Source: Nitratifractor salsuginis DSM 16511 (lineage in GTDB: Bacteria; Campylobacterota; Campylobacteria; Campylobacterales; Sulfurovaceae). From it: a stretch of 64,000 nt of DNA. This document shows, piece by piece, positions 1 through 64,000 of the stretch. The position numbers and the translations under genes are program-made. Where the stretch lies: assembly GCF_000186245.1 (NCBI RefSeq), contig NC_014935.1:806001-870000 (forward strand). Reading direction: 5' to 3'. Numbering within the stretch: position 1 is the first letter of the stretch; each line of letters opens with the position of its first letter. The notes beneath the pieces were generated by a model, which worked only from the letters and a program-made list of their open reading frames with translations, ran no database searches and was not told the DNA's origin.

Positions 1-319
1 GGCTGGGGGATTGGACGATGACGTGGGTGTCGCGGTTGCGTTTGATGGCGCGTTTCTGGGAGCGGGTGGGGCGGAAGGCTTCCACATCGATGCGCAGGCT
101 TTTGCATTCGTTGCACCCCTGGCAGATGGGGTGGAAAAAGTAGTTGCCGAAGCGCCGCCACCCCCGTTCGATCACTGCCGAGACAAACTCGGGCGCGGCA
201 TCGCGGATATAACGGTAGTACATCCGTGTCTTTTTCCCGGGCAGGTAGGCACAGTCGTAGTCCAGCATGCAAAAATCGGTGGACTCGGGATGGAGGCGGT
301 CTTCGTTGGGTTGCTTCAT
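1..319 (-). CDS. bpt: Aspartate/glutamate leucyltransferase, N-terminal part (cut by window edge)
   Basis: Transfers leucine from Leu-tRNA to proteins with N-terminal Asp or Glu, marking them for the N-degron pathway. The start is the ATG whose complement is at 317-319; the reading frame runs off the left edge, leaving about 106 residues. Visible family hallmarks are MYYRYI near residue 33, FFHPICQGCNECKSLRI with the CxxC-type cysteines, and SQKRAIKRNRD. These match the conserved N-terminal region of the ATE/Bpt family. The gene is divergent from the methyltransferase starting at 373, with about 50 nt between the two starts. The C-terminal acyltransferase domain is outside the window. Confidence 0.85.
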   Translation of the reverse strand, partial: MKQPNEDRLHPESTDFCMLDYDCAYLPGKKTRMYYRYIRDAAPEFVSAVIERGWRRFGNYFFHPICQGCNECKSLRIDVEAFRPTRSQKRAIKRNRDTHVIVQSPS

Positions 320-372
320 GGCCCGGATTGTAGCAAATTAGGGTAAAATTGCCCAAAAATTACGAGGGTGGG

Positions 373-1071
373 ATGTTTCTCTACCAACCGCCGCAGGGTT
401 ACTGCTACAACAGCGATTCGATCTTCCTCGTCGATTTTATCCGCCGCTTCAAACCCAAAGGCAAGCTCCTGGATGTGGGCTGCGGCGTGGGGATCATTTC
501 GCTGCTGCTGGGGCGGGATTACCCCGTGGAGGTGTATCTTGCGGAGAAGCAGCCGAAGATGCTGGAGTATGCGCTGCACAATTTCACCCTCAACGGGATC
601 GAGGCACACGCCTATCCCGGGGATTTTTTGGAAGCTCAGATCGAAGAGCGTTTCGACCTGATCGTCTCGAACCCTCCTTTCTATGACCCGAGGGTGACCC
701 AGAGCGAAGAGGAGAGCCTCAACATCGCCCGCTACGCCCATCACCTCCCGCTGGAGCCCTTCGTGGAGCGGGTGCGCCGCTTGCTGAGGCCCAGGGGGCG
801 CTTCATCCTCTGCTACGACGCCAAGCAGAGCGACCGGCTCCTGGCGGCGCTCAGGGAGGCGAAGCTCACCCCCGAGACCCTGCGTTTCGTCCATCCCAAG
901 CTCGATCGGGAAGCGAAGATCGTGATGGTCCAGGCGAGGGCGGGTTCCAAATCCCTCTGCCGGGTCCTTCCGCCCCTGGTAGTCTTCGACGCGTCGGGAA
1001 GCTATACCCCCGAGGCGGCCCAGGCCTTCGAGCGGGCGGCGACCCACTCGATCAAAGGGCTGAGGGAGTGA
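373..1071 (+). CDS. tRNA1(Val) A37 N6-methyltransferase-like protein (TrmN6/YfiC family)
   Basis: Class I SAM-dependent methyltransferase. The SAM-binding motif LDVGCGVGIIS lies near residue 35 and the N6-adenine catalytic motif SNPPFY near residue 100. The N-terminus reads FLYQPPQGYCYNSDS, typical of the TrmN6/YfiC group that methylates A37 of tRNA1(Val). I chose the ATG at 373, with GAGG at 364-367 five bases upstream, over a TTG at 349 that has no ribosome site. The length of about 232 residues fits the family. Substrate specificity is inferred from family. A small 23S/16S N6-adenine methylase is the main alternative. Confidence 0.75.
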   Translation: MFLYQPPQGYCYNSDSIFLVDFIRRFKPKGKLLDVGCGVGIISLLLGRDYPVEVYLAEKQPKMLEYALHNFTLNGIEAHAYPGDFLEAQIEERFDLIVSNPPFYDPRVTQSEEESLNIARYAHHLPLEPFVERVRRLLRPRGRFILCYDAKQSDRLLAALREAKLTPETLRFVHPKLDREAKIVMVQARAGSKSLCRVLPPLVVFDASGSYTPEAAQAFERAATHSIKGLRE

Positions 1072-1091
1072 AGAAGTGACGGTGGATTTTC

Positions 1092-1112
1092 GATTAGGGA
1101 TTATGGATTATA
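1092..1112 (+). repeat. Short heptamer array (3 copies)
   Basis: Three consecutive 7-nt units GATTAGG, GATTATG, GATTATA lie between the methyltransferase and the YkgJ gene. They share the 7-nt periodicity of the arrays at 2811, 28974, 42475 and 55661. Confidence 0.5.
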
Positions 1113-1133
1113 ATGAAAGAAAAAAGGGAGCCG

Positions 1134-1535
1134 ATGAGTGAAGCGACGCAGGGTGAACGCTTGCCGATTATGGAGATGGCGGGATATGATTTCCGCTTCG
1201 ACCCCAATGCCTGCGCTGCGTGTGAGGGAGCCTGCTGCCGGGGGGAGAGCGGCTATATCTGGATGAAGTATCCCGAGATCGAAGCGATGGCGGAGTACCT
1301 GGGGATGGAGCTGGAAGCTTTCGCCGGAAGCTACCTGCGCAAAGTGGGCCACCGCTACTCCCTGACGGAAAAGAAGCTGGGGGAGGGGGATTACGCCTGT
1401 ATCTTTTTCGATGAGGAGAAGAAGCGCTGCAGTGTCTACCCCGTGCGGCCCCGGCAGTGTAGGACTTTTCCTTTCTGGGAACAGTTCAAAGGCGATGAAG
1501 AGGAGGTACGACGCGAATGTCCCGGAATTCTCTGA
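1134..1535 (+). CDS. YkgJ/UPF0153 family cysteine-cluster protein
   Basis: Small protein of the YkgJ family, a presumed metal (zinc or Fe-S) binding fold of unknown function. The pattern CAACEGACC sits near residue 26, followed by YACIFF, C-S-VYPVRPRQCRTFPFW and a final cysteine in RRECPGIL; this cysteine spacing defines the family. The ATG at 1134 is preferred because AAGGGAG lies just upstream; an upstream ATG at 1113 would add seven residues. The 3' end overlaps the next gene by 19 nt, so the two are probably translationally coupled. A 7-nt-period array GATTAGG/GATTATG/GATTATA precedes it at 1092-1112. Confidence 0.8.
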   Translation: MSEATQGERLPIMEMAGYDFRFDPNACAACEGACCRGESGYIWMKYPEIEAMAEYLGMELEAFAGSYLRKVGHRYSLTEKKLGEGDYACIFFDEEKKRCSVYPVRPRQCRTFPFWEQFKGDEEEVRRECPGIL

Positions 1536-2809
1536 GCCTCCTGCTCTCCGGCCTCCTTCTGAGTGCGACGCTCCTGTGGGCGGAAGATCCCGCACTCGGA
1601 GCCAAAGAGGACCGTCTGATCGTCGAAGCGATCTATCAGGATGAACAGCACAACTTCGCTGGAGCCGAAGCGCTTTTTTTGAAACTCTATGCTTTGACGA
1701 AAAAGACCGACTATCTGGTCCAGGCGGCCAAAGAGGCGATGCTCCCCGGCGGCCAACCCGAGAAGGTGGCTCCACTGCTCGAGAAATGGATCGAACGCCA
1801 CGGCGAGAAGCTGAAGGACCATCGGCCGGTGCGGATGCTGGTGGCCCTCTATGCCAAGGAGAAAGCCCTGGAAAAAGCGGAACCCCTGGCCGACCGATGG
1901 CTGGTCGAGAGCGAGGATCCGGCCGATCTGAAATTGGCGGCGACGCTCAAGATCGATCTGGGGAAATATGCCGAAGCGGTTAAACTCCTGCAAAAGGCTT
2001 ACGCCCGGTCTGAGGATGAGCGCCTGCTCCTTCAGGCCGTGGTGCTTCTGGATGAGAAGCTTCACAAACGTGACGAAGCGATCCGGCTCCTGGAGACCCA
2101 TCTGCGCCTGAAATCCGATGCCTCCATCGCCGTCTATTTCAAGCTCATCGAGCTCTATGCGAAAGAGAATCGGCTCGACAAGGTGCTGGAACTTTACAAA
2201 AAGCTCTACGAGAAGTATCCCCAACAATATTTTCTCCAAAAGATCGTCAAACTCTCCCTCTACACCCACGATCTCGACGGCCTGATCGCGCTGCTGGAGA
2301 AACACTCCAGAGGGAATGAGGAGCTGCTCTACCGCCTCTACAAAGAGAAGAAACGCTACGACAAAGCTATTGCCCTAGCCCATAAGCGCTACCTGGAGAC
2401 CGGCAAACCCAAGTGGCTGGCCGAAGAGGCGATCCTCGGCTACGAAAAGGCCAAAGAGGAGAAGAAGATCACGCCCAAGGTGCTCAAAAGATTCCGCAAA
2501 CTCTTCGACGAAGCTTTGAAGAAGGGCCTGGACGACAGCCTCTATCTCAACTACTACGGCTATACGCTGATCGATCACGATCTGGATGTGAAGCGGGGAG
2601 TCGACCTGGTGCGCCGGGCCCTCCAGCAGCAGCCCGACAACAGCTACTACCTCGACTCCCTGGCCTGGGGGCTTTATAAGCTGGGTGAGTGCGCCAAAGC
2701 TTACAAGGTGATGGAGAAAGTAATCGCCGATCAGGGGCTCAACGAGCCCGAAATCAAAATGCACTGGGAGAGCATCCAAAAGTGTATGGAGCAGGATAAA
2801 GCCTTCTAG
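1517..2809 (+). CDS. Exported TPR-repeat protein
   Basis: A 430-residue protein with an N-terminal signal peptide (hydrophobic stretch SLLLSGLLLSATLLWA, likely cleaved near residue 23). A long alpha-helical body follows with many tetratricopeptide-like units, recognisable from A..L..KLYALTKKTDYL near residue 55, YAEAVKLLQKAYA near 155 and the C-terminal ..YYLDSLAWGLYKLG near 380. The last is a canonical TPR of the PilF/BepA sort. It starts inside the YkgJ gene, with GAGGAGG ahead of the ATG. It probably scaffolds protein interactions in the periplasm; the partner is unknown. An intergenic heptamer array begins two bases after the stop codon. Confidence 0.75.
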   Translation: MSRNSLSLLLSGLLLSATLLWAEDPALGAKEDRLIVEAIYQDEQHNFAGAEALFLKLYALTKKTDYLVQAAKEAMLPGGQPEKVAPLLEKWIERHGEKLKDHRPVRMLVALYAKEKALEKAEPLADRWLVESEDPADLKLAATLKIDLGKYAEAVKLLQKAYARSEDERLLLQAVVLLDEKLHKRDEAIRLLETHLRLKSDASIAVYFKLIELYAKENRLDKVLELYKKLYEKYPQQYFLQKIVKLSLYTHDLDGLIALLEKHSRGNEELLYRLYKEKKRYDKAIALAHKRYLETGKPKWLAEEAILGYEKAKEEKKITPKVLKRFRKLFDEALKKGLDDSLYLNYYGYTLIDHDLDVKRGVDLVRRALQQQPDNSYYLDSLAWGLYKLGECAKAYKVMEKVIADQGLNEPEIKMHWESIQKCMEQDKAF

Positions 2810-2810
2810 C

Positions 2811-2900
2811 GAGTGAGGAGTGAGGAATTAGGAGTTAGGAATTAGAAACGGAGTGATAAAGTTTCTCAACGCTCAACGCTCAGCTCTTAATGCTCAATGT
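2811..2900. repeat. Divergent heptamer arrays flanking a small inverted repeat
   Basis: 2811-2845 is a strict 7-nt series GAGTGAG, GAGTGAG, GAATTAG, GAGTTAG, GAATTAG. AGAAAC (2844-2849) and its complement GTTTCT (2861-2866) enclose an 11-nt core. From 2865 the units continue in reverse-complement sense as CTCAACG, CTCAACG, CTCAGCT, CTTAATG, CTCAATG. The layout matches the element at 55661-55829. It lies between the TPR gene and trpC. Confidence 0.7.
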
Positions 2901-2936
2901 CAATGACCGAAACAACGATAAAGGAGACAATGCTTT

Positions 2937-3743
2937 ATGGCAGATATTTTGGATGAGATCATACGCAAGACCCGTGACGACCTGGAACGAAAGAAGAAGG
3001 AGTACTCCCTGGATTGGCTGGGGCGTTCCCTCTCTTTCAACCCCTTTGTGCCCAGGGATGTGCACCCCTACCTGCGCTCTACGCCCGAGGATCCCTACCG
3101 GATCATCGCCGAGGTGAAAAAGGCGAGCCCCTCCAAAGGGATCATTCGGGAGGATTTCGACCCGCTGGTCATCGCCCAGGCCTACGAGAAAGGAGGAGCG
3201 AGCGCGCTGTCGGTGTTGACCGAGCCTCATTGGTTCAAGGGGAACGTGGAGTATCTGGGGATGATCCGCCGCTATGTGAGCATCCCCCTGCTGCGCAAGG
3301 ATTTCATCATCGACAAATACCAACTGGTCGAAGCGGTCGCCTATGGGGCCGATTTCGTCCTGCTCATCGCCAAGGCCCTCAGCCGCAAGGAGCTCAAAGA
3401 GCTGCTGGAGTACACCCGGCACCTGGGGATGGAGGCGCTGGTGGAGATCCACGACAAAGCCGACCTGGTCAAGGCGATCTTCGCCGGAGCCGATATCATC
3501 GGCATCAACCACCGCAACCTGGAGACTTTTGAGATGGATATGAGCCTCAGCGAAAGGCTCATCCCCCTCATCCCCAACTCCAAGATCATCGTCGCCGAAA
3601 GCGGCATCAACGATCACGAAACGGTCAAGCACCTCTCCGAAGTCGGCGCCGATGCCTTCCTGGTAGGCGAGCATTTTATGCGCCAGGAGGATATTACAGG
3701 GGCGCTGCGGGAGCTGAAGTACGGGGAGCAAGAAAGCGAATAA
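2937..3743 (+). CDS. trpC: Indole-3-glycerol-phosphate synthase
   Basis: Catalyses ring closure of CdRP to indole-3-glycerol phosphate in tryptophan synthesis (cytosol). The 268-residue length is normal for a monofunctional TrpC. Family motifs appear in order: [12 protein letters not shown] (residue ~57, catalytic Lys), [21 protein letters not shown] (catalytic Lys), [26 protein letters not shown] and [14 protein letters not shown] good ribosome site (AAGGAG at 2921) precedes the ATG. It stands alone here, not in a trp operon, as is common when trp genes are scattered. Upstream is the heptamer element; downstream is restriction-system debris. Confidence 0.93.
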
Positions 3744-3778
3744 AGTAGAAGCCCTGATCTATTATTCCTTTCGCCTGA

Positions 3779-3949
3779 ACTTTATCCATTACCAAAGATT
3801 TGTATATCTTGGATAGCTACATCAAAGATGAGAGCCTCAGCGATCCGGAAAACCTGCCCGAACCGGATCTATTGGCTCAGGAGATCGTCGAAGAGATCGA
3901 AGCGGCTTTGGAAGATTTCAAGAGTATTGTAGAGATGACGCATCAGTGA
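3779..3949 (+). pseudogene. C-terminal relic of a type I restriction methylase (HsdM-like)
   Basis: An open frame of about 56 codons, closed upstream by a stop at 3776-3778, without a plausible start or ribosome site. It ends ..DESLSDPENLPEPDLLA.., followed by EIVEEIEAALEDFKSI. That combination (a LPEP segment then an acidic helix ending LEDFKSI) resembles the extreme C-terminus of type I modification subunits. Everything upstream of the fragment is gone. It sits 35 bp after trpC and 44 bp before a decayed toxin-antitoxin pair, which marks this spot as a turnover site for defence genes. The identification is by eye from a short stretch. Confidence 0.4.
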
Positions 3950-3980
3950 ACGGTTTTCAAGAAACTGACCCGTCTCCCGC

Positions 3981-3986
3981 TATAAT
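3981..3986 (+). promoter_or_regulatory. -10 box TATAAT, possibly giving a leaderless HEPN mRNA
   Basis: A perfect TATAAT ends seven bases before the ATG at 3993. A start site 6-7 bases after the box would fall on or next to the ATG, so the transcript would have almost no leader. No ribosome site fits between box and ATG. No clear -35 element is visible. Confidence 0.45.
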
Positions 3987-3992
3987 ATTCCT

Positions 3993-4442
3993 ATGGACAT
4001 CCGAGAGAAACTAAAAACCTACTTTTACGAAGCCTAGCGTCACCGTCAGCATATCAACGAGGCCAGAGCGGAGTTGCATCTGCCTATCCGCAGTTATGAT
4101 GAACTCTCCAAAATGGAGAAATTTGCCCTCAATACCTTCATTTTCCGTTTCTCCAAACTCCAGGATCTTCTGGGGCGTAGGATCTTTCGTGCCTGTCTGG
4201 AGTCTTTTCAGATTCCAACGGAAGATATGAGCTTTTCGGATATCCTCAAAACTTTGGAAAAAGAGAAAATCCTGGACATTGACAACTGGAGTCTCTTGCG
4301 GGAATTGAGAAATGAGATTGCTTACGAATATCCCGAAGAGATGGATGAGACCATCGAGAAGATCAATCTTTTCATCACACGCAGTGAGGAACTGTTGGCG
4401 ATCCTTGAGCGATTGGAGAATCGTTGCGATGCGGCTGAGTGA
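3993..4442 (+). pseudogene. HEPN-domain toxin gene, inactivated by in-frame TAG
   Basis: From ATG 3993 the frame reads MDIREKLKTYFYEA, then TAG at 4035-4037, then continues in the same frame to 4442 without further stops. The total is about 149 codons, a usual size for a HEPN partner of a minimal nucleotidyltransferase. The body has SKMEKFALNTFIFRFSKLQD and the helix LRELRNEIAYEYPEE. The HEPN RNase motif is R-x4-H; here R-N-E-I-A is followed by Tyr (TAC, 4323-4325) instead of His. Both lesions can be explained by single C-to-T changes (CAG to TAG, CAC to TAC). Internal restart, for example at TTG 4074, would still lack the catalytic His. It overlaps the nucleotidyltransferase gene by 14 nt. 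Confidence 0.7.
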
Positions 4443-4707
4443 GCGGGAGATCCAGACAATCAAAAGAGTGGTTGCGGAGCGGATGGGAAGCGATGCGAAA
4501 ATCTATCTCTTTGGCAGCCGGCTGGACGATACCCGCAAAGGGGGCGATATCGACCTCTTTATTCTCGCCGAAAAGGTCGATCTGGAGACCAAACTGCTGA
4601 CAAGGGCCAAGCTGAAAGCCCTCCTGCATAAACCTGTCGATATCGTTTGTCATCAAAATTTCTCCCGATCCATAGAACAGGAGGCCCTGAAAGGGCAACT
4701 GCTGTAG
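4429..4707 (+). CDS. Minimal nucleotidyltransferase (MNT) antitoxin
   Basis: A 92-residue Pol-beta-like nucleotidyltransferase. The signature YLFGSRLDD...GGDIDLFI (residues ~28-45) gives the GS motif and the two metal-binding aspartates. In characterised MntA/HepT pairs this protein AMPylates the HEPN toxin on tyrosine and so neutralises it. Its start lies inside the HEPN frame, which implies coupled translation. Because the HEPN partner carries a stop codon and lacks its catalytic His, this gene is probably an orphan antitoxin. Order is toxin-then-antitoxin, the reverse of the two other pairs in this window. Confidence 0.8.
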   Translation: MRLSEREIQTIKRVVAERMGSDAKIYLFGSRLDDTRKGGDIDLFILAEKVDLETKLLTRAKLKALLHKPVDIVCHQNFSRSIEQEALKGQLL

Positions 4708-4917
4708 TCCGCTCAGCAGAGCGTATCTTCGTAAAGTGGCTCTTTTTATGAAAGAGTATTTGGAGAGTGATCTCTCGAAATGTGACATTGAAACAAATAT
4801 AAGAAAAAATAAAATAAATAGTATATTAAAATAAATAAATTAAATTCTGAGTAATTTATCTTTTGGTATCATTGTCGACATCCGACTTCGGATAGACTCT
4901 ACTTCAAAAGGATAAAT

Positions 4918-5712
4918 ATGTCTCGGATTCTTCGACAATGGTTCGTGTTGTCTCTCTTCGTATTCTTCGCTGCGGCGGGGGCTCAGGCCAAGAGCGTTCC
5001 CGCCTATTTCACGGCCCCCTATCATAGTGTCGGCTCTGTCAAAAGCGCTCTGAATAAGTCTGGATTGCAGGTGCTGGCTACCTATCATCCTGCGGGGAAA
5101 GGCTATCTGAATGTTATTCTCTATACCAACGCTTCGCTCAAACGTGCCGCCGCCAAGCCTAAGCGTGGTTTTGCCGCAGTGCAGCGAGTGTTGGTCAACA
5201 GCAAGGCCAAAACGGTTTTGGCTACCAATCCCGAGTATTGGCTTCGGGCCTTTTTGCAGGGCCAATACAAGCCGGGTATGGAGGCTCCCGTTACCCGGGC
5301 ACTTGGCAAAGCCCTGGGCAAGCTCAGCCCGAGCAAAGACGCTCTGCCTTCGGGCAAGCTGGCAAAATACCATTTTATGTTCGGGATGCCTTACTATGAT
5401 GAAATGATCACACTGAAAAAAGGAAAACACTTCTCCGTCGCCAATCGGGTCTTCACCCTGAGCCTTCCCAACGGCAGCAAGGTCGTTGGTGTGCGTATGC
5501 CCCGCAGTGTGGAAAGTTTTATCAGCAAGATCGGTGAGGATAAAGCATTGGTGCTCCCCTATATGGTTTTGCTGGAGAAGGGAGAGGCTCTGATGCTCAA
5601 CCCAAAATACTATCTGGCCATCTCCTATCCCCGCCTGAGTATGGGGCAGTTTATGAAGATCTCCGATATTCCCGGCAAGATAGAGAAAGCCCTCAAAAAC
5701 TCCATCAAATAA
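4918..5712 (+). CDS. Exported protein of unknown function
   Basis: A 264-residue protein with a clear signal peptide (VLSLFVFFAAAGAQA, cleavage after A-Q-A near residue 25). The mature part starts KSVPAYFTAPYHSVGSV and contains ATYHPAGKGYLNVILYTN, ALGKLSPSKDALPSGK and YHFMFGMPYYDEMI. The N-terminal half loosely resembles DUF302-like folds, but I cannot assign a family. It is probably periplasmic. A TATCAT box and an AAAGGA ribosome site precede the ATG. The 210-nt AT-rich stretch upstream (4708-4917) holds no gene; it includes a CTCTTT-loop-AAAGAG hairpin just after the nucleotidyltransferase. Confidence 0.55.
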   Translation: MSRILRQWFVLSLFVFFAAAGAQAKSVPAYFTAPYHSVGSVKSALNKSGLQVLATYHPAGKGYLNVILYTNASLKRAAAKPKRGFAAVQRVLVNSKAKTVLATNPEYWLRAFLQGQYKPGMEAPVTRALGKALGKLSPSKDALPSGKLAKYHFMFGMPYYDEMITLKKGKHFSVANRVFTLSLPNGSKVVGVRMPRSVESFISKIGEDKALVLPYMVLLEKGEALMLNPKYYLAISYPRLSMGQFMKISDIPGKIEKALKNSIK

Positions 5713-5720
5713 ACTTTTTC

Positions 5721-5756
5721 TTCCCGGGTTCTTCTCGGGAAATCACTGTCTTTTCC
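5721..5756 (+). terminator. Possible weak terminator
   Basis: TTCCCG (5721-5726) pairs with CGGGAA (5736-5741) over a 9-nt loop just after the exported-protein gene, with a loose TTTTCC tract downstream. The U-run is poor, so this is tentative. Confidence 0.3.
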
Positions 5757-5771
5757 TTTCGATTTATTTTG

Positions 5772-5777
5772 TATAAT
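5772..5777 (+). promoter_or_regulatory. -10 box for the metallo-hydrolase gene
   Basis: TATAAT, preceded by a T-rich stretch, lies 35 nt before the ATG at 5812. AAGGA at 5801-5805 is the ribosome site. This T-rich plus extended -10 arrangement is usual for Campylobacterota sigma-70 promoters, where -35 is weak. Confidence 0.55.
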
Positions 5778-5811
5778 AGTTTTATAGGAAATCTTAACAT
5801 AAGGAATAATT

Positions 5812-6777
5812 ATGAAAAAGATAACGGCTCTCTGGATCTTCTTGGGATTTCTGACGGCGAATCTCTTTGCGTGGGAACTTCCCGGTTACGGCAATCTCCA
5901 TTTCGAGCGGATGGGCAAGAGCAATGTGTGGATTATGCACGGTCCCCCCGAAGAGCCCAGTGTGAAGAACCGGGGCTTTATGAACAATCCCGCCTTTGTC
6001 GAGAGTGAGCACGGCCTCATCGTGATCGATCCGGGCGGGAATTACAAAGTGGGCAGGAAGATCCTGGGAGAGATGGAGAAGGTGAGCCGCAAACCGGTTA
6101 TCGCCATCTTCAACACCCACAAGCACGGGGATCACTGGTTCGCCAACCGGGCTATCGCCGAGAAATACCCCAAGGCCCCGATCTACGCCCATCCCAATAT
6201 GATCAAGGAGGTCAAAGCAGGGGAGGCCGAGAAGTGGTACGGCATTCTCGACCGGCTCAGCCACAATCTTGACGGAACCAAACCCTTCCGCTATCCCGAC
6301 CACGAGCTGAACGACGGGCAAAAGATCACCATCGACGGCCAGCACTTCGTCATCCATCATCCCAAAAAGGCCCATACGGATACCGATATCCTCATCGAGC
6401 ACAAAGAGAGCAATACCCTTTTCCTGGGAGACAATGTGATGAAAAATCGCCTGGGAGGTTTCGATAGCAGCTCCAGCATATTGGGGAACATCGAGCTTCT
6501 GGAGGGGATTATGAAGAATGGGAACTACGCCCTCTACGTTCCAGGCCACGGACCCTCAGGCGGCAAAGAGGAGACGGTAGGGCCCTTTTTGCGCTATCTG
6601 AAGGTGCTCAAAAAGTGGGCTCAGAAGGCTTACGACAATGACGAGGATTACTACGCTTACAAAAAAGAGGCGATCAAGGAGCTGGGACCCATCGCCAAGT
6701 GGGATGCCTTCGACCATCAGATGGGCAAGCATCTGAACAAAGTTTATATGGAGATCGAAGAGAAGGATATGCAGTAG
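5812..6777 (+). CDS. Exported metallo-beta-lactamase-fold hydrolase
   Basis: A 321-residue periplasmic enzyme with a signal peptide (ALWIFLGFLTANLFA). The zinc motif NTHKHGDHW at residues 101-109 gives the HxHxDH signature. Further ligands are likely the His in KKAHTDTD, the Asp in LFLGDNV and the His in VPGHGPSG. This set is characteristic of binuclear metallo-hydrolases of the SoxH/quinoprotein-relay type rather than true beta-lactamases. The C-terminal 60 residues are helical. The substrate is unknown. It is convergent with the RNase T2 gene, with only two bases between the stop codons, so transcripts probably overlap. Confidence 0.8.
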   Translation: MKKITALWIFLGFLTANLFAWELPGYGNLHFERMGKSNVWIMHGPPEEPSVKNRGFMNNPAFVESEHGLIVIDPGGNYKVGRKILGEMEKVSRKPVIAIFNTHKHGDHWFANRAIAEKYPKAPIYAHPNMIKEVKAGEAEKWYGILDRLSHNLDGTKPFRYPDHELNDGQKITIDGQHFVIHHPKKAHTDTDILIEHKESNTLFLGDNVMKNRLGGFDSSSSILGNIELLEGIMKNGNYALYVPGHGPSGGKEETVGPFLRYLKVLKKWAQKAYDNDEDYYAYKKEAIKELGPIAKWDAFDHQMGKHLNKVYMEIEEKDMQ

Positions 6778-6779
6778 GC

Positions 6780-7730
6780 TTAGTGCCGGTGGAAAAGGCC
6801 CGGCCCGTCGACGATCCCCTCGACGCATCGGCTGTGAAGGGCGGGGGCGCCTTTGAGAAGCTCGGGGAGCTTGTCCCCTTTGCCCCGGAGGCTAATCGAG
6901 AGTTCGCTCAGCAGGCCGTTGCGGCAGTTCATCGCCAGTTTGGGGCCATTGCCGGGGCCGAAGCTCCTGGCGAAAAGTCGGCGCAGGGTGCTCAGCCGGA
7001 CCCGCTGCCCGATATTGGCCCGCAGATACTCCCCGACCATCGAGCGGTCGACCTGGGCGGTGAGGCTCAGGGCATCATTGAAATAGTTGACGGGATCTTT
7101 ACCGTAACAGCTGCCGTGCTTGACCCATTCGTGCCGGTCCAGGCCCGAGAGGGCTCCGGGGAAGTAACGCTCCATCAGCTGCCGAAGCCGGGGAGGATAG
7201 TCGATGGCGGACAGCGCCCTCCACTGATGCCGTTTGTCGAGCATTTTGAGGCGCTCGGGGACGGCGCAGTAGGCCCGGTTTCTGGGTTGGGGCCAGAGGC
7301 CGTGGAGGACCAGGTGATTGGCGGCACGATTATTGCGTGGCCGGCACTCTTTGCGGTTGGGGTGGGTTTCACAGAAGCTGTTGTGCCAGCTCATTACCAG
7401 GAGGGAATGAAGAGAGCTTTGGGTGTAGGCCTTCTCTGAAGAGCCGGTATGGATGCCAGGCTTTGCATCCCGGCTCAGGCATTTCTCGTCGACCCAGCGC
7501 TGAGTGGGGAAGGGTGCTTCGAGTTTGATGAGGTATTGGCCCTTGTGACGGCGAAGGACATTATAGCTTTTGCCCGGCTCCAGATTGAGGCTGCCGCGAT
7601 TGCGGTGATGGGCCAGATCGTTCCAGGCGGGGCAGGAGGCGGTGGAGTGGGCCTGATAGCGGGCTTCCAGGGAGCTGATACTTAGCAGGACCCCTGCCAG
7701 GATGAGGACGGTTCGGAATAGGTATCGCAT
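6780..7730 (-). CDS. Ribonuclease T2 family enzyme (RNase I-like), periplasmic
   Basis: Non-specific endoribonuclease giving 2',3'-cyclic phosphates. Both active-site segments are intact: CAS1 LHGLWPQ (residues ~142-148) and CAS2 HEWVKHGSC (~200-208), with the two catalytic histidines and the Glu/Lys. A signal peptide (VLILAGVLLSISSLEA) directs export. Residues ~30-90 form an extra N-terminal region with an SH3-like look (KSYNVLRRHKGQYLIKL), and cysteines suggest disulfides. Likely roles are scavenging RNA or degrading envelope-released RNA. The adjoining genes are also exported hydrolases. Confidence 0.87.
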   Translation of the reverse strand: MRYLFRTVLILAGVLLSISSLEARYQAHSTASCPAWNDLAHHRNRGSLNLEPGKSYNVLRRHKGQYLIKLEAPFPTQRWVDEKCLSRDAKPGIHTGSSEKAYTQSSLHSLLVMSWHNSFCETHPNRKECRPRNNRAANHLVLHGLWPQPRNRAYCAVPERLKMLDKRHQWRALSAIDYPPRLRQLMERYFPGALSGLDRHEWVKHGSCYGKDPVNYFNDALSLTAQVDRSMVGEYLRANIGQRVRLSTLRRLFARSFGPGNGPKLAMNCRNGLLSELSISLRGKGDKLPELLKGAPALHSRCVEGIVDGPGLFHRH

Positions 7731-7818
7731 AGGAAATCTCTCTTTGCGGATGGATTTGCGTGATTATACCCGCTCCCTCTTTGTGATAGAATGAAAATCC
7801 ACTGTAGGAGATTGGACG

Positions 7819-8550
7819 ATGAAACGATTGATGATCTTTCTTTGGGCGGCGACTATGGGGCTCTTTGCCGCGGAGGTTCTGACCCTGAAAACCCCCGACG
7901 GGTATCGGCTCAAGGGGTGGCTGAGCCCGCCTGAGCGGGGAAGCGCTCCCTATCCTCTGGCGCTTTTCGCCCACGAGTACGGATCGGACCACCGGATGTG
8001 GAAAGAGCTCTCGGCGCAGATGCGCCGTCGGGGCTATGCCACGCTGGAGGTGGACCTGCGGGGCCACGGCCTCTCCGATATGCGCAAAGGGAAAAAACGC
8101 CGCATCCACGCAGGACACGGCCACTTCGGGGAGGATGCCGGGCGGATCGGCTTCGCCCGGATCCCCGAAGATCTCGCCGCCTGGATGGAGCGAATGGACG
8201 AGCGCAAGGATATCGATATAGAGGAGCCGGTCTTTTTCGGCTCGTCGCTGGGGGGTGGGGCGGTGATCCCGTTGATGCTCGACTACGAGCCCAAAGCGGT
8301 CGTGACCCTTTCGCCCGCTTCACCCAAAAACTTCGATCCCAAAAAGGTGACTGAGGCGGTCCGGGAGAGCGTTTCGCCGTGGCTCATCGTCAGCTCCAAG
8401 GGGGATTTCGCCCGGAAAACGGCAGAGCGCTACGCCGCCAAAGCCCAGATGGCGACCCTGATCCTCGTGCCGGGGCAGGGGCACGGCTCCTATACTCTCC
8501 CTTTGGCCGAGGGGTATATCCGGGTCTTTTTGGACCGTTATCTGAAGTAA
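7819..8550 (+). CDS. Exported alpha/beta-hydrolase
   Basis: A 243-residue serine hydrolase with a short signal peptide (MIFLWAATMGLFA). The nucleophile elbow is FFGSSLGGG (Ser143), the oxyanion region LFAHEYGSD near residue 50, the acid probably Asp in SSKGDF, and the His in PGQGHGS near residue 226. The motif VDLRGHGLSD is typical of dienelactone-hydrolase/esterase relatives. The substrate is not predictable. It is divergent from the RNase T2 gene and convergent with the large lipoprotein gene. The intervening 8551-8628 has no recognisable feature. Confidence 0.75.
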   Translation: MKRLMIFLWAATMGLFAAEVLTLKTPDGYRLKGWLSPPERGSAPYPLALFAHEYGSDHRMWKELSAQMRRRGYATLEVDLRGHGLSDMRKGKKRRIHAGHGHFGEDAGRIGFARIPEDLAAWMERMDERKDIDIEEPVFFGSSLGGGAVIPLMLDYEPKAVVTLSPASPKNFDPKKVTEAVRESVSPWLIVSSKGDFARKTAERYAAKAQMATLILVPGQGHGSYTLPLAEGYIRVFLDRYLK

Positions 8551-8628
8551 CCGTCTTTATCGATCACTTTTCAATGCCCGGCTTCCCCTGCCGAAAAACT
8601 CCTCGAGTGCTTTGAACACGGGAGCCGC

Positions 8629-11600
8629 TCAATGCGCTTTGAACGCCACAAAATCATCCAGGGGTTCTCCCTCTTTCCAATTGGATTTGAAGATCACTTT
8701 GGTCCCATCGGGGGAGGGGGTGGCGTGTGCGCTCCGATCGCTATAGCCGTATCCGGAATTGTGCTCCGCCATGAACCTGGCTTTGGCGAAGCGGTTGACG
8801 ATCCTGTTGTTGTGGATATCGACGCCATCGTCTCCGAGCATAATCGCGAAGATATCTCTATCGTTTAATTGCGAGGATTTGTAGGTGATATAGGCCCAGC
8901 CCGGGCGCTTGTAGTTTTGGCAGGAGACGTGCCCGCCGCCGTGGTTTAGAACGATCATCGTTCGCTCTTTTGTCTCCAGGTCGTATTGCCAGATCCCTTT
9001 TTGGCCGCTGTTTTGATACATACCGTCGGCACCGACCCCTTCGTTTTCAAACTGCACATAAAACTCTTTGTCCAGATCCTGGGAGACGCAGACATCGCCG
9101 TGATTGCCCTTGTATGCCAGAGTTTCAATAAAATTGAGGTTCATATCGTATTTGTCGATCTTTTTATACCAGTCGGTGCTGTGTGAACCGTCCTTGCCCT
9201 CTTTGAGCCCGGCGTAATGGTAAACGAGCACATAGCGCCCCAGCGGAGACACGGTCGCCCAGTTCAGGCGGTTTTCCACCCGATCCGATGTCATATGCAG
9301 CACTTTCGTTCCGTTTGTGCCGTCGAAATCTTTTATGACGCTGCTGTTGGTTTTGAAATTGTAGAGGATGAAGGTCGGGGTATCGTCCGCTCTACCCTGC
9401 ACGTGGGCCGTAAGCAGCATATAGGTATCGTTGTAATCCATATTGCCCTCGTACTCGCCGATCGTAATCCGGTCGTAAGTACCCGGTATCTCGTACAGAA
9501 GCGTCTCTTCCCCGCTGCGCAGATTCTCTTTGACGATGCCGTAGTGATGGGACGAGACCCAGCCTATGCCGTAGCGGAAGCGCCTGTTCAGACGGGACAA
9601 GCGCTTTTTGGAAGAGCTGTCAAAGGTATGGATCGGATCATAGGTACGGGCATCGACCAGCAGTTTGTCGGCTTGCAACAGCATCAAAGAGCTATCGGCG
9701 TTCCATACGGGATCTTTGGGGTAATGGTGAACGGGACTCACATCGTCATTCCCGGTGGCGTGGGTGACCTGGGTGATCGTCGTATCGAACGCTCCCCCTT
9801 CGTGGACGGAGTTTTTGTATCCGGGTCTTGCAATACTCTCATCCAACTCATATCCGGTATGCATCAGATCGCCGTCGACCAGGGTCGTATCTTTGGGGTA
9901 TTTTTTGACCTCTCCTTTTATGATATCCGAGAGTGCCGTATGCAGTGCTTTGTAGGAGGGGACCATATCTTTGAGGAAATACCACCAGAAAAATCCGCCG
10001 ACAAATCTTTCGTGTGTGATCGGGAGCATGTAGTATCGGGTTAAATATCCGGCTTTATCCCCTTGGGTGGCACCGACTTCGCCAAAACCGAGTTTGGCAT
10101 TCGGGAAGAGTGTTCCCAGATCATCAAACACTTGATTCCACTCCTCGATCGTCGGCTTGTGCCCGTCGCAATTTTCTTCATAATAACTTACGAAGAGATA
10201 ATCGATCCCCTCTCTTAGATATTGCGGCAGCATCTCCTGCGCCCACTCCCTCATCTTCTCCGACGGATCATCATAGCAGCCGTCATTTTCACTATAGTCG
10301 TTGTAGTAGAGGGTCAAAGCCGTTTTGTAGCCTCTGCTTTTTGCCTGGTTGTAGGCATAGATCGTCTTTTGTGCGACGTCGTCTCTCGTTTGGGTATCGT
10401 GATCGTATGTCCACCCCCCGTTGACTTCATTGCCGATCTCCCATATCGCTACCTGATCTCCGAAGGCGTCAAGGTATTCGTCGACCCTGCTTTTGTATTC
10501 GTCGACAGAGTAGTCTTTCAAGTACTCGGAGTCACACAGCTCACCCATAATGTCGGTATAGGGTGTCAGCCTCTGTATGGCTTCCTCATAATCCGAAGCG
10601 GGGACTTCATCGAAAACGACTCTGCTTACGACGCGTTTGGGGAGTGTCTCCAATGCCTCGATCGTTTTGTCCATTGTCTGGATACTATCGAGAGTCACGC
10701 CGTAGAATTTTTGGGAAAGATCGACGTCTGCATCGGCATACGCCCCAATGCGCTTGAAAGCATCCTCGACAGGCACCAGGAAGTTTGACGCATTGGGATC
10801 TTCACTTTCAAAGGTGACGTCACCGCCAATATTCCAGGAATTATGCTCATTGTCGGGGACTCCCCATTGACTTCGCATGGGGTTTCGGTTGGCGGCTGCG
10901 ATATTGTGATGGATCTTCGTACGTGCATCATAGCTGCCCACAAAACCGTCACGACCGTTATGGTAGGCGGTATTGTAGGCGAAGATCACATCGATACCGG
11001 AGTTGAAGTCAAAACCGTCCGCGCGGTTGCCGTAGGAAATATTGTTTTTGAAGGTCGCTTTTCGGCCGTTGCCCGCTTCGAAATTGGGGCCGGTGCAGTT
11101 GCCGTTGTCATCCCGTTTGCAGTTTCCTCCCCCTTTAAAGCCGTTGCCGTCTCCATCTGCCTTGCCGTTGTTGTATGAAAGATTATATGCTATGTAAGAA
11201 TAGTTCGAACGCCAGGCATCGATCCCGTCATCCGAACTGTCATAAACGCGGTTGTGCGTGATGATGTTGTATCTTCCCGAAGAGACGGAAATCCCGTCAG
11301 CGTTACCGCCGTTTGCCCGAGTCCCTTCGTCGGAATTTGCATAGATGTAATTGTCCCGGATGACATTGTATCCTCGCGGATAGGGGATGGTGTATCCGGG
11401 GTCATTTTCGTGCCACTTGCCGCCGTAGACGACGATACCGCTCAGGTGATTGTCGTGGACTCTGCACCCTTCGACGATGTTGTGGCTGCCGGAGACGACA
11501 ATGGCTTCATAGCCGGTATTGACCACATCGATCGATCGGAATCTTATATAGTCGCCTCGTATGTTTACGCCCCGATCCCGTTCATCGAGGTGCTCTCGAA

Positions 11601-12750
11601 AATAGTCGATGGATTCGAAGGGCCCTTTGAGTATGGCACGCTCGTTTGGATAGGATTCTACGATAACGGGGTGATCGAATGTTCCTTTTTTGCTAATACT
11701 TATCGCGTGGGGAATCGGGTAGATCCCTCCACGTAAAAAGAGCACGCCTCCCTCCGAGTTGAGCCGGGATAGCGCGGCGTGAAGGCTGCAGGGTGTTTGG
11801 AGGGTACACGCATCACCGCTGCCGTCCGGTGAAGCGATCAGTGTGGCCCGGGAGAGCGGGGTCGGGGCGATCGGTCGTGGACCTATGACGGTTTTTTTGA
11901 CTTCATTGGGCGCGAATTGTGCGGTCACATCCAGATCTGCCTGTACCTTGGTATCGACTCTCGGGTTTTGGGTAGAGCCGTCGCTCCATTTGAGAAAATG
12001 ATATCCGTTGTCCGGCAGGGCTGTCACTTCCGATCCGTCGGCATTTTGATCGACCGTTTGACGGGTTTCTCCCACGAGCGATCCGTTCGGGCCTGCCCTG
12101 TAGATTAGCGTATAGGTCAGCACTTTTTTATTGACCGTGATTAGGACCCCGTCGCTTGCACTCGCTCCGTCATCATCCGTCACGGTCAAGGTGACGGTGT
12201 GGGTGCCCACAGTAAAGTCGGATTTGGTGAAGCGGCTCTTTGTGCTCAAGGTGGTGTTGCCTTCCGTCCACCGGTAGCTTACAATGCGGCCGTCGCTGTC
12301 GGTACTCTTGGAGGCATCCAGTGTCACCGGTTCCCCTTCGGTGACCGTTTGATCCTCTCCGGCATCGGCCGTGGGTGCCCGGTTGGGGGGTACGGTTACA
12401 TTCACCGTTCTTCTTACGGTATCGGCGGCATTGCCTGCCGCATCACTTACATCATAGGTGACGGTATAGTTTCCCTCCGCTGCGGTGTTGACGGCTGAGG
12501 CATCGATACGGATCTTTGCCGTGATATTGCCGTCTCGGTCATCATAGGCTTCGGCACCGAGTTCCGTGTAGGTTCCGTCAAGAGGGATGATCTGGGGATT
12601 GGGGCCGTGGAGGGTTATGACCGGTTTGGTGGTATCGGGAGGATCGCCTGTTCCGGAACCGCCGCCACAGCCGGTCAGTAGAAGAAGGCTCAGGATCGAA
12701 AGGATGATAATCGGGAATCTTTTTATCACTGCAGGAATATGAAGATACAT
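8629..12750 (-). CDS. Giant lipoprotein: Ig/PKD + PL9-like beta-helix + GH-like barrel + beta-propeller
   Basis: About 1373 residues. The start is the ATG at 12748-12750, preceded on the minus strand by AAGGAGCGGCCCC. A lipoprotein signal has lipobox LLTGC (Cys28). Domains by eye: Ig-like (HYR/DUF5011 type) ~38-120; PKD ~122-205 (GEDQTVTEGEPVTLDAS); InlB-like repeat ~215-280 (YHFLKWSDGST); right-handed beta-helix ~300-640 resembling polysaccharide lyase family 9 (NIITHNRVYDSSDDGIDAW, DGNGFKGGG); a clan-A glycosidase-like domain ~680-935 with acid/base candidate WEIGNEVNGG (~773) and nucleophile candidate GFGEVG (~888); and a TolB/oligogalacturonate-lyase-like propeller ~1010-1373 (TPSPDGTKVIFKSNW). 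It probably binds or cleaves acidic polysaccharide at the cell surface; activity is inferred. Confidence 0.75.
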   Translation of the reverse strand: MYLHIPAVIKRFPIIILSILSLLLLTGCGGGSGTGDPPDTTKPVITLHGPNPQIIPLDGTYTELGAEAYDDRDGNITAKIRIDASAVNTAAEGNYTVTYDVSDAAGNAADTVRRTVNVTVPPNRAPTADAGEDQTVTEGEPVTLDASKSTDSDGRIVSYRWTEGNTTLSTKSRFTKSDFTVGTHTVTLTVTDDDGASASDGVLITVNKKVLTYTLIYRAGPNGSLVGETRQTVDQNADGSEVTALPDNGYHFLKWSDGSTQNPRVDTKVQADLDVTAQFAPNEVKKTVIGPRPIAPTPLSRATLIASPDGSGDACTLQTPCSLHAALSRLNSEGGVLFLRGGIYPIPHAISISKKGTFDHPVIVESYPNERAILKGPFESIDYFREHLDERDRGVNIRGDYIRFRSIDVVNTGYEAIVVSGSHNIVEGCRVHDNHLSGIVVYGGKWHENDPGYTIPYPRGYNVIRDNYIYANSDEGTRANGGNADGISVSSGRYNIITHNRVYDSSDDGIDAWRSNYSYIAYNLSYNNGKADGDGNGFKGGGNCKRDDNGNCTGPNFEAGNGRKATFKNNISYGNRADGFDFNSGIDVIFAYNTAYHNGRDGFVGSYDARTKIHHNIAAANRNPMRSQWGVPDNEHNSWNIGGDVTFESEDPNASNFLVPVEDAFKRIGAYADADVDLSQKFYGVTLDSIQTMDKTIEALETLPKRVVSRVVFDEVPASDYEEAIQRLTPYTDIMGELCDSEYLKDYSVDEYKSRVDEYLDAFGDQVAIWEIGNEVNGGWTYDHDTQTRDDVAQKTIYAYNQAKSRGYKTALTLYYNDYSENDGCYDDPSEKMREWAQEMLPQYLREGIDYLFVSYYEENCDGHKPTIEEWNQVFDDLGTLFPNAKLGFGEVGATQGDKAGYLTRYYMLPITHERFVGGFFWWYFLKDMVPSYKALHTALSDIIKGEVKKYPKDTTLVDGDLMHTGYELDESIARPGYKNSVHEGGAFDTTITQVTHATGNDDVSPVHHYPKDPVWNADSSLMLLQADKLLVDARTYDPIHTFDSSSKKRLSRLNRRFRYGIGWVSSHHYGIVKENLRSGEETLLYEIPGTYDRITIGEYEGNMDYNDTYMLLTAHVQGRADDTPTFILYNFKTNSSVIKDFDGTNGTKVLHMTSDRVENRLNWATVSPLGRYVLVYHYAGLKEGKDGSHSTDWYKKIDKYDMNLNFIETLAYKGNHGDVCVSQDLDKEFYVQFENEGVGADGMYQNSGQKGIWQYDLETKERTMIVLNHGGGHVSCQNYKRPGWAYITYKSSQLNDRDIFAIMLGDDGVDIHNNRIVNRFAKARFMAEHNSGYGYSDRSAHATPSPDGTKVIFKSNWKEGEPLDDFVAFKAH

Positions 12751-12763
12751 GGGGCCGCTCCTT
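12163..12763 (-). repeat. 601-nt near-identical block shared with 14725-15325
   Basis: This block covers the ribosome site, signal peptide, first Ig-like module and PKD module of the giant lipoprotein. It aligns colinearly, without length change, to 14725-15325 in the next gene, with only scattered substitutions visible (for example around 12385-12400 and 12545-12590). Homology stops abruptly at CGCTCCGT on one side and GCTCCTT upstream of the start on the other. Confidence 0.85.
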
Positions 12764-12969
12764 GTGCTTTTGGTGAATGGCAAATAGCCACGAGCGCTCT
12801 TAACGAGTATAGCACTATCTTTTACAAAGGCAATAAACGGCCAGTTGTTTCTACAAACTATCAGGAGAGCTTTGGTGTATAATTTTCCCAATTATTGCAC
12901 CATTTTCTTCTGTAAGAATATCATCCCCCTAAGTATCCATAATATCATTTCGGTTTCTATAATCCCTGG

Positions 12970-15312
12970 TCAATTAATGTAAGGCACAAGTGGATCACTT
13001 CCGTTCAAGAATTCATCCAAATCATAGTATCCATCACCATCATAATCTGTTTTATTGTTATCATCATATTGAGCAACGGATAAATTGCCAAACTTCATAT
13101 ATTCCCATACATCAGCCATACCGTCACCATCTGAATCTGCATATAATGTACCGGGAGACATGGCAGGAAAACTTACATTACCATTTTCCCAATCCTCTTC
13201 ATTTACCGCATGATCAAATCCTGTACTATCTTTAACATTATTGATCATTCTCAAATCAACATCATCAATATTGCTTACAAATTCACCTTTCTCATTCAAT
13301 CGTGCATTGCATCCTACATCGGCAAGAACAACATTATAAGTATCTTGAATATTCAAAATTTTAACTGGGAACATCGCTTGTTTTAATGCATCAAATCGCT
13401 TATACCTATCACTTAAATTTACCAATTTTGAATTTTCATCCTCTGTTCTTTCTAAATAGAATGCATAAGGATTTGAAGGCGGATTATAGTGGGGGATCAT
13501 AATATTCCCAGACATATATATTGAACCATCGCTTACATTGGTACAACTCTTCTTCCATGGTTCATGCCAGACTCTTTGATATGTGATATCATCTGTTGTC
13601 ATAGGACCGGCTTTGTAGTAATTGTTAATGAAGTCAACTACTACATCTCTTGTTGTAGAGCCTGCTCTATTCCCCCAATTGTAAATTACATTATTAATCA
13701 CTTTAACCCCATTGGTACTTACGCGTGGATTTCGGTGATCTGAACCCGTAAAGAGATTTCTGTGTATTGAAATATTTTTAACCCATTTCCCTGTATAGGA
13801 GCAAGTCGTAGCACTTCCTCCTTGAATATTCATACCGGTTGAATGCCCCTCTTCAGATTCTCCAAACAGGCTGTTTTGCACTGAAAAATTATACATGGCA
13901 TCACTCTCTCGTGCTTGACTGCTCAATGAAATGGTAAGCAAGTTGTCCCGTGTCCACTGAGATGAAACATGATCGATTATTACATTGTGTCCTTCTCTAA
14001 AATAAATATTAAGTGGGCGAGTTCGAAGTTTATCGTTTGGATTTCCTTTGTATGAAAGAGACCATCCTTGTCTAAATTTTAAATATCGTATGACAACATC
14101 ATGTAATCCATCGGCACTGTTTGGCACATAGATTAAACCTTGTATGCCTTTAGGATTACCGGGCTTCATACGTAGGCAAATGCCATCACCGGGTGCAGTT
14201 TGTCCTGCTATGGTTATATTGGAGTTAGTTAACCTGATGGGCTTTTTCAGATCGATATACCCACTGACACGAAAGATAACTATTCTGCTGCCATTGGCTT
14301 CTATAGCTGCTCGTAAACTTCCTTTGCCACTGTCATTCGTATTGGTGACTTCTATGATTCTTCCGCCTCTGCCTCCTTTGGAAATCGCTCCAAACCCTTC
14401 TGCTTCGGGGAATGCCGGTAGCACCGTGATGGCTTTTTGGACAACATTCACCGTTCGTATCACTTCATCAGCAGCATTGCCTGCCGCATCACTTACATCA
14501 TAGGTGACGGTATAGTTTCCCTCTGCCGACGTGTTGACGGCTGAGGCATCGATACGGATCTTTGCCGTGATATTGCCGTCTCGGTTATCATAGGCTTCCG
14601 CTCCGAGTTCCGTGTAGGTTCCGCCAAGGGGGATGATCTGGGGATTGGGACCGTGGAGGGTTATGACCGGTTTGGTGGTATCGGGTGCAGTTGTTACTTT
14701 CACAACGACTGTGTCACTATCCATCGCTCCGTCATCATCCGTCACGGTCAAGGTGACGGTGTGGGTGCCCACAGTAAAGTCGGATTTGGTGAAGCGGCTC
14801 TTTGTGCTCAAGGTGGTGTTGCCTTCCGTCCACCGGTAGCTTACAATGCGGCCGTCGCTGTCGGTACTCTTGGAGGCATCCAGTGTCACCGGTTCCCCTT
14901 CGGTGACCGTTTGATCCTCTCCGGCATCGGCTGTGGGTGCCCGGTTGGGTGGTGCGATTACGCTTACCGTTCTTCTTACGGTATCGGCAGCATTGCCTGC
15001 CGCATCACTTACATCATAGGTGACGGTATAGTTTCCCTCCGCTGCGGTGTTGACGGCTGAGGCATCGATACGGATCTTTGCCGTGATATTGCCGTCTCGG
15101 TCATCATAGGCTTCCGCTCCGAGTTCCGTGTAGGTTCCGCCAAGCGGGATGATCTGGGGATTGGGACCGTGGAGGGTTATGACCGGTTTGGTGGTATCGG
15201 GAGGATCGCCTGTTCCGGAACCGCCGCCACAGCCAGTCAGCAGAAGAAGGCTCAGGATCGATAGGATGATAATCGGGAATCTTTTTATCACTGCAGGAAT
15301 ATGAAGATACAT
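12970..15312 (-). CDS. Lipoprotein with Ig/PKD modules and PL1-like pectate-lyase domain
   Basis: 780 residues. The lipobox LLTGC (Cys28) and the first two modules (Ig-like ~38-120, PKD ~122-205) match the giant lipoprotein almost exactly. A second Ig-like copy (~213-295) is itself a DNA-level duplicate of the first. Then comes a PL1-type pectate-lyase beta-helix (~300-690): EAEGFGAISKGGRGG, ITIAGQTAPGDG, IDHVSSQWTRDN, HRNPRVSTNG. The C-terminus has two calcium-loop-like segments, DSDGDGMADVWE and DYDGDGYYDLDEF. The lyase half (12970-14400) is strikingly AT-rich against its neighbours, pointing to horizontal acquisition of the catalytic part. The 219-nt gap to the giant lipoprotein gene has no other gene. 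Confidence 0.8.
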   Translation of the reverse strand: MYLHIPAVIKRFPIIILSILSLLLLTGCGGGSGTGDPPDTTKPVITLHGPNPQIIPLGGTYTELGAEAYDDRDGNITAKIRIDASAVNTAAEGNYTVTYDVSDAAGNAADTVRRTVSVIAPPNRAPTADAGEDQTVTEGEPVTLDASKSTDSDGRIVSYRWTEGNTTLSTKSRFTKSDFTVGTHTVTLTVTDDDGAMDSDTVVVKVTTAPDTTKPVITLHGPNPQIIPLGGTYTELGAEAYDNRDGNITAKIRIDASAVNTSAEGNYTVTYDVSDAAGNAADEVIRTVNVVQKAITVLPAFPEAEGFGAISKGGRGGRIIEVTNTNDSGKGSLRAAIEANGSRIVIFRVSGYIDLKKPIRLTNSNITIAGQTAPGDGICLRMKPGNPKGIQGLIYVPNSADGLHDVVIRYLKFRQGWSLSYKGNPNDKLRTRPLNIYFREGHNVIIDHVSSQWTRDNLLTISLSSQARESDAMYNFSVQNSLFGESEEGHSTGMNIQGGSATTCSYTGKWVKNISIHRNLFTGSDHRNPRVSTNGVKVINNVIYNWGNRAGSTTRDVVVDFINNYYKAGPMTTDDITYQRVWHEPWKKSCTNVSDGSIYMSGNIMIPHYNPPSNPYAFYLERTEDENSKLVNLSDRYKRFDALKQAMFPVKILNIQDTYNVVLADVGCNARLNEKGEFVSNIDDVDLRMINNVKDSTGFDHAVNEEDWENGNVSFPAMSPGTLYADSDGDGMADVWEYMKFGNLSVAQYDDNNKTDYDGDGYYDLDEFLNGSDPLVPYIN
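14471..14685 (-). repeat. 215-nt Ig-module duplicate (second copy at 14987-15201)
   Basis: Reads GCAGCATTGCCTGCC... to ...GTGGTATCGGG and recurs at 14987-15201 with an offset of exactly 516 nt. A third copy lies in the neighbouring gene (inside 12430-12640). Only a few substitutions are visible, such as the region around 14521-14530. Confidence 0.85.
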
Positions 15313-15325
15313 GGGGCCGCTCCTT
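14725..15325 (-). repeat. 601-nt near-identical block shared with 12163-12763
   Basis: Second copy of the block containing ribosome site, signal peptide, Ig-like and PKD modules. The two copies have the same orientation, 2562 nt apart. Confidence 0.85.
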
Positions 15326-15468
15326 TCATATGGAGAGCTTGCGAATGGCTACCCACCCCTATTCATTATAGCACTTAAGTTAATTCCCTTTTATCAAGGA
15401 CAGTTTATCGATTTTTTATCTCACCGGGCACATCCCAAAATTCGGGAGAGATCATTGTGAAACGATAA

Positions 15469-16353
15469 CTATTCGGCTGCTTTACTTCCCCGCTGGGCCA
15501 CATAGAGCCCGCCGAGGATCAGGGCTCCGCCCAGGAGCATCGCGGCCGTGATCTCTTCGGAGAGGACGAACACGCCGGTGAGCGCGGTGAGCAGCGGGAC
15601 GAGGTAGATGTAGTTTCCTGCGGCGACGGGGTCGATGCGTTCGATGCCCTGCTGCCACAGCACGAAGGCGAGGCCGGAGGAGAAGAACCCCAGAAAGATC
15701 AGGTTACCCCAGACGGTCGGCTCTCTGAGCGCCTGGATATGGGTCGCTTCGCCGGTGAGGAGCAGATAGAGCAGCATCAGCCCGATGCCATAGAAAAAGC
15801 TTTTGCGGGCGATCTGCAGGAAGTGATAGCCCTCGGGCGCGCGCTTGAGGGCAACGGAGTAGAGGGCGAAAGTGGCCGCGCCGGCCAGGGCCAGCAGATC
15901 CCCCCGTAATCTCAGGGTGAAGTGCCGCTCGGTAAAGAGGATCAGCCCCATCCCTGTCACGGCGATGAGGAAGCCAAGCAGCAGCGCCGGACGGAAGCGT
16001 TCTCCGCGGATGAGAAAATGCGCCAGCAGGGCGGTGAGGATGGGGATGGCCCCCATATAGAGCCCGACGTTGCTGGCCTGGGTGTAGCGCAGGGCGAAGT
16101 TCTCCAGCAGGAAATAGACGAAAATCCCCAGAAATCCCAGGAGAAAGAAATAAGCTTCGTCACGAAGAGAGCGTGGCAGGAGATCTTTGGGGTAGAGGAT
16201 CAGCAGCAGGCCCCAGGCGAGCGTGAAACGGTAGAGCATAATTTCGATGGGGGTGAGGTAGGCGAGCAGGACTTTGTTGCCGACGAAGGCGACGCTCCAG
16301 ATGGCGACGGTGATGAACGTAAAGAGATGTCCGGTGAGGCGTCGGGAGAGCAC
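15469..16353 (-). CDS. EamA/DMT-family permease
   Basis: A 294-residue membrane protein with about ten transmembrane helices in two homologous EamA halves, the drug/metabolite transporter fold. The N-terminal helix reads TFITVAIWSVAFVGNKVLLAYL. Typical motifs are LRYTQASNVGLYMGAIPILTA (end of repeat 1) and IERIDPVAAGNYIYLVPLLTA (end of repeat 2). Such proteins often export amino acids or metabolites. It follows livF by three bases on the same strand, so it is probably the last gene of the liv operon. That suggests a role in amino acid traffic, but the substrate is not determined by sequence. An AT-rich 156-nt gap separates it from the PL1 gene. Confidence 0.85.
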   Translation of the reverse strand: MLSRRLTGHLFTFITVAIWSVAFVGNKVLLAYLTPIEIMLYRFTLAWGLLLILYPKDLLPRSLRDEAYFFLLGFLGIFVYFLLENFALRYTQASNVGLYMGAIPILTALLAHFLIRGERFRPALLLGFLIAVTGMGLILFTERHFTLRLRGDLLALAGAATFALYSVALKRAPEGYHFLQIARKSFFYGIGLMLLYLLLTGEATHIQALREPTVWGNLIFLGFFSSGLAFVLWQQGIERIDPVAAGNYIYLVPLLTALTGVFVLSEEITAAMLLGGALILGGLYVAQRGSKAAE

Positions 16354-16356
16354 GCC

Positions 16357-17049
16357 TCAGCCGCCGAGATACTTTTGGCGGACTTCGTCGTTGCCCAGGA
16401 GTTGGGAAGCGGGGCCTTTGAGGGAGATGCTGCCGTTTTCGAGGACATAGCCGTAGTCGGCGATCTTAAGTGCGGCGAAGGCGTTCTGCTCGACGAGGAG
16501 AATGGTGATCCTCTCTTTGAGCTCGGTGATGATTTCGAAGACTTCCCCCACGATTTTGGGGGCGAGGCCGAGGCTGGGCTCGTCGAGCATCAACATCCTC
16601 GGTTCACTCATCAGGGCCCGGGCGATGGCCAGCATCTGCTGTTCCCCGCCGCTGAGGGTCCCTGCCTTTTGATCCACCTTGCTCTTGAGGCGGGGAAAAC
16701 GCTCGTACATCTCGGTGCGGAGCCGCTCGAAATTCTCCGTGTTGTTAAAGGCCCCCATCCGCAGGTTCTCATCGACGGTGAGGTTGATGAAGACCCGGCG
16801 CCCCTCCGGGACGAGGGCGATTCCCTCTCGGACGATCCGGTGGGTGGGCATTTTGCTGATATCCTTGCCGTCGAAGAGGACCTCTCCGCTCTTTTTGACC
16901 GCATTGACGATGGCGCTCAGGGTCGAAGTCTTTCCGGCACCGTTGGAGCCGATGAGGGTGACGATGTGGTTGCGGTCGATGTGCATATCGATTCCCCGGA
17001 CCGCCGCGATGACTCCGTAATAGACTTGGAGGTTTTTGATATCAAGCAT
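16357..17049 (-). CDS. livF: Branched-chain amino acid ABC transporter ATPase LivF
   Basis: A 230-residue nucleotide-binding subunit on the cytosolic side of the importer. Visible are Walker A GSNGAGKTS (~residue 35), signature LSGGEQQM (~135), Walker B MLMLDEPSLGL (~155) and the H-loop equivalent in ITILLVEQNAF, where Gln-Asn replaces the usual His as in LivF homologues. Its start overlaps the end of livG by 8 nt. It pairs with LivG to energise the LivHM channel. Confidence 0.92.
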   Translation of the reverse strand: MLDIKNLQVYYGVIAAVRGIDMHIDRNHIVTLIGSNGAGKTSTLSAIVNAVKKSGEVLFDGKDISKMPTHRIVREGIALVPEGRRVFINLTVDENLRMGAFNNTENFERLRTEMYERFPRLKSKVDQKAGTLSGGEQQMLAIARALMSEPRMLMLDEPSLGLAPKIVGEVFEIITELKERITILLVEQNAFAALKIADYGYVLENGSISLKGPASQLLGNDEVRQKYLGG

Positions 17050-17818
17050 TGGTGAACTCTCCTAGATAGGCTGTGACCACTCTCGGATCGACAATGGCGT
17101 CGGCGGGCTTGCCTTCGAAGATCTTCTCCCCGTAGTCGAGGACCGTGACTTCGTCACACATCGCATTGACGAACTTCATATCGTGTTCGATCAGGAGCAC
17201 CGTCAAATCGTAATCCTTTTTGATCTTGTGGATGATGTCGGAGAGATCGGCAGTCTCTTTGGGGTTCATCCCCGCGGCGGGCTCGTCGAGCAGCAGGAGC
17301 TTGGGTTTGGTGGCCAGGGCGCGGGCGATCTCCACTTTGCGCTGGTTGCCGTAGCTCAGCGCTGTGGCGTTGTAGTCGGCGAACTCGGCGATCCCGAACT
17401 CTTCGAGCAGGCCCATCGCTTCGGCGCGGATACGCTTTTCATAGATGTGGTAGCGGGGCAGGCGCAGGATCGCCTCGAAATAGTTGTAGCGGATTTGATC
17501 GTGGAAGCCGATCAGGACGTTTTCCAGGACCGTCATACTCTTGAAGAGCCGGATATTCTGGAAAGTCCGGGCGATCCCTTTTTCGACCACTTTGTGGGGT
17601 TTGGTCCCGGTGATGTCCTCTCCGTCGAAGATGATGCTCCCTTCGGTGGGGAAGTAGTTGCCGGTGATGATGTTGAAGATAGTGGTCTTTCCCGCTCCGT
17701 TGGGGCCGATGAGTCCGTAGATCTCCCCCCGGTCGACGGTGAAAGAGAGATTGTCGATGGCGGTGACTCCGCCGAACTTCATGGTGACGTTGCGGACTTC
17801 GAGTAGGGGCTCACTCAT
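17042..17818 (-). CDS. livG: Branched-chain amino acid ABC transporter ATPase LivG
   Basis: A 258-residue ATPase subunit. Walker A is GPNGAGKTTIFN (~residue 36), signature ALSYGNQRKVEIARAL (~155), Walker B LLLLDEPAAGMNP (~175) and H-loop LLIEHDMKFV. The degenerate signature (SYGNQR) and the AAGMNP after Walker B are specific to LivG. The C-terminal BCA_ABC_TP segment is present (DPRVVTAYLGE). It overlaps livM by 4 nt and livF by 8 nt in one operon. Confidence 0.93.
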   Translation of the reverse strand: MSEPLLEVRNVTMKFGGVTAIDNLSFTVDRGEIYGLIGPNGAGKTTIFNIITGNYFPTEGSIIFDGEDITGTKPHKVVEKGIARTFQNIRLFKSMTVLENVLIGFHDQIRYNYFEAILRLPRYHIYEKRIRAEAMGLLEEFGIAEFADYNATALSYGNQRKVEIARALATKPKLLLLDEPAAGMNPKETADLSDIIHKIKKDYDLTVLLIEHDMKFVNAMCDEVTVLDYGEKIFEGKPADAIVDPRVVTAYLGEFTNA

Positions 17819-18849
17819 TGCTTGGCCTTTTTACGAAATTTATCACGCAGGATCTCGATCAGCTCTTTGTCGCCGAAAAGCCCTTTGCGGGCGAAGAGCA
17901 TCATAATGATCAAGAGGATGGCAAAGACAACCATCCGCATCCCCGGATGGGCACCGGTATGGTGTCCGAAGATCACCATATCGCTGTCGAGGAAGCGGAG
18001 CCACTCCATACTGCCCATGACCAGGATCGTGGCGACCAGACTGCCGGTCATACTGCCTAGTCCGCCCAGGACGATGATGATCAGGAGCTGGAAGGTCAGC
18101 AGGAAGGTGAACTGGTCGGGAGAGATGGTGGTCAGGAAGGAAGCCAAGAGGCCGCCGCCGACTCCTTCGAAGAAGGCACTGGTCATAAAGGCGGTGGTTT
18201 TGATCCAGAAGGTATTGATCCCCATCGCCGTGGCGGCGTCCTCATCGTCGCGGACCGCCTTCATCGCCCGGCCGTAGCGGGAGAAGACGATGTGGAGCAT
18301 GACGATGAACGTGACCAACGCGATGGACCCGATCCAAAGGAAGTTGGCATAGGGAGGGATGTCGTTGAGCCCCAGGGCGCCGTTGGTGTAGGCGGGGTTG
18401 TTGATGGCGAAGATGCGGATGATGAAACCGAACCCCAGGGTGACGATCGCCAGATAGTCTCCCCGGACGCGGAAGACGGGGAAGGAGAGCAGCAGAGCGA
18501 TGAACATAGCAAAGAGCCCCCCCGCGATCACCGCCGGGATGAAATCGGCGTGCATCTTCAACACGATGGGCGCCGGATCGACCAGGGCGAACATATCGAG
18601 CTTGGCATCGGCGGGCAGGAGGAAGAGGGCGGTCATATAGGCCCCGATGGCAACGAAGCCGTTGGGCTCCAGGGAGAACTGCCCCGTCACACCGTTGATG
18701 AGGTTGTAACTCAGGGCTAGGATGGCGAAGATTCCGATGTTGTTGAGGATGCTCAGGGTGTAAGAGTCAAGGTTTCGATGGGCCCATCCGATCATCAGCA
18801 GGGCCAGGATGATCAGAAGCATTTTGATTATGGCGTTTTTCATTCTCAT
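17815..18849 (-). CDS. livM: Branched-chain amino acid ABC transporter permease LivM
   Basis: A 344-residue inner-membrane permease with roughly eight to ten helices. Family motifs are ILALSYNLINGVTGQFSLEPNGFVAIGAY (residues ~45-75, the livHM N-terminal box), FRVRGDYLAIVTLGFGFIIRI and GLGSMTGSLVATI in the C-terminal half. It is read with livH upstream (5-nt gap) and livG downstream (4-nt overlap). Confidence 0.92.
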   Translation of the reverse strand: MRMKNAIIKMLLIILALLMIGWAHRNLDSYTLSILNNIGIFAILALSYNLINGVTGQFSLEPNGFVAIGAYMTALFLLPADAKLDMFALVDPAPIVLKMHADFIPAVIAGGLFAMFIALLLSFPVFRVRGDYLAIVTLGFGFIIRIFAINNPAYTNGALGLNDIPPYANFLWIGSIALVTFIVMLHIVFSRYGRAMKAVRDDEDAATAMGINTFWIKTTAFMTSAFFEGVGGGLLASFLTTISPDQFTFLLTFQLLIIIVLGGLGSMTGSLVATILVMGSMEWLRFLDSDMVIFGHHTGAHPGMRMVVFAILLIIMMLFARKGLFGDKELIEILRDKFRKKAKQ

Positions 18850-18854
18850 CCTCC

Positions 18855-19748
18855 TTAGAAGCGGCTACGTTCGAGATCTTCACCCATGATGCCGGTGGGT
18901 CGGAAGAGCAGCACCAGGATCAGGAAAAAGAAGGCGAAGGCGTCTTTGTAGCCGCCCAACTCGGGGAAAATGGCTACGACCATAATCTCCGTAAATCCGA
19001 GGATGAAACCTCCCAGCACGGCACCGGTGACCGAGCCGATCCCCCCCAGGACCGCCGCGGCGAAGGCTTTGAGCCCCACCATGACCCCCATCAGAGGATC
19101 GATGGAGGGATAACTGATGGCGTAGAAGACCCCGCCGATCGCCGCCAGGGCCGAACCCAGAGCGAAGACGATGGAGATGATGCTGTCGGCATTGACCCCC
19201 ATGAGCTTGACGGTGGGGATGTCGAAGGCCAGGGCCCGGATGGCCATCCCGTATTTCGTCCGGTAGAGGACCCAGAGGACCGCCACCAGGATCGCCACGG
19301 TCACCGTGGGGATGATGATGACCGAGATGGGCAGATAGATGCTCCCCCAGTGAAAGACTTTGGTGAGGTATTCGGGGGCTTTAAAGGCCCGGGGAACCCC
19401 GCCGAAGAGGACGTTGAAGAGGTTCTCCAGGAAGAAGCTGATACCGATGGCGGTGATCAGCAGGGAGATCTTGGGGGCGTCACGCAGGGGTTTGTAGGCG
19501 ATCTTGTCGGTGAGGACCCCGACGATCACCGCCCCCAGGATGCCCACCAGCACTGCCACGGAAAAGGGCGCGCCGGCATTGTAGGCGAAATAGGTCAGGA
19601 AGGCTCCGACCATCATGATGTCGCCGTGGGCGAAGTTGATGAGGCGGAGCACTCCGTAGACCATCGTATAGCCGATCGCGATCAGGGCATACATACTGCC
19701 CAGGCTCGCTCCGTTGACCAACTGTTGCAAAAAGGTGGAGAAATCCAT
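18855..19748 (-). CDS. livH: Branched-chain amino acid ABC transporter permease LivH
   Basis: A 297-residue permease when started at the ATG at 19746-19748 (MDFSTFLQQLVNG), which has GAAGGA eight bases upstream. An ATG 33 nt further upstream lacks a ribosome site. LivH motifs are ALIAIGYTMVYGVLRLINFAHGDIMM, the conserved MGVNADSIISIVFALGSALAAIGGV and LGGIGSVTGAVLGG near the end. It forms the membrane channel with LivM. The 105-nt gap to the binding-protein gene contains GC-rich inverted sequence (around 19788-19845) that may attenuate transcription between livJ and livH. Confidence 0.92.
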   Translation of the reverse strand: MDFSTFLQQLVNGASLGSMYALIAIGYTMVYGVLRLINFAHGDIMMVGAFLTYFAYNAGAPFSVAVLVGILGAVIVGVLTDKIAYKPLRDAPKISLLITAIGISFFLENLFNVLFGGVPRAFKAPEYLTKVFHWGSIYLPISVIIIPTVTVAILVAVLWVLYRTKYGMAIRALAFDIPTVKLMGVNADSIISIVFALGSALAAIGGVFYAISYPSIDPLMGVMVGLKAFAAAVLGGIGSVTGAVLGGFILGFTEIMVVAIFPELGGYKDAFAFFFLILVLLFRPTGIMGEDLERSRF

Positions 19749-19853
19749 CGAGTGAATCCTTCGGATTGATGAGATAGGCAAAGACGTTCCGGTCGCAGCC
19801 CTATGTCCGGGACCGTGATCGCAACGCCCGGCCGGAACCGGACTTTAGATGGC

Positions 19854-20978
19854 TTAGGGATTGACAGTGGTTTTGTAGACGAATTTGCCGTTTTGGACTT
19901 CGTTGATGACGGCGGATTTGACGGCGTTGCCGTTCTTGTCGATATTGATGACGCCGGTGATACCTTTATACCCTTTGGTATGGCGGAGATGCTCGTTGAC
20001 GCACTCTTTGTCGGTGGGCTGCTTGCCTTCGTCGATGCACTGGTTCATCGCGTTGAGGATCATGCCGTAGGCGTCAGCCGCCAGGGCCCCCATAGAGTCA
20101 GCCGCTTTGTGATACTTCTTGTGGAAGGCTTCGACATAGGCTTTGGCTTCGGGAGAAGAGGCGGCCGCTTCGTTGAAGTGGTCGGTATACATAAAGCCCT
20201 CGGCCGCTTTGCCGCCGATCTTGACCAGCTCGGGGAATCCGACGCCGTCGGCACCGATGAAGGGAGTTTTGACCCCCATGTCCCGTGCCTGCTTGACCAT
20301 CAGAGCCGCTTCGGGATAGTAGCCGGTGAAGGCGATGATATCGGGATGCATGGACTTGATGGTGGAGACCTGGGCGTTGAAGTCTTTGTCGCCGGAGTTG
20401 ATCAGGACGGTTTTGAGGATTTTACCCCCGCCGGCGGTGAAGGCTTTTTTGAAAGCTTTGGAGAGACCGACGGAGTAGTCCTGCTTGGCGTCGGTGACGA
20501 CGACGGCGTTCTTCATACCGTTGTCCAGGGCGTATTTGGCCATAACCGCTCCCTGGAAGGGGTCGATAAAGCAGGCGCGGGTAACGTATTTCTTGCCCTT
20601 GGTGACGCGGGGGTTGGTGGAGGCGTGGGTGATCATGGGTGTCTTGGCCTTCTCAGCAACAGGTGCCATCGCCATGGAGTTACCGGAAGCGACTTCACCG
20701 AGGATGACGGTGACACCGTTCTTGTCGATCAGGCGCTTGACGGCGGTGGCCGCTTCGACTTTGTCCCCCCGGTCGTCGAGGACGATCAGTTTGACGTTGT
20801 CGCCGTTTTTCAGCTTGTGATTCTGATTATAGGCGATGTCGAGTCCGGCCTTACTGGTTTGGCCGAAGGCCGCGATGGGCCCGGTCAGAGGCAGAACGAC
20901 TCCGACTTTGACCTCTTTGGCAAAAGCGATGCCGCTCATCAGTGCTGCGGCTGCAACAATGCTCAATGTTTTTTTCAT
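19854..20978 (-). CDS. livJ: Branched-chain amino acid-type periplasmic binding protein
   Basis: A 374-residue type I periplasmic binding protein with a signal peptide (LSIVAAAALMSGIAFA). The mature start KEVKVGVVLPLTGPIAAFGQ is the hallmark of Leu/Ile/Val-type receptors. ILGEVASGNSMAMAPVAEKAKTPMI corresponds to the ligand-proximal Ser/Thr segment. As first gene of the leftward operon it would be the most highly expressed component. Related receptors bind amides, urea or aromatic acids, so the exact ligand is open. Confidence 0.88.
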   Translation of the reverse strand: MKKTLSIVAAAALMSGIAFAKEVKVGVVLPLTGPIAAFGQTSKAGLDIAYNQNHKLKNGDNVKLIVLDDRGDKVEAATAVKRLIDKNGVTVILGEVASGNSMAMAPVAEKAKTPMITHASTNPRVTKGKKYVTRACFIDPFQGAVMAKYALDNGMKNAVVVTDAKQDYSVGLSKAFKKAFTAGGGKILKTVLINSGDKDFNAQVSTIKSMHPDIIAFTGYYPEAALMVKQARDMGVKTPFIGADGVGFPELVKIGGKAAEGFMYTDHFNEAAASSPEAKAYVEAFHKKYHKAADSMGALAADAYGMILNAMNQCIDEGKQPTDKECVNEHLRHTKGYKGITGVINIDKNGNAVKSAVINEVQNGKFVYKTTVNP

Positions 20979-21073
20979 CTCTTTCTCCTTGTGATGATGA
21001 TTTTTTGGTGGTTCTATCTTATCAACGTCTCTCTTGCGTGAAACTTAAACAGAGCCTTCTGAGCCTAAAAGGC

Positions 21074-21517
21074 TCAACTGAGGAGCTTCTTGACGATCTG
21101 GCTGATGCGACTTCCCTCGGCCCGGCTGCCGATGACCTCTTTGGCTTTGGCCATCACTTTGCCCATCTCCTTCATTGTCTTGGCTTCGAGGGCTTCGACG
21201 AGCTCTTTGAGGGTCTGCTCCAACTCTTCGTCGTTCATTGGCTCGGGAAGGTAGGATTTGACGATCTTGAGCTCCGCTTCTTCCTTGGCGACCAGGTCAT
21301 CCCGGCCCGCCTCTTTGAACTGGGCCAGAGCATCTTCACGCTGCTTGGCATATTTCATCAGGACCTGCTCCACATCAGCATCGCTGAGCTCCCGACGCTC
21401 ATCGACTTCGATCTGCTTGATGGCGGCACTGAGGTTGCGCAGGGTATCGCGGCGGGCGGTGTCTTTGGCCCGCATCGCCTCTTTGATATCGTTTTTGATC
21501 TGTTCTTTTAATGACAT
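21074..21517 (-). CDS. yqeY: GatB/YqeY domain protein
   Basis: A 147-residue stand-alone YqeY protein, homologous to the tail domain of the GatB amidotransferase subunit. Conserved features are MRAKDTARRDTLRNLSAAIKQIEVD near the start, KSYLPEPMNDEELE in the middle and MGKVMAKAKEVIGSRAEGSRISQIVK at the end. It probably binds tRNA or assists tRNA-linked processes; its true role is not settled. A GAGCC/GGCTC hairpin lies right at its stop codon (21059-21073). Confidence 0.88.
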   Translation of the reverse strand: MSLKEQIKNDIKEAMRAKDTARRDTLRNLSAAIKQIEVDERRELSDADVEQVLMKYAKQREDALAQFKEAGRDDLVAKEEAELKIVKSYLPEPMNDEELEQTLKELVEALEAKTMKEMGKVMAKAKEVIGSRAEGSRISQIVKKLLS

Positions 21518-21549
21518 GGATTATCCTTTGTTTGAAAAATTCCGTTGCA

Positions 21550-21555
21550 ATTATA
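21550..21555 (-). promoter_or_regulatory. -10 box for yqeY
   Basis: ATTATA on the plus strand reads TATAAT on the minus strand, 32 nt ahead of the yqeY ATG at 21517. A TATCAT box at 21630-21635 on the plus strand may serve the divergent M20 gene. Confidence 0.5.
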
Positions 21556-21666
21556 GCGTTATATAGGATCGGTGATTCCGGCGAAAAATTTTTCGGTGTA
21601 AGGGTATCTCCCAAGACTCGTCATTGTGCTATCATTAAAAATTCCAGCGATGCAAAGGAGTGAGCA

Positions 21667-22881
21667 ATGAACCTCCATGAAGCGATCAAAAAGGAGATCG
21701 ACGCCATCGATGAACGGGTGGTGCAGATACGTCACGAGATCCATCAAAACCCAGAACTTTCGGGAGAGGAGAAGGAGACCAATCTGCTGATCCGCTCCAT
21801 TCTCGAAGCCGAAGGGATCCCTTTTAAAACCTTTGAGGGGCACTACGGGCTCGTGGCCGACATCATCAAAGACCCCTCGCTGCCTACCGTGGCGATCCGG
21901 GGGGATATGGATGCCCTGCCGATGCCCGAGAACAGTGACAAATCCTACGCCTCGAAGAAAAAGGGGATCATGCATGCCTGCGGTCACGACGCCCATACAT
22001 CCATCGCATTGGGGGTGGCCCTGGCCCTCAACCGTCTCAAAGAGAAGCTGCCGGGCAATGTGCGGATCATCTTTCAACCCTCGGAGGAAGTGCTCGAAGG
22101 GGGGAGTGAGCAGATGATCGCCGACGGGGCGCTGGAGGGGGTCTCCGCCATCTTCGGATTGCATGTCTACCCCTACCTCCATACAGGCCAGATCGGCTAC
22201 AAATACGGGGTGATGATGGCCTCCGCCGATACTTTCAGTTTCGACATCTACGGCAAGACCGCCCACGGCGCCCGGCCCCACGAAGGGATCGACGCGGTTT
22301 TGGTGGCGGCGATGGTCATCAACTCTCTCAACCATATCGTTAGCCGCCGGATCGACCCGATTCATCCCGCTGTCATCTCTATGGGCAAGATCGAAGGGGG
22401 CAATGCTCCCAACATCATCTGCGACTTCGTCACCGTCGCCGGCACCGTGCGCACGGTCAACGCCTCGGTCCGCAAAAAGATCCCGGAGATGATGGAGACG
22501 ACCATCAAGGGGATCTGCGCCGCTATGGATGCCAAATACCATTTCCGCTACGAGTTCGGCCCGCCGGAACTGACCAACAACGACCACATGGTCGATATCG
22601 TCAAAGAGGCGGCGGAAGAGGTCGTGGGCAAAGAGGGGCTCGTGGATCTGGTGGATCCCGTGATGGGGGGCGAAGATTTCTCCCGCTATCTGCAGATAAT
22701 CCCCGGGGCCTTTTTCCGTCTGGGGGTCTGCAACGAAGAGAAAGGCACCTGCGTGCCCCAGCACAATACCCGTTTCGACGTGGATGACGACGCGCTGGCG
22801 ATCGGGATGAAGATCCTCTCTCTGAGTGCGGTGAAAGCGCTGGAGGAGTTGAACCGGAAAGCGAAAGAGGATCAGGAGTGA
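21667..22881 (+). CDS. M20 family amidohydrolase (hippurate/N-acyl-amino-acid hydrolase type)
   Basis: A 404-residue zinc peptidase-fold enzyme cleaving N-acyl amino acids. Metal-site motifs are MHACGHDAHTSIALG (~residues 101-115, Cys and His ligands), QPSEEVLEGG (Glu general base and ligand), FGLHVYP and the C-terminal GGEDFSRYLQ. The dimerisation lid reads YGKTAHGARPHEGIDA. It resembles HipO and YxeP-type amidases, with no aminoacylase-1 features. AAGGAG precedes the ATG. The stop is followed within three bases by the HATPase-GNAT gene, so the two form an operon. Confidence 0.88.
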   Translation: MNLHEAIKKEIDAIDERVVQIRHEIHQNPELSGEEKETNLLIRSILEAEGIPFKTFEGHYGLVADIIKDPSLPTVAIRGDMDALPMPENSDKSYASKKKGIMHACGHDAHTSIALGVALALNRLKEKLPGNVRIIFQPSEEVLEGGSEQMIADGALEGVSAIFGLHVYPYLHTGQIGYKYGVMMASADTFSFDIYGKTAHGARPHEGIDAVLVAAMVINSLNHIVSRRIDPIHPAVISMGKIEGGNAPNIICDFVTVAGTVRTVNASVRKKIPEMMETTIKGICAAMDAKYHFRYEFGPPELTNNDHMVDIVKEAAEEVVGKEGLVDLVDPVMGGEDFSRYLQIIPGAFFRLGVCNEEKGTCVPQHNTRFDVDDDALAIGMKILSLSAVKALEELNRKAKEDQE

Positions 22882-22883
22882 AA

Positions 22884-24350
22884 ATGGAGCACAATATCAC
22901 CCTGACGATCCCCAACGATCCCCGCTACACCCCTTTGGCCGAGAAGATGATTGAAGAGGCCGCCCGTCTGGCCGAGATCGAAGAGAACGACATCGCCGAC
23001 ATCGTCCAGGCGGCGCGGGAACTCGTCGATAACGCCATCCACCACGCCTACCCCAGGGGAATGCAGGGGCCGATCGATCTGGACATCCAGCTCAAACCCC
23101 ACGGCATCCAGATCAGCGTGCACGATATGGGGCTTCCCTTCGACTTCGATCGCTATATGGCTTCGGAGCGGGAAGGGGGGCTCAAACGGATCGAAAGCTA
23201 TGTGGACGAACTGCGCTTTTCCAATCTGGGCCAAAAGGGGAAATCCTTTACCATTTTCAAATCCCATCCTCTCAATTTTGAAGGAGTCGACTATCGGCCC
23301 TACTCCGACCTGGCGGATGAGTCGCCCGCTTCCCTCAAACCCGCCTCCATCCAGGTGCGGGATTTCAGAGAGGGGGACGAGGAGGCGATCAGCCGGCTTA
23401 TTTACAACAATTACACCTATAGCTATTACAAATCCCTTTTTTACTATCCAAAGAAGATCCGGGAACGCAACGAGAAGGGGGAGATCGCTTCCATCGTGGC
23501 GGAGACCCGGGAGGGAAAGATCGTCGGCCATTTCGCCCTGGTCAAAGTCACGGATGCCAACATCGCCGAGATCGGCGTGGCGGTGGTGGATCCCGATTAC
23601 AAAGGTATGGGGATCATGAACGCGATGCTCGACCGTGTCCAGCAGAAAGCGAAAGAGATGAAGCTCGATGCCATTTTCGGCGAAGCGCTGATGATGCACC
23701 CCTTCAGCCAGCGGGCCAATCTCCGCCACGGTTTCGGCGAGAGCGCCCTGCTGCTGGGCATCGTCCCCAACAGTGTGTCACTCACCGATCCCAACGCCGT
23801 CCAGACCGACAAGCGCGCGGCAGTCCTGGTGGGTTACAAGATCCTCAACGGAGTTCAGGAACGAGCGATCCGTCTGCCCAGCCATTATGAAGCGTTGATC
23901 CGGCGTATCTATGCCAATGTGGGATTGGAGATCCGTCAAACGATATCGAGCCCTGAAGTTGGAGAGAATCGGATCGGGTATGAGCTCAGCCCCTATACCC
24001 AGAGCGGCACGATCGTCATCGATAACGTAGGCGAAGCGTTCCATCACGGGATCCATCAGAACCTGCATCGGCTCTACAAAAAGCATGTGGATATGATCTA
24101 TGCCGATATCAATCTGATGCAGTGCCATCGGATCGATGAGGTGATCGGGCTATTGAGGGAGGAGGGGTTTGTCTTCAGCGGGGTGCTCTTTTACCGGAGG
24201 GGCCAAGAGGATTACCTGCGGCTGCAGCTGCCCAACAGCGATCAGATCGAGACACGGGAAATCGTCTGCCACTCCGATTTTTGCCACGAGCTGCACCGGA
24301 TCATTCTGGAAGAGCTGAATGAGGAAGCCTCTGGGGACTCTGTGGCCTAA
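22884..24350 (+). CDS. HATPase (RsbW-like) - GNAT acetyltransferase fusion
   Basis: About 488 residues from ATG 22884 (AGGAG five bases upstream; a GTG at 22878 is an alternative). Residues ~1-135 are a GHKL ATPase domain: N-box AARELVDNAIHHAYP (Asn50) and G1-type HDMGLPFDFD, as in the RsbW/SpoIIAB anti-sigma kinases. Residues ~150-290 are a GNAT fold: VRDFREGDEEAISRLIY, then IAEIGVAVVDPDYKGMGIMNAMLD (acetyl-CoA loop). Residues ~300-488 form a third region, with EALIRRIYANVGLEIRQ, that I cannot name. It may couple a nucleotide-dependent switch to acylation. Start codons overlap the M20 gene's stop region, so it is co-translated with an amidohydrolase. Confidence 0.75.
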   Translation: MEHNITLTIPNDPRYTPLAEKMIEEAARLAEIEENDIADIVQAARELVDNAIHHAYPRGMQGPIDLDIQLKPHGIQISVHDMGLPFDFDRYMASEREGGLKRIESYVDELRFSNLGQKGKSFTIFKSHPLNFEGVDYRPYSDLADESPASLKPASIQVRDFREGDEEAISRLIYNNYTYSYYKSLFYYPKKIRERNEKGEIASIVAETREGKIVGHFALVKVTDANIAEIGVAVVDPDYKGMGIMNAMLDRVQQKAKEMKLDAIFGEALMMHPFSQRANLRHGFGESALLLGIVPNSVSLTDPNAVQTDKRAAVLVGYKILNGVQERAIRLPSHYEALIRRIYANVGLEIRQTISSPEVGENRIGYELSPYTQSGTIVIDNVGEAFHHGIHQNLHRLYKKHVDMIYADINLMQCHRIDEVIGLLREEGFVFSGVLFYRRGQEDYLRLQLPNSDQIETREIVCHSDFCHELHRIILEELNEEASGDSVA

Positions 24351-24381
24351 ATTTTTTCGAAGTGCGGTGATAAATGATTCA

Positions 24382-24783
24382 CTACGCTTGGGCAGCCGGC
24401 TCGAAATCCAGGCTGGCACTGTTGATGCAGTAGCGCTCACCCGTCGGGGCGGGGCCGTCGGGGAAGAGGTGCCCCAGATGGCAGCCGCAGTCGGCGCAGC
24501 GGACTTCCACGCGCTCCATACCGTGGCTGCTGTCGCGGTGGAGGGAGACGGCGCGCTTGTCCACGGGCCGGGTGAAACTGGGCCAGCCGGTGCCCGAATC
24601 GAATTTGTCTTCGCTGGAGAAAAGGGGGGCTTCGCAGCATTTGCAGCGGTAGAGGCCCTCGGCTTTGTTGTCCCAGTAGGCGTTTCGGAAGGGGGGTTCG
24701 GTGCCCTGTTCGCAGCAGACGTGGTATTCGAAGGGGGTCAGCTTCTTTTTCAACGCTTCGGGATCGATCTTGCAGAGGGACAT
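24382..24783 (-). CDS. msrB: Peptide-methionine (R)-S-oxide reductase
   Basis: A 133-residue repair enzyme reducing methionine-R-sulfoxide in proteins. The structural zinc site is CKCC (Cys47, Cys50) plus CADC (Cys96, Cys99). The catalytic cysteine is Cys119 in [18 protein letters not shown] and GHLFPDGP are also canonical. There is no signal peptide, so it is cytosolic. The ribosome site AGGAG is visible ahead of the ATG at 24783. It is convergent with the HATPase-GNAT gene. Confidence 0.95.
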
Positions 24784-24865
24784 AAGGAAAGGCTCCTGGA
24801 AAAAAATATGGTAGATTAATTAAGTCCGATTATCATACCATACGCCAAATTTAGAGGGGGCCGAT

Positions 24866-25501
24866 GTGACACTGTTCCAATTGATACTTTTGATTGCCGC
24901 CGGAGGGATCTTCTATCTCTTTTTCCGCCAGCTCTTCTCGGGCGACTACCCCCGCCGGGGAGTGGACTACGAGGCGAAGGTGCCCGAAGAGCGCATCGGG
25001 GGGATCAACCGTCCCGACAAGACCTTCTCCCGTTCCACGGAAAAGCCCGGCCGCATCGAAGAGCTCCTCTCCATCGCCGACGAATCTCTGGAAAAAGGGG
25101 ATAATCTCGAAGCGAAAAAGGCATTGCAGAGCGCGTTGATCCTCGACGAGAACAATCCCGAGATCCTGCGACGGCTCGGGGTGGTCTATATGAATATGAA
25201 CGACTACAGCGATGCCCGGAAGACTTATGAAAAACTTTTGGAGCTCGATCCCAATGACGACCTGGCCCACGGATCGCTGGCCAATGCCCTGCATAAGCTG
25301 GGAGAGGAGGAAGCGGCACTTCGGGAGCACCACGAAGCGCTCCGCCTCGACCCAGACTACGCACCCCACCACTATAACTATGCCAATACCCTTTATGATC
25401 TGGGACGCAGGGAGGAAGCCCTGGCCGAGTACCGCAAAGCTCTGGAACTGGACTCGGATCTCAAAGAGGCTAAAAAAATGATCGAGGAGTTGAGTCGATG
25501 A
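24866..25501 (+). CDS. Membrane-anchored TPR protein
   Basis: 211 residues starting at GTG 24866 with AGAGGGGG just upstream. One N-terminal helix (LFQLILLIAAGGIFYLFF) anchors it, followed by a charged linker and about three TPR units: AKKALQSALILDENNPEILRRLG, ARKTYEKLLELDPNDDLAHG and ALAEYRKALELDSD. Probably an inner-membrane scaffold. Its stop overlaps the next gene by four bases (ATGA), and the pair is followed by the ArsC-like gene. Confidence 0.75.
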   Translation: MTLFQLILLIAAGGIFYLFFRQLFSGDYPRRGVDYEAKVPEERIGGINRPDKTFSRSTEKPGRIEELLSIADESLEKGDNLEAKKALQSALILDENNPEILRRLGVVYMNMNDYSDARKTYEKLLELDPNDDLAHGSLANALHKLGEEEAALREHHEALRLDPDYAPHHYNYANTLYDLGRREEALAEYRKALELDSDLKEAKKMIEELSR

Positions 25502-25725
25502 CCAGTCTAAACTGTTTTGTCCGTCAGGAAGCGACCCCGCAGATTCTGCAAAACGTCAGCCGCTACTGCGCCGAGTGTTACAAAGAGTTCAGTGAAAACG
25601 AACCGCTTTTTTACGATATGCAGCATTATCGTTATCTCTGCAGCCGTTGTGCGGAACGGATGGCCGAGCAGCTCGATGAGCTCTGCGAAGTGGTCGAAGA
25701 GCCCGAGAGCCCGAGTCTCTTTTAA
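25498..25725 (+). CDS. Small CxxC/CxxC protein
   Basis: A 75-residue protein with two cysteine pairs, YCAECYKEF (~residue 24) and LCSRCAERM (~residue 48), which form a likely zinc ribbon, and an acidic C-terminus. It overlaps the TPR gene by 4 nt, so it is translationally coupled. No family is recognised; similar small proteins are common in Campylobacterota, which is an impression only. Confidence 0.6.
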   Translation: MTSLNCFVRQEATPQILQNVSRYCAECYKEFSENEPLFYDMQHYRYLCSRCAERMAEQLDELCEVVEEPESPSLF

Positions 25726-25747
25726 TTAAATCGTCAAAGGATTATCC

Positions 25748-26098
25748 GTGAGTGAAAAGATCGTTGTCTGGCACAATCCCCGTTGCAGCAAATCCCGAAA
25801 CGGGATCAAATACCTGGATGAAAAAGGGGTCGAATACGAGGTACGCCGCTATCTCGACGAACCCCCCACCGCAGAAGAGATCAAAGAGCTGCTGCGCAAA
25901 CTGGGAATGAAGCCCAGAGAGCTGATGCGGACCAAGGAGAAGATCTACCGGGAGCTGGGCCTGAAGGATGTGGAGGATGAGGAGCGGCTCATCGAAGCGA
26001 TGGCAGAGCATCCGAAACTCATTGAACGCCCGGTTGTCATCCGAGGAGAAAAGGCTGTGGTCGCCCGGCCCGAAACCCTCATTGATACCCTTTTGTAA
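25748..26098 (+). CDS. ArsC/Spx-like thioredoxin-fold reductase
   Basis: A 116-residue protein of the ArsC (glutaredoxin-dependent arsenate reductase) family. The active-site motif HNPRCSKSRN (Cys13) matches ArsC. YEVRRYLDEPPTAEEI and the C-terminal PKLIERPVVIRGEKAVVARPE contain the family's conserved RP segment. With no arsenic-resistance genes nearby it may instead be a YffB-like reductase. The Crp/Fnr-type regulator starts 58 nt downstream on the same strand. Confidence 0.8.
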   Translation: MSEKIVVWHNPRCSKSRNGIKYLDEKGVEYEVRRYLDEPPTAEEIKELLRKLGMKPRELMRTKEKIYRELGLKDVEDEERLIEAMAEHPKLIERPVVIRGEKAVVARPETLIDTLL

Positions 26099-26156
26099 TG
26101 TTTTTTCGTCATAATACAAATCAATTTAGTCTAATTTAACTATAGGAGTGTTCCCG

Positions 26157-26825
26157 GTGCAATTTCATCTGGAAAGATTCAGCAAGATCGGCGACTCTTT
26201 GCGCCGGGAGATCGAAGAGGTGGGGAAACTCGTCACCTTCGGCAAACGGGATGATCCTTTCGGCTTCGATATCACTTTGGAGTATTTTTTCTTCTTTTTC
26301 AGCGGTAAGCTCAAAGTCTTCGAGATGAATCTCAGCAACGGTAAGGAGCAGACCCTCTATCTGCTGGGGCGGGGAGATATGTTTGATACGGTGACGCTGC
26401 TGGACGATCAGCCCCACGAAGTTATGACCGAGGTCCTGGAGCCGGGGGAGGCGCTGCGGGTGCCGATCGGCAAAGTCAGAGAGTGGATGTACCGCTATCC
26501 GGTCTTCGGGGAGATCGTGCTCAAGTATGTCGCGGCGCAGATCCGACATGTGGAGGAGTTGGCGGCGGACCTGACGCTGCTGGATACCAAAGAACGCCTC
26601 ATCAAGCTCATCATCCAGAATCTGGAACGCAGCGAGCGTACGGGACAGAATCTCCTGGAGAATCTCTCCCACGCCGAGATTGCCAAGCTTATCGGCACCG
26701 TCCGCCATGTGGTGGACCGCCACATCAAACAGCTCAAGAACGAAGGGGTCATCGAAGCCGGCCGGCGGAAGATCGCCCTCAAAGATATGGAGAAGCTCCA
26801 GGAGAAATTGGACAATATTCTCTAG
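26157..26825 (+). CDS. Crp/Fnr family transcription regulator
   Basis: About 222 residues. GTG 26157 is preferred because AGGAG (26144-26148) lies eight bases before it; GTG 26148 overlaps that site. The N-terminal cyclic-nucleotide-binding-like beta-roll contains LSNGKEQTLYLLGRGDMFDTVTLL. The C-terminal winged helix reads LSHAEIAKLIGTVRHVVDRHIKQLKNEGVI. No N-terminal Fnr cysteine cluster is present, so it is not a classical Fe-S sensor. The phenylalanine run EYFFFFFSGK is unusual. Targets are unknown; ArsC-like upstream is a candidate. The following 196 nt (26826-27021) contain T-rich tracts that may terminate it, but no gene. Confidence 0.82.
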   Translation: MQFHLERFSKIGDSLRREIEEVGKLVTFGKRDDPFGFDITLEYFFFFFSGKLKVFEMNLSNGKEQTLYLLGRGDMFDTVTLLDDQPHEVMTEVLEPGEALRVPIGKVREWMYRYPVFGEIVLKYVAAQIRHVEELAADLTLLDTKERLIKLIIQNLERSERTGQNLLENLSHAEIAKLIGTVRHVVDRHIKQLKNEGVIEAGRRKIALKDMEKLQEKLDNIL

Positions 26826-27021
26826 CTTCTCTATAGGTTTCGTGAAGCAAATTTTTTCATTGCTCTTACGGTTTTTTTTTGATACTTCTAATGCTCGGTC
26901 ATAACAAGAAACCTGATATTTTATCCCTTCAGCCATATCTTCAATTTTGGCCTTTGGAGACAGCCTTACACGAAGATATGGGGCCCCGAATCTGAGGAGA
27001 GATACCTTCTTCTATCCAAAT

Positions 27022-27567
27022 TCAACGGCACCCCTTCAGCACCGCATCGACTTTGGCTCGGCAGCGCGGGCAGAAGCGATACCCTTTGCGGTCGGTATCG
27101 GCGAGGGTGTTGGAGAAATGCATGACGCAATGGGGGTTGGGGCAGTGCTCCAGCCCCAGAGTGTGTCCCAGCTCGTGGACCGCTTCGGTGAGGAGGCGTC
27201 TGAGAAAGAGCTCTTCGTCCTCGGCGAGGCCGTAGAAGGTATTGTGCAGGCGTGGGGTGGCGACCAGGGCACAGCGATAGACCGGCGTAGCCAGACCGAA
27301 GACGAAATTGAGCCCCTCTTCGTAGAGGTCTTCGTCTGTGATCCCCAGGAGGATATCTCCCCGTTCCCTGGGGACTCGGCATAGATCGCTCATCAGAGCC
27401 GAGGCGAGGTATTGCCGATGTTGGGGATTGTAAGCAAAATCGGGAATGGGTCGGGATGGATCAGAGAGTATGACGGGTAGAGTAAAAATCTCTTCGAGCT
27501 TTTCGCTCAAAAAGTCGAGCCAAAAAGGCGGCTCTGAGCGATAGAGGACCAGACCAATCCGGCACAT
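27022..27567 (-). CDS. amzA: Archaemetzincin-type metalloprotease
   Basis: A 181-residue zinc protease. The extended zinc motif HELGHTLGLEHC (residues 131-142) is followed by NPHCVMHFSN (Cys147 and the Met turn) and CPRC (166-169). The four cysteines form the second, structural zinc site that defines archaemetzincins. Its usual size is about 180 residues, so it appears complete. There is no signal peptide. The biological role of this family is unknown. It lies 34 nt downstream of a coiled-coil gene on the same strand. Confidence 0.88.
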   Translation of the reverse strand: MCRIGLVLYRSEPPFWLDFLSEKLEEIFTLPVILSDPSRPIPDFAYNPQHRQYLASALMSDLCRVPRERGDILLGITDEDLYEEGLNFVFGLATPVYRCALVATPRLHNTFYGLAEDEELFLRRLLTEAVHELGHTLGLEHCPNPHCVMHFSNTLADTDRKGYRFCPRCRAKVDAVLKGCR

Positions 27568-27601
27568 CTTGTTCTACCTCTTGTGGAACTTGGAAGGAAG
27601 A

Positions 27602-28096
27602 TCAGGCGTTGCGGATGCGGCTGATCTTATTCGAGAGGCGGCCCATGACCTGCTCGGCGTGTTTCATAAGCAGTTCGCGCTCATGGTAGAGCTTGGCCTT
27701 CTCCTCTTCGAGTTTCATCTCTTTCTCCAGGAGCTTCTCTTCCCGGCGGATCAGTTCGTCATACTCCTCTTTGAGTTTGGCATACTTTTTGTCGAGTTTG
27801 TCCACCTCTTTGTTGAGCCGGCGCAGATCGCGGTCGATCATCTCCACCTGCCGCTCGGTCTCGACAGTGAGGAGCTTCTTGTTGGTCTTCTTGATCTTGT
27901 TGAGCTTTTCGTGGATCTTTCGCTCGATCTCATGCATCTGGGAAGAGAGATCGAGGATCTTGGTCTCCAGCTTCTCCAGTTCGCTCCGAGTGCTTTGGAG
28001 CTTCTCTTCGATCTTGGCGATCTTCTTTTCGGTTTTGTCCAGGGCTTTGATGAATTTGTTGATTCCTGCTTCGGTTTGGTTGAGGCTTTCGGTCAA
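27602..28096 (-). CDS. Coiled-coil protein of unknown function
   Basis: 164 residues, almost entirely a charged coiled coil (heptads such as KKIAKIEEKLQSTRSELEKLE and YDELIRREEKLLEKEMK). No signal peptide or membrane segment. It could be a structural or regulatory partner of the archaemetzincin encoded next, since both are on the same strand with a short gap. No family is assignable because coiled coils align to anything. Confidence 0.6.
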   Translation of the reverse strand: MTESLNQTEAGINKFIKALDKTEKKIAKIEEKLQSTRSELEKLETKILDLSSQMHEIERKIHEKLNKIKKTNKKLLTVETERQVEMIDRDLRRLNKEVDKLDKKYAKLKEEYDELIRREEKLLEKEMKLEEEKAKLYHERELLMKHAEQVMGRLSNKISRIRNA

Positions 28097-28224
28097 GGTG
28101 ACACTCCTTTGATGGTATTTTGTGTAACGATAACATCTTTAGCCGGTGTTTTGTGCGACGTGGGTTGCAAAATTCCGCATCCTTTGGGAAAAATACCCTT
28201 TTGACTCGATTGGAGCGATGATTT

Positions 28225-28989
28225 ATGGATAAAAAGAAGTTGAAAGCCCTCCTGGAGGCTGAAGTAGAGGCGCGCAACCGTGTCGGGGAGCTGAGCTATG
28301 AGCGGCCCGATCCGCTTTTGGTGGCTTCCCGATACCGGGATGAGCGGATTGCTCTAGTCTGTGCCCTTTTCGGTTACGGAAATGCCGGGTTGATCGTGCG
28401 TTTTCTCGAAAGCCTCGACTTTTCGCTCCTCGATGCTGATGAGGAGACCATCCGCAGAGAGCTCTCGGGGATGTATTACCGTTTTCAGAACAGTGTGGAT
28501 TTGACGGCGCTCTTTATCGCGCTGCGGCGGCTGGGACGGGAGCGGAGCATCGAAGAGATCGTTCGTCGGGGTTATGAACGCCGGGGGGAGATCCGTGACG
28601 GGCTCTGGGAACTGATCGGGGAGCTGGAGCGGCTCAGCGGGCATCAGAGCAGGGGATACCGCTTCCTGATCGGAAGAGTGCCCAAAGACCCGGAGCGCTG
28701 CGCCCCTTTCAAGCGCTATATGATGTATTTTCGCTGGATAGTTCGGCGGGACGCTCTGGATATGGGGCTCTGGAGCGGCATCGATCCGGCGGATCTGATC
28801 ATCCCGCTTGATACCCATACCCACACCGTCTCCCTCAGATTGGGGCTCCTGAAGCGCAAGAGCTACGATATGAAAGCGGCACTGGAGCTTACTGAGACTC
28901 TGCGCGGATTCGACCCTGCCGATCCGGTGAAGTATGATTTTGCCCTTTATAGGATCGGGCAGGAGGGGAAATTCAGAATTGAGAATTGA
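28225..28989 (+). CDS. TIGR02757/DUF2400 family protein
   Basis: A 254-residue protein with family hallmarks DPLLVASRYRDERIALVCALFGYGN near the start, RFLIGRVPKDPERCAPFKRYMMYFRWIVRRD in the middle, and LIIPLDTHTHTVSLRLGL near the end. The last two suggest a helix-hairpin-helix DNA-glycosylase-like fold, but the function is unknown. The final codons (..KFRIEN) are formed by a heptamer array that runs through the stop codon, so the C-terminus has probably been rewritten by that repeat. Confidence 0.8.
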   Translation: MDKKKLKALLEAEVEARNRVGELSYERPDPLLVASRYRDERIALVCALFGYGNAGLIVRFLESLDFSLLDADEETIRRELSGMYYRFQNSVDLTALFIALRRLGRERSIEEIVRRGYERRGEIRDGLWELIGELERLSGHQSRGYRFLIGRVPKDPERCAPFKRYMMYFRWIVRRDALDMGLWSGIDPADLIIPLDTHTHTVSLRLGLLKRKSYDMKAALELTETLRGFDPADPVKYDFALYRIGQEGKFRIEN

Positions 28990-29001
28990 GAATTGAGAAT
29001 G
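28974..29001 (+). repeat. Heptamer array (4 copies) crossing a stop codon
   Basis: Units CAGAATT, GAGAATT, GAGAATT, GAGAATG at a strict 7-nt spacing. The stop codon TGA (28987-28989) of the preceding gene lies inside the array. Confidence 0.75.
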
Positions 29002-29057
29002 ACTGGAGAAAAATTCTTAGAAAGTTTTTGGACTCGTTTGGGTTTGACAGGCTTCGC

Positions 29058-29063
29058 TATAAT
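29058..29063 (+). promoter_or_regulatory. -10 box for the moxR-bat operon
   Basis: TATAAT lies 32 nt before the moxR start. The TTGACA at 29044-29049 is only 8 nt upstream, too near to be its -35 element. Confidence 0.55.
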
Positions 29064-29094
29064 AGAGATAAAAGTTAATCTATAGGCATAATTT

Positions 29095-30033
29095 ATGATA
29101 GAAAAGCTCAAAAGGGAGATCCACAAAGTCGTCATCGGGCACGAAGAGTTGATCGAGAGTATGATCGTTGCTCTGTTCAGCGGGGGGCATATTCTCGTGG
29201 AGGGGGTGCCTGGGGTGGCGAAGACCACGGCGGTCAAAGCCCTGGCCGATAGCCTCGGTTTCAGTTTCAAGCGGGTGCAATTTACCCCCGATCTTCTCCC
29301 CGGGGATATCATCGGCAATGAAATTCTCGACCTCAAAAGCAACGACTTTCGCGTCAAGCACGGCCCCATCTTTACTCATCTGCTTCTTGCCGACGAGATC
29401 AACCGGGCGGGCCCGAAGGTACAGTCGGCGCTGCTGGAGGCGATGGCGGAGCGGCAGGTGACCATCGGGGAGGAGAGTTTCGCGCTGCCCGAGCCCTTTA
29501 TGGTCCTGGCTACGGCCAATCCCGTGGAGCAGGAGGGGACCTACGAGTTACCCGAAGCGGCGCTGGACCGTTTTATGATGAAGGTGAAAGTCGGGTATAA
29601 CGATTTCGACGAGGAGCTGCGGATTATGGAGCGCGCGGCGGACGGCTCCTTTGGGCCGGTGGAGCAGGTGCTCGATCCCGAAGCGTTCACGCGGCTCAAA
29701 GATGAGCCCAAAAGCGTCCACGTCGATGAGGAGATCAAATGCTATATGCTCACCCTCATTCAGGCGACCCGGGACCCTGGAGCCTTCGGGCTGGAGGATT
29801 TGGCACCCTATATCGATTTTGGCGCCAGCCCGCGGGGGAGCATCGACCTCTACAAAGCTTCCCGCGCCCGGGCCTGGCTACGGGGCCGCGACTATGTGAC
29901 CCCTTCGGATGTGGCGGCGATGGCTTATCCGGTGCTGCGGCATCGGATTTTGCTGAGCTATGCCGCCGCATCGGTGCCCCTGGAGAGCGACGACGTGATC
30001 CGCAAAATCCTGGAGACGATCCCCGCCCCCTGA
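29095..30033 (+). CDS. MoxR-type AAA+ ATPase
   Basis: A 312-residue AAA+ chaperone of the MoxR class. Walker A is GVPGVAKTTAVKA (~residue 41), Walker B LLADEINRAGPKVQSALLEAM (~98), sensor 1 VLATANPVEQEG and sensor 2 ASPRGSIDL. MoxR proteins assemble or activate VWA-domain complexes. Here it is the first gene of a five-gene operon with DUF58, BatA/B, TPR and BatD. The next gene starts on its stop codon. Confidence 0.9.
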   Translation: MIEKLKREIHKVVIGHEELIESMIVALFSGGHILVEGVPGVAKTTAVKALADSLGFSFKRVQFTPDLLPGDIIGNEILDLKSNDFRVKHGPIFTHLLLADEINRAGPKVQSALLEAMAERQVTIGEESFALPEPFMVLATANPVEQEGTYELPEAALDRFMMKVKVGYNDFDEELRIMERAADGSFGPVEQVLDPEAFTRLKDEPKSVHVDEEIKCYMLTLIQATRDPGAFGLEDLAPYIDFGASPRGSIDLYKASRARAWLRGRDYVTPSDVAAMAYPVLRHRILLSYAAASVPLESDDVIRKILETIPAP

Positions 30034-30866
30034 TGGCTGCCCAACTCCGAGAGATCCTGCTGCGCACCCGGCGCCATCTGCTGCTGGCCCGTCCGGGGGA
30101 GCAGCCCAGCCGCCTGGCGGGTGAGGGGCTCGATTTCCGGGAACTGCGGGAGTATACCCTCGATGACGATATCCGCCATCTCAATTGGAAGAGTATGGCC
30201 CGCATCCGCAAGCCCCTGGTCAACCGCTACAACGAAAGCCGCCAAATCTCCGTGGGGCTGGTCTATCTCAACAGCGGGAGCCTTGCCATCGGAGCGCCGG
30301 TAAGCAAGAAGGATTTGGCAGTGGAACTGCTGACAGCCCTGAGCTACGCGGCGGCGCGGAGCGGGGAGCGGGTGAGTACCTGGTTCCTTGGCGCCGATGA
30401 GTGCGCCTACTATCCTCCCGGCAGGCGGCAGGGGGATCTGGCGGAGCGTAACCACGCCCTGGCTACGGCCCTGGAAGCGAAGGGAGAACCGGCAGACAGT
30501 GAACAGCTACTGCGGGAGCTCGGGCCAAGATTGCGCCGCCGTTCGGTGCTCTTTTTGCTGGGGGATTTTATGAAGCCTCTGGACCTCTCCGCCCTGGCGT
30601 CACGGCACGAGATCCACGCTCTGATCCTGAGAGACCGCCTGGACGAGGAGTTGCCGGGCGGAAGTTTCCTGCTCGAAGATACGGGGAGCTTGCGCCGGAA
30701 GGAGGCGGTGATCGACCCAGCGGCCCGAGAGCACTACCGCCGACTGGTCCGGGAACAGGATGCGGCCCTGTTCGAGCATTTTCGCCGGCACGGGATCGGC
30801 TGGGAAAAGTTTGGCACTTCTCAAGAACCCATTGCCCGCCTGGCCCAGTACCTGAGGAGGCCCTAA
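30033..30866 (+). CDS. DUF58 domain protein
   Basis: 277 residues from ATG 30033, overlapping the moxR stop by one base. The DUF58 signature is GEGLDFRELREYTLDDDIRHLNWKSMAR (residues ~30-57), followed by a degenerate VWA-like C-terminal part (VLFLLGDFMKPLDLSALAS). No transmembrane helices precede the DUF58 box, unlike longer relatives. It is part of the MoxR/Bat system implicated in oxygen tolerance or envelope stress. Confidence 0.85.
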   Translation: MAAQLREILLRTRRHLLLARPGEQPSRLAGEGLDFRELREYTLDDDIRHLNWKSMARIRKPLVNRYNESRQISVGLVYLNSGSLAIGAPVSKKDLAVELLTALSYAAARSGERVSTWFLGADECAYYPPGRRQGDLAERNHALATALEAKGEPADSEQLLRELGPRLRRRSVLFLLGDFMKPLDLSALASRHEIHALILRDRLDEELPGGSFLLEDTGSLRRKEAVIDPAAREHYRRLVREQDAALFEHFRRHGIGWEKFGTSQEPIARLAQYLRRP

Positions 30867-30867
30867 G

Positions 30868-32550
30868 ATGAGCTTCGCCGCACCCTGGTTTTTGCTTTTG
30901 ATCCCGCTTTACTGGGTCTGTGAGCGCTACTGCCGGCCCGCCTCGGAGCCGCTGCGACTCTCCAATCTCCCCCTGGCGGAGCGGGCCCTGGGGAATACCC
31001 CGCGCTGGGAGCGTTGGCTGCGCCGGCTGATCGTCGTCTTGCTGGTGCTGGCCCTGGCGGACCCCGTTACCCGCAAAAGTGAAACCCTGCACCAAGCCAG
31101 GGGGCACGCCGTGGCGCTGCTGCTCGATGCCAGCTACAGTATGCGGGAGGGAGGGCGCTTCGACATTGCCAGGAAGGTGCTGCTCGATTTTATCGACCGT
31201 CGTCCAAAGGACCGGATCGCCCTGGAGGTCTTCGCCGACTACGCCTATCTGGCCGCTCCGATGAGCTACGAGAAAAAAGGGCTCAAAACCATTCTCGCCG
31301 CTCTGGAGCCCGGGGTCGTGGGAGGAAGGGATACGGCCCTTTATGAAGCGCTTTTTTTAGGGGCGCGCCTCTTCAAAAAAGAGGAAGGAAGATCCAACCG
31401 GGTGATGATCCTGCTCACTGACGGGATCGACACCGTGGGCAACATCCCGCTGGAGGCGGCGATCCGGGAGCTGAAACGGGCCCATATCCGGGTCTATACC
31501 GTCGGGGTGGGGGATGATTTTCGCCGGGGGGTGCTCGAGAAGATCGCCCGCTCTACCGGGGGACGCTTCTACGATGCCCGCTATCCCGAGGCTCTGGCCA
31601 ATATCTATCGCCGGATTGATACTCTGGAGCGTACCCGGATCAAAACGGGTCAAGTTACCCATACCCGCCACTATGCCCCCTGGCTGCTCTGGCCGGCGCT
31701 GGGTTTGCTGCTCTGGCTTACCTGGCTGCGGCGGAGGCAAAAGCTTGGGGCCCTGACGGCTCTTTTGGCTTCGGCTTTGCTCCTCTGGGCGCTACTGGCT
31801 CCCCGCGTTGGTGCGGGAGCGTCGGAGGATCGTCGCGGAGTGCCTCTGCTGGTGGCGCTGGAGTGCTCCAGGGCGATGGATGCCCGGGACCTCTACCCTG
31901 ACCGTTTCCACTTCGCCCTGCACAAGATCCGCACTCTGATCGGGGCTTCGAACCGCCTGCGGGTAGGGCTGCTGCTCTTTTGCGGCCGAAGCTATCTGTT
32001 GGCTCCTCCTACGAAGGATCACGAAGCTTTGGAGACGATGCTGGATCACCTGAAGCTAGAAGGGATCGACCGCCGCGGGAGTGACTGGAACGCCCTAATC
32101 CGCTCGGCGGCTCGCTTTCGGGAGGGCAACGCCACACTGCCGCTGCTCGTCTTCGCCACGGGAGAGGGGATCGAAGATCCCGCACTCTTGGCAGAGGGGG
32201 CTGGGAACCGCCGGCTCGATCTCTTTCTCTATGCCGTGGCGACCCCCAAGGGCGCGACCATTCCCGAAGGAAAGGGCCTGCTGCGCAATGAGCGGGGCGA
32301 TGTGATCGTCAGCCGCCTCAGCCCCGATCTGCGCCGTTTGGCCCAGGAGTCGGGGGGTATCTATCTTCCCGCTTCCCTGGATGACGGGGATATGGAGCGC
32401 CTGGCAAAGGAGATCATCCATCGCTACGGCAGAGCTCAAAAGTCCGTGACGGCTCTGAACACGGAACAGGCCCCGCCGCGATGGCCGATTTTGCTGGCGC
32501 TGGCGCTGCTCTTTTTCCCCTGGGGAGTCTGGATGAGGAGGAGGCGATGA
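30868..32550 (+). CDS. BatA-BatB fusion: two VWA domains in one membrane protein
   Basis: 560 residues. The N-terminal BatA half has membrane helices (WFLLLIPLYWVCE; LIVVLLVLALA) and a VWA domain with intact MIDAS DASYS (residues 87-91) and LLTDGIDTVGN. A central pair of helices (LLWPALGLLLWL; ALTALLASALLLWALL) leads to a BatB half whose VWA begins LVALECSRAMDARDLYPDRF near residue 327. There the MIDAS DxSxS is replaced by E-C-S-R-A, so metal binding is probably lost. A C-terminal helix (WPILLALALLFFPWGVW) closes it. In most genomes BatA and BatB are separate proteins. The start is one base after the DUF58 stop; the 3' end overlaps the TPR gene by 4 nt. Confidence 0.82.
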   Translation: MSFAAPWFLLLIPLYWVCERYCRPASEPLRLSNLPLAERALGNTPRWERWLRRLIVVLLVLALADPVTRKSETLHQARGHAVALLLDASYSMREGGRFDIARKVLLDFIDRRPKDRIALEVFADYAYLAAPMSYEKKGLKTILAALEPGVVGGRDTALYEALFLGARLFKKEEGRSNRVMILLTDGIDTVGNIPLEAAIRELKRAHIRVYTVGVGDDFRRGVLEKIARSTGGRFYDARYPEALANIYRRIDTLERTRIKTGQVTHTRHYAPWLLWPALGLLLWLTWLRRRQKLGALTALLASALLLWALLAPRVGAGASEDRRGVPLLVALECSRAMDARDLYPDRFHFALHKIRTLIGASNRLRVGLLLFCGRSYLLAPPTKDHEALETMLDHLKLEGIDRRGSDWNALIRSAARFREGNATLPLLVFATGEGIEDPALLAEGAGNRRLDLFLYAVATPKGATIPEGKGLLRNERGDVIVSRLSPDLRRLAQESGGIYLPASLDDGDMERLAKEIIHRYGRAQKSVTALNTEQAPPRWPILLALALLFFPWGVWMRRRR

Positions 32551-33344
32551 GGCGGATCGGGATTGTCTTGCTTTTGGCTCTGCAGACGGCTCTCTACGCC
32601 GCTTCTGCCTTGGAAGGCTACCGGCTCTGGCAGGCGCAAAGGGCCGCCAAGGAGGGGGACTTCACCCGGGCGCTGCAAATTTATCGGCAGATCAAGCCCC
32701 AAAACGACCGCCTCCGTTACAACGAAGCCAATCTCCTCTACCGTCTGGGAAAGTACAGAGCGGCCCTGGCCCTCTACCGCCGGATTTTGGAGCCTTCGCT
32801 TCAGGGGTTTCGGCTCTACAATATGGCCAACTGCTATGTACGTCTTGGCGACTATCCCAGGGCACGGATCTACTATGAGGCTGCCGCCAAATTCCTGCCT
32901 GCCGATCCCGAGCTGCGCTACAATCTCACAAAGATCAAAGCCCGCCTCCGGCAGCAGGCCCTGGAAGATGCCCTGCTGATGAAACAAAAAGGGCAGAAAA
33001 AGCTTTGCAAACTGGAGCGCCTCCCCTATGGAGTGCGCCGCGGGTTCTATCAGGGCAAGAGTTTCGCAGATGACTTCGAGAGCAATCAGACCCTCTACGA
33101 AGCCAGGTTCGGCGATCTGCTGCTCAAACAGGCCAATATCGCCACGGCCCACGCTCCCAAAAACGATGCGTCCGCCGAAGAGCTCGGGGCCGAAGCCAAG
33201 CGTACGGCCATCGGAAGTTCACGGGGGCAGGCGGAGGGCCTGGAACGTCAATACTATGAGCGCAAGCTGAAGCAAAAATCCTTCCGCTCGCTGCTGATTC
33301 CCCTGAGCCCGCCCAAGGAGAAGCGTGATGAAAATGATCGATAG
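32547..33344 (+). CDS. TPR protein of the Bat operon (BatC/BatE-like)
   Basis: 265 residues from ATG 32547 (GAGGAGGCG upstream; 4-nt overlap with the BatA-BatB stop). A signal peptide (IGIVLLLALQTALYAASA) is followed by TPR units: AAKEGDFTRALQIYRQIK, YRLGKYRAALALYRRIL and YVRLGDYPRARIYYEAAAKFLP. The C-terminal third is charged and lacks repeats. The position between the VWA protein and BatD corresponds to BatC or BatE. It probably acts in the periplasm. Confidence 0.8.
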   Translation: MRRIGIVLLLALQTALYAASALEGYRLWQAQRAAKEGDFTRALQIYRQIKPQNDRLRYNEANLLYRLGKYRAALALYRRILEPSLQGFRLYNMANCYVRLGDYPRARIYYEAAAKFLPADPELRYNLTKIKARLRQQALEDALLMKQKGQKKLCKLERLPYGVRRGFYQGKSFADDFESNQTLYEARFGDLLLKQANIATAHAPKNDASAEELGAEAKRTAIGSSRGQAEGLERQYYERKLKQKSFRSLLIPLSPPKEKRDENDR

Positions 33345-34389
33345 AGTCTGGCTGCTGCTTTGCCTCCCCTGGCTGCTCTGGGGGGCGGTGGGGATGGATC
33401 TGAGGCTCTCCAAAAACACCCTCTACCTGGGGGAGCCTGCCGTGGTGACCCTTCGCCTGGGTATTACCCCCGATACCCGGGTTGATCGGGTGCGGATCGT
33501 TGCGCCCCACAGCGAAGCCTTCGAGATCCGCAAACTCGATGAAAAAAAGCCCCGGATCGAAGGAGGGGAGATCAGGCGGGAATACCGCTACCTGTTGACC
33601 CCGCTGCGTCTCGGGAGCCTGAGTCTTCCTCCTTTCAAAGCGGAGCTGACTTGGCAGGATCCCAAAACCTATCTCTATACCGTCCATAGCTACAAAACGA
33701 AGCCGCTGAAATTGACGGTGCGGGAAGTCCCCGGCGGGCTCAACCCGGTGGGGGACCTGCACCTGCAACTGACGAGCGACCGTAACGCAACTCAGGCCTA
33801 TGAACCGGTCCATCTGGAACTCGTCATCAGCGGGGAAGGGAATCTGGAGTACCTCAACCCCTTTTCTCTCCGTATCCCCGGAGCTACCGTTTACCCTTCG
33901 GCCCCGAAATTGGCAACCCGTCCGACAAAGGAGGGGTATCAAAAGACCTTCACCCAGCGTTTTACGGTGATCGCCGATCACGAAATTCACGTGCCGCCGG
34001 TGCGCCTGCTCTATTTCAACACCAATACAGGCATTCCCGAGACGCTTCAGAGCCCATCGCTTACGATCGAGGTGGGAAACCCCGCCGCCCGGCGGGAGCT
34101 TTGGCTGCGAATCGCCTTGCTGCTTGGCGGAGTGTTGCTGGGTGCGGCGGTGATGGGGCTATGGATGGGTTATCTACGCGACCGAATCGGAGGAGTGAGA
34201 CTTCGCCCGTGGATGAGTGACAGGGAGCTCTACCGTCAGCTGCTCCCCTACAGTGACGATCCCAAGGCCAGAGAACTTTTGGAAAAGCTGGAAGCCCGGC
34301 TCTATCGGGGGGAGAAGGAGGCGATCGATTACCAGGAGGTCCAAAGGCTTTTGAGGAGGCTCAGGAGTAAGCGGGGAGAATCGGTGTAG
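33328..34389 (+). CDS. BatD-like protein (oxygen-tolerance family)
   Basis: 353 residues from ATG 33328 (AAGGAG seven bases upstream; 17-nt overlap with the TPR gene). It has a signal peptide (WLLLCLPWLLWGAVG), Ig-like beta-sandwich repeats in the periplasm (LSKNTLYLGEPAVVTLRLG; NATQAYEPVHLELVISGEGN), then a membrane helix (IALLLGGVLLGAAVMGLWMGYL) and a cytosolic tail ending RSKRGESV. A decayed copy of its last ~100 codons lies at about 40225-40440, 6 kb downstream. Confidence 0.85.
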   Translation: MKMIDRVWLLLCLPWLLWGAVGMDLRLSKNTLYLGEPAVVTLRLGITPDTRVDRVRIVAPHSEAFEIRKLDEKKPRIEGGEIRREYRYLLTPLRLGSLSLPPFKAELTWQDPKTYLYTVHSYKTKPLKLTVREVPGGLNPVGDLHLQLTSDRNATQAYEPVHLELVISGEGNLEYLNPFSLRIPGATVYPSAPKLATRPTKEGYQKTFTQRFTVIADHEIHVPPVRLLYFNTNTGIPETLQSPSLTIEVGNPAARRELWLRIALLLGGVLLGAAVMGLWMGYLRDRIGGVRLRPWMSDRELYRQLLPYSDDPKARELLEKLEARLYRGEKEAIDYQEVQRLLRRLRSKRGESV

Positions 34390-34390
34390 A

Positions 34391-34419
34391 ATCTTCACTC
34401 AATGTGAATGAGTGAAGAT
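34391..34419. promoter_or_regulatory. 11-bp perfect inverted repeat between batD and the rhodanese gene
   Basis: ATCTTCACTCA (34391-34401) and TGAGTGAAGAT (34409-34419) are perfect complements around a 7-nt loop. No U-tract follows, so it is not a standard terminator. It ends 15 nt before the rhodanese start codon, next to the ribosome site, so it could be an operator or an RNA hairpin controlling translation. Confidence 0.55.
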
Positions 34420-34434
34420 CGTGAAGGGAGATGG

Positions 34435-35298
34435 ATGCGTGTGAAAAGTTTTGTTTTTCTGATCCTATTCGGATTGGCCGGAGGGCTTATCGCCGGCTCG
34501 CCCTCAATCCACTCCGGCGGGGTGCGTAAGGCTCTGGAGGCTCACAAAGAGGCGTTACATACCTGGCGAAACGTCGATCTCAAAGAGGTAAAACGGCGCT
34601 ACGATACCCACTCGGCCCTCTTCATCGATGCCCGGGCTTTTCCGCGCTATCAAAAAGGGACCATCCCCCGTGCGCTCAATGTGCCGCTTCGGCGCTTCAA
34701 ACGTATGAGCAAATGGCTCCCCATACGACGTGACGCCCCTTTGCTGGTCTTCTGTGACGGACCCAAGTGCGGCTTGGCGAAGAAGGTGGCGCAACGTCTC
34801 GTCAAGGCAGGCTACAGTAATGTCTTGGTCTACCGTGGGGGGTATCCCGAATGGAAACGGCACAATCTGCCGATTATGGCCGCTCCCAGGCCCTGTCCTT
34901 CGCAAGGGTATCGGCCCTCCAAAGCTCCGGTTTACGTTGAGGGAGTAAAGCTCTATCCCGATCCCGAAGATGAGACCCGGCTGGATGCACGCTGGATCGC
35001 CCCTTTGCTCGAAAAAGGGAGGTTCCCAAAAGGCTTGAAGGTGGTGGATGTGCGTCAACCCTCCGCCTACGCCAGAGGCCATCTCCCCGGGGCGCTCAAT
35101 TTCCCTTTCGACGAGGAAAAAATGGAGCTCAATGTCAGCGCCTTGCCCAAGAAAGGCCCGATTCTTTTTACCTGCAAGCACGGCTCCATCTCCGCCGATG
35201 CCTGGTTCTCCCTGCCGGAGGAGTTGCAAAAACGGGTCTTCGTCATCGATGCGGATGTGGTATGCGAAGGCGAAAAGTGTACCGTGACGCCCCATTGA
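34435..35298 (+). CDS. Exported double-rhodanese protein
   Basis: About 287 residues from ATG 34435 (AAGGGAG upstream); ATG 34408 would lie inside the inverted repeat. A signal peptide (FVFLILFGLAGGLIAG) is followed by two rhodanese folds. The first (~residues 45-150) has FIDARAFPRYQKGTIPRALNVP and active loop FCDGPKCGLA. The second (~165-275) has VVDVRQPSAYARGHLPGALNFP and loop FTCKHGSIS. Both loops keep a cysteine. It probably transfers sulfane sulfur in the periplasm, in line with a sulfur-oxidising lifestyle. The intergenic 35299-35433 has no gene but several short inverted repeats. Confidence 0.8.
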   Translation: MRVKSFVFLILFGLAGGLIAGSPSIHSGGVRKALEAHKEALHTWRNVDLKEVKRRYDTHSALFIDARAFPRYQKGTIPRALNVPLRRFKRMSKWLPIRRDAPLLVFCDGPKCGLAKKVAQRLVKAGYSNVLVYRGGYPEWKRHNLPIMAAPRPCPSQGYRPSKAPVYVEGVKLYPDPEDETRLDARWIAPLLEKGRFPKGLKVVDVRQPSAYARGHLPGALNFPFDEEKMELNVSALPKKGPILFTCKHGSISADAWFSLPEELQKRVFVIDADVVCEGEKCTVTPH

Positions 35299-35433
35299 CG
35301 GTCGAGAGAGGAGTTTTTTGAAGGAGGATAAATAAGAAGCCCCGAATTATGAAGAGTGACACCGAATCCGGTGCTATGGTGGCGGGATTTTCGGAAAGTC
35401 GTCACAATGCTCCTTTTTTGAGAGGAGTTGTTT

Positions 35434-36066
35434 GTGACAAGAAATTCAATACTAAAAAGTACGGATGATCTGGCTCTGACATTATTCAGAAACTTCCTGA
35501 TTCGTAGAGACGAGGAGCTTTTTGAACTGGCGGAAATAGAAATCGAACTTTTCAGACCGGCAATCCTTGAAGCTGCGATTTCATTAGAGGCCTTTTGCAA
35601 CGATCCCCAACTTATTCAAATCTACCGCAGCGGTGTTCGAATATATTATCGAAATGATCACGACGAAGATCTCTTGATTATAAAAGTCTACGGTTTGATG
35701 AATCGTAGGATTGCCCTCTATGGATCGGCTATCGAATACGATTCACGATTCGGACGCAGGAGTACTTTGGAACTTGTCCGGTCGGTCGATAGGCATCGGG
35801 TAACCGGTCCTGTCTATACGCTCTCGACATTGGAGCAGATCAGACCTGAGATCCTTTTCAGAGTTCCCAAAGCTCACTTACCCTCATTGAAATTCTACAA
35901 ACGATCCAAAGAATTTATTGAAGAATATTGCAGAGAGTTTAGGCTGCCAACCCGGTATATACGGTTTGATTCTATGGAACGCCTTTTTGAGCCGAACGGC
36001 CCGGCTTCTCCCGAAATGATCGTCTGCTCTCTGTTGGCAAAAAGAGCAGGGGGTTGTTGTGAATAG
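35434..36066 (+). CDS. Unknown protein, coupled to the PcfJ-like gene
   Basis: 210 residues from GTG 35434 (AGAGGAG seven bases upstream). I recognise no domain. Features are an acidic helical N-terminal region (LRNFLIRRDEELFELAEIEIE in outline), a middle strand-rich part (VRIYYRNDHDEDLLIIKVYGL) and a C-terminus with two adjacent cysteines (GGCCE). It has no signal peptide. It overlaps the next gene by 8 nt, so the two proteins are probably made in equal amounts and may interact. Base composition is lower in GC than the bat genes, consistent with an accessory origin. Confidence 0.55.
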   Translation: MTRNSILKSTDDLALTLFRNFLIRRDEELFELAEIEIELFRPAILEAAISLEAFCNDPQLIQIYRSGVRIYYRNDHDEDLLIIKVYGLMNRRIALYGSAIEYDSRFGRRSTLELVRSVDRHRVTGPVYTLSTLEQIRPEILFRVPKAHLPSLKFYKRSKEFIEEYCREFRLPTRYIRFDSMERLFEPNGPASPEMIVCSLLAKRAGGCCE

Positions 36067-37459
36067 TTGGCTGTTGAGGCACAAAAGGGAAGTCTATTTT
36101 CAATGTTGTTGCGGTCATATTGCACGTCTGCCAGGGGATGGTGACATACCCCATCACTTCCAATGTCCCAAATGCGGCGAAGACGGTTTTATGGATGCCG
36201 AAGATTTTTTGAAAGATGAAACGATCCGCTATTGGCGGCCTTTCACGTGGCATTATAAAACATCGGTCGATGAGAATGGGTGGAGTGTGGCTGCTATGGT
36301 GACTCTGCCGGAGATCGACGAAGAGAAAATAGTGCCGAAGGAGAAAGCGATCGCACAGCTGCTCTTGAAACGCGAAGGTTCTTTCACGCAGATCATCGAG
36401 CCGACCAGACATATTCTCAACCGTCAGATCATTGGCAAAAAAGGCATTTCCAACCCTGTGGGGCCCACAATCGTTCTTGAGATGGAAAAGCTTCTGGTGG
36501 AGAGTGTCGAAACTGATCCGGGAGAAGCTCTGCACTGGCTTGTCAATCGACAGGAATGGAAGAGGGGCGACACCCGTTCGCGTATAGAGATGGCGAAGTT
36601 CTTTCTCCGGTTACCGAAGATCAGAGAGTTGGAGCTGTTTTATTGGCGAAACTGGCAGGAGATCCTGGATGCATCGAGTTTTGAACGAGGCATAGTGGCC
36701 GCGTTGGAACAAATAACCGCCGGAAGAAAAGAAAAAAGCATACGGCGGGTACTTTTTCAAAGTTATGAAAATTCGATCAGGCAAAAGAGTTATGATCCCC
36801 GCCCCGACTGGATTTTTTGCCGGCATATCAAGGATCCGAATCATCTCAAAAAGCTTATCGGTATGGATACCAGAGTCAAATCGAGGCTTTTTGACGATCT
36901 CTTATTCGACGAGGCGGAAGAATTGACCGAGAAAATCCTGGATCTTTATGGAGAGAGAGGTTCCGCCCGATTCTGGCTAAGTGTAGAAGGTGGACATCTC
37001 GACAATCGTTATATCCGGGATATCCATCGTCTGTTGAGAGTGATGGGCCGTAATCAAAGAATGCACAGGGATTTTCGTCGCCCTGCAGCCTGTATCGAAA
37101 AGCTCCATAATGAGTTGGTCCGTATATCGGGAGCATTTCAGCGCAAAAAAGAGTGGGCGATCTCTTTTGAGTACGCTCCCGAGGTTCTTCGTCTGGAGAA
37201 AAACATCGGTGATTTTCAACTCCGTTTGCCAAAAAGCGGTGAAGAGCTGGCTCGATGGGGTGCCTGGCTGGAAAATTGCCTGGTGAGTTACATCCTGGAG
37301 GTGGCCTCCGGTAAATCAGTGATTTTGGGAGTGTTTGAAAACGATGAGCTCCGTTATGCTCTGGAGCTTGCGGAGGGAAAGATCGTTCAGTTTTCAGGCT
37401 TGCGCAACAGCAGGGTTCCTTTCGAAATAAAAAAGGTAATAGAGAATTACTTAAATTAA
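36059..37459 (+). CDS. PcfJ-like protein with N-terminal zinc ribbon
   Basis: 466 residues. A zinc ribbon at the N-terminus is suggested by CCCGHIARL and CPKCGEDGF (residues ~17-45). The middle is helical with no known motif. Near the C-terminus LPKSGEELARWGAWLENCLVSYILEVASGKSV, followed by ALELAEGKIVQFSGLRNSRV, resembles the PcfJ domain found on plasmids and phages, whose role is unknown. It is coupled to the gene upstream (8-nt overlap). Could belong to a mobile element or a defence module; the sequence alone does not decide. An AT-rich spacer (37460-37543) follows. Confidence 0.55.
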   Translation: MNSWLLRHKREVYFQCCCGHIARLPGDGDIPHHFQCPKCGEDGFMDAEDFLKDETIRYWRPFTWHYKTSVDENGWSVAAMVTLPEIDEEKIVPKEKAIAQLLLKREGSFTQIIEPTRHILNRQIIGKKGISNPVGPTIVLEMEKLLVESVETDPGEALHWLVNRQEWKRGDTRSRIEMAKFFLRLPKIRELELFYWRNWQEILDASSFERGIVAALEQITAGRKEKSIRRVLFQSYENSIRQKSYDPRPDWIFCRHIKDPNHLKKLIGMDTRVKSRLFDDLLFDEAEELTEKILDLYGERGSARFWLSVEGGHLDNRYIRDIHRLLRVMGRNQRMHRDFRRPAACIEKLHNELVRISGAFQRKKEWAISFEYAPEVLRLEKNIGDFQLRLPKSGEELARWGAWLENCLVSYILEVASGKSVILGVFENDELRYALELAEGKIVQFSGLRNSRVPFEIKKVIENYLN

Positions 37460-37543
37460 TATAAATTTATAAATTTAATTAAAGGAAATTTTAATCTTTA
37501 TTTCGCAAGAATCCGCTCATATCCAAATATCGAGGAGGAAAAA

Positions 37544-37738
37544 ATGCAGAGAGCGCAGTTTAAAAATCCCAAAGAGAATCCCGTCCGGTATCAAGGCTAC
37601 AGTGAAATGAGTTTGGAAGAGATCGCTACGATCCTGGGATTATCGCGTGAGCGTGTCAGGCAGATCGAGCTGCAAGCCATTCGCAAGCTGCGTGCCCCTT
37701 TGATCTCAAAAAAACTTAGGGAGTATCTGGATGAGTGA
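37544..37738 (+). CDS. Stand-alone sigma-70 region 4-like HTH protein
   Basis: 64 residues with a strong ribosome site (GAGGAGG at 37531). The C-terminal two-thirds, SLEEIATILGLSRERVRQIELQAIRKLR, are a textbook sigma-70 region 4.2 helix-turn-helix. There is no region 2, so it cannot be a complete sigma factor; it may act as a DNA-binding accessory or a competitor for -35 recognition. It overlaps the deiminase gene by 8 nt, forming a small operon. Confidence 0.75.
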   Translation: MQRAQFKNPKENPVRYQGYSEMSLEEIATILGLSRERVRQIELQAIRKLRAPLISKKLREYLDE

Positions 37739-38549
37739 TTCGACACTCTGTTTTTCTTCTTGGCTTGAAGAGGAGGATAAATATGCTCCATTTTTTCGGA
37801 GGATGCAGGAGGCGTTACGCTGTCAAGGAGCTGATTATACATTGCTCGAGGGCACCAGAGACATCTGGTGCCGTGATTATATGCCGGTATATGGCACTGG
37901 AGGCAAAGCCGTGCAGTTTCGTTACGATCCGTCCTATTTGAAGGATGACAGATTTCGAAGTTTGCCGGAAGAGTTTCTCCCTTATTTGGATATGCAGCCT
38001 GTTCATTCCGAACTTAATCTTGACGGCGGGAATCTCCTGCTTCATAATGCAACGGCGATCGTTTCGGAACGGGTCTATGAAGAGAATCCGACCTGGAACC
38101 GACGAAAGGTAGAGAGGGAGCTGATCGAAAAGCTTGAACTGGAACGATTGATTGTCATCCCTGCAGAGTCCAGGGAGATGGATATGACCGGACATGCCGA
38201 CGGGATGTGCCGAATAATTGATGATCGTCATATCCTATTGGGAGATTTTGCCTTCAACGAAAAACTCGGCGAGAATATCGCAGAGATAGTGGAGAGATAT
38301 GGTTTCGAGGTCCTTCATCTTTCAGTCGATCCGAGATATTATGAGAATTCCGGAACGGATTGGCTTCCTGCGATCAACTATCTGATGTGGGAGGATGTAA
38401 TCTATGTCCCTCATACGGGCAGTCATTATGAAGAGGCGGTCTTCGAATGTATGGAAGGTTGTTTCGGTAAAGTTGTAGAGCCTGTGTTGGCTTCAGAAAT
38501 TGTAGAGGATGGCGGTGCACTGAATTGTGTCAGCTGGACAAAAAAATAG
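37731..38549 (+). CDS. Agmatine-deiminase-like enzyme (short form)
   Basis: 272 residues of the guanidino-group-modifying fold. Active-site elements are TRDIWCRDYMPV (~residue 43), LNLDGGNLLLH (~95), the His in MTGHADGMCR (~152) and the nucleophile Cys in GGALNCVSW at the very end. Typical agmatine deiminases are about 330-370 residues, so this version lacks the N-terminal part of the propeller or is a compact subfamily. The substrate may be agmatine or peptidyl-arginine; uncertain. Coupled to the mini-sigma gene. Confidence 0.78.
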   Translation: MSDSTLCFSSWLEEEDKYAPFFRRMQEALRCQGADYTLLEGTRDIWCRDYMPVYGTGGKAVQFRYDPSYLKDDRFRSLPEEFLPYLDMQPVHSELNLDGGNLLLHNATAIVSERVYEENPTWNRRKVERELIEKLELERLIVIPAESREMDMTGHADGMCRIIDDRHILLGDFAFNEKLGENIAEIVERYGFEVLHLSVDPRYYENSGTDWLPAINYLMWEDVIYVPHTGSHYEEAVFECMEGCFGKVVEPVLASEIVEDGGALNCVSWTKK

Positions 38550-38718
38550 ATAAAAGGATTAAATATGACCACTTGCTCGGATGGGATACTGAAAGAATTA
38601 CAAGAAAATATTCTTAAGATCATAAACAAAGGGAATGGGAAAAGAGAGAAGACGATCATCGAATGTTTTATGTACCTAAGAGATTTTTCTAAAAAGTTTA
38701 TGAATGAGTACTGTTTAG

Positions 38719-39294
38719 AGTCCCCCATCGGGGATCCGTAAACCCCACGCCTTTAGGCGGCCGGGATATGGTATGCTTGAAAGATGCAAGAGTATAGAAA
38801 TGGTGGGCATACAGTATGGGACTGTAAATACCATCTCGTGTGGACGACAAAATACCGTTATCCCGTCTTAAAAGGGGATGTGGGGTACCGATGCCGAGAT
38901 TTGTTACGTGAGATTGCGATGAGTCGGGAGATGGTGATTTATGCAGGATCCATCAATCGGGATCATGTACATTTGTTGATAGGGATACCGCCAAATATGT
39001 CCGTATCAAAGGCAGTGCAATATTTGAAAGGGAAGAGTTCGCATAAATTGATGAGTGAATTTCGGATGCTGAAGAAGCGGTATTGGGGGCAGCATTTGTG
39101 GGCGAGAGGATACTGGGTTGCAACGAGTGGAAATGTGACCGATGAAGTCTGGATGGAATATATCAAGAACCAACAACCACCAGAGCTTGATGATGAGTTC
39201 CGAGTTGTCTGATCAACCGACGGCCTTCAGGCTGAATGACCGGCTTTCAGCCGTAATCTGAAGCCACCGGCTATTAGCCGGTGGAGACATTCAC
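38719..39294 (+). mobile_element. IS200/IS605-family element with tnpA only
   Basis: About 576 bp, ends approximate. The left end has hairpins CCCC-ATC-GGGG (38723-38733) and CGCC-TTTA-GGCG (38748-38759). The right end has CGGCT-TTC-AGCCG and a strong CCACCGGCT/AGCCGGTGG hairpin (39264-39284), followed by TTCAC (39290-39294). No terminal inverted repeats or target duplication, as expected for this family. The length is a multiple of three, so the host frame is the same on both sides. No tnpB is present. Confidence 0.85.
38784..39212 (+). CDS. tnpA: IS200-type Y1 transposase
   Basis: 142 residues. The HUH metal motif is RDHVHLLIG (His61, His63) and the likely catalytic tyrosine is Tyr126 in WMEYIKNQ. 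The N-terminus HTVWDCKYHLVWTTKYR is typical of the family. It cuts and joins single-stranded ends at the flanking hairpins. The gene is intact and fills most of the element. Confidence 0.93.
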   Translation: MQEYRNGGHTVWDCKYHLVWTTKYRYPVLKGDVGYRCRDLLREIAMSREMVIYAGSINRDHVHLLIGIPPNMSVSKAVQYLKGKSSHKLMSEFRMLKKRYWGQHLWARGYWVATSGNVTDEVWMEYIKNQQPPELDDEFRVV

Positions 39295-40060
39295 AGATAA
39301 ATGATAAAATTATTGAATTTTTAGAAATAGAATATTATATCTTTTTGGATAATCTACATGATGATCCTTATGCCCATAAATCAAGCAAGCAACTATCTTG
39401 TGGCAAGTTATATTTTCATGAAGTTGGGAGAGGTGGTGTAGATTTAACATTTGGGGATGAAAGTAAAAAGTTTTATGGTGGGATATTGCTAAAAAGTGTT
39501 ATTTTGAATGAATACAAAAATAAAAAGTCCCTAATTATTGGTCAAACCTTTGTTAGAAATTTGATATGTAATGAAATCTTTAATGATAGTATCATTGGGA
39601 ATATAAAAATTACAGAAAAGCCGGAAAAACCAAAAAATTATATGGATGTATGTTTTTCGAAACGGGTTGGCTTGGGAAACAAAAATGTATCTGATGAGAT
39701 CGTAGATTTGTTTTCAAAAGTGCCTTACAGGTTTGTAAGAGAGGATTTGTATTGCAAAAGTAATAACTACTCCAGCTTGAATAATCAAGAAAAAAACAGA
39801 ATTCAGATGAAATCAGAACTAATGTATTTGAAAAATATAATAGATAATAAAGATGACAAATCAGGAACTACTATTGAAGATGTAAAAGATAAATACAATA
39901 ATTTCATAGAAAATTATTCAAAATATTTTAAAATAAGTGAATATAGAAATTGAATTTTTACAATTTTTGGTTTTTCATTATGCCAGTGTTTTCAAATAAT
40001 TGGATGGGCATTGCTCAGGATTTTGACTACATAAAACTGTCGCACAATGACTTTTAAATA

Positions 40061-40244
40061 CTACAGAAGTAGAGACTGTCGCCCCACTTCTGTAAAGACA
40101 AACTGCACATACTCAAAAAATCTTTTTATGGATATTCCCATAAGCCAACCCTTGTCAATGAGATATTCGTTATATTGCTGTAATAGTGAGAGCATTGGAT
40201 GCAAATCGTCGTGCCACTCAGTAAAGTTTTGCTGGAGATGGGAG
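40061..40244 (-). pseudogene. Unidentified C-terminal gene fragment on the minus strand
   Basis: An open minus-strand frame of about 60 codons, ending in TAG (40061-40063), with no start. It encodes ..LQQNFTEWHDDLHPMLSLL.. then NEYLIDKGWLMG and FFEYVQFVFTEVGRQS. The composition looks like real protein and codon structure is clean, but I cannot name a family. Upstream it runs into batD-derived sequence, where the frame hits a stop, so the junction is near 40225-40245. The 39954-40060 stretch before it is AT-rich with no gene. A 9-bp inverted repeat TACAGAAGT/ACTTCTGTA spans 40062-40094. Confidence 0.4.
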
Positions 40245-40440
40245 TGAAGGGGCTATGGATGGGCTATCTGTGTGACCGGCGCGGAGGGAGATGGAGACTT
40301 CGCCCTGCATAATCCTAAGGTTTGGAACATCTTGAAATGCTGGAGGCACGGTTCTATCGGGAAGAGACGGTAGCGGTCGATTATCGAGAAGCTCCTGAAT
40401 TCTTGGAGGTGAAGATGCGCAAGAGAGGGGAGATGAGTCG
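40225..40440 (+). pseudogene. Decayed duplicate of the batD 3' end
   Basis: Translating the plus strand gives KVLLEMGVKGLWMGYL, then RGGRWRLRPA and a stop at 40310-40312. The same frame continues LEHLEMLEARFYREETVAVDY and later MRKRGE. The intact BatD reads GVLLGAAVMGLWMGYL, GGVRLRPW, LLEKLEARLYRGEKEAIDY and RSKRGE in the same order. About 20 codons between the two segments are missing. Upstream it abuts a minus-strand fragment; downstream lies the mntA promoter. Confidence 0.7.
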
Positions 40441-40502
40441 AAAAGACCGAAGATACCGGCGATGCTTATGTTATGATTATAAAAAAGGCATAAGAAGAGT
40501 CG

Positions 40503-40796
40503 ATGTTGGATCGCGATCAGATACTGTCAGTGCTTAGAGATTACAAAAAACGGTATGGAAGCCGCTATGGGATCATTGAAATAGGGGTTTTCGGCTCTTA
40601 TGCCCGAGGGGATGCCGATGAGGAAAGTGATGTGGATGTTTTCTTGAAATTGGAACGTCCCGACCTTTTTCTTCTTTCGCGTATTCGTCTGGATCTCGAG
40701 GAACTTCTCGGAATACCGACCGATGTGATCCAAGTCCGTCGGAAGATGAACCGATTTCTCAAAAAGCATATCGAGGAAGAGGCGATCAGTGCCTAA
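40503..40796 (+). CDS. mntA: MntA-type nucleotidyltransferase antitoxin
   Basis: 97 residues with the Pol-beta signature VFGSYARGDADEESDVDVFL (residues ~29-48). The GSYARG motif and the two aspartates are intact. Expected to AMPylate the HepT partner and so block its RNase activity. The gene overlaps hepT by 8 nt. A likely -10 box (TATGATTAT) lies at about 40469-40477, just after the batD relic. Confidence 0.85.
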   Translation: MLDRDQILSVLRDYKKRYGSRYGIIEIGVFGSYARGDADEESDVDVFLKLERPDLFLLSRIRLDLEELLGIPTDVIQVRRKMNRFLKKHIEEEAISA

Positions 40797-41166
40797 AACC
40801 GCTTTGCTCAGGGAGATCCTCTCACAGATCGATTCAGCTATAGCGACGATTAAATACAGGTTTGAACCCGTCAAGTGTGTGGATGATTTTATCGAGACTC
40901 CCGAGGGGCAGGAAAAACTCGACAGTCTCTGTATGCTGTTTATCGCGATTGGTGAAAGCCTCAAAAAAATCGATAAGTTGACGGATGGGGAATTGCTTGG
41001 CCGCTACGATACGATCGACTGGAAAGCGATCAAGGGGATGAGAGATGTGCTGTCTCACCATTACTTTGATATAAACGCTGAGGCGATTTTCAATGTCTGT
41101 GATCGCGAATTGGATGATTTGCATAGGACGATCAAAACGATCGAAAACGATTTGAAAAATCTATAG
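40789..41166 (+). CDS. hepT: HepT-type HEPN toxin
   Basis: 125 residues starting at GTG 40789. The HEPN catalytic motif R-x4-H-x-Y is intact as RDVLSHHY (residues ~81-88), including the Tyr that MntA modifies. Upstream helices are typical of the DUF86/HepT family (REILSQIDSAIATI; LDSLCMLFIAIGESLKKID). Functional RNase activity is expected. The helicase gene follows 13 nt downstream. Confidence 0.87.
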   Translation: MPKTALLREILSQIDSAIATIKYRFEPVKCVDDFIETPEGQEKLDSLCMLFIAIGESLKKIDKLTDGELLGRYDTIDWKAIKGMRDVLSHHYFDINAEAIFNVCDRELDDLHRTIKTIENDLKNL

Positions 41167-41179
41167 AGCAGGAGCGGCG

Positions 41180-42472
41180 GTGGGCGACCCGAGTGTGGAG
41201 GATCTGCTGGAGATCCTCGAAAAGGACAATCTCTTTCTGACCGGAGCGGCGGGGACCGGTAAGAGCTGGATGACCAACCGGATCATCGAAGTCTATCGGG
41301 AAGCGGAGCGGGGGGTCGTGGCGCTGGGTTCTACCGGGGTGAGCGCCGTCAATATCGGGGGCGTGACGCTTCACAGCTTTTTCGTCCTGGGGATCTGCAA
41401 CAGTTTCGAAGAGCTCAAAGAGCACGACCGCCGCAACAAAAAGCGCCTGACGGACCTCAAACGCCTGCTGGCGGCTACGGAGCTCATTGTCATCGATGAG
41501 GTGAGTATGATCGGGGTAGAGACCCTGGAGATGATCCGTTACCGTCTCGAGAGCCTGGGCTACGGCGGTCGGGTGATGTTTGTCGGGGATTTCTACCAAC
41601 TGCCGCCGGTGGTGCGGCGGGAGCGTTCGCCTTCCTCTTCGCTGTTCGGTGAAGCGCTCTATGCTTTCGAGAGCGGGGCGTGGGAAGCCTTCGCCCCCAA
41701 GGCGGTGGAGCTGAGGACGATGCACCGTACCCGAGATAGTGAATTTACGCGGATCCTTTCCAGGATCCGCCGCGGGGAGCGGGACCGGGAAGTGGTGGAT
41801 TACCTCCTGGCGCTTTGCAACAACGATTCGGTCTACCAGGAGGAGCCCACCTGGCTCTTCGGGCGCAACCAGGAGGTGGAGCGGATGAACAAAGAGTCCC
41901 TCGACCGTCTGGAGGGGGAAGAGTATCTCTTCTTTGCCGAGCTGGAGAAGGAGAAGCAGTTGAACCCTAAACGGCTGGAGAGTTGGCAGAAGATGCTGCC
42001 GGTGCAGGAGCAGCTGCGGCTCAAGGTAGGGGCGCCCGTGCTCTTCACCGTCAACAAGTGGGGGCGCTATGTCAACGGAGAGCGGGGGATCCTCCACAGC
42101 GTGGAAGAGGATTTCCTGGTGGTGGACAAAGGGGACGAATTCGTGCGGGTCGAGCCCCACGAGTTTGTCTTGGGAGAGCCCCAGATCGGGGAAAACGGCG
42201 GAGTGGAGCTGCGCCCTCTGGCAACGCTGAAGCAGTTTCCCCTCAAACCGGCCTATGCCGTCACCATCCATAAATCCCAGGGGATGAGCATCGACCGTCT
42301 GGTCTGCAATGTCGACACGCTCTTCGCCCCCAGCCAATTCTATGTGGCTATCTCACGGGCTACCGACCCCAAAGGGCTCAAGATCGACTTCAACCGGGGG
42401 GATTTCAGCCGTTATCTTGAACGGGTGATCCGGGTGGATGAGCGGGTAAATGAGTTTTACGACGGACTATAA
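41180..42472 (+). CDS. Pif1/RecD2-like SF1B helicase
   Basis: 430 residues starting at GTG. Helicase motifs in order: I GAAGTGKS (~residue 24), Ia LGSTGVSAVNIGG, II IVIDEVSM (~110), III VGDFYQLPPV (~137), IV region RTMHRTRDSEF, V AVTIHKSQGMS (~365) and VI FYVAISRATDP (~393). This is the Pif1 set, with 5'-3' polarity expected. Likely roles are unwinding G4 or recombination intermediates. An intergenic heptamer array and a strong terminator follow. Confidence 0.88.
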   Translation: MGDPSVEDLLEILEKDNLFLTGAAGTGKSWMTNRIIEVYREAERGVVALGSTGVSAVNIGGVTLHSFFVLGICNSFEELKEHDRRNKKRLTDLKRLLAATELIVIDEVSMIGVETLEMIRYRLESLGYGGRVMFVGDFYQLPPVVRRERSPSSSLFGEALYAFESGAWEAFAPKAVELRTMHRTRDSEFTRILSRIRRGERDREVVDYLLALCNNDSVYQEEPTWLFGRNQEVERMNKESLDRLEGEEYLFFAELEKEKQLNPKRLESWQKMLPVQEQLRLKVGAPVLFTVNKWGRYVNGERGILHSVEEDFLVVDKGDEFVRVEPHEFVLGEPQIGENGGVELRPLATLKQFPLKPAYAVTIHKSQGMSIDRLVCNVDTLFAPSQFYVAISRATDPKGLKIDFNRGDFSRYLERVIRVDERVNEFYDGL

Positions 42473-42474
42473 AA

Positions 42475-42509
42475 TAGTGAGGAATTAGGAGTGAGAAGTG
42501 AGGAGTTGG
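42475..42509 (+). repeat. Heptamer array (5 copies) after the helicase gene
   Basis: Units TAGTGAG, GAATTAG, GAGTGAG, AAGTGAG, GAGTTGG at strict 7-nt spacing, beginning three bases after the stop codon. GAATTAG and GAGTGAG are identical to units in the array at 2811. Confidence 0.75.
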
Positions 42510-42514
42510 GGTAT

Positions 42515-42540
42515 GCGTTGCTTCGCAACGCTTTTGTTTT
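42515..42540 (+). terminator. Rho-independent terminator of the helicase gene
   Basis: GCGTTGC (42515-42521) and GCAACGC (42525-42531) form a 7-bp stem with a TTC loop, followed by a T-rich tract TTTTGTTTT. It lies directly after the heptamer array and before rlmH. Confidence 0.8.
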
Positions 42541-42586
42541 TGATGAAGGGCAAGATTGATATTTCAAATTCTAAAGGGAAGCCTGC

Positions 42587-43048
42587 GTGAAGATAAATAT
42601 TTATATCGTTGATAAGAAAGGGAAAAAAGAGCTCTATGAGCCTTTGGTGGAGCACTACCGCAAGCTCTGCCGTCCCTGGGCCCAGGTGGAGGTGCACGAG
42701 ATTTTTGGCAAAGAGATCGCCCGGGCCCAGGACCAGGGGCCGGCACAGGCGCAGAAGAGTTATACCCAGGCGCTGGAGCGGTTTCGGGGCAGCGGCTACG
42801 ATATCGTGCTCGATCCCGAGGGGAGGGAAGTCACCAGCGAAGCTTTCGCGGAACTGCTTAAGGATCGGCAAGTGGTCAACTTCTATATCGGCGGTGCTTA
42901 CGGCTTTGAGCGCTCCTTTGTTCACACAAGTGATAAATCCGTCTCCTTTGGTAGAATTACGCTTTCACACAAGTTGGTGAAAGTGGTTTTGATGGAACAG
43001 ATCTTTCGGGGTCTGTCGATTATTCATCACCATCCCTACCACAAATAA
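42587..43048 (+). CDS. rlmH: 23S rRNA pseudouridine1915 N3-methyltransferase
   Basis: A 153-residue SPOUT methyltransferase acting on the ribosome. The SAM-binding knot is visible in YDIVLDPEGREVTSEAFAELL and NFYIGGAYGFERS. The C-terminal ITLSHKLVKVVLMEQIFRGLSIIHHHPYHK is the family signature, ending in the His-Pro-Tyr-His tail. The length is normal. It forms a short-spaced series with dksA and downstream genes. Confidence 0.95.
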   Translation: MKINIYIVDKKGKKELYEPLVEHYRKLCRPWAQVEVHEIFGKEIARAQDQGPAQAQKSYTQALERFRGSGYDIVLDPEGREVTSEAFAELLKDRQVVNFYIGGAYGFERSFVHTSDKSVSFGRITLSHKLVKVVLMEQIFRGLSIIHHHPYHK

Positions 43049-43062
43049 ACGCAGGAGCAAGT

Positions 43063-43416
43063 ATGCTGACACCCGAAGAGATGAAAGAGTTCGAGCGAGA
43101 GTTGAACGCGCGAAAAGAACAGATCCTCAAAAACCTCGACGAGGCCAAGAACAAGATGACCCTGATGCAGAATCAGGAGCCCAAGGACGAGGGGGATTAT
43201 GCCGCACTCGCCGTCGAGGCGGATATCGATGAACGTATTATCCAGCAACAACGTGCGGAGCTCAATGAGATCGAGATCGCTTTGGGTAAAATAAAAGCCG
43301 GAACCTACGGAATTTGCGAAATGTGCGAAGAGCCCATCGGTATCGAGCGGCTCAAAGTCAAAAACTTCGCGCGTTACTGTATCGCCTGCCGCGAAATCGT
43401 CGAACGGGAGCATTAA
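43063..43416 (+). CDS. dksA: DksA/TraR family RNA polymerase-binding factor
   Basis: 117 residues. The N-terminal coiled coil ends in a DxxDxA tip (DEGDYAALA, ~residue 45), which reaches the polymerase secondary channel. The C-terminal zinc finger is C-E-M-C ... YCIAC (residues ~86-110). Works with ppGpp, made or degraded by the SpoT enzyme encoded in this window. Located 14 nt after rlmH. Confidence 0.9.
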   Translation: MLTPEEMKEFERELNARKEQILKNLDEAKNKMTLMQNQEPKDEGDYAALAVEADIDERIIQQQRAELNEIEIALGKIKAGTYGICEMCEEPIGIERLKVKNFARYCIACREIVEREH

Positions 43417-43447
43417 GCCCCGACAACCCTAATTGAGGAGGAGCCAA

Positions 43448-44479
43448 ATGCGTCTGGGGACCTATTTTTTCACCGGTCTGATCTTCATCGTCATCGCTAC
43501 GGGCGTGACCTACTTTTTCTATCCGGGATACCACAGCATCACACTGATGGGGATTACGCTGAGACTTCCCGTCGCCGTTTGGATCGCGATCCCTCTGCTG
43601 CTTCTCTTTTTGCTGACTTTGCTGCATATGGCTTATCACGGGTCCCGCGACTATTTCCAGCGCCGTAAGTGGATCCGCGATGCCCAGGAGCTTCAGGACG
43701 CTCTCTATTGGTCGCTGCTGAGGGAGCCCAAAGAGCACCACTACAGTATGCCGCAGATGAAAGAGGGGGCTCCGCTTCTCAATGTTTCCCAGCTTTATGT
43801 GGTGGGAAATGTGCACGGCTTGAGCGACAAGCTTATGCAGTCCATCGAGTGGGTCAAAAAGATCGAGTCGGGTGAATATGTCGATCTCAAATCCAAAAAA
43901 GTAGAGCGTTTTCTCTCCAAAGAGAATCCCCTCGTCGTGCGCAATCAGCTCAATCGCATCGACGCCGATCCGAAATTCGCCGAAGAGGTGCTCCAGGCCC
44001 GGGAATCCTACGATCCCGCCGTCGCGGCCAAGGCACTGGATACGCTTGTAGCTCGGCAAGATCTCTACAAGCTCAAGCGCTTCCTGCCGATGATGGAGAA
44101 ACGACATTTTTATCAGCTTTTGGAACGTGTCGATCGCAAAGAGGATATCGGCTTCACTTCTGCGATGGCCGAAGTCTTCGCGAAAAACTTCTCGCTGGAG
44201 TGCCCCGACTTCATCCGGCTGCTCCAGACAGCTCTGCGGCGTTTCAAACCCGACGAGAATCTGGCACTCTTCAAAAAGCTCGCCAAAGAGAAAGAGGAGG
44301 CCCAGAGCGCCTATCTCTATCTCCTCTTTGAATATGAGATGCTCGACGAAGCGGAGAAGTTTCTCGAAGAGCATGACGAAAACGAGTTCAAACCCTTCCG
44401 TGCATTGCTCATCCTCAAGCGCGAAAAACACCACTTCCGCATCGACGATCTGATCGACCCCGACATCGCCTGCCGATGA
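43448..44479 (+). CDS. Membrane protein of unknown function
   Basis: 343 residues from ATG 43448 (GAGGAGGAG upstream). There are two N-terminal helices (FTGLIFIVIATGVTYFF; VAVWIAIPLLLLFLLTLLHMAY) and a large cytosolic helical part with repeat-like stretches (FAEEVLQARESYDPAVAAKALDT). No named domain. It overlaps dusB by 4 nt, so the two are co-translated, an arrangement that suggests a Campylobacterota-conserved gene pair. Confidence 0.65.
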   Translation: MRLGTYFFTGLIFIVIATGVTYFFYPGYHSITLMGITLRLPVAVWIAIPLLLLFLLTLLHMAYHGSRDYFQRRKWIRDAQELQDALYWSLLREPKEHHYSMPQMKEGAPLLNVSQLYVVGNVHGLSDKLMQSIEWVKKIESGEYVDLKSKKVERFLSKENPLVVRNQLNRIDADPKFAEEVLQARESYDPAVAAKALDTLVARQDLYKLKRFLPMMEKRHFYQLLERVDRKEDIGFTSAMAEVFAKNFSLECPDFIRLLQTALRRFKPDENLALFKKLAKEKEEAQSAYLYLLFEYEMLDEAEKFLEEHDENEFKPFRALLILKREKHHFRIDDLIDPDIACR

Positions 44480-45438
44480 AGCTCGACTTTTCCCAACCTC
44501 TCTACGCGCTAGCCCCCCTGGCGGGCTTTACCGATCTTCCTTTTCGGTCAATGGTCAAAAAGTTCGATGTCGACCTGACCGTGAGCGAAATGATCAGCTC
44601 CAACGCCCTGGCCCACGAAAACGCCAAGACTTTGAAGATGCTGGAGAAGTCCCCTCTGGAAGATCCCTACAGCGTGCAGATCGCCGGCAGTGACCCGGAG
44701 ACGATTAAACGGGCCCTGGATGTGATCAATGCCAGAGAGGGGATCGATATCGTCGATCTCAACTGCGGCTGTCCCGCTCCCAAGGTTTTCAACAACCTGC
44801 AGGGGAGTGCGTTGCTGGGCGATCCCGAAAAGCTGGGCAGGGCGGTCGAGACGATCAAAGCCTATTCCAACAAGCCCTACACTTCCGTCAAGATGCGCCT
44901 GGGGGTCAGAGAAAAAAACCACGTGGAGCTGGCCAAAGTGATCGAGGAGGCGGGAGCCGACTTTATCGCCGTTCACGGCCGTACCCGGGCGGGGCGCTAC
45001 AAGGCCCCCGTCGATTACGATGCGATTCGAGAAGTCAAAGAGGCGGTGCGCATCCCTGTCATCGCCAACGGAGATATCGACTCGCCCCAAAAGGCCCGCT
45101 GGGTGCGGGAATATACCGGCTGCGACGGCATTATGATCGGCCGGGCCGCGGTGGGCAGGCCCTGGATCTTCGCCCAGATCAAAGAGGGGCTCGACGAGCC
45201 GAGCGTCGATCTGATCCGGGAAGTGGTCCTGGAGCATTTCGACCAGATGATCGCCCATTACGGCGACTACGGGGTTTTCCTCTTCCGCAAGCACCTGCAC
45301 ACCTACTCCAAAGCGGGCCTGCCAGGCGCGGGAGCCTTCCGCAATGCCGTGAACACCATCACCGATCCCGCCAAAATGCGTGGGGAAATCGAGCGTTTCT
45401 TCAGCCAGGAACCTGTGGCGGGAATGACGAGGGGATAA
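44476..45438 (+). CDS. dusB: tRNA-dihydrouridine synthase
   Basis: A 320-residue FMN enzyme reducing uridine in tRNA D-loops. Motifs are PLAGFTDLPFRSMVK, VQIAGSDPE, DLNCGCPAPKV (catalytic Cys ~residue 99), VKMRLGV, VHGRTRAGRY, VIANGDIDSPQKA and GIMIGRAAVGRPWIF. The overall pattern fits bacterial DusB. Paired by overlap with the membrane protein upstream; convergent with the GNAT gene downstream. Confidence 0.93.
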   Translation: MKLDFSQPLYALAPLAGFTDLPFRSMVKKFDVDLTVSEMISSNALAHENAKTLKMLEKSPLEDPYSVQIAGSDPETIKRALDVINAREGIDIVDLNCGCPAPKVFNNLQGSALLGDPEKLGRAVETIKAYSNKPYTSVKMRLGVREKNHVELAKVIEEAGADFIAVHGRTRAGRYKAPVDYDAIREVKEAVRIPVIANGDIDSPQKARWVREYTGCDGIMIGRAAVGRPWIFAQIKEGLDEPSVDLIREVVLEHFDQMIAHYGDYGVFLFRKHLHTYSKAGLPGAGAFRNAVNTITDPAKMRGEIERFFSQEPVAGMTRG

Positions 45439-45465
45439 AAGGCCGGTCACTCCTTTTTGTCAGGT

Positions 45466-46050
45466 TCAAGAGGAGAGCAGCTCTTTGCGTCTTTTCAAAT
45501 CTTCTTCGGTCAGACAGGCCAGTTCGTAATATTCATTCTCTCCGAAAGAGAACTCGGCAATCGTCTCCAGGCCCAGTTTTCGGCTATGGGCGGCATAGGA
45601 TCGCGGATTGGCCTTATTGACGAAGGTCACCAGGACTTCGTATCGGAGCCGCATCGCTTCGCGGGCATATTCAAAAAGCGCTTCGAGCAGGCCGCTGCCC
45701 CGGTGCTCTTTGGCGATACAGACGGGTCCGTATTGATAGGAGTTCGCCGTATCGAGCTTCCTGCCCCGATAGCGGAGGCTCGGAAGGTTGCGAATCATTT
45801 GGCGGAAAATGGGCCACCTGGCGCAGTAATCCCAACTAGCGGCCATCACATACCCCATGGCTTGTCTTTCTTTCATCGCCACAAAAAGCCCCCGCTCCGC
45901 TTCGATCAACTCCTGGAGGAGCGGTGCGTCGAAATCGGTGGTCACAAAACCGTCGGCCCGATCCTCCGGCGCGATGGTCGCGATCTGATAGCGACGATGC
46001 AGGGCCAAAACCGCCGGAATATCCTCAAGTCGGGCTTCTCTTATGATCAT
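45466..46050 (-). CDS. GNAT family acetyltransferase
   Basis: A 194-residue N-acetyltransferase. The start is IREARLEDIPAVLALHRRYQ. The acetyl-CoA loop is in VCIAKEHRGSGLLEALFEYA and the C-terminal strand in VNKANPRSYAAHSRKLGLETI. The substrate is unknown. Its ATG overlaps by 4 nt the stop of the NimA-like gene, so it is coupled to a gene that is itself interrupted. Confidence 0.82.
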   Translation of the reverse strand: MIIREARLEDIPAVLALHRRYQIATIAPEDRADGFVTTDFDAPLLQELIEAERGLFVAMKERQAMGYVMAASWDYCARWPIFRQMIRNLPSLRYRGRKLDTANSYQYGPVCIAKEHRGSGLLEALFEYAREAMRLRYEVLVTFVNKANPRSYAAHSRKLGLETIAEFSFGENEYYELACLTEEDLKRRKELLSS

Positions 46051-46643
46051 TTTGTCTCCTTTGCCCGGTAGTGCTTCATCAGCTCTGTCAGTTCCGAATC
46101 TCCGGGTGCGTTTCGTTTTTCGAGAGCGTGCACAATCCGTGTGAAACGTTCTTGGGGTAGTCGCTGTCCGAATTTAATCCGGTGGCGGATCTCGTGCAGG
46201 GTAATGCGTGTCACGGCGGTCGCCTCCAGCGCACGGGTATAGTCGGGGTGATCGAGGGGGATGTATCCGCCTTCGGGTTGATATTTCCTCATCAGCAGCT
46301 CCATAATCCGGGCTTTTTCCGAAAGCTCATTGACCGATGAAGCCTCTCCACGCCCCTCTAGTGAGATGAAAAAATCGGTCGCGGGGCAGGCGCGTCAGTC
46401 GTCAGTGCTGAAATAGGAGGGGATAATGCCGTAATCTTTGACGATACTGATCCCCACTCTCGGATCGTTGCCCATCAGCGTCATTTTTCTGCCGCTTCTT
46501 TTTCCGTGAAAATAGAGGGAGTCTCCTTCCAGCACGAAATTCACCGGTACCACAGCCGGAAATCCCGTTTCGGGATGATGGAGCGCCAGTGTGGCGAAAG
46601 GGGCGCTCCGGCAAACCTTTTTGATTAGCTCTTGCTCTGTCAT
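46047..46643 (-). pseudogene. NimA-like FMN-binding (PNPOx-fold) protein with in-frame TGA
   Basis: From ATG 46643 (AAGGAG six bases upstream) the frame encodes ATLALHHPETGFPAVVPVNF, LYFHGKRSGRKM and SIVKDYGIIPSYFSTDD, then TGA (46395-46397). Without a frame change it continues RACPATDFFISLEG, then MRKYQPEGGY, TAVTRITLHEI and HRIKFGQRLP to 46047. Both halves belong to one 5-nitroimidazole-reductase/pyridoxamine-oxidase-like protein of about 198 residues. The TGA therefore truncates it before the second half of the flavin site. A nonsense mutation or sequence error is most likely. Selenocysteine is conceivable but no convincing SECIS hairpin follows. Confidence 0.75.
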
Positions 46644-46731
46644 CTTTTGCTCCTTGGGTGTCGATGCGGTATCATAGCGCCTATCTGACCTGATGAAAAG
46701 GGCCAAATTTTATAAAAAACAAAGGGACAGA

Positions 46732-48123
46732 ATGCTTCTCCCCCTGGATGACAATGCGGGAACTCCCCTCTATGAGCAGCTCTACAGGGTCCTGAAATCC
46801 TGGATCGTCAATGAAGCCGAAGCCGGGGAGAGGCTCCCCTCTGTCCGCGCCCTGGCCAAGGAGAATCGTCTCAGCCGCACCACTGTCGAATCCGCCTATG
46901 CCCAGCTCTACGCCGAGGGATATATCCAAAGCCGTCCCCGTTCGGGATATTATGTGGCCGAGGATCTTCTCTCGGTCCACTCCCCCCATTCGCTTCCCTC
47001 GGATTCGCCGGAGCCCCGCTCCGGGGCCGGGAGCGAATCGTGCTATGACTTTTGCCCAGCCCGACTGAGTCGGGAGATCTTTCCTATGAAACTCTGGCGG
47101 CGGCTGACGCTGCAGGCGCTTCAGGAAGATCTCGATATGGGCGCCTACCCGGAAGGGCAGGGAGAATCGGGGCTTCGGCGGGCCCTGGCCGACTACCTCA
47201 ACCGCATCCGAGGCACCCGCTGCCGTCCCGATCAGATCGTACTCTGTGCCGGCTTTTCCGAAGCCGTCTCTCTGGCGGCGGCCCTGATCGACCTGCTGCC
47301 TAGGACTTTGGCGATCGAATACCCCGGATACCGGCTGACCGAACAGATCTTTACCGAGCACGGTTACGACATCAAGTGGGTGGGAGTGGGGGCCCGGGGG
47401 ATCGACCTCGAAGCCCTGGAATCCACCTCCGCCCGGGTGCTCTACACCACCCCTTCGCGGCAATACCCCACCGGAGTCACCCTCCCCATCGCCAAACGCC
47501 AAGCTCTGCTGGAGTGGGCCGAGAGAAACTCTGCGTATCTTTTGGAAGACGATTACGACAGCGAACTCAATTACCTGCACCGCCCGATCCCGGCGATGCA
47601 GGGGCTGGACCGCGGGGGGCGGGTCCTCTATCTAGGGACCTTTTCCAAATCCCTCTCTCCGGCCCTTCGGGTCGCTTATCTGGTGCTGCCCGATGCGCTG
47701 CTGGAACGCTACCGCTCTCTGAGCCGCTCCCATTTCGCTCAGGTCTCCCTACCGCTGCAAAAGACCCTCGAACTCTTCATCACCGGAGGGCACTGGGAGC
47801 GCCATCTGCGACGGGTCCGCACCCTCAACCGCCGCCGTCACGACCGGATGCTCAAGGCTTTACAGCGGGAACTGGGAGATGAGATCGAGATCCTCTCCAG
47901 CGGCGGGGGCCTGGCCATTCCTGTGCGTCCCAGGGTGGCGATCGATCTTGTAAAGCTGCGGGAAGTGGCGGCGACAAAAGGCCTGCGGCTCTACCTCGCC
48001 AGCGACTTCTACGGCAAAGACTGGGAAGCGCTGCGTATGGGCTTCGGGGGTTTGAGCGAAGAGCAGATCGATGCGGGGGTGGCGGAGTTGGCGAAACTCT
48101 GGAGAGAACTCCGGGAAAGATGA
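46732..48123 (+). CDS. MocR/PdxR-type regulator (GntR HTH + aminotransferase domain)
   Basis: 463 residues from ATG 46732 (AAGGGA upstream). The N-terminal GntR winged helix is GTPLYEQLYRVLKSWIV, then LPSVRALAKENRLSRTTVESAYAQL. The C-terminal fold-type I PLP domain has FCPARLSREIFP, LEDDYDSELNY and the Schiff-base lysine in GTFSKSLSPALRVAYL. Such proteins sense PLP or amino compounds. It is divergent from the NimA-like gene (88 nt between starts), the usual layout for a MocR target, so that gene and GNAT are likely its regulon. Confidence 0.88.
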   Translation: MLLPLDDNAGTPLYEQLYRVLKSWIVNEAEAGERLPSVRALAKENRLSRTTVESAYAQLYAEGYIQSRPRSGYYVAEDLLSVHSPHSLPSDSPEPRSGAGSESCYDFCPARLSREIFPMKLWRRLTLQALQEDLDMGAYPEGQGESGLRRALADYLNRIRGTRCRPDQIVLCAGFSEAVSLAAALIDLLPRTLAIEYPGYRLTEQIFTEHGYDIKWVGVGARGIDLEALESTSARVLYTTPSRQYPTGVTLPIAKRQALLEWAERNSAYLLEDDYDSELNYLHRPIPAMQGLDRGGRVLYLGTFSKSLSPALRVAYLVLPDALLERYRSLSRSHFAQVSLPLQKTLELFITGGHWERHLRRVRTLNRRRHDRMLKALQRELGDEIEILSSGGGLAIPVRPRVAIDLVKLREVAATKGLRLYLASDFYGKDWEALRMGFGGLSEEQIDAGVAELAKLWRELRER

Positions 48124-48181
48124 GAAAGCTCATTGAATTTCTCTTTGCTATACTATTCCGAAGAGAAGGAGCGCTCATAAA

Positions 48182-48640
48182 ATGAAAGTGACAAACGAGA
48201 CGCATACAGCCGCCATCAAGACGCTACAGGAATACTTCAAGTCGGGCAAGCAATATCCCTTTGTTTTGCTTTTCGGTTCCTTCGCCTCGGGAGAGGCCGC
48301 GCCTTCCAGCGATGTCGATCTTGGCATTTATGTCGGCAAAGAGCCCGATTTTCTGGAGATGGGTAGGCACATCAGTACGTTGGAGTCCCTGCTTCAGCGC
48401 CGTGTCGATCTGACGCTGCTCGACGATCTGGAAGCGCGCAATCCCTTGCTTGCCTTTGAAATTTTGAACCAACATATTCCGCTGCTGATTCGAGATAATG
48501 AACGTTATATCGCCTTCAAGACCCGGGCGCAACTGGCCTATCTCGATGCCCGGCCGTTGATCGAAGCCAATAGAGAAGCTCTGCAAAAGCGTATCGAAGC
48601 CAACCGTATCGGAGAACGAAACTTTGCTACAACGTATTGA
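48182..48640 (+). CDS. mntA: MntA-type nucleotidyltransferase antitoxin
   Basis: 152 residues with the signature LLFGSFASGEAAPSSDVDLGIYV (residues ~29-51); GS and both Asp are intact. It has a longer C-terminal helix region than the two other copies. Overlaps the HEPN gene by 17 nt. Together they form the third HEPN/MNT module in the window. Confidence 0.85.
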   Translation: MKVTNETHTAAIKTLQEYFKSGKQYPFVLLFGSFASGEAAPSSDVDLGIYVGKEPDFLEMGRHISTLESLLQRRVDLTLLDDLEARNPLLAFEILNQHIPLLIRDNERYIAFKTRAQLAYLDARPLIEANREALQKRIEANRIGERNFATTY

Positions 48641-49028
48641 GCAACTCGAAGAGAATATCCGGTCGCTTCAGCAATTCAAAGAGGAACACTCTCTGGAATC
48701 GATTCGTCGAAACCGTTTCGATGAGTGGGCTTTGCGCTACGGTCTTTTCGAATCGATCCAAATACTTATCGATCTTTCCTGCCATTTGGTACACCGGTAT
48801 AACCTGGGAGCGGTCAAAAGCTACGGTGAATGTATCAGGCGCCTGGTCGAACACGGCTATCTCGAAGCGGCGTTGGGAGAACGGCTCACCGGAGCCGTGG
48901 GCTTGCGCAATCTCCTCATACACGAGTACGCACGCATCGATCCTGAAAAGCTCTACGGTTTTTTGGAATTGACGGGGGATTTTACAGACTTTATCCGGCA
49001 AATCACCGGGCAGGGGGCCTTGGAGTAA
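48624..49028 (+). CDS. hepT: HepT-type HEPN toxin
   Basis: 134 residues starting at TTG 48624. The HEPN motif is RNLLIHEYARID (residues ~92-103), giving R-x4-H and the H-x-Y Tyr. The helix SIQILIDLSCHLVHRYNLGAVKSYGECIRRL is typical of DUF86. Catalytic residues are intact, so the module is probably active. The exonuclease gene follows 70 nt downstream. Confidence 0.86.
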   Translation: MLQRIEQLEENIRSLQQFKEEHSLESIRRNRFDEWALRYGLFESIQILIDLSCHLVHRYNLGAVKSYGECIRRLVEHGYLEAALGERLTGAVGLRNLLIHEYARIDPEKLYGFLELTGDFTDFIRQITGQGALE

Positions 49029-49098
49029 CATCGGTCAGACTGCCATCAAATTTACCGTCAGCGCCCGGCTATGTTACAATCGCGGCAAAAAGGCCCCT

Positions 49099-49983
49099 AT
49101 GAAAACCATCATTCTCGATACCGAAACCACCGGCACCGATGCCGAAGACCGGATCTGTCAGCTTGCCTACCTGGTGCTCGATGAGAGCGGCGAAGTGGTA
49201 GAGCATTACAATGAGCTCTGCACGCCGCCCCTTGAGATCAAATACGACGCGATGGCGATCCACCACATCACTCCGGAGATGTTGGAGGGCAAACCCGCCT
49301 GCACCGAGACCGAAGGGTTTCGCCGCCTCCGGGAGCTCAATAGCCCGGAGAACCTGCTCGTCATCCAGAACGCCCCCTTCGATCTGGCGATGCTCGAAAA
49401 AGAGGGCTTCGAAAATCGGATGCGCCTCATTGATACCTTCCGGCTGGTGCGCAAATTTATGCCCGACTCTCCCCAGCACGGCCAGCAATATCTACGCTAC
49501 GCTCTGGGACTCTACCGCGAGGAGCCGGCGCTGATCGAGAAATTGGGCGAAGAGGTACGGGCCCACGACGCCCTGGGCGATGTGATCGTGCTTAAGCATC
49601 TCTACGAATATCTGCTGCGGGAGCATAGCGCCGAAGAGATGGCAGAGCTTTGCGAGGGTCCGATCCTTTTGGAGCAGATGCCGATGGGCCGCCACCGGGG
49701 CAAGCGGATCGAAGAGGTGGCGCTGCAGCACCGCAACGACCTGCTCTATATGGTGGAAAATTTCGATCTCGATCAGGATGTGCGTTACTCTTTCGAGTAT
49801 TGGCTGGAGCAGACCAAAGACCGGGTCAAAGTGACCATCGGCTTTGGGAAACACAAGGGCAAAACCCCCGAAGAGGTGGTCGGTATCGACCGGAGCTACC
49901 TGGAGTGGATGCGGGACAAAGCCGACCGGATTCCGGCGGAGCTCAAGGCGGAGCTGGAGAGAGTGTTGGGGAGTGAGCGTTGA
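49099..49983 (+). CDS. DEDDh 3'-5' exonuclease with two C-terminal DUF3820-like repeats
   Basis: 294 residues. Exonuclease motifs are ExoI ILDTETTGTDAED, ExoII IQNAPFDLAML and ExoIII HDALGDVIVL, giving the DEDDh set of the DNA polymerase III epsilon fold. The C-terminal part holds two copies of a small domain: PMGRHRGKRIEEVALQHRNDLLYM and GFGKHKGKTPEEVVGIDRSYLEWM. These resemble DUF3820, possibly nucleic-acid binding. Not the polymerase proofreading subunit itself; a repair or RNA-processing nuclease is likely. Confidence 0.82.
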   Translation: MKTIILDTETTGTDAEDRICQLAYLVLDESGEVVEHYNELCTPPLEIKYDAMAIHHITPEMLEGKPACTETEGFRRLRELNSPENLLVIQNAPFDLAMLEKEGFENRMRLIDTFRLVRKFMPDSPQHGQQYLRYALGLYREEPALIEKLGEEVRAHDALGDVIVLKHLYEYLLREHSAEEMAELCEGPILLEQMPMGRHRGKRIEEVALQHRNDLLYMVENFDLDQDVRYSFEYWLEQTKDRVKVTIGFGKHKGKTPEEVVGIDRSYLEWMRDKADRIPAELKAELERVLGSER

Positions 49984-50061
49984 ATTATATTTTTTAATAT
50001 CCTTCTAAACTTTTTTTGGTATCTTTAGAGAGATTTTCTAATTACGAAGCGGGGAAAAGGA

Positions 50062-51051
50062 GTGCGGGTGTCTCAGGGGCAGAAGAGCGGTGAGATCGTC
50101 GTGAGTGAAGGAGGGCGCCTGGACAAGGTGCTCTCCGCCGCCCTGGGGGCGAGCCGCAATCAGGTCGCCAGGCTCATTGAAGCGGGGGCCGTCAGCGTCG
50201 AGGGGATTCCCGCAGAAAAAGCGAGCCGCAAGGTGGAGCCGGGTGAACGGATCGCCTACCGCATCCTCGAAGCGCCGCGGCGGGATAGCCTGCCGGTGGA
50301 GTTCGATGTGGAGGTGCTCTACGAGGACGAATACCTGATGATCCTCAACAAGCCCGCCGGCGTGGTGGTCCATCCCGCTCCTTCGGTCCGGGAGCCGACC
50401 CTGGTGCATTGGCTGGTGCAGCGGGGGATTTCCCTCTCCACCCTGGCGGGAGAGGAACGCCACGGCATCGTCCACCGCCTCGACAAGGAGACCAGCGGGG
50501 CTTTGGTCATCGCCAAGACCAACGCCGTCCACCAGGCCCTCAGCGAAGAGCTCAAGAGCCGGGAGATGGGGCGCTACTATCTGGCGCTCATCGACCACCC
50601 CCTCAAAGAGGATCTGACGGTCGATGCCCCCATCGCCCGCAATCCCGCCAACCGCCTCAAGATGGCGGTGGTCGAAGGGGGGCGGGAGGCACGGACCGAT
50701 TTTTTGAAGCTTGCCGAAGGGGAAGAGGGGAGCGAACTCATCGCCGCGCGCCTCCATACCGGGCGCACCCATCAGATCCGGGTCCATCTGGCGAAGATCG
50801 GACGGCACATTCTGGGCGATGAGCTCTACGGTTATCGGGGGGCTCAGGGAAAGATCCCAAGAGTCTTCCTCCACGCGGCCCGGCTCTACCTGACCCATCC
50901 CGCCACGCATAGGCGTCTGGAGGTCTCGGCCCCGATCCCCGAGGATATGCGGGAGTATCTGCGAAAACACTATACGAGGAGTACCATCGATGAAACGACT
51001 TTACCGGATCGTCTGCCTGAGCTGTTTGCTCGCCGCTTCCCTGGCGCTTAG
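50062..51051 (+). CDS. rluD: RluD-type 23S rRNA pseudouridine synthase
   Basis: A 329-residue S4-domain pseudouridine synthase starting at GTG. The S4 domain occupies ~residues 18-75 (GGRLDKVLSAALGASRNQVARLIEAG). The catalytic motif is GIVHRLDKETSGALVIAKT with the Asp nucleophile. RTHQIRVHLAKIGRHILGDELYG is the RluA-family C-terminal motif. Its last 62 nt overlap the following lipoprotein gene in another frame. Confidence 0.9.
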   Translation: MRVSQGQKSGEIVVSEGGRLDKVLSAALGASRNQVARLIEAGAVSVEGIPAEKASRKVEPGERIAYRILEAPRRDSLPVEFDVEVLYEDEYLMILNKPAGVVVHPAPSVREPTLVHWLVQRGISLSTLAGEERHGIVHRLDKETSGALVIAKTNAVHQALSEELKSREMGRYYLALIDHPLKEDLTVDAPIARNPANRLKMAVVEGGREARTDFLKLAEGEEGSELIAARLHTGRTHQIRVHLAKIGRHILGDELYGYRGAQGKIPRVFLHAARLYLTHPATHRRLEVSAPIPEDMREYLRKHYTRSTIDETTLPDRLPELFARRFPGA

Positions 51052-51685
51052 CGGCTGCGCCGACGCCTTGGGCAGCGTCACCAGCCTCACCGCGGTCAAG
51101 ACCGACCTCTCTATGCCCACCATCAAAGGGGTCAAAACCGTGGTGGACCGGACCAGTGTCGGCTTCGAGTGGCAGCCGATCACCGACAAGCGGGTCGAAG
51201 GCATCGATGTCTACCGGGCACTGGCGACCGGAGGTGCTCAGGAGAAGTATGAAAAGATCGCCACCATCTCCAACCGCTATGCGACCCATTTCGTCGATAC
51301 GAGCATTCGCCCTTCGACTACCTATGACTACACTTTCAAAACCTTCGGCGTACTCTTCGGCTCGGCGCCCGGACAGATCGTCAGGGTCAAGACCGCGCCT
51401 CCGATGCCGGCGGTCAATCTGGTCAAAGCCTATCAGCCCGATCCCGGTGTGGTCAAGCTGCTCTGGACCCCCCACCCGGATCCCCGCATCGTCGACTATG
51501 TGGTTCAGCGACGTTTGGAAAGCGGCCCCTGGAAGTATCTCGATACGGTCAAGGGGCGTTTGAGCCCCGAATATGTCGATATGTCTCCCGCCAAGGGCCA
51601 TCGCTACGGCTATCGGGTCATCGCCCGCAGCGCCGACAAGATCCAGTCACTGCCCAGCCGATCGCTGGACGTGACCATCCATTAG
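50990..51685 (+). CDS. FN3-domain lipoprotein
   Basis: 231 residues. A lipoprotein signal with lipobox ALSGC (Cys22) is followed by two fibronectin type III domains: KTVVDRTSVGFEWQPITDKRVEGIDVYRA and GVVKLLWTPHPDPRIVDYVVQR. Typical FN3 strand patterns are YDYTFKTFG and HRYGYRVIA. The start is inside rluD (62-nt overlap), with GAGGAGT upstream. It belongs to the rluD-to-envC cluster and may be an envelope adaptor for division or murein enzymes. Confidence 0.85.
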   Translation: MKRLYRIVCLSCLLAASLALSGCADALGSVTSLTAVKTDLSMPTIKGVKTVVDRTSVGFEWQPITDKRVEGIDVYRALATGGAQEKYEKIATISNRYATHFVDTSIRPSTTYDYTFKTFGVLFGSAPGQIVRVKTAPPMPAVNLVKAYQPDPGVVKLLWTPHPDPRIVDYVVQRRLESGPWKYLDTVKGRLSPEYVDMSPAKGHRYGYRVIARSADKIQSLPSRSLDVTIH

Positions 51686-51698
51686 GAGCCTTTAGTCT

Positions 51699-52874
51699 AT
51701 GCCTCATCTCATCGTCAAACCCTTCGACCGTCAAACCCTCGACCGGCTGGCCCGGAAGGGGGAGCTCTGTACCTTTCGGGCCGTGGCCCCGGAACGCAGG
51801 ATCGAACTGCTGGGGGTGCGGGACGAGGGAGGGGAGTTCCTCCTCGAGATCAAAGACCGGGGTGAAGATTGCCTCATCCGCTCCGACAAGATCACCCGCC
51901 CTCTGGATGCCAACCGGATCAAAAAGGTCCTGAAACGCCTGGCGGAGGCAGCCGAGCTGCAGATCCTCCACTCCAACATCGCCCTCTCTCCTACTCAGCC
52001 CCGGGTCGCCTCGGAGTATGACAAGGGGATCCGGGAGTTCGAAGCGCCGGAGTTCCCGCGGGAGAAGGTGGCGCTGGAGGTCGGCTTTGGAAGCGGGCGC
52101 CATCTGCTTTGGCAAGCCAAAGAACATCCCGACACCCTCTTCATCGGGATCGAGATTCACACCCCCTCCGCCCGGCAGGTCCTTAAGCAGATCGAGCTGC
52201 AGGGCCTGGAGAATATCTGGGTGGTCAACTACGATGCGCGGCTGCTGCTGGAGATGCTGCCTTCTAATCGGCTCGAAGCAATCTATGTTCACTTCCCTGT
52301 CCCCTGGGACAAGAAGCCCCACCGCCGGGTCATCAGCGAACGTTTCCTGGCCGAGTCGTTGCGCGCGCTGCGCCCCGGCGGGATTCTGGAGTTGCGAACC
52401 GATAGCGACAACTACTACCGCTACGCCCTGGAGGTTTTCAGCACTCCACCCAAGATCGACTTTCGGGTCGAGAAGAATCGGGACTTGCCGGTCGTGAGTA
52501 AATACGAGGCCCGTTGGCGACGGCAACAGAAGGATATCTATACCCTCACCGTCACGGCGCAGGAGCTTTCCCCCGAGCGGGAAAATGATTATAATTTCAC
52601 CTTTGACAAACCGGTGCTGCTCGAGAAACTCGAAGCGCTTCCCCGTAAACCGATCGTGACAGAGGGGTGTTTTGTCCATTTCGGGCCCCACTATCGGCGC
52701 AGCGACGCTCAGGGCGGGATCATCGAGTGCTCCTTCGGCAGTTTCGACCGCCCCGAGCACAAATACCTCCGCTACGACGGGGAAGGGCGGGTGGAGTATT
52801 TCCCGGAGATCCCGGTCAAAACGGCGGTCAACGCCCAGGCACATCGCCTCATAGGAGAGTGGATCCATGGCTAA
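51699..52874 (+). CDS. trmB: tRNA (guanine-N7)-methyltransferase
   Basis: 391 residues, well above the ~240 of E. coli TrmB but usual for Campylobacterota, with an N-terminal extension (residues 1-120) and a longer C-terminus. SAM motif: VALEVGFGSGRHLLWQA. Family motifs: FIGIEIHTPSARQVLKQIE, HFPVPWDKKPHRRVIS and LELRTDSDNYYRYAL. It modifies G46 of tRNA. It overlaps ftsE by 8 nt. Confidence 0.92.
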   Translation: MPHLIVKPFDRQTLDRLARKGELCTFRAVAPERRIELLGVRDEGGEFLLEIKDRGEDCLIRSDKITRPLDANRIKKVLKRLAEAAELQILHSNIALSPTQPRVASEYDKGIREFEAPEFPREKVALEVGFGSGRHLLWQAKEHPDTLFIGIEIHTPSARQVLKQIELQGLENIWVVNYDARLLLEMLPSNRLEAIYVHFPVPWDKKPHRRVISERFLAESLRALRPGGILELRTDSDNYYRYALEVFSTPPKIDFRVEKNRDLPVVSKYEARWRRQQKDIYTLTVTAQELSPERENDYNFTFDKPVLLEKLEALPRKPIVTEGCFVHFGPHYRRSDAQGGIIECSFGSFDRPEHKYLRYDGEGRVEYFPEIPVKTAVNAQAHRLIGEWIHG

Positions 52875-53541
52875 TGTCATCAGTGCCTCCAAGCTGACCC
52901 TGGCCTACGACGGCGGGCGCAAAGAGATCATCAAGCACGCCAGCTTTTCGATACGCAAGGGGGAATTCGTCTTCATCACCGGCCCCAGCGGAAGCGGCAA
53001 ATCGACCTTGCTCAAATCCTTCTACGGGGCGCTCAAACCCAAGGAGGGAAAGCTCACCGTAGGCGGGCTGGATATGGGGCGCATCAGCCGGGGCAAACTC
53101 CAGGAGCTTCGCACCCATATGGGGATCATCTTCCAGGATTACAAACTGATCAACGAGTGGACGGTGGAGAAGAATGTGGTCCTTCCCCTGATCATCGCCG
53201 GATACAGCACCGAGATCCAGCAGACCCAGGCCAAGAAGCTCCTGCGGCATGTCAAGCTCACAGAGCAAGCCAACCGGTACCCCCTAGAGCTCAGCGGTGG
53301 GGAACAGCAGCGGGTGGGGGTCGCCCGGGCTTTGAGCAAAAACCCCTTCCTGATCCTGGCGGACGAGCCCACGGGGAACCTGGATGAGTACTCCTCCAAC
53401 GTCATTTGGGACCTGATGGAGAACGCCTGCGATCAATTGGGGTCGACGGTCGTGGTGGTCACCCACCGCATCCCCACGATCTTCAACATTCCCTACCGCC
53501 ATTTCATCATTGAGAACAAGGGGATTTATGAAGTCCGTTAG
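52867..53541 (+). CDS. ftsE: Cell-division ATP-binding protein FtsE
   Basis: A 224-residue ABC ATPase with Walker [17 protein letters not shown], signature [15 protein letters not shown], Walker [16 protein letters not shown] and H-loop VVVTHR. Works with FtsX to activate murein hydrolases at the septum. Overlaps trmB by 8 nt and ftsX by 14 nt. Confidence 0.93.
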
Positions 53542-54343
53542 AGATCATCTGATGTTTCTGCTGCCGCTGCTGGCGATCCTGCTGGGCGTGGAGTTTTTCC
53601 TGGTATTCAACCGGGTCACCCAGAATGCCGAAGAGAAACTCCGTCAGAGCTACTCCATCCTGGTTGTGAGTGAAAAGGCGATGAGTCTCAAGGATTTCCA
53701 AAAGGTCGACCGGCATATCGCCGAAGCCGCCCCCATTCCCAAAAAGCAGATTGCCAAAGAGATCGCCCGTGGGATGAAAAACACTCCCGACCGGGAAATT
53801 CTGGCGGCGCTGCCCCACTTCTATACCCTCCATCTCGACCGCTACCTCAGTCAGGATCAAGTGGAGAAGATCCGTCAAAAACTCCTCAAAGTCCCCGGAA
53901 TCAAAAAGGTCGAGACCTTCGGAGAGAACCTCCGGGCCAAATACAATCTCTTCATTTTCCTCAAGATCATTCTCTGGAGTTTCGTGGGGCTGATGGGGCT
54001 GGTGAGCCTCTTTTTGGTGCTCAAGCAGATGGAAGTGTGGCAGTTGGCCCATCGGGAGCGGATGCAGGTGATGGAGATCTTCGGTGCTCCGATGCTGCTG
54101 CGCAGCGGAGTGCTCTTTCGTATGGGGATCGTGGATGCCATTCTGGCTACGGCGATCACCGTCGGGCTTTTCATCTTTTTGCGTTATGAATACGCTCCCC
54201 GAAGCGGGATCGAGATCCTGATGGATAAGCAGGCGCTGCTTTTCCAGTGGCGGGACCTGGAGATCCTCGGGGGGATCGCTCTGGTCATCGTCATCACCGC
54301 GGTTTTGACCGTCGCTTTTAAAAGCCGAGGGCCTATGGAGTGA
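53528..54343 (+). CDS. ftsX: Cell-division permease FtsX
   Basis: 271 residues from ATG 53528, overlapping the ftsE stop by 14 nt. Four membrane helices with a periplasmic loop between the first and second (residues ~40-145): N-terminal LMFLLPLLAILLGVEFFLVF, then FIFLKIILWSFVGLMGLVSLFLVL and the two C-terminal helices (DAILATAITVGLFIF; GGIALVIVITAVLTVAF). Couples FtsE ATPase to the EnvC-like activator encoded next. Confidence 0.9.
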   Translation: MKSVRDHLMFLLPLLAILLGVEFFLVFNRVTQNAEEKLRQSYSILVVSEKAMSLKDFQKVDRHIAEAAPIPKKQIAKEIARGMKNTPDREILAALPHFYTLHLDRYLSQDQVEKIRQKLLKVPGIKKVETFGENLRAKYNLFIFLKIILWSFVGLMGLVSLFLVLKQMEVWQLAHRERMQVMEIFGAPMLLRSGVLFRMGIVDAILATAITVGLFIFLRYEYAPRSGIEILMDKQALLFQWRDLEILGGIALVIVITAVLTVAFKSRGPME

Positions 54344-54345
54344 TG

Positions 54346-55660
54346 ATGCGCCTGTTGTGGATAGTGCTCCTGCTGGGGGTGATGGGGGCCGAGGCTTCCC
54401 AGATCGTCCAGAAGATCCAGACTTCCAAAAAAACCCTGCAATCCACCGAGGCTGAAAAACAGGCGGCCAGCCGCCAACTCTCCAAATTGGCCGCCTCCAT
54501 CAAAGCGACCGAAAAGGAGTTGGCGGCCCTGCAGAAAAAACTCGACATCCTGGCCAAACAGAAGAGTGCCGGGGAAGAGAAATACGCCGATGCCCTGCAA
54601 CGGATCAAGGGACTCGACGAACAGATCGCCCAACTGGACCAGGACATCCGCCGCCGCCACGACCGGTTTATCAAGCTCCTGAGCGACCAGTTCGCCACCA
54701 TCGTCGCGATGCGGCAGATGCAGCGTCAGAGTGAGCGGGGGATCATCCTCGAAGCCTACTACCAGCGCTACAAAAAAGCGATGGACAAAAAACTCCGCCA
54801 ACTCAAAGAGAGTATCGATCGGAGTCGGCGCTCCAAGCAGGTTCTCCTCTTATCGCGCGCCAAGCTCAAACGGAGTATCGCCAAGCTCGATGCGTTGCGT
54901 TCCTTGTACCGGATGAAAAAGAAGCGCTCGGAGAAACTTTTGAAACAGTTGGCCGCCGAAGAGAAACTCTACCGTCAGAAACTCCAAAAGCTCATCAGCC
55001 GCCAAAACGCGCTGCGCCAAACCCTGGCCAAGCTCAATATTCTTCGCAAAGAGGAGATCGAAGAGGCCAAGCGCCGGGAAGCCGAACGCAAAGCGGAACT
55101 GGCCCGACGTGCCCAGAGGCTCGAAGCGTTGCGCCAAGCCAAGGCCAAAGAGCGTGCGCAGGCCCAGGCGGAGGGAAGGGCGGTCGACTACAGCAGCGTC
55201 ACCCTCCCGGCCGAAGAGGAGAATGTCAAAGTCAAACAGTACGGCAGCTCCTACCTCAAAGAGCGGGTCGCCCGCTACCGGGGCCCCCGGACCATTTCCC
55301 CGATCCGGGGTGCCCGGCTGGTCAAAAGCTTCGGCAACTATGTCGATCCGATCTACAAGATCAAGATCTTCAACGACTCCGTCACCCTCAAAGCGCCCAA
55401 GAGCGACGCGACGGTACGCAGTGTCCTCAACGGCAAAGTTGTCTACGTGGGAGAGAACAGCATCCTGGGCAAGGTGGTGATCCTCCAGCATAGCCACGGG
55501 CTGCATACCGTCTACGCCGGCCTCTCCAAGATCTCTCCGATCATCCGGACCGGCGCGCGGATCCGCCGGGGAACGGCGGTGGGCAAGGTCCGGCGCAAGC
55601 TCATCTTCCAGGCGACCCAAAACGCCAAGCTCATCAACCCGACCCGCCTGATCCGGCTAT

Positions 55661-55662
<2 letters not shown>
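54346..55662 (+). CDS. envC: EnvC-like murein hydrolase activator (coiled coil + degenerate LytM)
   Basis: About 438 residues from ATG 54346 (GGAG five bases upstream; ATG 54343 and GTG 54340 are alternatives). Signal peptide RLLWIVLLLGVMGAEA, then a long coiled coil (~20-275), then a LytM/M23 fold (~305-438). The catalytic H-x3-D and H-x-H zinc ligands are not conserved (HSHGLHTVYAGLSKI), as in EnvC, so it should activate an amidase rather than cleave. The AmiC-type enzyme at 61332 is its probable partner. The stop codon is embedded in the heptamer element. Confidence 0.87.
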
Positions 55663-56609
<947 letters not shown>

Positions 56610-56638
56610 AGACCAACTTAGAAAAAAGGAAAAGTCCA

Positions 56639-56848
56639 ATGAAAAGACTGGAACAGATCACTGCCAAAGCTCTCGAACGGGTCAACCACGACCGCTATCT
56701 CCTGAGCAAAGCCGTCGGCAAGCGTGCCGAAGAACTCAACGCCGGCGCCACACCGCTGGTCGATATGGATGTCAAGAAGCACAAAACCACCGATATCGCC
56801 CTCCACGAGATCGCCGAAGGCAAGCTCCACATCGAAAAAGAGGATTGA
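56639..56848 (+). CDS. rpoZ: RNA polymerase omega subunit
   Basis: 69 residues. [34 protein letters not shown] matches the conserved N-terminal helix region of omega, and [12 protein letters not shown] the next helix. Thirty bases after pyrH; spoT follows at once, as in many bacteria where omega mediates a ppGpp response. Confidence 0.92.
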
Positions 56849-56861
56849 AAGCGAGCCCGGT

Positions 56862-59027
56862 TTGAACGATTTCCTGGAACTGGTCAAGAAGCTCAAATCG
56901 GTCGATGACGCCATCGAACTGCTGGCGCGACAGATCGAGCTGAGTGACCGGATCCGGGATGCCCTCGATTTCGCCATCGCTGCCCACGAGGGGCAGACCC
57001 GCAAGAGCGGTGAACCCTATGTGATCCACCCCATCCTCGTCGCGGCCATTACCGCTTCGATCAGCAACGACGAAACGATGGTCATCTCCGCGCTGCTCCA
57101 CGATGTGGTGGAGGATACCCCCCATAGCATCGAAGAGATCGGCGAACGTTTCGGACACGATGTCCGGCACATCGTCGAGGGCTTGACCAAGATCGTGGAG
57201 ATCCGAGATGAGAAGCTTGTCCCCTCCGATTCCAAGGAAAAGCTCATCACCTCGGCACTGACCTTCCGAAAGATGCTCATCGCCTCCATCGAGGATGTGC
57301 GGGTCTTGATCATCAAGCTCTGTGATCGGCTCCACAATATGCTCACCCTCGATGCCCTGCCGCCGGCCAAGCAGCTTCGCATCTCCGAAGAGACCCTCGT
57401 CGTCTATGCCCCCATCGCCCACCGCCTGGGGATTTCGCGGATCAAAAATCTCCTGGAGGATTTGAGCTTCCGCTACATCTATCCCGAAGATTACCGCACC
57501 ATCGACGAATACATCAAAGCCAACCACCAGAGCCTCCATATCCGGCTCAATTCCTTCATCGGCAAGGTGAAGAACACCCTCTGTATGTATGGCTTCCATC
57601 GGGACGATTTCGAAGTGATCGGCCGGGTCAAGCACTACTACTCCATCTATCTCAAAATGCACCGCAAAGGAATCGGCATCGACGAAGTCCTCGATCTCCT
57701 GGCGGTCCGGGTGATCGTCAAGCAGCCCATCGAGTGCTACAAAGCCCTGGGAGCGCTGCATCTGGAGTTCACCCCCCTGATCTCCCGCTTCAAAGATTAC
57801 ATCGCCCTCCCCAAGGACAACGGCTACCAGACCATCCACACGACCCTTTTCGACGATGAAAACATTGTCGAGGCTCAGATCCGCACCGAGCGGATGCACC
57901 ATCTGGCCGAATACGGTATCGCCGCCCACTGGAAATACAAAGAGGGGGGCGAGAGCGGGGACCAGGAGGTGAAGCTGGAGTGGCTCAAAAGCCTTCCCTA
58001 TCAGGACGACTCTATCGAAGAGTTCTATGAGTTGGCCAAAAACGACCTCTACAGCGAAGATATCGTCGTCTTCTCCCCCAAAGGGGACTATTTCACCCTC
58101 CCCAAGGATTCGGTGGCCCTCGATTTCGCCTATGCGGTCCACTCGGAGATCGGCGACCGGGCCACCGCCGCCATCATCAACAAAGAGCGGGCTTCCCTCC
58201 TGACCATTCTCAAAAACGGCGACATCGTCCGGATCGTCACCCAAGAAGAGCCGATTCTGCACTGCTCCTGGGTCGATACCGTCAAAACTTCCAAGGCCAA
58301 AGAGGGGATCCGCTCCAAATGCCGGGCCCGTATCCGGGAAGTCAACGAGATGGCGGGCTTCAATATCCTGGCGACCCTTTTCGACCGTTCGGTCGGGGAG
58401 ATCAGAAGAATTTTGGAAGAGGCGGATGCCCTGAACGGCATCGACCGGGTCCCGACGCAACTGGATGTGCTCAGAGAGAAGATCCACCGCATTTCCAAAG
58501 CGGCCAAGATCCGGGAAGTCCGCAAATGGGAAGTCTTCAGACGCGGTTACAAGAAACCCTTTCTCAAAGAGGTCGACCATTTGAGTTTCTACGTCAACAA
58601 GCCCCTGGAACGGGTGGAATTCGACTTCTGTTGCCATCCCAAAGTCGGGGATGACATTGTAGCCTTCTATAAGGAAAACAGGGCTATTATTCACCATAAA
58701 CTCTGCCGTAAAGCCTATGAGCAGATCAAAGCGGGAGAGCCGATGCTCTTCGTCCAATGGCGGGGCAGCAATCTGGGTCGTTATCGGCTGATCGTCGCGC
58801 TGCAGAATCAGAAAGGTGTTCTGGCCAAGCTTTTGACCAAGCTCTCCCAGATAGGGCTGAACATCATCAGCATCGAACTGGGGATTCACCGCAGCGACAG
58901 CGCCGAGTATTGCCAGATCGAGGTCGAGTCGGAAGGGCCGGACAAAAAAGAGATCGCCCAGGTGATCTCCCGTCAATTCAGGCTGGTGGAGATCACTGCG
59001 CTGAATGACGCCTACAACCACAAATAA
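56862..59027 (+). CDS. spoT: Bifunctional (p)ppGpp synthetase/hydrolase
   Basis: 721 residues. I place the start at TTG 56862 (LNDFLELVKKLK), 13 bases after the rpoZ stop; no ATG is available near it. The HD hydrolase domain (~30-190) has SALLHDVVEDT and KLCDRLHNMLTL. The synthetase domain (~230-345) has GRVKHYYSIYLKM and NGYQTIHTTL. TGS starts at VFSPKGDYFTLPKDSVALDFAYAVHSEIGD (~395). A C-terminal ACT domain ends the protein. Probably the only RelA/SpoT enzyme here, as in other Campylobacterota, and the partner of DksA. Confidence 0.93.
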   Translation: MNDFLELVKKLKSVDDAIELLARQIELSDRIRDALDFAIAAHEGQTRKSGEPYVIHPILVAAITASISNDETMVISALLHDVVEDTPHSIEEIGERFGHDVRHIVEGLTKIVEIRDEKLVPSDSKEKLITSALTFRKMLIASIEDVRVLIIKLCDRLHNMLTLDALPPAKQLRISEETLVVYAPIAHRLGISRIKNLLEDLSFRYIYPEDYRTIDEYIKANHQSLHIRLNSFIGKVKNTLCMYGFHRDDFEVIGRVKHYYSIYLKMHRKGIGIDEVLDLLAVRVIVKQPIECYKALGALHLEFTPLISRFKDYIALPKDNGYQTIHTTLFDDENIVEAQIRTERMHHLAEYGIAAHWKYKEGGESGDQEVKLEWLKSLPYQDDSIEEFYELAKNDLYSEDIVVFSPKGDYFTLPKDSVALDFAYAVHSEIGDRATAAIINKERASLLTILKNGDIVRIVTQEEPILHCSWVDTVKTSKAKEGIRSKCRARIREVNEMAGFNILATLFDRSVGEIRRILEEADALNGIDRVPTQLDVLREKIHRISKAAKIREVRKWEVFRRGYKKPFLKEVDHLSFYVNKPLERVEFDFCCHPKVGDDIVAFYKENRAIIHHKLCRKAYEQIKAGEPMLFVQWRGSNLGRYRLIVALQNQKGVLAKLLTKLSQIGLNIISIELGIHRSDSAEYCQIEVESEGPDKKEIAQVISRQFRLVEITALNDAYNHK

Positions 59028-59043
59028 ACGCTGAGGAGAGAGA

Positions 59044-60246
59044 ATGCCAGTCGTCAAGGCCATGCGTGAGATCGAGCGGGGGACCGCCGAGATCATCGAC
59101 CGGGAGCGGATCGAATCCCTGGTGCGCAACTATTACGAGAATGGAACCCCCTACAAGGTCAAACTGGGGCTCGACCCCACCGCTCCCGACCTGCACCTGG
59201 GGCATACCGTGATCCTCCAGAAGCTGGCGGCTTTCCAGAAGCACGGCGCCATCGTGCAGCTGCTCATCGGTGATTTCACCGCGATGATCGGCGACCCCAC
59301 GGGCAAGAGCGAAACCCGCAAGGTCCTGGACCGGGAGACTGTGAAGCAAAACGCCCAAACCTATCAGGAACAAGCCTTTAAAATTCTCGATCCCGAGAAG
59401 ACGGAGCTGATGTTCAACTCCACCTGGCTCGACGCTCTGGGAGCCGACGGGTTGATCCAGCTGACGACCCAGTACAATGTCGCCCGGATGCTCGAGCGGG
59501 ACGATTTCGAGAAGCGCTTCAAGAGCGGCCAAAGCATCGCCATCAGCGAATTTCTCTATCCGCTGCTCCAGGGTTATGACAGCGTGGCGATGGAGTCGGA
59601 CATCGAGTTGGGGGGGACGGACCAGAAGTTCAACCTCCTGATGGGCCGCCATCTGCAAAGGGCCTACGGCGTGGGCAAAGAGCAGGCGGTCCTGATGATG
59701 CCGATCCTCGAAGGGCTCGACGGGGTGCAGAAGATGTCCAAGAGTCTGGGCAACTACGTGGGGATCTCCGAACCGGCCAAGGAGATCTACGCCAAGATCC
59801 TCTCCATCTCCGACGAGTTGATGTGGCGCTACTATGAGCTCCTCAGCTCCCGCAGCCTGGAGGAGATCGAGGAGATGAAAAAGCAGGTCGCCGAGGGGAC
59901 GCTCCATCCCAAACGGGCCAAAGAGCTTCTGGCTCTGGAGATCACGGCTCGCTTCCACAACGAAGAGGAGGCGCAAAAAGCCAAAGAGGCCTTCGACAGC
60001 CTCTTCAAAGCGCGGCAGATCCCCGAGGATATCCCCGAAGTGACTCTGGAGCCGGGAGTCTGGATCTGCAAAGCGCTGGTGGATGCGGGGCTGGAGCCCT
60101 CCAATTCCCAGGCACGCCGGGACATCAAGCAGGGAGCCGTCCGCATCGACCAGGAGAAGGTGAGCGACGAGCAGCTGACCCTGGAGCCCGGAGAGTATAT
60201 TCTCCAGGTGGGCAAACGAAAATTCGCACGGGCCAAGGTAGGATAA
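59044..60246 (+). CDS. tyrS: Tyrosyl-tRNA synthetase
   Basis: A 400-residue class I synthetase. HIGH motif is [10 protein letters not shown] (~residue 50), tyrosine-pocket elements [14 protein letters not shown], and KMSKS is [15 protein letters not shown] (~235). A C-terminal S4-like domain (~340-400) contains [16 protein letters not shown]. The pattern is the TyrZ-like group common in this phylum. NMO gene follows one base after the stop. Confidence 0.94.
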
Positions 60247-60247
60247 G

Positions 60248-61342
60248 ATGGAATTCAAAGCACTCAAGATCGGGAAACACGTTATCGAAAAACCCATCAT
60301 CCAGGGAGGAATGGGTCTGGGAATCAGTTGGGACCGCCTCGCCGGCACGGTGAGCAAAGAGGGTGGCTTGGGCGTCATCAGCTCCGTCGGGACCGGGGTC
60401 TACGCCAACCGGGCCTATGCCGACAAACTTATGGCCGACGGGCGTCCCTACGAGGTGGAGAACTTCTACTCCCGCCGGGCCCTTTTCAAGATCTTTGAAA
60501 ATGCCCGCAAGATCTGCGGCGACAAGCCCCTGGCCTGTAACGTCCTCTACGCCATCAACGACTACAACCGGGTTGTGCGGGACTCCTGCGAAGCGGGGGC
60601 GGACATCATCATCACGGGAGCGGGTTTGCCTCTGACCATGCCCGAAGCGGCCAAGGATTTCCCCGATGTGGCGCTGGTGCCCATCGTCTCGACTGCCAAG
60701 GCGCTGAAGATCCTCTGCCGCCGTTGGGAGAAGGCCCACGGCAGGCTCCCCGACGCGGTGATTGTCGAAGGGCCGCTCAGCGGAGGACATCAGGGCTTCA
60801 AATACGATGAGTGTTTCAAGCCCGAGAACCAACTCGAAGCAATCCTCCCTCCCGTCGTGGAAGAGGCGAAGAAGTGGGGCGATATCCCCGTCATCGCCGC
60901 CGGCGGGATCTGGGACCGCGACGACATCGTGCGGATGATGGAGCTGGGGGCCGACGGGGTGCAGTTGGGGACCCGCTTCATCGGCACCGTCGAATGCGAT
61001 GCCAGCGACGCGTTCAAGCAGACCATCATCGAAGCCAAAGAAGAGGATATCAAACTCTTCAAATCTCCCGTCGGCTATCCCGCCCGAGGGGTCAAGACGG
61101 AGCTGCACCGCCGCATCGAGGAGGGGACCGCCCCCAAGATCGCCTGCATCTCCAACTGTGTCGCCCCCTGCCATCGCGGTGAAGAGGCTAAAGTGGTGGG
61201 CTACTGTATCGCCGATCGGCTCAGCGATGCCTACGACGGCAAAACAGAGACCGGCCTCTTCTTCACCGGGGCCAACGGCTACCGTCTCAAGGAGATCATC
61301 ACTGTCCGTGAATTGATGGATAAATTGATCAATGGCGAGTAG
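60248..61342 (+). CDS. Nitronate monooxygenase-like FMN enzyme
   Basis: A 364-residue TIM-barrel flavoprotein of the 2-nitropropane dioxygenase family. FMN-site motifs: IIQGGMGLGISWDRLAG near the start, VEGPLSGGHQGFK in the middle, and VIAAGGIWDRDDIVRMMELGADGVQLGTRF. C-terminal cysteine-containing part (ACISNCVAPCHRGEEA) is seen in the group adjacent to FabK/enoyl reductases. Its natural substrate may be different from nitronates. It overlaps the amidase gene by 11 nt. Confidence 0.85.
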   Translation: MEFKALKIGKHVIEKPIIQGGMGLGISWDRLAGTVSKEGGLGVISSVGTGVYANRAYADKLMADGRPYEVENFYSRRALFKIFENARKICGDKPLACNVLYAINDYNRVVRDSCEAGADIIITGAGLPLTMPEAAKDFPDVALVPIVSTAKALKILCRRWEKAHGRLPDAVIVEGPLSGGHQGFKYDECFKPENQLEAILPPVVEEAKKWGDIPVIAAGGIWDRDDIVRMMELGADGVQLGTRFIGTVECDASDAFKQTIIEAKEEDIKLFKSPVGYPARGVKTELHRRIEEGTAPKIACISNCVAPCHRGEEAKVVGYCIADRLSDAYDGKTETGLFFTGANGYRLKEIITVRELMDKLINGE

Positions 61343-62591
61343 ATTCGCTCTCCTTTTCACTCTTCTTTTCTCCTCCATCCTTTTCGCTTCACCGGCGAAA
61401 CTCAAATCCCTGGAGATGGGAGTCAACCGCCTCATCCTCCATTTCGACCGTACTTTTCCCAAAGAAAATGTCCATTCATTTATCCTGAAAGGCAAGGATT
61501 CCTTTCGCTATGTCTTCGATTTGAAAAATACCCGCCTGGCCGGCAAAAAACTTACATCGAAACTCCATTACGGCCCCTCCATCCGATCGATACGCATCGC
61601 CCAGTATCGCAGCAATATCGTGCGCCTGGTCGTAGAGACTCCCGAGCCTTACGCCGTGGCCCATTATCCCCTGCAATCGCGGAGCTACATCATCGTGCTG
61701 CCCAAGGGCAGCAGCGACTTCAGTACTCAGATCCGGGGGCTCTTTTCCGGGCTCCAGAGTAAAACCGGCCGAAAAAAAGCCCCACTTTCCCATAAAGCCG
61801 CTTCCCGTAAAAAAACCTCCAAATCCAGGAGCGATGCCTATCGGGCGGCTTCCGGCAGCCATATGATGAAAAATCCTCCGCCCAAAGCCCATCGGCGCTA
61901 TACCGTTATCGTGGATCCGGGGCACGGCGGGCATGACACGGGGGCGCTGGACCCCACTCATCGCTATCGGGAGAAGGATGCAGTCTTGCAGATCGCCCTG
62001 CGCCTGCGCAATCACTTGAGAAAGATGGGTTTCAATGTGGTTATGACCCGCAGCTCCGACCGTTTCATCAAGCTGCGCCGCCGCACCCACTTCGCCAATC
62101 TCAAGCACGGCGATGTCTTCGTCTCTATCCACGCCAACGCCGTAGGGCGGCTGAGCCGCGCCGCCACCGCTCATGGGATCGAGACCTATTTCCTCTCCCC
62201 GGCTCGGAGTGAACGCGCGCGCCGTGTCGCCGCCAAGGAGAACAGCATCGCCTTCATCAGGCGTGACAGCAAGACGATGAACTCTTTTATCTCCACGCTG
62301 ACCCGCTCCAAGATCATCCTCTCCAATATGCTGGCGTTGGATGTGCAGCGCAGTATCCTGGGGACCCTGCGCCGACGCTACCGCAACGTCACCGACGGCG
62401 GGGTACGGGCGGCGCCTTTTTGGGTGCTGGTGGGCGCGGAGATGCCTGCGATTCTGGTGGAGACGGGTTACATTACCAACCCCTGGGAGAAGAAACGTCT
62501 CTTCAATCCCCGCTACCAGGATATGGAAGCACAGGGAATCGCCAAGGGGATCGTGCGCTTTTTGCGTAATCGTGAGCGGGAGATGGAATAA
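61332..62591 (+). CDS. amiC: N-acetylmuramoyl-L-alanine amidase (AmiC-type)
   Basis: 419 residues. Signal peptide (ALLFTLLFSSILFA), N-terminal AMIN domain (~25-125; LILHFDRTF, YRSNIVRLVVETPEPYAV), a basic linker, and the Amidase_3 zinc domain (~190-415): VIVDPGHGGHDTGALDP, VVMTRSSDRFIKLRRRTHFAN, VFVSIHANAV and ILVETGYITNPWE. The helix bearing SFISTLTRSKIILSN is probably autoinhibitory. Cuts septal peptidoglycan when activated by FtsEX and the EnvC-like protein encoded 6-9 kb upstream. Confidence 0.93.
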   Translation: MASRFALLFTLLFSSILFASPAKLKSLEMGVNRLILHFDRTFPKENVHSFILKGKDSFRYVFDLKNTRLAGKKLTSKLHYGPSIRSIRIAQYRSNIVRLVVETPEPYAVAHYPLQSRSYIIVLPKGSSDFSTQIRGLFSGLQSKTGRKKAPLSHKAASRKKTSKSRSDAYRAASGSHMMKNPPPKAHRRYTVIVDPGHGGHDTGALDPTHRYREKDAVLQIALRLRNHLRKMGFNVVMTRSSDRFIKLRRRTHFANLKHGDVFVSIHANAVGRLSRAATAHGIETYFLSPARSERARRVAAKENSIAFIRRDSKTMNSFISTLTRSKIILSNMLALDVQRSILGTLRRRYRNVTDGGVRAAPFWVLVGAEMPAILVETGYITNPWEKKRLFNPRYQDMEAQGIAKGIVRFLRNREREME

Positions 62592-62655
62592 TAACCGAGT
62601 AACGGAGTAATGAGTAACTAGTAACCGAATAATCGGGGAATGAGTTTGCGGAGGG

Positions 62656-62680
62656 GAGGCCCAGCCGGACCTCTTTTTTT
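62656..62680 (+). terminator. Rho-independent terminator after amiC
   Basis: GAGG (62656-62659) pairs with CCTC (62670-62673), extended by an inner CC/GG pair with an AGCC loop, followed by seven Ts (62674-62680). The preceding 62592-62650 stretch has a loose heptamer-like repeat (CGAGTAA, TGAGTAA). The FadL gene converges from the other side. Confidence 0.65.
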
Positions 62681-62684
62681 GAGC

Positions 62685-63935
62685 TTAGAACTTGTAGTTG
62701 AGCTGGACTGTGAGGCCGAGCTCTTTGTGTTCATTTTTGATGGTGACTGCTTGAGCAGGATAGCCGAAAGCCCCTCCGACATTGGCACTGTGTTTTTCGT
62801 TCAAAGCATAGACGACAGTGAAGTCGGCAGAGAAGTTTTTACTGAACTGATAGCTTCCGCCGGCGGTGATATGATCCTCCGCCGTGGCGGGGAATCCAAG
62901 GAGGTTGAACATATCTTTTGCGGCACCTTGCTGAGTGCTGCCATCGCTGAGATTGATGGGGGTTTTGCCGTGATTGTACCCCACACGCACTGACCAGGTG
63001 CCGGCATCGTATTGATAACCTATGGCGAAGACATCCTGATCATCCCAATCGAAATCCTCATAACCGGCGGCATGGCTCCACTGAATACGTTTCCAGTCGA
63101 TGGCGATACCGTGGGGACCGCTTCTCCACCCCAGGCCGATGCCGAATTCGGCAGGCTGATCGAGATGACCGTCCAGCTGAATGCCAAAAGGAGCTGCCGC
63201 GGCCCTCAAAGTATTGCCGTAATCCATTTTGACTTTACTTTTATACATCGCACCCACACTCAGGCCATTGCCGAAATCATAGGTCATACCGATGTTGGCG
63301 CCGAAACCGAAATCCTGCTTCTGACCGGGGCTGACAGTTCCGGGTTGTCCATTCTGACCGTGCATCACATAATGGATATCCAGGGATCCATACTGAACAA
63401 TAGGGGCGATCCCGATACTGAGGCCGCCGGTTTTATAGGCGACGGGAACGACGAACTGCATCAACTGCAACGTGGTTTCCATATCAAACAGTTTGCTGTT
63501 TCCCGGCATCCAGTTACTGGGCCCGAGCCCACGAAAATCGGTTCCCATTCCGGCGGTTCCGTACATCCCGGCACCGATGTGAACCCCATTGTCCAAATGG
63601 CTCACAATGGCGACCGCGGGGATCATACTGAGGTCGGCATCGCTGTCGGCTTCATCGGTAACGGGTCCATTCTGGGTGTTGGCTGTGAGGCTGGTATGAA
63701 TGTCGGGCATAAAGATCGTGCCGCCGAAGCTGATCTCCGTATCGTCGACGTAGGTGATCAGAGCCGGGTTGACCAGGGTGGACTCGGCACCGTGGCTGAA
63801 GGCGATCCCGGCGCCGCCCATAGATCGGGTCTTGGCTCCGACACCGACGAGGGTATCTCCATTGGTGGCGTAGAGGGCAGTGGAAGCGACCATAGAGAGG
63901 ATCATAGAACCTTTGACGAGATGATTCAGTTTCAT
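62685..63935 (-). CDS. OmpP1/FadL-family outer-membrane protein
   Basis: 416 residues. A signal peptide (LSMVASTALYA) is followed by the FadL start NGDTLVGVGAKTRSMGGAGIAFSHGAESTLVNPALI. Many alternating beta strands predict a 14-strand barrel; the C-terminus ends in aromatic ..LNYKF as in outer-membrane proteins. Transports hydrophobic compounds. GGAGCAACAA is the ribosome site. Upstream (63936-64000) is AT-rich and probably contains its promoter. Confidence 0.87.
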   Translation of the reverse strand: MKLNHLVKGSMILSMVASTALYATNGDTLVGVGAKTRSMGGAGIAFSHGAESTLVNPALITYVDDTEISFGGTIFMPDIHTSLTANTQNGPVTDEADSDADLSMIPAVAIVSHLDNGVHIGAGMYGTAGMGTDFRGLGPSNWMPGNSKLFDMETTLQLMQFVVPVAYKTGGLSIGIAPIVQYGSLDIHYVMHGQNGQPGTVSPGQKQDFGFGANIGMTYDFGNGLSVGAMYKSKVKMDYGNTLRAAAAPFGIQLDGHLDQPAEFGIGLGWRSGPHGIAIDWKRIQWSHAAGYEDFDWDDQDVFAIGYQYDAGTWSVRVGYNHGKTPINLSDGSTQQGAAKDMFNLLGFPATAEDHITAGGSYQFSKNFSADFTVVYALNEKHSANVGGAFGYPAQAVTIKNEHKELGLTVQLNYKF

Positions 63936-64000
63936 TTGTTGCTCCTTGAATAATAAATAGTTAAGGTAACAGAAGCATAACTAAATATAGTTAAAGATAA

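Follow-up and report, generated by a model that had tools for sequence, protein, structure and literature searches.

We analysed a 64-kb window (64,000 nucleotides, located at 0.81 Mb) of the genome of the deep-sea bacterium Nitratifractor salsuginis, in which a single unbroken open reading frame on the minus strand, positions 8629 to 12750, encodes a protein of 1373 amino acids. Translation from the ATG at 12750, which has AAGGAG shortly 5' of it, to the stop at 8629 yields a signal peptide and a lipobox, LLTG-C28; a TTG start in the same frame would give a 1420-aa alternative. From N to C terminus the lipoprotein consists of the lipobox with C28, an Ig-like domain, a PKD domain, an InlB-type repeat, a beta-helix, a TIM barrel and a beta-propeller (Table 1). 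The open reading frame, the lipobox and the Pfam matches confirm what a preliminary description of this DNA had reported, a 1373-residue lipoprotein with its modules behind Ig, PKD and InlB-like domains. The barrel and the propeller are without any Pfam or NCBIfam match. No RNA families or tRNA were found in the 64-kb window, and a promoter and terminator scan around the gene and its neighbour gave no clear excess over shuffled sequence.

Table 1. Features of the 1373-aa lipoprotein gene and of the adjacent gene, in window positions.
Feature	Positions	Strand	Evidence
Signal peptide + lipobox (LLTG-C28)	12667..12750	-	Sequence
Ig-like domain, residues 45-118	12397..12618	-	Pfam PF16403, E=7.6e-20
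PKD domain (PKD_4), residues 123-200	12151..12384	-	Pfam PF18911, E=1.9e-17
InlB-type B repeat (Flg_new_2), residues 213-282	11905..12114	-	Pfam PF18998, E=3.7e-8
PL9-like right-handed beta-helix, residues 308-642	10825..11829	-	phmmer/profile vs 1ru4, 5olq
Predicted clan GH-A-type (beta/alpha)8 barrel, residues 683-950	9901..10704	-	AlphaFold topology + 81-sequence conservation
Predicted PL22-like beta-propeller, residues 980-1373	8632..9813	-	AlphaFold, Foldseek, alignment A2
RBS + signal + Ig + PKD cassette, in 1373-aa gene	12162..12763	-	blastn, 97.3% identical over 602 bp to neighbour's
Second cassette copy, in neighbouring gene	14724..15325	-	blastn
Adjacent 780-aa lipoprotein: cassette + extra Ig + PL1-like pectate-lyase domain	12970..15312	-	Structure/profile matches

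The cassette common to the two adjacent genes, which was absent from the preliminary description, is a duplicated secretion and anchor unit that carries a different lyase payload in the neighbour. The PL1-like domain of the neighbour (residues ~300-700) matches the 'Pectate lyase' structure 9buj with E=2e-27 and VexL (6fi2) with E=6e-9, and it is matched by NF041900 PelZ with E=1e-33, under that model's cut-off. The G+C content of this payload is 38.6%, against 54.8% for the window.

The beta-helix is homologous to PL9, as had been proposed: Pel9A (1ru4) is matched by phmmer with E=1.5e-12 and by the family profile with E=8e-44, and the profile match of the helix to a second PL9 structure, 5olq, has E=3e-23. 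Its sole Pfam match is Beta_helix PF13229 (residues 394-537, E=4.4e-10). The PL9 catalytic set comprises the Ca ligands Asp209, Asp233 and Asp237 and the base Lys273 (PMC10992409), and these align with D485, D507, D511 and K539 of the window protein, in columns that are invariant in a seven-sequence alignment. Judged from its sequence, the helix retains every catalytic residue, namely the predicted Ca-binding D485, D507, D508 and D511 and the candidate catalytic K539. Because the Pfam Pel9A-like model PF22842 has no match in the window protein, we name the helix PL9-like and do not file it as a PL9 member; the model is matched by two of its relatives, L028 and L034. The gene neighbours of the PL9-like relatives include Wzz-like, glycosyltransferase and acyltransferase genes. 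In some relatives the PL9-like helix is fused to SGNH esterase domains, and some adjoin D-glucuronyl C5-epimerase beta-sandwich domains.

The barrel was predicted by AlphaFold, from a 3-sequence alignment, as eight beta/alpha units with pTM 0.70, a weak model with a pLDDT of only 64. Its Foldseek matches are TIM barrels, GH10 first (E=8e-4). A whole-protein query of genome contigs gave no relative; the barrel alignment as query did, and across 84,980 species genomes 321 stretches matched the barrel family. In 81 of 81 sequences N774-E775 lies at the end of strand beta-4 and E891 at the end of beta-7, so that the clan-A-like barrel with both glutamates, as first described, holds up; E775 is the putative acid/base and E891 the putative nucleophile. 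No Pfam or NCBIfam model covers the family, and on sequence conservation and predicted topology the barrel appears to belong to an uncatalogued clan GH-A-type family. We place moderate confidence in the predicted folds of both barrel and propeller. Membership in GH53 was rejected: the GH53 Pfam model has no match in the window barrel and matches 10 of 66 family members weakly (best 8.3e-5), and 1r8l gives E=0.1. Identity with E. coli YbcH was also rejected, since hhalign gave no profile match and a YbcH homologue occurs as a separate gene near a barrel gene. We know of no established activity for any close relative.

The propeller model is all-beta with a pLDDT of 73, and its top three Foldseek matches in the PDB are PL22 oligogalacturonate lyases (3pe7/3c5m, E=4e-12 to 2e-10); 3pe7 aligns with E=4.2e-12 and TM 0.58/0.62, and the next non-PL22 match has 3e-9. 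Of the lyase-type propeller proposed earlier, the fold therefore stands, PL22 being the top structural match; the active site is only suggestive, and the PL22 sequence signature, PF14583, is absent from the window protein, from the rest of its genome and from six barrel-carrying genomes. In PL22 we take His242 to be the base and His287, Gln350, His353 and His355 to form the Mn-binding metal site. H1217, H1274 and H1342 lie in blades that match those of the PL22 histidines by reading order and partly by MAFFT, with no register support from hhalign; among the propeller relatives (alignment A2), H1217, in an HGD motif, is kept in 8/8, H1274 in 7/8, and H1342 is also conserved. Membership of PL22 by sequence was rejected, given the lack of PF14583 and an hhalign match to PL22-like relatives (E=0.0055) that covers the first blades only, in a register that was not confirmed. 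E. coli YidR, tried as a bridge between the propeller and PL22, yielded nothing, and a propeller search of plasmids gave no match. The genes of single-propeller relatives lie among glycosyltransferases.

The three-module order was absent from every other genome searched, in keeping with its earlier description as unusual. Each of the three modules recurs separately as a conserved family, and the architecture is therefore not chance.

A second result that goes beyond the preliminary description is the link between the barrel and the Nfr exopolysaccharide system. In E. coli, the glycan that serves phage N4 as its receptor, NGR, was traced in 2021 to the NfrB-type exopolysaccharide synthase (PMC8669469, PMC8669472). 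Within 6 kb of barrel genes at 80 loci we found NfrB (15), NfrA-type (15), DUF2334 deacetylase (18), WecB (11) and YbcH (3) genes, and none of these Nfr-type neighbours in 335 kb of control loci; Pfam confirms NfrA_C, MshEN, DUF2334, DUF4434 and Epimerase_2 domains near barrel genes. NfrB is encoded anywhere in the genome in 34 of 45 genomes with the barrel family versus 1 of 34 without it (p=1.2e-11, with controls that were not phylum-matched), and a within-phylum test of co-occurrence, on few genomes, gave p=0.009. We found no paper naming a polymer-cutting enzyme for NfrB-type exopolysaccharide.

Because the barrel family travels with slime-polymer genes, the lipoprotein probably trims bacterial slime and not food, and we infer that its role is matrix processing. 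We consider it somewhat probable that the lipoprotein, anchored at the cell surface, uses several modules on a single chain to process a bacterial exopolysaccharide, most likely the uronic-acid-containing matrix that the cell itself makes. In this reading K539 would be the base with which the PL9-like module, assisted by Ca, cuts a chain of uronic acids by beta-elimination. The barrel would act on a second linkage as a retaining hydrolase, E775 being the acid/base and E891 the nucleophile, and the propeller, like PL22 enzymes, would act on or bind short fragments containing uronic acid. The Ig, PKD and InlB domains would be spacers that keep the catalytic head at a distance from the outer membrane. 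Of the two targets named in the preliminary description, a biofilm polysaccharide is supported by the gene context of the relatives, and no support was found for a host-derived one. The target is nevertheless a guess, because the genome has no NfrB and no DUF2334 and the gene lies outside the exopolysaccharide cluster of the host, which is at ~1.73 Mb.

These same two facts would suit a target in the matrix of other microbes, for competition or mixed-biofilm dispersal, as would a surface lipoprotein with long spacers and a neighbour (P0002) carrying a further lyase with distant similarity to VexL, which acts on the Vi polymer. We regard this as unlikely, since the host has what its genes indicate is a uronic-acid-type polysaccharide pathway of its own (a Wzc/Wzx/export cluster that includes a TviB-type UDP-GlcNAc dehydrogenase) and since PL9-like and propeller relatives are located in biosynthesis clusters. 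It is less probable still that the modules tailor the polymer during its maturation, the helix as a C5-epimerase or similar and the barrel as a transglycosylase: the SGNH esterase and C5-epimerase partners of the relatives would fit, as would weak profile matches of the helix to mannuronan epimerases, but these reach 3e-5 versus 8e-44 for the lyases, and the PL9 Ca site and Lys base are complete. A non-catalytic polysaccharide-binding adhesin with retained enzyme folds, to which the many adhesive domains and a propeller active site that is only suggestive might point, is very improbable when two modules keep all catalytic residues, with glutamates invariant in 81/81. Nutritional degradation of pectin or algal polysaccharide, although the PL9-like, PL22-like and neighbouring PL1-like modules look like a pectin-degrading set, is the least credible reading, since the genome has no PF14583 oligogalacturonate lyase and polysaccharide feeding conflicts with the reported physiology of this strict chemolithoautotroph, which is unable to draw either energy or carbon from any organic compound (PMC3156401).

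For a lipoprotein that processes its own matrix, the barrel may have been recruited from an Nfr-type pathway, where it would plausibly be the cognate polymer hydrolase, in a role like that of AlgL, PelA, PslG and the PgaB hydrolase domain. We put forward tentatively that the barrel represents a new clan GH-A family whose members, in many phyla, are the as yet unrecognised cognate hydrolases of NfrB-type (NGR) exopolysaccharides, and that the window protein is a derivative out of the Nfr operon, in which fusion to a lyase-type module on either side gave a uronic-acid-matrix multi-cutter. With its two invariant glutamates, and co-occurring with NfrB in three quarters of the genomes that carry it, the family is a direct candidate cutter of the NfrB polymer and makes the structure and turnover of that polymer testable; the window protein is an example of such an enzyme joined with lyases on one anchor via a duplicated secretion cassette.

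Like the PL9 pectate/rhamnogalacturonan lyases (Pel9A 1RU4, BT 5OLQ), the window helix is right-handed, and its Ca ligands and Lys base line up with theirs, but it is embedded in a three-module lipoprotein and misses PF22842, and its PL9-like role is putative. The propeller shares with PL22 oligogalacturonate lyase (3PE7, 3C5M) the predicted fold and, by reading order, His at similar blade positions, but has no PF14583 match and has motifs of its own, EGN, HGD and GW. The barrel resembles clan GH-A, nearest GH53 endo-beta-1,4-galactanase, in its (beta/alpha)8 topology, with GNE at beta-4 and GE at beta-7, and differs from GH53 in a conserved signature of its family (R710, D714, E737, D740, Y857, W922 and W923). 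As in the NfrB-NfrA-YbcH system, the family adjoins, or shares genomes with, NfrB, NfrA, WecB and DUF4434 genes, whereas the nfrBA-ybcH region of E. coli K-12 has no barrel-family gene. Although it is of another family than PelA, PslG, AlgL and PgaB, and the window protein has three modules and is encoded away from a polymer cluster, the barrel family is like them in being a candidate cutter whose gene accompanies that of a polymer synthase and in some cases adjoins a deacetylase gene (PMC9075953, PMC5933820).

The 1373-residue lipoprotein combines a PL9-like beta-helix (residues ~308-642), a barrel (~683-950) and a propeller (~980-1373) behind a set of N-terminal domains. Pfam matches a beta-helix C-terminal to the InlB-type domain, and residues 650-1373 have no Pfam or NCBIfam match. 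The host genome is closed (2,101,285 bp), and among 399 order, 13 genus and 397 phylum genomes, sets that overlap, it is the only one in which all three modules were found together.

Features of the lipoprotein gene and of the sequence it shares with the adjacent gene
Feature	Position	Strand	Basis or remark
ORF, 1373 aa, uninterrupted	8629-12750	minus	ATG at 12750, AAGGAG upstream
Signal peptide and lipobox LLTG-C28	N-terminus	minus	sequence
Ig domain	residues 45-118		Pfam
PKD domain	residues 123-200		Pfam
InlB-type domain	residues 213-282		Pfam
Cassette copies (ribosome-binding site, signal peptide, Ig, PKD)	12162-12763 and 14724-15325		

Using the single sequence, phmmer matched the beta-helix to Pel9A (1ru4) at E=1.5e-12, and with a seven-sequence profile the E-values are 8e-44 for 1ru4 and 3e-23 for 5olq, a PL9 rhamnogalacturonan lyase. 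We call the module PL9-like because the Pfam Pel9A-like model is reached by relatives and missed by the protein itself. Pel9A binds Ca through Asp209, Asp233 and Asp237 and uses Lys273 as base (PMC10992409); D485, D507, D511 and K539 align in register with these residues, D508 aligns with Asp234, the neighbour of a Ca ligand, and the ligand and base columns are invariant among the beta-helix relatives. Since the Ca ligands and Lys base are kept, Ca-dependent lyase activity is, judged from residue content, very probable for this module.

The propeller was modeled from eight sequences as an all-beta, propeller-like structure (AlphaFold, pLDDT 73), for which PL22 oligogalacturonate lyases take the first three Foldseek PDB ranks (E 4e-12 to 2e-10; next match 3e-9), and its predicted fold is PL22-like. 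PF14583 does not match the protein, and hhalign against PL22-like proteins aligned the N-terminal part only. By reading order, H1217 (conserved in all eight propeller sequences), H1274 and H1342 lie in the blades of 3pe7 His242, which we take to be the base, and His287 and His355, which we take to form the metal site.

Parts of this architecture recur elsewhere. One MAG (L020, identical to L053) encodes an Ig-barrel-propeller protein 71% identical to ours, its barrel being the sister of ours (support 0.995); among the 80 barrel loci described below it alone has a propeller, and none has a PL9-like module. Other relatives join a PL9-like module to an SGNH esterase and an alpha/beta hydrolase, or an alpha/beta hydrolase to a propeller; single propeller and single barrel proteins likewise occur, and several genes for PL9-like modules or propellers sit in exopolysaccharide clusters. 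Proteins that carry a YED(A/G)E region at the N-terminus (L024:14623-16350, L029:5860-7506, L033:7759-9405, L059:3438-5879), matching a D-glucuronyl C5-epimerase beta-sandwich model where checked, recur beside PL9-like genes and also, with DUF2334, beside a barrel gene.

The adjacent 780-aa lipoprotein gene (12970-15312, minus strand) is 97.3% identical to the gene described here over a stretch of 602 bp. Beyond this stretch its product has a second Ig copy and then a PL1-like domain that matches a lyase, 9buj (E=2e-27), and distantly the Vi-polymer lyase VexL. The PL1-like payload (12970-14442) has a G+C of 38.6% vs 54.8% for the window, which suggests recent acquisition. The two adjacent genes thus pair a single secretion/anchor cassette with distinct payloads, and the composition of at least one payload is foreign. 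Positions 6780-7730 encode a protein of the ribonuclease T2 family (PF00445, E=9e-16), apparently with a signal peptide, in this Campylobacterota genome.

N. salsuginis is a non-motile strict chemolithoautotroph for which no organic compound is usable for energy or carbon (PMC3156401). Because of this reported inability, we conclude that the protein, presumably located on the outer face, would serve matrix processing, not feeding. The host polysaccharide cluster encodes a TviB-type UDP-GlcNAc 6-dehydrogenase, a uronic-acid precursor enzyme, with Wzc-like, Wzx-like and export proteins. The target is most likely the cell's own matrix, and the matrix of neighbours comes second.

The barrel was modeled from three sequences only, at moderate confidence (AlphaFold, pLDDT 64, pTM 0.70), as eight beta/alpha units whose Foldseek matches are TIM barrels, among them GH10, GH1, GH5, GH17, GH26 and GH79 (heparanase) entries. 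Scanning 84,980 species genomes gave 321 stretches that match, and 80 loci were retained from these. They belong to Campylobacterota, Burkholderiales, Ignavibacteria, Bdellovibrionota, Myxococcota, Acidobacteria, a Parachlamydiaceae MAG and others, and the family includes many exported proteins ~280-310 aa long. N774-E775 and E891 are invariant in the 81-sequence alignment, as are R710, D740, W770, W922 and W923. No member has a Pfam or NCBIfam name, GH53 matches being weak only, and the family is of clan GH-A type, uncatalogued in both databases. One barrel (L109:5986-6825) stands behind an apparently PgaB-hydrolase-like region, a likeness judged by eye, in a 703-aa protein. Short divergent single-domain barrels (L048:6259-7008, L049:6992-7714; 35-39% identity, both Glu retained) occur in two genomes, closed or nearly so, from another family of the same order, and no Nfr or polysaccharide genes are obvious close by.

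Within 6 kb of the 80 barrels we found sequences of NfrB-type synthase (15 loci), NfrA type (15), DUF2334, a predicted deacetylase (18), WecB epimerase (11) and YbcH/DUF4434 (3), and Pfam searches of example loci confirmed the domains; control loci totalling 335 kb yielded no match to any of these with the same queries. Eight of the Nfr-associated loci are from Ralstonia or close kin, and the rest from a Campylobacteraceae MAG, Hyalangium, Rokubacterium, Bdellovibrio, a Parachlamydiaceae MAG, Collimonas and an Oligoflexia MAG. In whole genomes, a match to E. coli NfrB at E<=1e-20 was present in 34/45 barrel-family carriers vs 1/34 controls (p=1.2e-11), the controls being not phylum-matched and comprising Campylobacterota without the family and Acidobacteriota taken irrespective of barrel-family status; within Campylobacterota alone it was present in 4/7 carriers vs 1/20 others (p=0.009). 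In Ignavibacteria (L152:2103-4966, L153:1855-4738, L154:2149-4398) the NfrB-type glycosyltransferase is split over two adjacent genes that divide the GT domain between them: its first half lies in the first gene, and its second half (QRSRW) follows a hydrophilic, possibly coiled-coil stretch in the second. A WecB-type epimerase lies downstream in L152 and L153, and four genomes show the arrangement, three of them twice.

Neither NfrB nor DUF2334 was found in the N. salsuginis genome, so its barrel serves no Nfr operon here; NfrB was also not found in the Ig-barrel-propeller MAG, which is only 65% complete. No paper found in our literature search names a polymer-cutting enzyme for the Nfr system (NfrB-NfrA-YbcH; the NGR exopolysaccharide and phage N4 receptor of E. 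coli), and we infer that polymers of the NfrB type have their cognate hydrolase in the barrel family.
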